In this document: piece after piece, positions 1-23,512 of the stretch | Layout: each line of letters opens with the position of its first letter | Numbering within the stretch: position 1 is the stretch's first letter | DNA from: a virus | Direction: 5' to 3' (one strand) | Virus record (IMG/VR): IMGVR_UViG_3300042446_000627 | Coordinates: 1-23,512 of that record | Length of the DNA stretch: 23,512 nt | The notes under the pieces: model-generated | The model's input: the letters and a program-made list of their open reading frames with translations, nothing else | Told to the model about the DNA's origin: nothing | The model's database searches: none | Made by a program: the position numbers and the translations under genes

Positions 1-852
1 GGCTACATTTGAACATATGATAGGTAAACTAAACGCACCTGCCTCCAGTACCTTAATGTTTGATTTACATAAACTAAACTTGTCAGAGTTTAAAGGGGCA
101 AGGGCACAGTCCATTAAATTATACATTAAAGCGTAATTCCTTATGTCCATCCATTCAATCCTTTGGTATTGGTCAGGTGGCCTTTGAGAATTTGAAGTAA
201 AGTAAGATTCTATGATTTCATAATAACTTGGGGATTTAGGGAATTGCCTATCCTCTTCGGGGATGTGGACATAACCACCAAAAATAAGTTTATGATTCTT
301 GTTCTTAAGAAGTTTCTTAAAAGGTTCAATCAATTTCCTTATATCTAATTGGTGGTTATTCGCCCCTATCCAACCAATGGTATACTTGTCTTGCTTGTTT
401 CTTTGTGGGATAAATTGAGGTTGTTTAAAATCAATCCCGTTAGGTATGTAAACAATGTTATCGTGGTAGTCTTTTAAACACTCTTTAAGAAACTCAGAGG
501 CAGTCCAAATGACATCTGCATAACTTATAGCATCTAAGATTCTTTGCTCTACTATCGAGTCCTTAACTCCGTCCCTATGATGATATCCTGGCAACTGAAT
601 CCAATCGTCAATATCTAAAATAATTTTACACCCACTTTCTTTGGCCTTTAAAAGATAGTCCTCATCATGTTTATACATACGGTTCAAAACTACTATATCA
701 AATTGGCGAGGATGGAAGTCAAGAGTGAACCCATTAGTCCCCTTTATGTCTAAGTCCTTATAGTCTTCATCCATATTCGCAAACGGAACTTGCAAACGGT
801 GGTAACCTATACCCGAATCCTTTTCGTTAATGTATATTATTTTGATAGCCAT
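1..852 (-). CDS. Glycosyltransferase, GT-B fold / GT4-like (3' end outside window)
   Basis: An open frame of 284 codons starts at an ATG at 852 and runs off the window edge without a stop. It looks like a GT4-type glycosyltransferase, which moves a sugar from a nucleotide-sugar donor to an acceptor. Visible landmarks are an N-terminal SGIGYHRLQVP segment (residues 13-23), DIDD (80-83), PNGID (137-141), GWIGA at the domain junction (160-164), and a donor-site helix with K263, K267 and E270 in KSNIKVLEAGAFSLPII. This last pattern matches the K...E.A..G.P.I signature of the family. The start overlaps the stop of the upstream sigma-like gene by 16 bases, so the two are probably co-translated. The acceptor cannot be read from sequence; a modified base, a virion protein or a host surface glycan are all possible. 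Confidence 0.75.
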   Translation of the reverse strand, partial: MAIKIIYINEKDSGIGYHRLQVPFANMDEDYKDLDIKGTNGFTLDFHPRQFDIVVLNRMYKHDEDYLLKAKESGCKIILDIDDWIQLPGYHHRDGVKDSIVEQRILDAISYADVIWTASEFLKECLKDYHDNIVYIPNGIDFKQPQFIPQRNKQDKYTIGWIGANNHQLDIRKLIEPFKKLLKNKNHKLIFGGYVHIPEEDRQFPKSPSYYEIIESYFTSNSQRPPDQYQRIEWMDIRNYALMYNLMDCALAPLNSDKFSLCKSNIKVLEAGAFSLPIICSNVA

Positions 853-1364
853 TCTTTTAAATGTAATCTATATTCTTTTATTGCGTGACGAACTGATGTG
901 TAAGGGATTCCAATGTCTCGGCTCAATTGTTTTGTGTTTACTCCAGTAATTATAAGTTCGTTTAAAAGTCTTGAGTGATAAAAGTATTTGTTGTTTTGAT
1001 CTAACATATCCTCTTCAATCTTCGCTACTATCTTCTCAACGTGTATCTCATCCTCAAAGTATTCGATGTCCTCAACATCTTCAAAGGTATCAACTAAAAC
1101 TAAATTCTCTCTATTCCCAAACTTTTTTCTGAATGCAGTCCAATTACAATGGCTAACTTGAAATTTAAGAATCTGCAAAGCGTAAGGAGTTAAGTAATTA
1201 TTCTCAGCTATTGTGTCCTTTTTGTGTTGAGGCAATTCCAAAAGTATTGTTAAGACTTCGCTCTTTAATTCTTGGTGGTCGTTATGCCCGTATTTTTTAC
1301 AATAATCGTTAAAAATCTTTGAGTCGTTGAACTCACATAGCAGTATGTTGAACTTTTCACTCAA
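837..1364 (-). CDS. Phage sigma-factor-like / helix-turn-helix protein
   Basis: A 175-aa protein whose C-terminal 45 residues read as a helix-turn-helix: LNELIITGVNTKQLSRDIG then IPYTSVRHAIKEYRLHLKEW, resembling sigma-70 region 4. Acidic stretches in the middle (DTFEDVEDIEYFEDE, about residues 91-105) precede a long helical region. Small sigma-like proteins of this kind occur in Bacteroidetes phages and may redirect host RNA polymerase to phage promoters, but no region-2 signature is clear here. The start overlaps the end of the 70-aa gene by 8 bases, and its own stop overlaps the glycosyltransferase start. Specific function is an inference. Confidence 0.55.
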   Translation of the reverse strand: MSEKFNILLCEFNDSKIFNDYCKKYGHNDHQELKSEVLTILLELPQHKKDTIAENNYLTPYALQILKFQVSHCNWTAFRKKFGNRENLVLVDTFEDVEDIEYFEDEIHVEKIVAKIEEDMLDQNNKYFYHSRLLNELIITGVNTKQLSRDIGIPYTSVRHAIKEYRLHLKEWLSK

Positions 1365-1569
1365 TATACTTGATTAAATGTTCAGGGTAACAAGCCAACA
1401 TCATGCACTTCTCTAACTCTTTATAAGTCACTGTGACAACTGTTGTGTAGTTAGGTCTATGAATCCAAAACTCGACCTTTTCAGGCTTACGATTCCGAGA
1501 ACATCCGCCCTCTTTTGTGGCAATCTTCTCTACTAAATTATCGATATAGTTGTATACTAAGTCGTTCAT
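1357..1569 (-). CDS. Hypothetical protein, 70 aa
   Basis: Not recognised. The protein is short and soluble-looking, with a helical N terminus (MNDLVYNYIDNLVEKIATK), a CSRNRKP basic turn and a predicted beta section (KVEFWIHRPNYTTVVTVTY) followed by a helix. No metal-binding or catalytic motif stands out. It sits between NinG and the sigma-like gene, separated from NinG by 47 very AT-rich bases and overlapping the next gene by 8 bases. Confidence 0.6.
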   Translation of the reverse strand: MNDLVYNYIDNLVEKIATKEGGCSRNRKPEKVEFWIHRPNYTTVVTVTYKELEKCMMLACYPEHLIKYIE

Positions 1570-1577
1570 AATGTTTA

Positions 1578-1585
1578 CAATATTA
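1578..1585 (-). promoter_or_regulatory. Possible -7 promoter box upstream of the 70-aa gene
   Basis: The minus strand carries TAATATTG 8 bases before the ATG at 1569, one mismatch from the Bacteroidetes -7 box TAnnTTTG and identical to the box before the gene at 11128. No convincing TTTG lies 19 bases upstream, only a T run, so this is a weak candidate for extra transcription of the sigma-like and glycosyltransferase genes. Confidence 0.25.
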
Positions 1586-1616
1586 AATTTTTTATTTGAA
1601 AGTAAAAAATTTTTTT

Positions 1617-2135
1617 TTAAATGAGGTCTTTTATCTTATTTTTATATATGGTTTTTAATAACTCAATCTCAGGGATACTCAACTGAAGTCTATCACCTCT
1701 ACTGGCTATTAGCTTATTGTAGTTCTCTTGTCCTATCCTTTCTGGTAATCTTAAAGAATACTCTACAAGGTTACCATGTAAGTGAGTATTGCATTGGCTA
1801 CAACTTGAATGAACATTAAACTCATTAAATCTCAACGCAGGATGCGAACCAACTGAAAGAAAGTGAGAAGCGTGTGGCGTTCCGTTAATTCTATCCCCAC
1901 ATGAAACGCAAGACAAAAGTAAATCTCTTGTCCTAATGTACTTGTTAAAAATAGTTTGAAGCTCCTTTAAGTGTTGGCTCTTGGTCTTCATTCTTTCTTT
2001 TTTAACCTTGTTTTCAGCCTTTACTTTCTTTGCCATGTGCCCTCTTGCGTACGATAATGCGCAGGAATATGAGCAAGTAACTTGTAAAGGTTTACTTTGC
2101 TCAAATTCTTTAAGACATATTTTGCAGGTCTTCAT
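1617..2135 (-). CDS. ninG: NinG/Rap-like recombination nuclease
   Basis: A 172-aa protein of the lambda NinG (Rap) family, which acts on branched recombination intermediates such as Holliday junctions. An N-terminal zinc ribbon is formed by C4, C7, C21 and C25. A basic helical linker follows (about residues 35-55). A second Cys cluster starts at CVSCG (76-80), leads into the family hallmark HASHFLSVGSHPALRFNEFN (about 88-107), and ends with C112-x2-C115-N-T-H in an HNH-like arrangement. Length is typical. Its ATG overlaps the stop of a 43-aa gene in an ATGA. It fits with the annealing protein and exonuclease encoded upstream. Family assignment is firm; activity is inferred. Confidence 0.9.
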   Translation of the reverse strand: MKTCKICLKEFEQSKPLQVTCSYSCALSYARGHMAKKVKAENKVKKERMKTKSQHLKELQTIFNKYIRTRDLLLSCVSCGDRINGTPHASHFLSVGSHPALRFNEFNVHSSCSQCNTHLHGNLVEYSLRLPERIGQENYNKLIASRGDRLQLSIPEIELLKTIYKNKIKDLI

Positions 2136-2263
2136 AATTTTTCTACTTTATATCCTAATTTCTCAAGTCTTGCCTTTACTTTGTAATAGTCTCTATCATC
2201 TATTACCTGAGTCCCAATGTGTGAGATTTTGGTATACTTAATTGTTATTAGGACTTGTTTCAT
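2132..2263 (-). CDS. Small protein, 43 aa
   Basis: A very short gene between the DnaA-like gene and NinG. It reads MKQVLITIKYTKISHIG, then TQVIDDRDYYKVKARLEKLG, then YKVEKL. The composition suggests a beta-alpha-beta mini-domain: a strand (QVLITIKYT), a charged helix (YYKVKARLEKLG) and a closing strand. Support comes from context: it fills an otherwise empty 100-base gap, its ATG lies 25 bases inside the upstream gene's end, and its TGA overlaps the NinG start as ATGA. No function recognised. Confidence 0.65.
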   Translation of the reverse strand: MKQVLITIKYTKISHIGTQVIDDRDYYKVKARLEKLGYKVEKL

Positions 2264-2702
2264 TTTGTGAATTTAATTCTAACATGATGGCTTCAAAATC
2301 TCTCTTGTAGGTTCTATCGTACGCAATCCAATCATGATGGTTATTAATGGCGTGAATAATAGAAGCGTGATCATGACGGGTGTTTAACGTATCCCCAATA
2401 TTTCGGTAACTCATAGATGTTGAACTTCTCAAGATGAAATAATAAACTACTCTACCTCTCACGTAATTGCCTTGTCTTATCTTTACATCAATGTCAACAT
2501 TAAAGTAAGTGTTGATTGCATCTTTGATTTTCTGAAGCGGTGCGGATAATTCCGTTTTTACTTCTTTGTTAAGTTTACTTTGTAGTATTCTTATCTCACT
2601 GTTTAGCTTTGTAACCCTTGCCGTTAAAAGTTTGTTTTCTCTTAAGGTTGTTTGGTAAAGTCCTTTGAACTTTATTTCTTCAATTAATTCTGTTGTTGTC
2701 AT
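2238..2702 (-). CDS. DnaA domain IV-like origin-binding protein
   Basis: A 154-aa protein whose second half resembles the DNA-binding domain IV of the bacterial initiator DnaA. Residues about 55-100 give the first helices (APLQKIKDAINTYFNVDIDV, then VRGRVVYYFILR), followed by SMSYRNIGDTL and the signature TRHDHASIIHAIN (108-120), which corresponds to the DnaA box-reading motif GRDHTTVLHA. The N terminus (about 5-50) is a predicted coiled coil in place of DnaA domains I-III, so there is no AAA+ ATPase. It lies 9 bases after the DnaB helicase gene. I infer that it recognises the phage origin or DnaA boxes and helps recruit or load the helicase. Confidence 0.75.
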   Translation of the reverse strand: MTTTELIEEIKFKGLYQTTLRENKLLTARVTKLNSEIRILQSKLNKEVKTELSAPLQKIKDAINTYFNVDIDVKIRQGNYVRGRVVYYFILRSSTSMSYRNIGDTLNTRHDHASIIHAINNHHDWIAYDRTYKRDFEAIMLELNSQNETSPNNN

Positions 2703-2711
2703 AATGTTTTT

Positions 2712-3950
2712 TTATAATGTATCTTTAAATAATTGTTTGCCCTTTTCAAATTGAAGTCTAATAAATCCGACCTCGCCATTTCGATGCTTCAAATATAATA
2801 CTTTTATTAATGGGTTGTCTGATTCAGGTTCTTCATTGTGTAATGCGATTACGATATCCGCATCTTGCTCAATCGCTCCCGATTCTCTTAAGTCGCTTAA
2901 TCTTGGCTCTCCACTTCTCTTCTCAACATCCCTACTCAACTGAGCCAGTGCAATAATTGGTATGTCTAACTCTTTCGCCATTGCCTTAAATGTTCTTGAT
3001 ATTGTACTTATCTCTTGTTCCCTATTCCCTTTGCCATAGACCGTTAAAAGTTGCAAGTAGTCTACAAATATAGCTTTAATTCCAAAATTCTTTTTCGCTT
3101 TTCTTGCCTTTTCTTTAAAATCAACTATATTTAAACTCGCTGAATCGTCAATGTACAAAGGTAAATTAAAATCAGTACTTAAAATAGTTTGCCAATTTCC
3201 CTCATGTATTTCAGCCTTAGCCAAATAATTAGAGTATATCCCCGTCATTGAACTAATTACCCTTGTTACTAGTTGTTCTGTGCTCATTTCTAAACTAAAG
3301 AATGCAACTGGTATATTTTGTTTTGCCAAATTAACCGCAAGGTTCAAAGCAAATGCAGTCTTGCCCGTCGCAGGTCTTGCTGCTAAGATAACCAAGTCAG
3401 GCGAATGCCACCCGTGTGAAATTTTATTCAACCTTTCGTATCCAGTGTCCAAACCGACTAAACTCTTGCCACTCGATTGCATCACCTCTATTTTCTTAAT
3501 CACTTCTTTTGCAACAGTTTCAAACTTATTAAAATCTTTTTTGTGTTTAATCGAATATGATTCTAATTCGGTTGTGTGTTTTTGTATAGTTTGGAATACA
3601 TCATTATCAATGTTGTTTGCTTCGCTAATAGTTCGTTGACAAAGCATGATTAATTCCCTTGTAATGAACTTTTGAATAATAATCGAGCAATGATATTCTA
3701 AATTTGCCTTTGAGCTTAGACGTGAGCTTATAGCAACTAACTCATTCATTAACTTGCCCCCTAACTTTTGATTAATTGATAACATATCAAAAGGCTTGTT
3801 CTCTTCAGCAAGTTCAAAAATAGCCTTTAAGATTGTTTTGTTCTCCTCTGAGAAGCAATGATGTGGCTCAATAGTACAACGCATTATTGCAGTACTATCT
3901 ATCATTAAAACTCCGATAACTGATTCTTCTATGTCTTGTGCGTTGTTCAT
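2712..3950 (-). CDS. dnaB: Replicative DNA helicase, DnaB family
   Basis: A 412-aa hexameric replicative helicase that unwinds DNA at the phage fork using ATP. The N-terminal helical domain covers about residues 1-110. The RecA-like motor carries Walker A ARPATGKT (191-198), an H1a-like ARPATGKTAFALNLA, the EMSTEQLVTR motif, a Walker B IFVDYLQLL, and the DnaB H4 signature around LSDLRESGAIEQDADIV, ending with the GxxGxxxLxF-type KHRNGEVGFIRLQFEKG. It is slightly shorter than bacterial DnaB (about 450-470 aa), mainly at the N terminus. It abuts the initiator-like gene upstream and the DnaA-domain-IV gene downstream, forming a compact replication block. Confidence 0.95.
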   Translation of the reverse strand: MNNAQDIEESVIGVLMIDSTAIMRCTIEPHHCFSEENKTILKAIFELAEENKPFDMLSINQKLGGKLMNELVAISSRLSSKANLEYHCSIIIQKFITRELIMLCQRTISEANNIDNDVFQTIQKHTTELESYSIKHKKDFNKFETVAKEVIKKIEVMQSSGKSLVGLDTGYERLNKISHGWHSPDLVILAARPATGKTAFALNLAVNLAKQNIPVAFFSLEMSTEQLVTRVISSMTGIYSNYLAKAEIHEGNWQTILSTDFNLPLYIDDSASLNIVDFKEKARKAKKNFGIKAIFVDYLQLLTVYGKGNREQEISTISRTFKAMAKELDIPIIALAQLSRDVEKRSGEPRLSDLRESGAIEQDADIVIALHNEEPESDNPLIKVLYLKHRNGEVGFIRLQFEKGKQLFKDTL

Positions 3951-4595
3951 TTAAAATTCTTTTAAGTAAGATTGTGTTTTAGGTTCTTCGTTTTGTTTCA
4001 ATGGGAATACCCCTGCCCAATTATTTTTAATTGATTGCTCTAAAATTAAAATTTGTTTTTCTTCATTGCCAGGTGCAAAGTTATTCAAATCTTTTTTAAT
4101 TAATTCTATTGCTAGTTCGGTTGCAGGTTTTTTAATTGATTTTCTCATCCCAAGATAATTTTCAAAGATTAAATCAAAGTGATTTTTTGGCTCTTTATCC
4201 TTATCTTTATCCTTGTCTTTATCCTTATCTTTATCCATAGCACCTTTTAAGGGGCTTCTAAGGTGCTTAATTTTATATTTATTTAGTATGTCTAAAACTG
4301 ACTTATGAACTCTATTGTCAGGATTCAAAACTCCATATTGAAACTCTACAAAATCAAAAATAAACCACTTATCCCCGTTATCTATCACTTGTATTTGTTC
4401 TTTAAAAAGTTCTTTTGCAATTTCAAAATCTAAACTTTTATCTACTCTAATTTTAGCAACATCCTCATCAACTTGCCATACTCCAGCATGATCGCAGTCA
4501 TCCAAAATATAAAACCAAAAGAGCTTATAAGGAGCATCTAAGCCCCTTACAAATGGTTTTTTCCATTTTTCCGTATCAGTTAATCTTTTTGCCAT
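3951..4595 (-). CDS. Phage replication initiator-like protein with winged-helix N terminus
   Basis: A 214-aa protein placed directly before DnaB. Residues 1-100 resemble the N-terminal winged-helix domain of phage initiators (WKKPFVRGLDAPYKLFWFYI, DDCDHAGVWQVD, FVEFQYG), here about 5-95. A remarkable linker of alternating Asp-Lys (about 120-134) then leads to a C-terminal helical domain (HFDLIFENYLGMRKSIKKP through WAGVFPL) similar to DnaD/helicase-loader tails. I infer an O/DnaD-like role in origin opening and helicase loading. The stop abuts the DnaB start; the start lies 19 bases inside the MazG-like gene. The linker is encoded by a tandem 12-base repeat. Confidence 0.65.
   Translation of the reverse strand: MAKRLTDTEKWKKPFVRGLDAPYKLFWFYILDDCDHAGVWQVDEDVAKIRVDKSLDFEIAKELFKEQIQVIDNGDKWFIFDFVEFQYGVLNPDNRVHKSVLDILNKYKIKHLRSPLKGAMDKDKDKDKDKDKDKEPKNHFDLIFENYLGMRKSIKKPATELAIELIKKDLNNFAPGNEEKQILILEQSIKNNWAGVFPLKQNEEPKTQSYLKEF
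4193..4238 (-). repeat. Tandem 12-base repeat encoding an Asp-Lys linker
   Basis: On the plus strand the unit ctttatccttat occurs nearly 4 times in a row (one copy has g for a, the last is partial). Read on the minus strand it gives alternating Asp and Lys codons in the initiator protein. Such in-frame repeats change length by slippage without breaking the frame, so linker length may vary among related phages. Confidence 0.85.
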
Positions 4596-4914
4596 TGTTT
4601 TCTTTTATAAAAGTTCCATTTTCCATTTTACCTTTTCTATTTACAATAACATTATAAGCAGAATCAATACATCGTTCTAATGTAATATCTTCTTTAAAAT
4701 GAATTGAACCTAATTTAGCTACAGATACCAAAACAATTGTAATGTCTCCCAAAGCATCAATAAATTCATCTTTGTCGTTATTCATTAAAGACTTAGCTAA
4801 TTCTCCTGCCTCTTCAAATAGTTTTAAGGATTGAGTTTTAACATCCCCCTTTTCATAGATTCCTTTTTTTTCGGCCCAATCTCTGATAAGGCTGAAATCG
4901 TTGTTTAATTTCAT
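4576..4914 (-). CDS. MazG-like nucleotide pyrophosphohydrolase
   Basis: A 112-aa all-alpha NTP pyrophosphohydrolase, the family that hydrolyses (d)NTPs to monophosphates and pyrophosphate (MazG, dCTP pyrophosphatase). The metal-binding signature EExxE...ExxD is present as E34, E35, E38 and E50-x2-D53, with D57 following. FSLIRDWAEKKGIYEKGD at residues 7-24 is typical of phage and bacterial MazG-like proteins. I chose the ATG at 4914 because it starts five bases after the upstream stop and matches the usual family N terminus; an in-frame ATG at 4932 is possible. Next to a dCMP-specific synthase homologue, it could be the dCTP-removing enzyme of a base-modification pathway; that substrate is inferred. 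Confidence 0.85.
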   Translation of the reverse strand: MKLNNDFSLIRDWAEKKGIYEKGDVKTQSLKLFEEAGELAKSLMNNDKDEFIDALGDITIVLVSVAKLGSIHFKEDITLERCIDSAYNVIVNRKGKMENGTFIKENNGKKIN

Positions 4915-4918
4915 AATT

Positions 4919-5701
4919 TTATTTTTTAACATATACTACAATTCTTTTTTGATATTTATAATTTATTATTTCTACATTTTCAGAATTAAAATTTGTAAAG
5001 ATAGAAGTGTTTTTTAATTTTGGTAATTTAAATTTTGTTCTTAACGAATAAGTTAAAGCCGGTTTAATATGTTCTTCATAAATATGAGCATTAGCGGCAT
5101 TAATTATTACTTCTCTTGCTATTAAATTAAACTCTTTTGCGAATGAGGCTAGTATTAAAGAATACATTGCCATGTCGTAAGGTAATCCAATAAATAAATC
5201 TAATGACCTCATGCTTACAACTATATCAACAAAATTATTAATGTCTGTAACAAATTGAAAAGAATAATGGCAAGGAGGCAATTTCATTTTATATAAATCA
5301 TTTACATTCCACATATTTATTAATAATCTGCGGCTAAATTTGTTTTGCTTAAATTCTTTAATTAATAAATCAATTTGATTTAAGCCATTAAAAGATAATA
5401 TTTGATGCCCATAAACAGGACCAAGATCCCCATTTTCATCAGCCCATTGATCCCATATTTTTACTCCTTTTAAATTTAAATATTTAACATTTGTAAAACC
5501 TTTTAACATCCATTCTAATTCAATAGCTACAGTTTTTGGAAATATTTGTTTACCTGTTACTAATGGAAATCCATCCTGCAAATTTGCCCTAATTTGTATT
5601 GCAGTTATTTGTCTAGTCTTACCATTTCTACCAATTACTATGCTGCCTTTTTTGCATACTTGATTTATAATATCAGAATATTGTGTTTCAAATTTATTCA
5701 T
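4919..5701 (-). CDS. Thymidylate synthase homologue, predicted dCMP (hydroxy)methylase
   Basis: A 260-aa member of the ThyA/dCMP-hydroxymethylase family, which adds a one-carbon unit from methylenetetrahydrofolate to C5 of a pyrimidine nucleotide. The phosphate-binding R25 and R124/R125, E61, W83, the WADENGDLGPVYG block (86-98), the catalytic C144 in PPCH, R165-S-x-D168, and H206/Y208 are all present. The residue that reads the base, Asn177 in E. coli ThyA, is Asp here (D176 in GLPYDMAMY). The same Asp is found in T4 dCMP hydroxymethylase, and Asn-to-Asp switches Lactobacillus casei ThyA towards dCMP. The conserved C-terminal P-V-A-I tail is also missing (ends VVYVKK). I predict a dCMP substrate, giving 5-hydroxymethyl- or 5-methyl-dCMP. 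Family certain; substrate a strong inference. Confidence 0.85.
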   Translation of the reverse strand: MNKFETQYSDIINQVCKKGSIVIGRNGKTRQITAIQIRANLQDGFPLVTGKQIFPKTVAIELEWMLKGFTNVKYLNLKGVKIWDQWADENGDLGPVYGHQILSFNGLNQIDLLIKEFKQNKFSRRLLINMWNVNDLYKMKLPPCHYSFQFVTDINNFVDIVVSMRSLDLFIGLPYDMAMYSLILASFAKEFNLIAREVIINAANAHIYEEHIKPALTYSLRTKFKLPKLKNTSIFTNFNSENVEIINYKYQKRIVVYVKK

Positions 5702-5706
5702 TTTAT

Positions 5707-5970
5707 TTATTTTTTATTTAAGTAATCATTTAAAGACCCTAGATAAGCAACTGCATCAAGCAAATTATCCTCTTTATGACTGTTTGATTGCCTTGCTAAT
5801 TTTAATGCAATTAAAACATTATAACAATCTTTTATATCAATATCTTTATTAGACATTATTGATGCTAACTTTGATGTTTTTTCCATTGATATATGAAAAT
5901 CACCATACATTCTTGATTTTTCCTCTGATCGTAAATTTACAATCTCATTTGCTTTTTCTAAAATATTCAT
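5707..5970 (-). CDS. DUF6378-like small phage protein
   Basis: An 87-aa helical protein resembling the DUF6378 family of phage proteins. Visible are the N-terminal R..YGDFHISMEK segment (about 19-31), a central DIKDCYNVLIALKLARQ (46-62) and the terminal HKEDNLLDAVAYLGSLNDYL (66-85), the family's K-x-D-x-x-x-D-x-x-x-Y pattern. Such proteins are often found beside nucleotide-metabolism genes and have a MazG-like all-alpha look, but no activity has been assigned as far as I know. It lies between an unknown gene (4-base overlap) and the ThyA homologue (5-base gap), so it is probably part of the same pathway. Confidence 0.6.
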   Translation of the reverse strand: MNILEKANEIVNLRSEEKSRMYGDFHISMEKTSKLASIMSNKDIDIKDCYNVLIALKLARQSNSHKEDNLLDAVAYLGSLNDYLNKK

Positions 5971-6200
5971 AATAATTTTAATTGGATGTTTGTTGGATTT
6001 GAATTTTTGTAATTTATTATTCCGGATTTTTTTACTTTTATATTTATATAAACTTCGTTTAGTTTAAAATTATAAGTTTTATTAGGACCAGAATGCCATG
6101 CAATTCGAATTGTTTCTGATTCCAATATAGCCGTAATAATATTAGAACAATATAAACCATTATATGGGCCTATTATATCTATACATTTATATTTTTTCAT
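5967..6200 (-). CDS. Hypothetical protein, 77 aa, in nucleotide cassette
   Basis: Not recognised. The sequence looks mostly beta-stranded (YKCIDIIG, TIRIAWHSG, KTYNFKLNEVYINIKVKKSG) with many Ile, Asn and Lys. The ATG at 6200 is preferred over a TTG two codons earlier. It overlaps the deaminase end by 14 bases and its stop overlaps the next ATG, so it is translationally linked to the pathway. Codon use is as AT-rich as the rest of this cassette. Confidence 0.6.
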   Translation of the reverse strand: MKKYKCIDIIGPYNGLYCSNIITAILESETIRIAWHSGPNKTYNFKLNEVYINIKVKKSGIINYKNSNPTNIQLKLL

Positions 6201-6579
6201 AATCAATTTGCAGTTTAATTAATCCTGATAAATCTCTATATTGTTCTTTGAAATATACTTTTTTTATGCCTGCTTGTTTTATTAATTTACAGCATTCAAA
6301 ACATGGGCTTAAAGTTAAAAACAGTTCAGCTCCATAAGATTTATTACCAGCTTTTATAATAGCATTACATTCGGCATGTATTACTTCATTTAAAGTAATA
6401 TTATTTTGTTCGCAATTATTGCAAAATCCAGAAGGGGTGCCATTATAACCATATGAAATAATATTATTATCTTTAACTATTAATGCCCCCACTTTAGCGC
6501 GATTGCATCTTGATAATTTTGCTATTTCATGTACAATATTCATATAAATATTATTAATTTCAATTTGCCTTTTTTTCAT
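6187..6579 (-). CDS. Deoxycytidylate (dCMP) deaminase
   Basis: A 130-aa zinc-dependent deaminase of the dCMP deaminase/ComEB type, which converts dCMP to dUMP. The zinc and proton-shuttle motif HAECNAI starts at H68 with E70, and the second motif SPCFEC has C93 and C96. The substrate-side segment SYGYNGTPSGF (42-52) is characteristic of the dCMP family. Length is slightly short for the family. It is the first gene of an AT-rich operon, starting 12 bases after the U-tract of a structured leader and transcribed from a Bacteroidetes-type promoter at 6689-6719. Confidence 0.92.
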   Translation of the reverse strand: MKKRQIEINNIYMNIVHEIAKLSRCNRAKVGALIVKDNNIISYGYNGTPSGFCNNCEQNNITLNEVIHAECNAIIKAGNKSYGAELFLTLSPCFECCKLIKQAGIKKVYFKEQYRDLSGLIKLQIDYEKI

Positions 6580-6589
6580 TTTTGTTGTA

Positions 6590-6642
6590 TAAAAAAAGCC
6601 ACTACCCGTAGAGTTGGTGAAGCAATCTCTACTGGTGTGGCT
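6590..6642 (-). terminator. Intrinsic terminator-like hairpin before the deaminase
   Basis: The minus strand reads AGCCAC-ACC-A-GTAGAG, a 13-base loop, CTCTAC-G-GGT-A-GTGGCT, then a run of T. About 15 base pairs followed by U6-7 is a strong rho-independent terminator shape, lying upstream of, not after, the nucleotide operon. It implies regulated read-through or termination of a short RNA. Confidence 0.6.
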
Positions 6643-6684
6643 AATATCTTTGTTATTAATTGATGGTCTTCACCCCATCATAAC
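6590..6684 (-). ncRNA. Structured leader or small RNA with kissing-loop-capable hairpins
   Basis: Between the winged-helix gene and the deaminase, the predicted transcript folds into two hairpins. Hairpin 1 has a 6-bp stem (6675-6680 with 6661-6666) and an 8-base loop GGTGAAGA. Hairpin 2 has a nearly continuous 15-bp stem (6637-6642, 6634-6636 and 6627-6632 with 6597-6602, 6604-6606 and 6608-6613) and a 13-base loop containing CTTCACC, followed by a U run (6591-6596). The loops share a 7-base complement, GGTGAAG with CTTCACC. With a start near 6683 the RNA is about 93 nt and begins at hairpin 1. It could be an attenuator or riboswitch for the downstream nucleotide operon, or a separate small RNA ending at the U run. 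I do not recognise it as a known class. Confidence 0.6.
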
Positions 6685-6688
6685 ATTA

Positions 6689-6719
6689 CAAATATAGTAA
6701 AATATTTTAACTTTCCAAA
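6689..6719 (-). promoter_or_regulatory. Bacteroidetes-type promoter for the nucleotide cassette
   Basis: The minus strand has TTTG (6716-6719), exactly 19 bases, then TATATTTG (6689-6696), a full match to the Bacteroidetes consensus TTTG-N19-TAnnTTTG. The -33 box lies inside the last codons of the winged-helix gene (stop at 6707). Transcription should begin near 6683, immediately before hairpin 1 of the leader RNA. Confidence 0.75.
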
Positions 6720-7015
6720 TTTAATTTGTAAGTAAACTCTTTTTTATCTAAGTTACCAATTCTTCTACCAACCTTTTCAATCTTACCTTGACTCTCCAGT
6801 GTGTTTAAGGCCCGGCGAATGGATGTAATTGGAGTATTAACCCCTAACATATTCTGATTAAAAATAGTCCAAGCAGAAAACTCTTGATTAATTGGAAGTC
6901 TATCCAGGAGGAGTTGGTTCTGAGTCCTTGCCTTTTCTTTTGAAGCTTCAAGGTCTTTAGCTGATTCTTTGGTTGTGTTATAAAACACTCCGATAGCTTT
7001 AGTTATTATGTTCAT
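6707..7015 (-). CDS. Winged-helix DNA-binding protein
   Basis: A 102-aa protein with a helical N terminus (about 1-45, KESAKDLEASKEKARTQNQL) and a predicted winged helix in its second half. INQEFSAWTIFNQNMLGVNT is helix 1-2, PITSIRRALNTLESQGKIEK (about 61-80) is the recognition helix and start of the wing, and VGRRIGNLDKKEFTYKLN is the wing. It probably binds DNA, perhaps as an early regulator; the promoter at 6689-6719 overlaps its 3' end. The start overlaps the 61-aa gene by 17 bases. Confidence 0.6.
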   Translation of the reverse strand: MNIITKAIGVFYNTTKESAKDLEASKEKARTQNQLLLDRLPINQEFSAWTIFNQNMLGVNTPITSIRRALNTLESQGKIEKVGRRIGNLDKKEFTYKLNLES

Positions 7016-7184
7016 TTTGGATGTTTTTAAGTTCTTGTTTTATTGATTTTCTCCACTTAGCAAAGCGTTTAGATGTTAGAATCTCAGCTCTGATGTTGTA
7101 TAAGTGTTCGTACTTGAAACCCTCAAGCATAACGCTTGAGGATGTTTCGTGTGGATTTTCGGATAGTAGTTGTAGTAGTCCCAT
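6999..7184 (-). CDS. Hypothetical protein, 61 aa
   Basis: Not recognised. A mostly helical small protein with a basic C-terminal half (SKRFAKWRKSIKQELKNIQ, about 38-56), which could contact nucleic acid. It lies 9 bases after the SSB-like gene and overlaps the winged-helix gene by 17 bases, in the recombination block. Confidence 0.55.
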   Translation of the reverse strand: MGLLQLLSENPHETSSSVMLEGFKYEHLYNIRAEILTSKRFAKWRKSIKQELKNIQNEHNN

Positions 7185-7193
7185 AAGATTTAA

Positions 7194-7490
7194 TTAAAAA
7201 GGAAGATCATCGTTGTTTTGTTGTTTACTTTCTTCTAAAGTTGGTGCTGGAGCATCCGACCAAACTCTTTTTAAGTTACCTAAGTAAACTTTCTTAGTCT
7301 TTGCCTGGCGTTCTTCTTGAGTCTGAGAGATGGTTAAACCTGCTACATTGCCGTACTGGTCTACTTCATTGTTGATTGAGATGTTGATGTTTAAAAACTT
7401 AGCCGTTGAGCCGTCTTTCAAAGTTACTTCTTTGATGTTTTCTTTTTTGATTAGGTTCAGATTTATTGAACCGCTTAAAATTTCTGCCAT
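7194..7490 (-). CDS. Single-stranded DNA-binding-like protein
   Basis: A 98-aa protein with an OB-fold-like pattern of short strands (GSINLNLIKKENIKEVTLKD, AKFLNINISINN, GLTISQTQEER, KVYLGNLKRVW) followed by a flexible tail (about 78-93) and the acidic-aromatic end DDLPF. Bacterial SSB proteins use a near-identical tip (DDIPF) to recruit partner proteins. The gene lies 3 bases after the exonuclease gene, matching an annealase-exonuclease-SSB recombination set. It is shorter than typical SSB (about 150-180 aa), and the OB fold is inferred from pattern. Confidence 0.65.
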   Translation of the reverse strand: MAEILSGSINLNLIKKENIKEVTLKDGSTAKFLNINISINNEVDQYGNVAGLTISQTQEERQAKTKKVYLGNLKRVWSDAPAPTLEESKQQNNDDLPF

Positions 7491-7493
7491 GAT

Positions 7494-8168
7494 TTATAAT
7501 TTAATTTGTTTAATTGTTTCGGTTAAAAGTTCTTTGTCTTCGGTTGGCACTTCAAATTTAAAGATGTTTAGGTCTATAAAGTCGTTGTTTGGTAGTATGT
7601 AAGGTATCTCCTCGTTTGTAGCTGATGCCAACCAATAGTATTTATAAAGGTCTTGAGCATCGACGTTTTGTGCGTGGTGTTTAATCAATCCTAAGTCATC
7701 TTCATACGGGCAATATACGATTAATTCTGCAAATTGTTTCCCTAAAAGTATACTATTGCTTACAAGTTGCCAGTAGTACTCAGGTCGCTCATATTTAAAA
7801 GTGTCTATATCTTTAATGTCGACTAACTCAACAAACGATTTTAAAGTAAACGGACACTTTATGTCAATAACTGAGTCATTAGTGTAACCGTCAGGACTTC
7901 CACACCAATAGTCAAAATCGGGATGTTTAATCGTTTCATCCGATACAAGGGAGTATTCAAGGCCTAATTGATTAAATACTATTCCTTCAAGTAGATGCCC
8001 CCAAGATGTCGGTCTTGAGGTTGTTTCGTTGCTCAAGCTTCTGCCTAATCTACGCTCATAAGATAACTCAGTTAAGTAGGTTTCTTTCGGCTTCTTAGAA
8101 CCCATTATCTTATGGATGTTTGAAGAACTGATGTTGCCGATTCGGTTTTTATTTAGTTGTATGCTCAT
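7494..8168 (-). CDS. YqaJ/lambda-exonuclease-like recombinase nuclease
   Basis: A 224-aa nuclease of the PD-(D/E)xK superfamily, similar to the YqaJ viral recombinase family. The N-terminal part has the substrate-side pattern IGNISSSNIHKIMG (11-24) and SWGHLLEGIVFNQ (55-67). The catalytic core is GSPDGY followed by VIDIKCP, giving the D and D-x-K residues, and a helix EYYWQLVSNSILLG provides the conserved Q. These enzymes chew one strand of double-stranded DNA ends to prepare strands for the annealing protein encoded immediately upstream (4-base overlap). Confidence 0.85.
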   Translation of the reverse strand: MSIQLNKNRIGNISSSNIHKIMGSKKPKETYLTELSYERRLGRSLSNETTSRPTSWGHLLEGIVFNQLGLEYSLVSDETIKHPDFDYWCGSPDGYTNDSVIDIKCPFTLKSFVELVDIKDIDTFKYERPEYYWQLVSNSILLGKQFAELIVYCPYEDDLGLIKHHAQNVDAQDLYKYYWLASATNEEIPYILPNNDFIDLNIFKFEVPTEDKELLTETIKQIKL

Positions 8169-8809
8169 AAGTTTTTAAGATAGTCGATTGATTTTTGATA
8201 AGATTTTACCTCACCCCCTTTTATGATGCGATCAAAATGCTCTTGCTCATTCAAAGATAAAGATTCTTTTTTGATATCAAACAATTCAAGCAACTGTTGT
8301 CTAAGGTCTTCAGGTGTAACATCGATTTTAAAAGCCATTGTATCCTTTCGGTTAAGGTCGCATCCAAATAACTTTCCGAAGTGGTCACACGCATCCTTAA
8401 TAGCCAGTGTCTTTGCAATCGGATAAGCCATAGACAAAGCTCCGTTGTTTATATTTTGCAAGTCAGCAGGAGAAGTTCCTTTCGCAGTTTGCAACTGGAC
8501 CGCTCCGATGCCGTCGTGAAACATCATAGTTGCTTCAGTTGGATGAAAGTAATGGACTCTGACAGTTACCCAAACACCATTAAAAGAAGTCCCTTGATTA
8601 GTAATTTCGATTGAGTACTTCTTGAAAATCTTTCTAAGCATAAACTCCACTTTGTCGATTGGGATATACTTATGTCCTTTAACAAATGGGTGTTCTTTAA
8701 CCCATTCTTTTTTAGGTTCTTGATTAAGGAGTAGGTTAAGTTGGTCGTTCTTGTAGCTGACAAGTGCATTCTCTTCATGCAATTCTTGTATAGTTGGTAG
8801 GTTGCTCAT
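8165..8809 (-). CDS. Single-strand annealing recombinase (Rad52/Sak-like)
   Basis: A 214-aa protein with features of Rad52-like phage annealing proteins. The core includes HKYIPIDKVEFMLRKIFKKY (about 46-65), strands GVWVTVRVHYFHP (78-90) and GIGAVQLQTAKG (100-111), and the diagnostic ALSMAYPIAKTLAIKDACDHFGKLFG (124-149), which parallels the A..D..KR....FG region of Rad52. It would bind single strands made by the adjacent exonuclease and anneal them to homologous DNA during phage recombination or end repair. The exact subfamily (Sak, Rad52, ERF) cannot be settled by eye. Confidence 0.75.
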   Translation of the reverse strand: MSNLPTIQELHEENALVSYKNDQLNLLLNQEPKKEWVKEHPFVKGHKYIPIDKVEFMLRKIFKKYSIEITNQGTSFNGVWVTVRVHYFHPTEATMMFHDGIGAVQLQTAKGTSPADLQNINNGALSMAYPIAKTLAIKDACDHFGKLFGCDLNRKDTMAFKIDVTPEDLRQQLLELFDIKKESLSLNEQEHFDRIIKGGEVKSYQKSIDYLKNL

Positions 8810-8813
8810 AAGC

Positions 8814-9050
8814 TTAAAGGTTTAAAAGTTGTTTAATATCGTTAAGTCTAAGGTTAAAAGTTTCTATATCAATTTCAGTCACTCCGCAAACGGTAGCAGT
8901 TGAAATATAAACTCTTTTAATACTTGGGCTATCTATGTTAATCTCTATTGCATATTCATAATCCAATAAAGCATAGTAGCAAGAACCCGACTGCCAGTAG
9001 TTAGGCAATTCGATTTCTTCTTTGATTGTTTTTATTACTGTAAATTTCAT
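8814..9050 (-). CDS. Hypothetical protein, 78 aa
   Basis: Not recognised. The start MKFTVIKTIKEEIELPNYW at 9050 is preferred because it sits one base after the upstream stop; a longer frame from 9083 would overlap by 32 bases. The protein looks mainly beta (YYALLDYEYAIEINID, IKRVYISTATVCGV) with a C-terminal helix (IETFNLRLNDIKQLLNL). It lies 4 bases before the annealing-protein gene. Confidence 0.6.
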   Translation of the reverse strand: MKFTVIKTIKEEIELPNYWQSGSCYYALLDYEYAIEINIDSPSIKRVYISTATVCGVTEIDIETFNLRLNDIKQLLNL

Positions 9051-9051
9051 A

Positions 9052-9390
9052 TTATTTGTAAAGTTCGTGATTTTGGTATACATCGTTCATATTGTCAGAC
9101 GCAAGTAACTCTGCTGACAATTCAAATACAATGTATTCTCTATGTCTATCATCGTTTGTGCTATTCCATAAGGCTCGGTTGACTGAATCAAGTTTTCTTT
9201 TGCCTTTAAACTCTACACCCATAAATGTAAAGTCAAAGTGGAAATCTCCAAATACATCACACGCTAATTGTTTGATATAAATGTCTTTACCTGAGAACGC
9301 ATATTCTTCTTCAAGTTGTTCGAACTCTTCAGGGGCAAAGCATTTATTTACCGTATTTTTAAAATGCCAGTTGTTTTTAGGAGTGTACAT
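9052..9390 (-). CDS. Hypothetical protein, 112 aa
   Basis: Not recognised. Mixed alpha/beta protein, with a helical acidic segment (EEFEQLEEEYAFSGK, about 21-35), strands FDFTFMGVEFKGKRK (53-67) and EYIVFELSAELLA (85-97). I place the start at the ATG at 9390, which overlaps the stop of a 30-aa membrane peptide as TAATG; an upstream TTG at 9417 is less likely. Expressed with the recombination genes downstream. Confidence 0.6.
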   Translation of the reverse strand: MYTPKNNWHFKNTVNKCFAPEEFEQLEEEYAFSGKDIYIKQLACDVFGDFHFDFTFMGVEFKGKRKLDSVNRALWNSTNDDRHREYIVFELSAELLASDNMNDVYQNHELYK

Positions 9391-9482
9391 TATACTAAAT
9401 TGATTAAGATGTTCCAAACGAAAGTGAATAATAAGGCAAGGGTAAAAATGCCTAAAGCGATGTTTTTTAATTTGTTTTTCAT
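9390..9482 (-). CDS. Small membrane peptide, 30 aa
   Basis: A tiny gene reading MKNKLKNIALGIFTLALL followed by FTFVWNILINLV. The N terminus is strongly basic (K2, K4, K6) and residues 8-28 form one hydrophobic segment, so the expected topology is N-in, single-pass inner-membrane. Its stop overlaps the next ATG as TAATG, and it begins 11 bases after the upstream stop. Possible roles include an antiholin-like or superinfection-exclusion peptide; none can be shown. Confidence 0.6.
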   Translation of the reverse strand: MKNKLKNIALGIFTLALLFTFVWNILINLV

Positions 9483-9493
9483 TATGTAATATT

Positions 9494-9823
9494 TTAAGCG
9501 TTATCAGTTTTTTCCCTAAGTTTAGTTAATTCACTTTTCAACATTTTCAAAGATGCTAACTCTAAAAATAATGTAGGGTTATATTCAGGGATAAATTTTC
9601 TATAATGTAATTCCTTGTTTAATTGGTCTACATTAGCCACAACATCATCAATCCCGTTCCAATTTGTACATAATACTAACCATTCATTGTAAGCGACTAC
9701 ATTAAGTTTGTACCCCATACCCTCAAGTTGATTCATTAAATCTAATTGAAATTGTGTTTTAGTCACACGCATAGATAATGCATTACTAAATACCATTTTG
9801 TCTGTTTTTAATTTGTTTTTCAT
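9494..9823 (-). CDS. Hypothetical protein, 109 aa, with own promoter
   Basis: Not recognised. A mixed alpha/beta protein: FQLDLMNQLEGMGYKLNVV (about 25-43), EWLVLCTNW strand, DDVVANVDQLNKELHYRKF helix, and a charged C-terminal helix (LASLKMLKSELTKLREK). The frame is open back to 9859, but a -7 box TATCTTTG ends four bases before the ATG at 9823, which argues for 9823 or the downstream ATG at 9796 as the true start. It begins a set leading into the recombination genes. Confidence 0.6.
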   Translation of the reverse strand: MKNKLKTDKMVFSNALSMRVTKTQFQLDLMNQLEGMGYKLNVVAYNEWLVLCTNWNGIDDVVANVDQLNKELHYRKFIPEYNPTLFLELASLKMLKSELTKLREKTDNA

Positions 9824-9827
9824 AGGG

Positions 9828-9858
9828 CAAAGATACACTTTATTTGATATTTTAAACA
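9828..9858 (-). promoter_or_regulatory. Bacteroidetes-type promoter, near-leaderless
   Basis: The minus strand has TATCTTTG (9828-9835), a full match to the -7 box TAnnTTTG. The -33 region 19 bases upstream is TGTT rather than TTTG, a weak match. Four bases separate the box from an ATG at 9823, so the transcript should start at or next to that ATG. It lies in a 95-base gap after a 24-aa gene. Confidence 0.55.
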
Positions 9859-9917
9859 TTAAAAGTGTAAATAGTCTAAAGATATTTGTAACTGCGTGAA
9901 AATTAGCCGATTATTTT

Positions 9918-9992
9918 TTAAAGTGAATCATCTTGAGCGATGAAACCCACACATAAAACTGCACCGATAAGGTAAATTAATAGGTAAATCAT
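9918..9992 (-). CDS. Small membrane peptide, 24 aa
   Basis: Reads MIYLLIYLIGAVLCVGFIA then QDDSL. Nineteen of 24 residues form a single hydrophobic segment, ending in a short acidic tail. The ATG overlaps the upstream TGA as ATGA, which supports translation by coupling. No function is recognised. It is followed by about 58 noncoding bases and then a promoter. Confidence 0.5.
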   Translation of the reverse strand: MIYLLIYLIGAVLCVGFIAQDDSL

Positions 9993-10378
9993 AAGTTGGA
10001 GGGGTTACGTTCACAAAGTATTTTACAGTTGCAAGTAAACTGGGATGATTCATAGCAAACGTGTTTACTTTCTTGAGAGTGTAGCCCCTCGTTTACTATC
10101 ATGTGAAGTAAAATTGAATAGTTGGCGAGATCCAAAATAGAATCCGATATACTTTCGTTGTTTACTTTCTCAGAATGGAATAAGTTGCCCAACCTGGAAA
10201 CCTTAACTGCGATTAAGTCTAAGGCAATTTGTCGGGCGTTAGTTCCTGAGATAGCTCCACTTAGTTTAAAGTTGCTTAAACGGTCTGCATTTGCGTAGTC
10301 ATCGCCTTTACTAAATAATGTATGCTCCATTAGTTTAGTCAACTCTTTAAAGTGTGTTTGTTGTTCTTTAAGTGTCAT
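9989..10378 (-). CDS. DUF1599/Nmad1-like protein
   Basis: A 129-aa helical protein with the pattern of DUF1599, a family named nucleotide modification associated domain 1: FSKGDDYANADRLSNFKLSG (about 23-42), ALDLIAVKVSRLGNLF (52-67) and ESISDSILDLANYSILLHMI (75-94). The K-x-x-R-L and D-S-x-x-D-L-x-N-Y positions are intact. The last 25 residues carry Cys and His (C108, C116, C118, C122) that could form a small metal site. The family is MazG-related in fold and often sits in phages near base-modification genes; no direct activity is established. Confidence 0.65.
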   Translation of the reverse strand: MTLKEQQTHFKELTKLMEHTLFSKGDDYANADRLSNFKLSGAISGTNARQIALDLIAVKVSRLGNLFHSEKVNNESISDSILDLANYSILLHMIVNEGLHSQESKHVCYESSQFTCNCKILCERNPSNL

Positions 10379-10794
10379 ACTTTATTAAATTTATAAGTTA
10401 AATAAAAAATTGCAATTGTCAAAATGATTCCAAAGATTAAACCGATTTTAAAACGATTCCACCAATTAATAGGTTGCTTAATTACTTTGGTTTGGAATTT
10501 ATGTTCAAAGATAGTATCCTTTTGACTTACGAATTGTGTCACTTCTCTTTCTTTCCACTTTATGTAAGTTACCACTTTAATCCCGTTTTTAAGGGTGGTT
10601 ATAGTATCAACCCTATTAATTGTATCAAACTTAATAAAAGTATCGTGAGAGAAGCCTCTAATCGTGTCATACTTGGTTATTGTGGAGTCTGACAAGTAGC
10701 CCCAAGCACGAAGCTTACTTATTTTTCTTTCTGCCCTATAACTTTGGCACGATGCCAGTAAGCAGATTAGTGCTAAGATTAATATTTTTTTCAT
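10375..10794 (-). CDS. Candidate unimolecular spanin (lipoprotein with C-terminal TM)
   Basis: A 139-aa protein with a lipoprotein signal MKKILILALICLLASC: the lipobox is L13-A14-S15-C16, so C16 would be lipidated and moved to the outer membrane. After a beta-rich middle with repeated D-T-I patterns (DTIRGF, DTFIKF, DTINRV, DTITTL; about 43-70), a C-terminal transmembrane helix spans about 116-133, followed by a short basic tail. A lipidated N terminus plus C-terminal inner-membrane anchor is the layout of u-spanins such as phage T1 gp11, which join the two membranes in the last step of lysis. Length fits (T1 gp11 is about 130 aa). It lies in the early operon, not beside the endolysin. Confidence 0.6.
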   Translation of the reverse strand: MKKILILALICLLASCQSYRAERKISKLRAWGYLSDSTITKYDTIRGFSHDTFIKFDTINRVDTITTLKNGIKVVTYIKWKEREVTQFVSQKDTIFEHKFQTKVIKQPINWWNRFKIGLIFGIILTIAIFYLTYKFNKV

Positions 10795-10997
10795 TTTAAT
10801 AAATTTTTAATTGTTAAAGGTAGTAACCCCTCTGCTAAAAGAGGTTTGATTGTTGACTTTTGAAGATTCGCAAAGGACACAAAATCAGTTTGTCCAAAGT
10901 GAACTGTATATCGCCACTGGTATTCAACCGTTTTAACCATTGAGTATTTCTTTTTAAGTTCGGTTTCAATTAAACTGATGTAATCTTGCTCGGTCAT
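10791..10997 (-). CDS. Hypothetical protein, 68 aa
   Basis: Not recognised. A small alpha/beta protein: a helix (DYISLIETELKKKYSM, about 5-20), strands TVEYQWRYTVHF and DFVSFANL, and a hydrophobic C terminus (IKPLLAEGLLPLTIKNLL). Its ATG overlaps the stop of the HTH gene as ATGA and its stop overlaps the spanin-like ATG. Confidence 0.55.
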   Translation of the reverse strand: MTEQDYISLIETELKKKYSMVKTVEYQWRYTVHFGQTDFVSFANLQKSTIKPLLAEGLLPLTIKNLLK

Positions 10998-11128
10998 CTT
11001 ACAATAAATTTTACACCATCAATTTCCACCGATTTAACCGTCTTTTTCTTGACTTGGTCATATGCCCATTGGGTAGTCTTCCCATTGGCAAGGGCAAAGT
11101 TTCTAACTGTTATTAAGTTCTTAATCAT
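10994..11128 (-). CDS. Small HTH (excisionase/MerR-like) protein, 44 aa
   Basis: A compact gene reading MIKNLITVRNFALANGKTT then QWAYDQVKKKTVKSVEIDG then VKFIVR. This is the outline of a minimal winged-helix of the excisionase type: ITVRNFALANGKTTQWAYDQV as the HTH helices, a basic turn KKKTVKS and a beta wing VEIDGVKFIV. It is the first gene after an intergenic regulatory region, so it may regulate the early operon. The start ATG lies four bases after a candidate -7 box, suggesting a leaderless message. Confidence 0.6.
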   Translation of the reverse strand: MIKNLITVRNFALANGKTTQWAYDQVKKKTVKSVEIDGVKFIVR

Positions 11129-11132
11129 TTTG

Positions 11133-11163
11133 CAATATTACAATTTTAAACTTACAAAACAAA
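11133..11163 (-). promoter_or_regulatory. Early promoter, near-leaderless
   Basis: The minus strand has TTTG (11160-11163), exactly 19 bases, then TAATATTG (11133-11140), one mismatch from TAnnTTTG. The ATG at 11128 begins four bases after the box, so transcription would start at or within the start codon. It is the first promoter after the endolysin terminator and probably drives the early genes. Confidence 0.6.
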
Positions 11164-11302
11164 ATATATTTTAAATTGCGATACACAATATTTGTATGAT
11201 AAACTATGCATTAACGTATAAAAAGGGCTTAATGTATTAAATACTACACATTTGCATATAGTTTTATGGGATGCGTTTTTAAAATATTGTGACTTAAAAC
11301 AT
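11164..11302. other. Noncoding regulatory region with inverted repeats
   Basis: About 140 AT-rich bases without a gene, between the endolysin terminator and the early promoter. It contains an imperfect inverted repeat: ATAAACTATGCATT at 11199-11212 and ATTTGCATATAGTTTTAT at 11250-11267 (its complement is ATAAAACTATATGCAAAT). Between the arms lies the 11-base palindrome GTATTAAATAC at 11234-11244. The symmetry suggests an operator or an origin-type protein-binding site; the owner of the site is unknown. Confidence 0.45.
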
Positions 11303-11327
11303 AAAAAAACCCCCCATTCCTGAGAGG
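11303..11327 (-). terminator. Terminator after the endolysin (late unit end)
   Basis: The minus strand reads CCTCTC, a six-base loop AGGAAT, GGGGGG, then seven T. The six-pair stem uses two G-U pairs, so it works only in the minus-strand RNA. It closes the structural/lysis unit, about 33 bases after the endolysin stop. Confidence 0.6.
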
Positions 11328-11360
11328 CTCTTTTACTTATGAAAAAACAACAACTATTTA

Positions 11361-11795
11361 TTAAGGCAAAGATACAAGTATGTAACCTTTTATTTGTGAC
11401 ATTTTTCTAATTCTTTTACACACCTCATAACCCTCTCGGCTACCCGTATCGTTTGTGTTACCCTCTATGGTGTGAATACTTGTTCCGTCTATTCTTTCAA
11501 CAAAGCCAGTGTGTCCCAAACCTTTGCCGTAGTCCATTATAAAAATAGAGCCTACTACAGGTGTTAAAGACTTCTTTTCTTTTGGTGTTTTATTCCATTG
11601 AGCCAAAACTCCGCCCGTTTTAAATAGGGTAACTCCTGCCTCTTTGCAACACCAATAAACAAACGCCATGCACCATGAAGCGGGGAAATTGATCCCTACG
11701 CTATTAAGATACTTTTTAACGTCTGCACCCCAATTACTGCCCTTTGGGACTTCTTGGACTCCTATTTGTGAGATTGCTATTTCTATGTGTTTCAT
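11361..11795 (-). CDS. Endolysin, CHAP-type amidase/peptidase
   Basis: A 144-aa cell-wall hydrolase of the CHAP/NlpC-P60 class, which cuts peptide or amide bonds in peptidoglycan to release progeny. The nucleophile is C42 in SWCMAFVYWCC, the base is H95 in GLGHTGFVE, and the third position is E111 or N113 in TIEGN. There is no signal peptide, so a holin is needed for export. The gene is the last of the late unit, overlapping a membrane gene by 4 bases and followed by a terminator. Confidence 0.85.
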   Translation of the reverse strand: MKHIEIAISQIGVQEVPKGSNWGADVKKYLNSVGINFPASWCMAFVYWCCKEAGVTLFKTGGVLAQWNKTPKEKKSLTPVVGSIFIMDYGKGLGHTGFVERIDGTSIHTIEGNTNDTGSREGYEVCKRIRKMSQIKGYILVSLP

Positions 11796-12004
11796 GGCTT
11801 ATAAACGTCTTGTTCTTTTTTATACTTACTATCGATGTAAAGTTGCAATAACCCTAAAGCACCGAGCCAACATTGTAATGCGAACTCCACATCTTTGATT
11901 CCTATTTTACCGAATAGCATAGGTAGAAAAGTTGCACCTCCTAAATAAATCATACCTTTTCTAATTAAAGATAGGTATCTCGGTGTATTAGTTTTTCTTG
12001 TCAT
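11792..12004 (-). CDS. Small membrane protein (holin-like), 70 aa
   Basis: A basic N terminus (MTRKTNTPRYLSLIRKG) precedes a hydrophobic stretch GMIYLGGATFLPMLFG (about 17-32), and a second one, EFALQCWLGALGLLQLYI (40-57), is followed by a charged tail. Two short membrane segments and position directly before the endolysin suggest a holin or antiholin. No family is certain. It overlaps its upstream neighbour by 17 bases. Confidence 0.55.
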   Translation of the reverse strand: MTRKTNTPRYLSLIRKGMIYLGGATFLPMLFGKIGIKDVEFALQCWLGALGLLQLYIDSKYKKEQDVYKP

Positions 12005-12215
12005 GTTTTTTCTTGAATAATTGTATTAATAATTGACCTATGTTTATCTCTTTTAAAATGTGTACGAACAAACCTGCACCAACCGAAAAAATAAACGTGA
12101 TTAATTTATCGGTCATGTCAATGTTATGCCCTAAAAAAAGGAATAGGATTGTACCGCAAATTCCCCCGATGTGGTTCTCAATGTTGTGTGCCATAGATAT
12201 TGCTTGGTAAATCAT
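11988..12215 (-). CDS. Putative holin, two membrane segments, 75 aa
   Basis: Two predicted transmembrane helices, about 15-32 (IGGICGTILFLFLGHNID) and 36-55 (DKLITFIFSVGAGLFVHILK), are joined by a short polar turn, and the protein ends in a highly basic tail (KKKHDKKN). This matches class II holins, which form the inner-membrane lesion that lets the endolysin out. Two genes upstream of the endolysin. Which of the two small membrane genes is the holin cannot be decided. Confidence 0.6.
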   Translation of the reverse strand: MIYQAISMAHNIENHIGGICGTILFLFLGHNIDMTDKLITFIFSVGAGLFVHILKEINIGQLLIQLFKKKHDKKN

Positions 12216-12313
12216 ATCATCGAAAGTCCTAAAGAAACACCGACAGCTATAAATTCCTCATACCGTTGCTTCCAAATTTTAGCACACCAAAAAAATATAA
12301 ATTCTAACTTCAT
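12212..12313 (-). CDS. Small protein, 33 aa, in lysis region
   Basis: A very short gene linked on both sides by ATGA overlaps: its ATG overlaps the upstream TGA and its TGA overlaps the holin-like ATG. It reads MKLEFIFFWCAKIWKQRYEE then FIAVGVSLGLSMI. It has an aromatic, amphipathic first half and a short hydrophobic end, so membrane association is likely. No function is recognised; the context suggests a lysis accessory. Confidence 0.6.
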   Translation of the reverse strand: MKLEFIFFWCAKIWKQRYEEFIAVGVSLGLSMI

Positions 12314-12666
12314 GATTCTATTGATTTGACACTATGGTCTTTTTCGATTAAGTTTAAAATCCAATTTAAAAGTTTTCCTGCTAAAGAAAGTTTCCCTTTA
12401 AGCAAATTCTTGCCCAACACACTGGAGATTGTTTCATCGGGATTGCCAAACTTATGACCGCCTTTTTTAATTAAAATATCATTGAACAATTTAGCAAGAT
12501 AAGTATTCGCTTGTTGGTCATCGGCAATCGCACATTTAAAAAGGTATCCGTCTAATTCTGCATACCCGTTTTTAAACAAGGTCAAAAAACAAGAGTAAAA
12601 AAACCCTAAAGGATAAAAAATACCCTTTAGAATTAAAGCCGTCAGATATAAAATTAAACCCCTCAT
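12310..12666 (-). CDS. Conserved phage membrane protein of unknown function
   Basis: A 118-aa protein with a hydrophobic N terminus (GLILYLTALILKGIFYPLGFFYSCFLT, about 3-29, shown in part by its positions) and a soluble C-terminal part with an invariant-looking run: DDQQANTYLAKLFNDILI (48-65), FGNPDETISSVLGKN (72-86) and LLNWILNLIEKDHSVKSI. I have the impression of a family widespread in tailed phages, located near lysis or tail genes, without an established role. Overlaps both neighbours by 4 bases. Confidence 0.55.
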   Translation of the reverse strand: MRGLILYLTALILKGIFYPLGFFYSCFLTLFKNGYAELDGYLFKCAIADDQQANTYLAKLFNDILIKKGGHKFGNPDETISSVLGKNLLKGKLSLAGKLLNWILNLIEKDHSVKSIES

Positions 12667-13133
12667 AGTACTATTATGTTGTTATTTGATACTTGTTCTG
12701 CTACATAGTCCCAAAGTGGCATTAAAGAGCGTTTTAAAGCTTCGTAATTACCGCTATCAAGTTCTGCTCTAAATTCCAACCATTGAAAGTAAGCTAAGTT
12801 TACAACCTTTATACTTTGGTAGGTATCTAAAGGAATGATAAAACCACTTAAAACAAACTTATTATCAGGGAACGCCCATTGATATATCTCAGGAATCTCA
12901 ACTGCGTAAGGCAATAAAGTTGGAGGTGTAAAATAGTTTAAATCCTCAATGTTTAAACTTTCTAAAGTTACATCATTGAACACACTTTCTAAGTCAGCGT
13001 TAGTGCTTACCTTTTGCCAATTATTTAAAAAGTCGAAGTACCCTAATTGTCGGGCAACATCTAAACCATTATCATTAAAATAATAGTCTGCGTATACCTT
13101 TAATTGTTTTTTATCAAAATATCCTAATATCAT
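12663..13133 (-). CDS. Hypothetical virion-region protein, 156 aa
   Basis: Not recognised. The sequence is rich in aromatic residues (YADYYF, YFDFLNNWQ, YFTPPTLLPYAVEIPEIYQW) with a helical C-terminal third (YQSIKVVNLAYFQWLEFRAE, ALKRSLMPLWDYVAEQV). It overlaps the fibre-like gene by 4 bases and may be a structural or assembly partner of it. Confidence 0.5.
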   Translation of the reverse strand: MILGYFDKKQLKVYADYYFNDNGLDVARQLGYFDFLNNWQKVSTNADLESVFNDVTLESLNIEDLNYFTPPTLLPYAVEIPEIYQWAFPDNKFVLSGFIIPLDTYQSIKVVNLAYFQWLEFRAELDSGNYEALKRSLMPLWDYVAEQVSNNNIIVL

Positions 13134-14878
13134 GGTGCGGTGATTAAATTTCTTACGTTAGTTACATAGTACGAATTTCTTAAATCAGTTTTAACTAATC
13201 CAGCTACACCCCTTGTTAAATTTCCATAAAACCAAGCAAATGTTGTTGCGTCTGCGTATGTAGTTGAACTCCAATAATTAAAGTTATTTGGCCACAACAA
13301 AACACCTGTTGCTGGGTCGTTTAAAACAGAAATACCTGCATAATTATGGACTGTATTTAAAATTTCTTTATTAGTTGCAACATACCAATCAGAATATGTT
13401 ATCCCATTTAGAATAAAACTAAATGCCAAAGAATTATCTATTGAAGTATTCCAATTAGTAGCTGCTGGATTTATACGATAATACATTAATCCTGTTAATT
13501 TATCTATCGTTGCTAAATTTGCGTTCCCAGTTGCAGAAAATGCTTGAATACCATTTATATCAACAAAACGTGTAGTACTGCTAACTCCATTAACAACTAA
13601 AGGATTTTTTAAAACGCTAAAAAAATTGGCGCTTGTAAAATCTAATTCTGCTATTGATTTAGGAGTTGTAGGTGGCGTGTAATCAAACCAACCATTCTGC
13701 ACTCTCCACCCCTCATCTCCTGTTCTATAAGAAGTGTATTGACTTGGTTCAATAGTTTTAAATAAAACACCACTTGCAGCAGAACCCGATGGTACGATCC
13801 ATTCAGTTCCTACTTTACTACCTACTTGGTTTCCTGAACCATCTTTAACAAGAATGTTAGAAGTTGCCCCACTTGGATAAGGCGAGAACGCTGCTGAATT
13901 AATTGTTATCGTGGAATCAGGGGCGGTAATGTTTGCAGAAGATTCAGCGTTTATACTTGTAGTTGATAATGTGGTTGCTAATGTATTTTTAAGGACTGCA
14001 GTTGAGTCATTGATTGTTACATCTTGGCTAACATTACTCGGAATGACTGAAGTTTTTAAAATATTGCCTGAGTCATCTTTAATTACTGCCGTTGAATCGG
14101 GTGCAGTTATGTTTGCAGACCCATTGCTTAAAATACTTGTAGTCGATAAAGTTGTATTTAAAGTGTTTTTAAGGACTGCACTTCCATCGGGAGCGGTTAT
14201 GTTACTACTTGCCCCACTTGCTATTGAAGTAGTTGATATTGTAGTTCCTGCACTGTCTTTTAAAACTGCCGTTGCATTAGGGCAAGAACTTGAAACAACC
14301 CAATTACCACTAACTAATGAGCCTACGGGCGTTCCACTTCCATCCACTACCGCTATATCCTCCGTGTTTCCACTCCCAACACTCCCATAACTTACCCCGT
14401 TTATTGTTATTATCGCAACTGGGCAAGTCGAAATTGGTGGCGTTGGTGTCCCCGTTGTTGGAACTGCACACTCATTATAGTCAAAATCAGCCGTTACGCT
14501 AACAGTAATTAAATGACCTGCAATCCTATCTTTAAAATCATGGATAAAAGGAGTTAAGGTATTACTCTTGTCAAGGTCAACATCTCTATTAAGGTTAAGA
14601 GTCGCTAAAAGGTCTAACCCAATTTGAAAAGTATCCGATTCAACTTCGACTTTGTTTGCATCGCCATCCTCAAGCCTATCTCCGATTAAGATATTAAAAT
14701 TGTAAGTTATCTCATTGCCACTTATGTTAGACGGTTGAGGACTAACCCAAAACAAAGGGTAAGTTGTAGCCGTAGACGAACTAATTTCCGATAGGTCACC
14801 ATAACCATAGTCTTTAATCTGCAAATGGTTGTCTGCAAAATCCTTAAAATACTTGTAAAGAATGTTTTTAGTTATCAT
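13130..14878 (-). CDS. Large virion/adhesion protein with 30-aa repeats and DUF1566-like C terminus
   Basis: A 582-aa protein in three parts. Residues 1-138 look like a virion domain (YFKDFADNHLQIKDYGYGD at 10-28). Then a stalk contains four 30-residue repeats (203-232, 233-262, 263-292, 293-322) of the form AVLKN..TTLSTTSI..GSSANITAPDST. They are flanked by two copies of a cap motif, DGSG..VGS.V...W (179-194 and 356-370). The last 125 residues (about 455-580) carry a DUF1566/Lcl_C-like lectin fold: TGLMYYR, NGITYSDWYVATNKEILN, FNYWSSTTY and YYVTNVR. This design suggests a display fibre or receptor-binding decoration. Confidence 0.7.
   Translation of the reverse strand: MITKNILYKYFKDFADNHLQIKDYGYGDLSEISSSTATTYPLFWVSPQPSNISGNEITYNFNILIGDRLEDGDANKVEVESDTFQIGLDLLATLNLNRDVDLDKSNTLTPFIHDFKDRIAGHLITVSVTADFDYNECAVPTTGTPTPPISTCPVAIITINGVSYGSVGSGNTEDIAVVDGSGTPVGSLVSGNWVVSSSCPNATAVLKDSAGTTISTTSIASGASSNITAPDGSAVLKNTLNTTLSTTSILSNGSANITAPDSTAVIKDDSGNILKTSVIPSNVSQDVTINDSTAVLKNTLATTLSTTSINAESSANITAPDSTITINSAAFSPYPSGATSNILVKDGSGNQVGSKVGTEWIVPSGSAASGVLFKTIEPSQYTSYRTGDEGWRVQNGWFDYTPPTTPKSIAELDFTSANFFSVLKNPLVVNGVSSTTRFVDINGIQAFSATGNANLATIDKLTGLMYYRINPAATNWNTSIDNSLAFSFILNGITYSDWYVATNKEILNTVHNYAGISVLNDPATGVLLWPNNFNYWSSTTYADATTFAWFYGNLTRGVAGLVKTDLRNSYYVTNVRNLITAP
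13913..14272 (-). repeat. Four 90-base coding repeats
   Basis: Codons 203-322 of the 582-aa protein repeat with a period of exactly 30 residues (90 bases). Units 2 and 4 are the most alike (AVLKNTL.TTLSTTSI.......SANITAPD). Unit 3 has drifted most. Copy number may differ between related phages. Confidence 0.8.
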
Positions 14879-14973
14879 TTTTTCTTTTCAATATACACCA
14901 TTAACTTTTGTAAGTTCTTTTTAGTGATTTTCTTGTTAGCAATCTTTACAGTATGGGTAGTATTTTCGTTCAT
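14875..14973 (-). CDS. Small basic protein, 32 aa
   Basis: Reads MNENTTHTVKIANKKITKKN then LQKLMVYIEKKK. Eleven of 32 residues are Lys and the second half is helical, so it may bind nucleic acid or an acidic partner. It starts inside the connector gene end (38-base overlap) and its TGA overlaps the fibre-like ATG as ATGA, filling the otherwise empty 57-base gap. No function is recognised. Confidence 0.55.
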   Translation of the reverse strand: MNENTTHTVKIANKKITKKNLQKLMVYIEKKK

Positions 14974-15502
14974 TGTTTTTTCTTCTTGACCTGCCTAAAT
15001 AAATTCCAGTGTTATATCCTAATTCTCTTGATTGAATATCTTGAGCGTTGTTATTGCCTGACATCCACAAAGGATATGAGGTGTTATATTCGCTTAGATA
15101 ACCTGACAACCTTTTGCCGTAAAACTCAGCCATACGGCCCCACTTTTGTTCTATCAATTCCAATTCTCTTTGGCTTACGGGTTGTTGGTTGTCGGAATTT
15201 TGGGTTACGACTCCTTTGTTTGAGAATCGGTAGTTAAATATTATTGCCCCATCTGCTATGGTTGCGTTGATAATAAAATCTCTGATATAGTCATCTAACA
15301 AGGTTTGGTTTAACCCCGTTAAAGTCGATGCGTTTATTTGGTCTGCGATTTCATTGTAAAGGTCGCTCCCTAAAATTTGTTGCAGTTGTAAATCTTGCAC
15401 CATTATTATCGTTTGAGCGATTAATTTATCATCGACATTATTCTCTATTACACCATATTTTTTAATGGTGGCGGTGCTTACGAAAAGTGGTTTTAAACTC
15501 AT
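14936..15502 (-). CDS. Head-tail connector/adaptor-like protein
   Basis: A 188-aa protein directly after the portal gene. It opens with SLKPLFVSTATIKKYGVIE and has mostly helical content: DDKLIAQTIIMVQDLQLQQILGSD (about 24-47), LDDYIRDFIINATIADGAIIF (69-89) and RELELIEQKWGRMAEFYGKRLSGYL (111-135). This resembles gp6-type connectors, which bind the portal and complete the head. The position next to the portal supports the call. The basic C-terminal tail (RSRRKNNERKYYPYCKDC) is unusual. Confidence 0.6.
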   Translation of the reverse strand: MSLKPLFVSTATIKKYGVIENNVDDKLIAQTIIMVQDLQLQQILGSDLYNEIADQINASTLTGLNQTLLDDYIRDFIINATIADGAIIFNYRFSNKGVVTQNSDNQQPVSQRELELIEQKWGRMAEFYGKRLSGYLSEYNTSYPLWMSGNNNAQDIQSRELGYNTGIYLGRSRRKNNERKYYPYCKDC

Positions 15503-15503
15503 T

Positions 15504-17474
15504 TTATTTTTTCTTTTTAACTAACACGCTCTCAAAGAAATGTCTACAACTTGGGATATGAGTAACAGTACCTTTGATTGTTTGCCATCCACCCTTATAC
15601 TTGAATACGTCATCATTATAACCCTTTGTACTTGCATCGTTTTGTAAATTATCTATTTCTGCTCTTGAATACAATTTATTTGCTCCTAACATTTTACGAC
15701 AAAACTCCCTTGTCCCATCAATAATAGGAGGTTCTAAATTTGTAGTATATCTCCACTTTGTTTCTAAGCCGACCTCTTGGCTTGGGGGTTCTTGTATCTC
15801 TTCGGGAGTAATACTTATTTCGCCTTTAACCTCAGTGTATTTTACTTGTAGAATGTTAGCCTTATTTAATCTTTCTAAAGATTTGTAAAGTTCACTTTCT
15901 GAAATCTTTAATTTTTTTGCAAGGTCAGAAATCTTGTAACTCTTGCCTTTTTTTATTTCGTCTAATAATTTTTGATCATCTTCTTTTGCGAACTTATCTG
16001 AGTCAGAGTAAACAAAACAAGATTTCACTATCTCGTAATTGTCAGCCGATTCGCCAATTTTTAAAAACTCGTTAAGTATAAAATCTTCTTGAGTTTCAAA
16101 ACTTGACTTTAAAACATCGCCACCGACAAGCGCAGGTAAACTGATTAAGTTTCTAATCTCGTTTGTAGTTAGACTTTCAAGAATCTTAGGAGCGATAATA
16201 GGATTTGAATTGATAATAGTTAAGATGTCATCCTTTTTAACAAGGTTCGGTTTCTCAATTCCTAATCTTTCATAAACCATGTCAGCGAATGAATCCGCAT
16301 CTATTGTTCTACTAATTACTTCACTTGTCAACTCTATACCGATAGGGTCAAGTGTTGTTAATTCAACGGGATTCCCTATAAAACCATAAAGAGAAAGAAT
16401 ATAATTCATGTCCTCTTCCTCTTCTTGTTGTTTTGGCTTTACATAGGTATTGCTAAAATGTTCCCAAGACAAATCAAACTCAGAACGCCCTCCACCCAAT
16501 TCGCCAGGTGTTTTAATACCAAAAAGTAAACCGTTAGAAACTCGGTGAGAATAAAGTATCTTATTTATGGTATCCTTGCTTAATTGTTCGTATTGTTTGT
16601 CTAAATCATTAGAACGCAAAGGACTAATTTCGGGCGGTGTTGTATTTGGATTCTGAAAGTTTAAAAGAATCTCTCCTGCGTTATCCGTTCCTGAAGCCTT
16701 ACTTTTAAAAGCGTGTTCAATTTCTACTTGTTCCTCGTCATTAATTGCCGTTCCATTAAAGAAAGTGACCATAGTACCTGCTGAGAATCCCGTTTTAACA
16801 TTGTTTAACTGAAAGAAGTTGCACTCTATGTCAGTTTCAATCGGTGTAGCGCCACTATTATACTCAGGCAAAGGATAGATATCACTTGCAGGGTTATCGT
16901 CTATTAAATAAAGGATTTGTTTGCCTTGTCTTTTTAAAGGGTCGAATGCAGGTAAAGTTACAGTGTCTTCAGGAAGTTTCCCGTTTGACCTTTTCCATTT
17001 AGCGTTTGTGCTTTGTTCTCTGGTCCACTCCTTAGAGATGTAAAATTCTGACTTGTCAACGTTTGTTCTTATTGTGTTAAACGGTTGAAGCTTTACACTT
17101 TTAATAGCCCCGAATACATCCCATTCAATAAGATAAGCACATCCACCATACAAAGTTCTTTCAAAGATTTTCTTTCTTGCAAGTTCATCGGCAGTTTGAG
17201 AATTGTTAATAGAATTTAAAGTTTTTTGTAAACCTACCTTATCCCCTGCCCAATCAGCTTTAATTTTAAAACCTTTGCCATAAATATAAGTTGCCTTACC
17301 TTTTATAATCGCTCCGTGTATCCCCGAATTGTTATAAAGATAACTTAGGTAATCTGAGTAATCGTTATTTTTACCATAAGGCACATACAACATATTAGGT
17401 TGTCTGCGAAATATGGGAGTTTCATTCGCATAAAGTGGAAACTTACTGAATGAATAATTTTTAGTTTGGCTCAT
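15504..17474 (-). CDS. Portal protein fused to winged-helix and CRH-type head-morphogenesis domain
   Basis: A 656-aa protein. Its first two-thirds resemble phage portals, which form the dodecameric channel for DNA entry: LYNNSGIHGAIIKGKATYIYGKGF (about 46-69), ERTLYGGCAYLIEWDVFG, and the late block RVSNGLLFGIKTPGELGGG. The C-terminal 160 residues hold a predicted winged helix (YKISDLAKKLKISESELYKS then LERLNKANILQVKY) and a terminal domain with TREFCRKMLGANKLYSRAEI, GGWQTIKGT and PSCRHFF near the end. That last pattern resembles the C-terminal part of MuF-type morphogenesis proteins, usually a separate gene. It overlaps the upstream gene by 14 bases. Confidence 0.8.
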   Translation of the reverse strand: MSQTKNYSFSKFPLYANETPIFRRQPNMLYVPYGKNNDYSDYLSYLYNNSGIHGAIIKGKATYIYGKGFKIKADWAGDKVGLQKTLNSINNSQTADELARKKIFERTLYGGCAYLIEWDVFGAIKSVKLQPFNTIRTNVDKSEFYISKEWTREQSTNAKWKRSNGKLPEDTVTLPAFDPLKRQGKQILYLIDDNPASDIYPLPEYNSGATPIETDIECNFFQLNNVKTGFSAGTMVTFFNGTAINDEEQVEIEHAFKSKASGTDNAGEILLNFQNPNTTPPEISPLRSNDLDKQYEQLSKDTINKILYSHRVSNGLLFGIKTPGELGGGRSEFDLSWEHFSNTYVKPKQQEEEEDMNYILSLYGFIGNPVELTTLDPIGIELTSEVISRTIDADSFADMVYERLGIEKPNLVKKDDILTIINSNPIIAPKILESLTTNEIRNLISLPALVGGDVLKSSFETQEDFILNEFLKIGESADNYEIVKSCFVYSDSDKFAKEDDQKLLDEIKKGKSYKISDLAKKLKISESELYKSLERLNKANILQVKYTEVKGEISITPEEIQEPPSQEVGLETKWRYTTNLEPPIIDGTREFCRKMLGANKLYSRAEIDNLQNDASTKGYNDDVFKYKGGWQTIKGTVTHIPSCRHFFESVLVKKKK

Positions 17475-17853
17475 ATGCTTTGCGTGTTAAGGTAGATTCT
17501 TGTTCTACTCTTGAGGTTATTACTTTATCATAGGTCATTAGTCCATTTTCAACCACATTTAAACCAGTAGGCACTAAATTAGTTGAACTCACTTGCTCGT
17601 AAACATTATAGGTGTATTCATCTCCTAAAGGTATCTGAATTTCGCCTACTAATGGACTTGGGGTTGTAGTCTTTACTATTATTGTAAACTTATTATATCT
17701 TTCGGGATATAGGCTTAAATCAGCTGAGATACAATAGTACTTTATTTGCGTTTGATTATTAATAAATTCAAACAAGAAGTTAGGTGAGGATATCGTTATC
17801 TTCTCAGACAAAGTCAATACCACAACATTACTTCCAAAATTAAGTCTAATCAT
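17461..17853 (-). CDS. Hypothetical virion protein, 130 aa
   Basis: Not recognised with confidence. The protein is almost entirely beta-stranded (NVVVLTLSEKITI, NFLFEFINNQTQIKYYCIS, YNKFTIIVKTT, GEIQIPLGDEYTYNVYEQ), with a C-terminal VEQESTLTRKAYEPN. Small beta-rich proteins of this style occur in structural operons of Bacteroidetes phages and may be decoration or tail proteins. It follows a terminator and overlaps the portal start. Confidence 0.55.
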   Translation of the reverse strand: MIRLNFGSNVVVLTLSEKITISSPNFLFEFINNQTQIKYYCISADLSLYPERYNKFTIIVKTTTPSPLVGEIQIPLGDEYTYNVYEQVSSTNLVPTGLNVVENGLMTYDKVITSRVEQESTLTRKAYEPN

Positions 17854-17886
17854 TACTTATATTATATTAAAAAGTAAGTTAAGTAC

Positions 17887-17919
17887 AAAAAAAAAGGGAA
17901 GCCGTTAAGCCTCCCTTTT
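17887..17919 (-). terminator. Intrinsic terminator after the tail-tube-like gene
   Basis: The minus strand reads GGGAGGC, a loop TTAACG, GCTTCCC, then nine T (17887-17895). The seven-pair stem has one G-U pair, so it favours minus-strand RNA. Flanking A and T runs could extend the stem. It would make capsid and tail-tube messages more abundant than portal messages. Confidence 0.85.
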
Positions 17920-17933
17920 AATTCAATTATTAA

Positions 17934-18452
17934 TTATGCTATTAATGTAGTCACAATAGCTTGAGAAATTCCATAAGGATAAGTCTTCTCTTCGCCCGTG
18001 AAAGTTAAAACAAAACCGTTTAAGTCACTTGCACCTTTGCCTGTTCCTGCCGTTCCCGTTGAAAGGTCTAAACCATTCTCAGAACCAAACAAGCTAAACA
18101 ACCCGTTCTTATCTTTAACGATAAACATTAACGGCTTTTGAGCAAGTACTCTTATTTCGTTTCTTTTGGCCACATCAAAACGATCAAGTTGAAACTCTAC
18201 GCTTTGCATGATGTAACCACTTCCACTTGTAACCTCACCTGCGTTGTCTGCTTTAGCCTCTGCGGTGTTTCTTCTAAGTTCATATTTGTAGAACTTTTTG
18301 CCACCCGTCATTGCCATTGCAGAAACTAAACCTGCTGAAGTTGTGAAAGTAGTAGTGTTTAAATACTCTAATTCGCCAATGTAAACTTCATCGACACCCC
18401 CTATACTATCACGACAGTCAAGGGTAAATCCAGTTGATAGTAAACAAGGCAT
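17934..18452 (-). CDS. Putative major tail (tube) protein
   Basis: A 172-aa beta-rich protein placed just after the capsid gene (two-base gap). Features include an N-terminal CRDSIGGVDEVYIGELEYL segment (about 13-31), a sheet GYIMQSVEFQLDR (79-91), MFIVKDKNGLFSLFGSENGL (108-127) and a Gly/Thr loop before NGFVLTFTGEEKTYPYGIS (145-163). The last pattern recalls tube proteins with a closing beta hairpin. High-expression position before a terminator suits a major structural protein. It could also be a capsid decoration protein. Confidence 0.5.
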   Translation of the reverse strand: MPCLLSTGFTLDCRDSIGGVDEVYIGELEYLNTTTFTTSAGLVSAMAMTGGKKFYKYELRRNTAEAKADNAGEVTSGSGYIMQSVEFQLDRFDVAKRNEIRVLAQKPLMFIVKDKNGLFSLFGSENGLDLSTGTAGTGKGASDLNGFVLTFTGEEKTYPYGISQAIVTTLIA

Positions 18453-18454
18453 GA

Positions 18455-19417
18455 TTAAGCTAATTTAAAGGTTACGATTTCATTCGGGAATTTCACTTGA
18501 GTTCCAACTTTGAAGTGAATATCAAGCATCATTGTCAAGCTGATTGGGTTCTCACGAATGTTGAACATATCTTCGTCAGACTCCAAGTCAGTTCCGATAA
18601 TGAAGTTAGAAGTTCTACCTAAGTGGATTCTATTAGTTCCGTCTAATCCGAAGTAAGCAACTACCTTGATTCCAGTGCCTGGCAAAATTAACTCTTGAGA
18701 TTGGTAAGCAGAACCATTTACACCATCATAGTGGAATAAGTTAGCAGCTTTCAATGCAAGGATTAACTTATCAAAAGTATCGCTACCACACATGAATTGT
18801 AAGTCAGCCTTACCTTTCAATTTAGCAGGAAGCAATGCCCATATTCCGTCAAATATAGAAACTACGTTTGCAGAAGTGATACCAGTTCCAGTTGTGATAC
18901 CTGATGGGTTACCGTTGATAGTAGTAGCAGAAGCATCAAGAATGATTTTGTTGAAACCATCAAATTGAGTTAAGTTAGAACCACCTGACCCACCGATAGC
19001 AGATTGCCACAATGCAGTTTCTTTTGCTTCAGTCAACAAACCTACTAAGAAGTTAGTGAAGTCAGCTTCGAATGCAATGTAGTCATACATAGTGCCTGGG
19101 CGCAATGCTCTTTCCGTCCAAAATCCTTCAAGTTCTTTAGCACAAAACTCTTGCTGAACTTTGATTTTACCAACTGTGATAGTTCTCTTAGAGAAACCAG
19201 TCTTACCTGAAGCGTTAAATGCACACGCAGTGTCAGCTTGGTAGAATAACTCAGTAGTGATGTAATGCAAATCAGCAGTTGATTTGATACCCGTTTGTTT
19301 TGCGAAAGTTGCTCCCGTTTTGCCTTCGTAGAAAGAACGGATAAGCAATTCAAGTGATTGGTCATTAACGACTGCTGGTAATCCAGTGGTGTCGTATGCG
19401 AATTTTTTAAGTTTCAT
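18455..19417 (-). CDS. Major capsid protein
   Basis: A 320-aa protein with the character of an HK97-fold capsid subunit: an extended N arm with a long helix (about 20-60), a central LTEAKETALWQSAIGGSGGSN area, the A-domain-like segment GIWALLPAKLKGKADLQFMCGSDTFDKLILALKAANLF (about 192-228), LPGTGIKVVAYFGLDG (245-260) and a C-terminal MMLDIHFKVGTQVKFPNEIVTFKL. It lies 6 bases after the protease/scaffold gene. Codons here look better balanced than in the rest of the window, as expected for a highly expressed gene. Confidence 0.8.
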   Translation of the reverse strand: MKLKKFAYDTTGLPAVVNDQSLELLIRSFYEGKTGATFAKQTGIKSTADLHYITTELFYQADTACAFNASGKTGFSKRTITVGKIKVQQEFCAKELEGFWTERALRPGTMYDYIAFEADFTNFLVGLLTEAKETALWQSAIGGSGGSNLTQFDGFNKIILDASATTINGNPSGITTGTGITSANVVSIFDGIWALLPAKLKGKADLQFMCGSDTFDKLILALKAANLFHYDGVNGSAYQSQELILPGTGIKVVAYFGLDGTNRIHLGRTSNFIIGTDLESDEDMFNIRENPISLTMMLDIHFKVGTQVKFPNEIVTFKLA

Positions 19418-19423
19418 CTTATT

Positions 19424-20587
19424 TTATTTTATTTTGTTTAATATTTCGGTTAATCTTGAGAATTGAGAAGCTCCAACGCTTACACTCTTTCTCTTTGCAT
19501 CATCCTTAACGGGTTCAGCTTCTTCGGTCTTAGCAAGGATTCCAACTGCTGAAAATAATGCAGTTGTCTTTGCGTTTAATGCTTCAATTTCTTTAGCATA
19601 CTTAGAGTGAATCTCAGCAATCTGAGTGTTGAAGTCATTTGCTTGAGCCTCTAATGCTTCGTTTACCTTAGACATCATTGCTTCGTCATTCAACGGGCTT
19701 TCTTCTTCAGGGGTTGAAACCTCTTCGATAACTCCACCCGTTACAGTGATAACAATGTCACCTTCTAAAGTGTGTTCACCGTCAGGTACTTCTACTTCAG
19801 AACCGTCAGCCATAATTAAAGTTACACTTTCGCCAACTGCGATAGTTCCTTTAACACTTGCTGAACCGTCTAACAAACTTGTCATTGCCAATTCAATTGC
19901 AGGTTCTACAACGGGCGTTTCTTCACTAAAAACTTTTTTAAGTTGATTAGTAAGGTCTTCGCCTAAGACCTTTTTTAATTTATTAAATTCCATATTCGAT
20001 ATTATTTTATTTTTTAATTCTTCGTATTCGTTTTGTTCGGCTTCATCTACCTTTTTATCATTAAAGTAACCCTCAACACTAAAACCTTTGATGTCACCTT
20101 TCTTTGCCATGTCCCAAACTGCATCATCTTCTATTTTAACATAGCCAAACCATGAACCATCGGGAGCAGGAGTGAAGCCGTCGGGCGTTTTAATGCCTAA
20201 TTTGCTATCAATTATAAAATGAGATAGTAAATAAGCACCTTTAACGGGTAAATTATCGTCATGATTGAGGTTAAAACTTAGTGGTTTGCCACTTTTAGCG
20301 AGTTTATTTACGATTCTTGCGATGCTTTCTGCGGTAAATTTGACGTAATATTCCGTTCCGTCCTCATCACGCCTATAAATTGGTTGTTCCGCAGCCATTA
20401 AAAAGCCTCCTAAAATCCTTTTTTCCTCATCTACAACAGTGAATTTGTGTTCAATTATAGGTTCTTGCGCTGAAAATGTCTGCCAATTCCTTTCAATAGC
20501 AGGTTGTAACACTAAGCCAACTGCGAAAACTGAGGTTTCATCCTCAAGATTCTCGTCTATATCCAAAACATATAAAGGTAGCTTCAT
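19424..20587 (-). CDS. Prohead protease (XkdF-like) with scaffold region
   Basis: A 387-aa protein. Residues 1-178 match the XkdF-type serine protease, which trims the scaffold during capsid maturation: H109 in NLNHDDNLPVKG and S170 in KGFSVEGYF are the likely catalytic pair. Residues about 199-300 include a beta module (SASVKGTIAVGESVTLIMAD then VPDGEHTLEGDIVITVTGG), and about 300-387 form a coiled coil ending QFSRLTEILNKIK, typical of scaffold. An in-frame ATG at 19993 (M199) could give a separate 189-aa scaffold. It lies directly before the capsid gene. Confidence 0.75.
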   Translation of the reverse strand: MKLPLYVLDIDENLEDETSVFAVGLVLQPAIERNWQTFSAQEPIIEHKFTVVDEEKRILGGFLMAAEQPIYRRDEDGTEYYVKFTAESIARIVNKLAKSGKPLSFNLNHDDNLPVKGAYLLSHFIIDSKLGIKTPDGFTPAPDGSWFGYVKIEDDAVWDMAKKGDIKGFSVEGYFNDKKVDEAEQNEYEELKNKIISNMEFNKLKKVLGEDLTNQLKKVFSEETPVVEPAIELAMTSLLDGSASVKGTIAVGESVTLIMADGSEVEVPDGEHTLEGDIVITVTGGVIEEVSTPEEESPLNDEAMMSKVNEALEAQANDFNTQIAEIHSKYAKEIEALNAKTTALFSAVGILAKTEEAEPVKDDAKRKSVSVGASQFSRLTEILNKIK

Positions 20588-20629
20588 TGATTATATTATA
20601 TTTATAATTAAACTATGTACAATATAGAG

Positions 20630-22300
20630 TTAAATCAAAGTTGCGTTATGTCTAATCCTCGCAACACGCCCTTGAGAATCGGTAATGTCCTTTTCTAAAA
20701 CGTATACTCTTTGATTTGCACTCATTGGGTTACGGTTACTTTGGAAAGTATCAATTCTTGGAGGTTGACTTGAGAAATTGCCCCCACCTATACCACCACC
20801 ACCGCCTCCAGTATTACTAACACCCTTACCTCCAAATTCAGTTCTCCCAATCGCTACCACTCTTGCTAAACCACTTGCGGTTGCTATCCCTGCGGCTATT
20901 TGCGCCCTTATTGGTGCATCAGGTGTCGGAATACTTAACTGTGAAGCATAGGCTTTCTGCGCTGATAAATAAGTATCTATAATTGTAGTACTTATGTTTA
21001 ACGCTTTATTTACTGCAAAGGCTCTTCTTTGCCCCTCTTCTGATTTGCCCGCAAATGCAGATGTTAAATCACTTAAAGCATTTAACCCATCCCTTGTTAG
21101 GTTTAATTTATTATCAAACAACTGTTTTTCTAATGCCAACTTTTTATCGGTTGCCTCTTGTTCTGCCAAAACCTCTGCCTCAAGTTGTGACATAAGCAAA
21201 GCCATATCTTCCTCCCCTTGTTTAACATTGTCTAAATATAATTGTACATGAGAATCTTGTTGCTCTAACTTTAATTCTTCTTTGACGGTTTTTTGTACAA
21301 CAACTTTTTCTTTGCCTACTTTCTTTTTACTGTCTAAAATTTGTTTATTGTGTTGAGCCTCTAAAACTTTATCCTCTTGTCTTAATTCTTCAAGCTTAGT
21401 TTGATATTCTTCAGCAGATACTATGCCTTGTAGTTTTTGTCTTTCAAGTTGTAAAATGTTATTTGAAATTATTAAAGACTTCTTGCGATAAATTTGTTCT
21501 TCTTTACCACCAATTGCCTCAAGTATTTCTATTTCATTCTCTAAAGATTTATTCTTTTTATTATTTGCCTTTTCAAATTCCTCAACTTTTCTTTTGCCCT
21601 CTGAACTAATCCCTATAAAGTCAGTCACTGCATTGTAAGCCGCCTTAAATCCTTTTGACAATGTGTCTAAACTTGGGATAAACTTACCGACAGTACTTTT
21701 AAGTTTGTCAAAATTGGTGACGAGTAAAGCAATCGCCCCAATTATTAATCCGATTCCTAACGCTGCACCTGCTATTCTTAACAACCTCATTGCTCCCGTT
21801 GTAGTTCCGACTGCTGCTGCATATCTCTTCTGAGCAAATGTACTTATGTTAGTAGCGATTGTGTTCGCAGTAGTGTAAGCTGCACTCGTTTTATTTAGTG
21901 TATTAGCGACTGCCTGAATACCTGCGAGTGCTGACATTGCCCCCTGAAGCTTGACCATTGTCTTTTGCAAGTCCTCATTCTCAGTTCCAACCATTGCCGT
22001 AATACCTTGAACCGCAGCAAACCCTCCGACAATACCTTGAGTTATGGAAATTAAACCGTCCAATCTCTTAGAGTCGCTTGCTAAGTTTTTAACTTGTTGG
22101 GATACATCGCCTATCTTGTCTTGTAAATCACCCGCCTCTTTTGATAACTTATTAAACTGAGCATTATCTAAAGTCCCCGAAGCCAATAAAGCCTTCATCT
22201 CCTTTAGCTGAGTTTTTAGACTCTTGGTTTTTTGTTCTACTTGCTCAACACTTTCGCCACCTTTGATGACGAGGTCTACTTCTATTTTAGTTTTTGCCAT
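20630..22300 (-). CDS. Tail tape-measure protein
   Basis: A 556-aa protein with the layout of a short tape measure, the tail-length ruler. Its N-terminal coiled coil (VEQVEQKTKSLKTQLKEMKA and DAGDLQDKIGDVSQQVKNLA-type helices, about 18-75) leads to a hydrophobic segment (LLRIAGAALGIGLIIGAIAL, about 172-191), then long charged coils (about 235-400), an Ala-rich helix region and a Gly-rich linker (GGGGGGIGGG near 505). At about 1.5 A per residue this would give a tail near 80 nm, an inference. It is unusual that the gene precedes the protease and capsid genes. Confidence 0.75.
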   Translation of the reverse strand: MAKTKIEVDLVIKGGESVEQVEQKTKSLKTQLKEMKALLASGTLDNAQFNKLSKEAGDLQDKIGDVSQQVKNLASDSKRLDGLISITQGIVGGFAAVQGITAMVGTENEDLQKTMVKLQGAMSALAGIQAVANTLNKTSAAYTTANTIATNISTFAQKRYAAAVGTTTGAMRLLRIAGAALGIGLIIGAIALLVTNFDKLKSTVGKFIPSLDTLSKGFKAAYNAVTDFIGISSEGKRKVEEFEKANNKKNKSLENEIEILEAIGGKEEQIYRKKSLIISNNILQLERQKLQGIVSAEEYQTKLEELRQEDKVLEAQHNKQILDSKKKVGKEKVVVQKTVKEELKLEQQDSHVQLYLDNVKQGEEDMALLMSQLEAEVLAEQEATDKKLALEKQLFDNKLNLTRDGLNALSDLTSAFAGKSEEGQRRAFAVNKALNISTTIIDTYLSAQKAYASQLSIPTPDAPIRAQIAAGIATASGLARVVAIGRTEFGGKGVSNTGGGGGGIGGGNFSSQPPRIDTFQSNRNPMSANQRVYVLEKDITDSQGRVARIRHNATLI

Positions 22301-22317
22301 TGTTTTTTATTTTATTT

Positions 22318-22512
22318 TTATTCCCAAACTCCCGATACTTTTATTTTAGGTGTTGCAGTTTTCCATGCCCCTGCTACTTTTATCCATGTCACAACTTGTT
22401 TCCAAGTTCCTCCAACATTTAACCAAAATATTGAGGATGCACTTGATGTTCCTATTATTGGTAGTATTTCTAATTCAATCTGCGCCCCATCAAATAATCT
22501 TCTTGTTGCCAT
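22318..22512 (-). CDS. Small virion-region protein with three short repeats, 64 aa
   Basis: The C-terminal half has three near-repeats of 11-14 residues: WLNVGGTWKQVV, WIKVAGAWKTAT and KIKVSGVWE, each a beta hairpin with G-x-W. The N-terminal part (MATRRLFDGAQIELEILPII) is not distinctive. Such W-rich repeats are common in phage tail-associated proteins, though the exact role is unknown. It starts one base after the upstream gene stop. Confidence 0.6.
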   Translation of the reverse strand: MATRRLFDGAQIELEILPIIGTSSASSIFWLNVGGTWKQVVTWIKVAGAWKTATPKIKVSGVWE

Positions 22513-22513
22513 T

Positions 22514-23323
22514 TTATGCTTCGGTTAATATTACTGCACCTGTTAGTGATGTTGATATTGCAGAAAACGCACTAATTGCAAGGCAAGCGTCAGGGTCTAT
22601 TTCTGCCAAAGAACCGATAATGCAACCTGTACTAACTGAATCTAATGGCATTGCACCTGTTGCACTTTCCAATGAAATCATTGCCAAAGGCTTGAACATA
22701 CACACTCCAAAATTACCTGCCGTTCCTGTGGTGGCAGTAACGGTTACTGATTCAATACTTTCCACACCTGTATCACCCGCTTGTAATGGAATAGGAAGTA
22801 AAACACCTGCCTCTCTAAAACCTGTATTCCCAATTGATATGGCAGTAGATGTTCTACCTGATGTTCCTGCTGAATTTGTGTAGCTTATTGTTACCGTTGT
22901 CGCAGTTGTTCCTACTGTTGTATAAACTACAATTCCTGCCATAACACCTTCACCCGATGTATACCTTGTAAGTGCTGCGGTTGGTAAGTTGGTAGTTTGG
23001 GCAGTAGTTAAAGTTCCATTCAGTCCTCCGCTAACATTTAACAAATCAACTAAAAGCATACCGCCTGCGCCAAATGATGAAGTATTAAATCTACCGCCCA
23101 AAAATGTAAGTCGCCCTGTTGATATGTTAGGGATAGGCCCTATTGATTGAGCAGAATTTTTATTAAGAGCAACGCTTGTAGTTGGTGTAGCAGGTGCAGG
23201 ATTAAAAGATTGCCAACTTGCGTTCAATCGCAAAGTTCTACTGATTGATGTGGATAGCTGAAAATCTGCAACACGATTTTCTTGTAGCTTTTCTACATAT
23301 TCATCAAAGTCTGTTAGTGCCAT
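22514..23323 (-). CDS. Virion/tail-associated protein, 269 aa (tandem paralogue 2)
   Basis: A beta-rich, Thr/Ser/Gly-rich protein with a helical start (DFDEYVEKLQENRVADFQL, about 4-22). The C terminus (PLAMISLESATGAMPLD then EIDPDACLAI near 240-250) is homologous to the end of the gene upstream, so the two arose by duplication. No catalytic motif is seen. It is likely a structural tail or baseplate protein. Confidence 0.6.
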   Translation of the reverse strand: MALTDFDEYVEKLQENRVADFQLSTSISRTLRLNASWQSFNPAPATPTTSVALNKNSAQSIGPIPNISTGRLTFLGGRFNTSSFGAGGMLLVDLLNVSGGLNGTLTTAQTTNLPTAALTRYTSGEGVMAGIVVYTTVGTTATTVTISYTNSAGTSGRTSTAISIGNTGFREAGVLLPIPLQAGDTGVESIESVTVTATTGTAGNFGVCMFKPLAMISLESATGAMPLDSVSTGCIIGSLAEIDPDACLAISAFSAISTSLTGAVILTEA

Positions 23324-23512
23324 TATTTTTCAATTGTTGCTAATGAACCAAATAATTCAGGTGCAGTTGCAGCACTTGGGATAAACATTAGTGCTAAACA
23401 AGCATTAGGGTCAATAACGGGTATGCCAGGCAATCCTGTTGTGTAATCTCTCCACCCCATTGTACCAGCTGCCCCAACAGGTATCCAAGCCAAAGGTTGA
23501 GCAATGGTTATA
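23323..23512 (-). CDS. Virion/tail-associated protein, C-terminal 62 aa (5' end outside window)
   Basis: A frame open from the window edge to a TAA at 23323-23325, overlapping the next ATG as TAATG. It ends PLAWIPVGAAGTMGWRDYTT, GLPGIPVIDPNACLALMFIP, then SAATAPELFGSLATIEK. It aligns with the end of the following protein (PLAMISLESATGAM, IDPDACLAI), so it is the tandem paralogue. Only the last 62 residues are visible. Confidence 0.7.
   Translation of the reverse strand, partial: ITIAQPLAWIPVGAAGTMGWRDYTTGLPGIPVIDPNACLALMFIPSAATAPELFGSLATIEK

Follow-up and report, generated by a model that had tools for sequence, protein, structure and literature searches.

The window, the whole stretch of 23,512 nucleotides that was analysed, carries on its minus strand a short gene-free interval between a gene with no assigned function (phrog_9069) and a dCMP deaminase-like gene, and a structured RNA element with its own promoter lies in and around this interval (Table 1). 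The promoter pattern, TTTG-N19-TANNTTTG at 6719..6689 (-), is exact, as the initial annotation had said; the pattern has two matches in the window as compared to 0.31 expected by chance, and its -33 part falls within the final codons of phrog_9069. A nucleotide cassette at 4576-6579 (-), made up of the deaminase, a small ORF, DUF6378, thymidylate synthase and MazG, separates the RNA from an O-like replication initiation gene. Among the viral loci fetched for comparison, L028, L033 and L034 have the O-like gene directly 3' of the RNA, without this cassette between them, and L002-L004 have a MazG-like gene directly 5' of the deaminase, about 330 nt before it, a gene order unlike that of the window.

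Table 1. The RNA element of the window, its parts and the neighbouring genes.
Feature	Position	Strand	Basis or remark
Gene before the RNA, phrog_9069, no assigned function	6707..7015	minus	Constant neighbour in close relatives
Promoter TTTG-N19-TATATTTG, Bacteroidetes-type	6689..6719	minus	Exact pattern match; also kept 5' of the RNA in relatives
RNA, from just past the -7 box to end of U-run	6591..6688	minus	Fold (z = -5.64) and covariance model match
P1, 5' hairpin, 6 bp	6661..6680	minus	Fold; pairs changed yet kept in relatives
Kissing loop 1, GGTGAAG	6668..6674	minus	Exact complement of loop 2; covaries, 23 loop types
Linker, 19 nt, A-rich, 3' end ..ATATTA	6642..6660	minus	Alignment of the window's subfamily
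P2, hairpin of predicted intrinsic terminator, ~14 bp	6598..6641	minus	Fold
Kissing loop 2, CTTCACC	6616..6622	minus	Exact complement of loop 1; covaries
U7 run of terminator	6591..6597	minus	Sequence; U-run present in all relatives
Gene behind the RNA, dCMP deaminase-like	6187..6579	minus	PF00383, phrog_174; differs in relatives
O-like replication initiation gene	3951..4595	minus	phrog_678, E = 1.6e-9

The 5' end of the RNA is probably within the first 8 nt of the stretch 6688..6591. The minimum free energy of the fold is -31.5 kcal/mol, as compared to -15.5 ± 2.8 for dinucleotide shuffles, none of which equalled it (0/200), and a covariance model built with the window itself included matches 6591-6688 with E = 1.3e-18. 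The loop of P1 reads GGTGAAGA, and the complement between the two hairpin loops is exact over 7 nt. The observation of a structured two-hairpin leader in the window is thereby confirmed: the 6-bp 5' hairpin, the 7-base loop complement and the terminator-like 3' hairpin of a promoter-proximal RNA were all found as first described, and only some of the measures had to be corrected. The linker, which is the most conserved section inside the window's subfamily, has 19 nt and not 18, and P2 is not one run of 15 bp, it is split into three helices of 5+3+6 bp, with three optional inner pairs and small internal loops between the helices. The deaminase ATG lies 11 nt past the U7 run.

The interpretation first attached to this RNA, that it controls the nucleotide genes behind it, can be judged from the relatives. 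We fetched 23 loci solely through homology of the upstream protein, blind to the RNA, and the element was present in all of them. It follows directly past the stop of the upstream gene in 19; an inserted gene has displaced it in L031, L032 and L036, and in L020 it is likewise displaced by an insertion; there the loops, read by eye, are TCGCAC/GTGCGA, and P1 is weak, with 3 bp. What stands behind the RNA in these loci varies between an O-like replication gene, another replication-type protein and several unrelated small genes, and an identical downstream gene can stand behind differing loop types, as the 'MVDKIFSDK' gene does with three of them. Since the gene behind the RNA varies, feedback by its product is not implied. 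When the search was instead anchored on the deaminase, it gave 14 viral loci with a related deaminase, and the RNA leader was present in none. The claim of nucleotide-gene control therefore fails, and the RNA is tied to its place in the genome rather than to nucleotide metabolism, because it accompanies the upstream gene in every locus, is missing from the deaminase loci and keeps its place while the gene downstream is swapped.

A nucleotide or folate riboswitch, as had also been suggested, would control the deaminase, thymidylate synthase and MazG, and the genes behind the RNA in the window, DUF6378 among them, speak for it. Across relatives, however, the RNA shows no tie to ligand-pathway genes: the deaminase relatives are without the RNA, the RNA relatives are mostly without these genes behind it, and no sequence resembling a ligand pocket is conserved across the subfamilies; a model of one subfamily misses the others. 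This explanation is largely refuted by the genome context, and we consider it very improbable.

Homology to the O-like protein (query 3951-4595) gave 80 further viral loci. A detector for the architecture, with complementary loops required in addition to the -7 box and to the 5' and terminator hairpins, had 89 matches (43 distinct) in the fetched loci as compared to 6 in the same sequences reversed; three of the 43 distinct sequences were noise-like and were removed, leaving 40 RNAs. In a loop-blind control, every terminator-like element in the 500 nt that precede the O-like genes was listed with complementarity ignored, those of L101, L108, L127, L135 and L141 being assigned by eye. All promoter/terminator elements directly before a gene in this set had loops that match over 6 nt or more, and the two elements without a match, both in L135, lie farther upstream, outside any such RNA element. 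The RNA is found directly or almost directly upstream of the O-like homologue in many other phages; many other O-like homologues have no RNA element in the stretch examined, and the class is common there, not universal. In L150, L154, L156, L157 and L159 the RNA is separated from the O-like gene by a small gene and ends 355 nt upstream; here too the ATG, that of the small gene, comes directly past the U-run.

It was also possible to find the element in a cultured phage. In the Flavobacterium phage FCV-1 the RNA lies directly before gp61, with loops GTAGTGC/GCACTAC, and this stretch is common to 65 Flavobacterium columnare phage records; in record NC_041845 the U-run of the element is near position 40,455. 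The stretches searched in the named Bacteroidota phages Fpv5, P12002L, phi12:1, phi17:1 and parts of FL-1 and BF695P3 contained no convincing copy, and a DNA search with 500 nt around the RNA against named phages gave no match. When 84,980 species of bacteria and archaea were scanned with the pattern, 26 matches came up, all due to chance when inspected. In 399 genomes of the Flavobacteriaceae range the O-like protein had six weak matches with the RNA near none of them, so a prophage host cannot be named. Judged by sequence, a predicted gene-free two-hairpin RNA is present before early or replication genes in many viruses of Flavobacterium-type bacteria.

The pairing between the loops was examined by covariation, counting one loop pair for each of 23 loop types, the eye-assigned ones included. 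The kissing positions were Watson-Crick in 156 of 161 cells, whereas random re-pairing gave a mean of 61.9 and a maximum of 91 in 10,000 trials; as the detector matches were pre-selected for complementarity, the weight of this count rests on the two protein-homology sets, those of the upstream gene and of the O-like gene. Three or four kinds of base pair occur at each of the seven kissing positions. Compensatory changes, which the initial annotation had proposed to look for, are accordingly present both in the relatives of the upstream gene and among the loop types, and the loops keep their complementarity through them, as a kissing-loop RNA should. That an ordinary terminator stands beside an ordinary promoter and the loops match by accident might be argued for any single element, each of which could consist of common parts, but the covariation over all types together with the two homology sets excludes chance. 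This explanation is refuted, and we give it practically no weight.

The complement ends at 7-8 nt in 37 of the 40 RNAs. Because it stops at the size of a hairpin loop, a contact between loops is indicated and not a long alternative helix or a strand exchange. L024 and its copy in L038 depart from this with a complement of 13 nt; this complement, GTTCCGTCTCAAA / TTTGAGACGGAAC, which extends into the P1 stem, is the longest type and is seen in L024:3468-3580, L025 and L038:1014.

A faster evolution of the loops than of the rest of the RNA was considered but is not claimed, as it appears in chosen pairs and is absent from the closest pairs taken without filtering. In the chosen pair L124 and L148, 4 of 14 kissing positions are changed as compared to 6 of 70 others, a compensated loop change with nearly the same flanks. 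Without filtering, the change in loops and rest was 0 and 0.017 in the 17 closest pairs, and it was higher in the loops (0.325 and 0.131) solely at 11-15% divergence.

A covariance model made from the window's subfamily retrieves that subfamily alone and misses the others. That the subfamilies form one family is therefore a suggestion that rests on architecture, promoter, place and partly the letters of the linker, and convergence is possible. The letters just 5' of P2 are alike across subfamilies (TATTAG, TTATTAG, CTTATTG, AATAATAG), and these pre-P2 linker letters, the only sequence trace, might unite them. At the gathering score, Rfam 15 gave no match in the window and none in nine loci with divergent versions, which agrees with the first reading that no known class matches; the best sub-threshold match in the element, plasmodium_snoR31 with E = 3.3, is due to chance. 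Among the titles and abstracts inspected in the open-access literature, no description of the element was found.

P1 starts 2-13 nt past the -7 box, and an open-frame ATG follows 0-52 nt past the U-run in all 40 distinct RNAs, with a median of 6.5. Nearly all RNAs have no room for a second promoter between the U-run and the ATG, which implies that the gene behind would be transcribed through the terminator, even if the closeness of the ATG could partly come from the compactness of phage genomes. Our preferred reading, to which we give about an even chance, is that the element is a self-contained module of promoter, leader and terminator in Bacteroidota phages, in which a short RNA is made and read-through into early or replication genes is gated by conditional termination. 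From the architecture and the gene position we infer the following course of transcription, its termination, the conditionality and the trigger. The host polymerase would start at the promoter and make an RNA of about 85-113 nt, in which the 5' hairpin and the terminator hairpin fold compactly, joined by a loop-loop helix of usually 7 bp. Most transcripts would stop at the U-run, as small RNAs that have hairpins at both ends, and the gene behind would be reached by read-through of the terminator. Such attenuation would gate an early operon, usually including the O-like initiator, and the switch might respond to an antitermination factor of the phage, to the small RNA or to a signal from the host.

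Conditional termination appears to be the most economical reading of these features. A promoter-proximal intrinsic terminator before a gene, as expected of an attenuator, is predicted in the window (P2 and U7) and in 40 of 40 relatives. Among nine RNAs there was no shared alternative (antiterminator) pairing, the nascent 5' folds gave no common competitor of P2, and no ORF is common to them that could be a conserved leader peptide, as a peptide-leader attenuator would have. In several of the nine, predicted folds of the nascent 5' part already have loop 1 paired with loop 2 when the 3' arm of P2 has yet to be made, so the loop contact may form first and affect the closing of P2, in either direction. 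The early suggestion of an attenuator or a small RNA thus stands as far as terminator hairpin, promoter and loop contact are concerned, but not as regards nucleotide genes, and we keep both readings.

The second of these, a stand-alone phage small RNA that acts in trans on host or phage RNA or protein, with the downstream genes served by leaky or upstream transcription and the terminator placed before the next gene merely through genome compactness, is possible but less probable. The element is built like a stable small RNA, with its own promoter, a 5' hairpin within the first nucleotides and a terminator end, the gene behind it varies, and both L038 and L103 carry two RNAs of differing loop type. 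Against this, the loop 7-mers were not clearly enriched elsewhere in the carrier phages in a target search, the loops pair with each other and would be hidden from targets, and the closeness of the ATG in every RNA is unneeded if the RNA acts in trans. In L038:132-1110 (= L188) the two RNAs, of loop types GGTGAAG and CGTCTCAAA, are about 0.9 kb apart and each lies directly before a gene; those of L103 are at 1228 and 9040.

Several of the nearest parallels come from plasmids. In the attenuators of pT181 repC and pIP501 repR, the kissing partner is a second RNA, transcribed antisense from the opposite strand. The phage element is similar in having a terminator leader before a replication initiator gene, predicted kissing loops and a putative specificity borne by the loops, but here both loops sit in one RNA. 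RNA I and RNA II of ColE1 are an intermolecular antisense pair that controls the primer; they share fully complementary 7-nt hairpin loops with the phage element, which differs in its predicted intramolecular pair and its terminator. By analogy, the phage element would resemble an attenuator leader with kissing loops of the plasmid-antisense type, both partners being present in one RNA.

This resemblance raises an alternate role for the terminated RNA, which may kiss nascent leaders in trans and alter termination as genome copies rise, in the manner of countertranscript RNAs in plasmid replication; the loop type would then determine specificity among related phages. Such a dose sensor is unlikely in our view, and so is its extension, in which the RNA is its own antisense and reports copy number to the replication operon, and the loop types are incompatibility groups between related phages. 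It would fit that the loops are complementary to each other with both partners on one RNA, that replication initiator genes follow the RNA in many phages, that some close pairs (L124 and L148) show a compensated loop change with near-constant flanks, and that both two-copy contigs carry differing loop types. Contrary to this, the unfiltered closest pairs show no faster loop change, and the gene behind the RNA is often not related to replication.

Among phage systems, tR1 and oop of lambda, the latter antisense to cII, are also a terminator and a small RNA near the phage O replication gene. They have no sequence likeness to the present element, and to our knowledge tR1 is not known for a loop-loop contact. 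The put RNAs of HK022 likewise fold into a pair of hairpins near an early promoter of the phage, but their sequence is conserved, whereas in the present element only the architecture is, and put RNAs are not known to end in a U-run terminator. That the element is a cis-acting antiterminator RNA which modifies the polymerase, like put, would suit two hairpins near an early-operon promoter in a phage, but the second hairpin is here followed by a U-run, which implies that the element terminates; we find this reading quite improbable. The phi29 pRNA and GOLLD/ROOL are phage-linked RNAs with complementary loops that can vary among relatives, as here, but their contacts join separate molecules into rings or cages, and pRNA has a role in packaging, unlike the present RNA, which is small and lies near replication genes.

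The element looks like an on/off leader of a kind not described before, rather than a sensor of nucleotides. This structured RNA is widespread among Bacteroidota phages, matches no Rfam family and is recognised by its architecture rather than its sequence, which is why sequence searches miss the class, just as the covariance model of one subfamily missed the others. Its loops are natural sets of loop-loop pairs with varied sequence and the same geometry. Its occurrence in cultured F. columnare phages makes the element directly testable, and it may have a bearing on the timing of replication genes in Bacteroidota phages.
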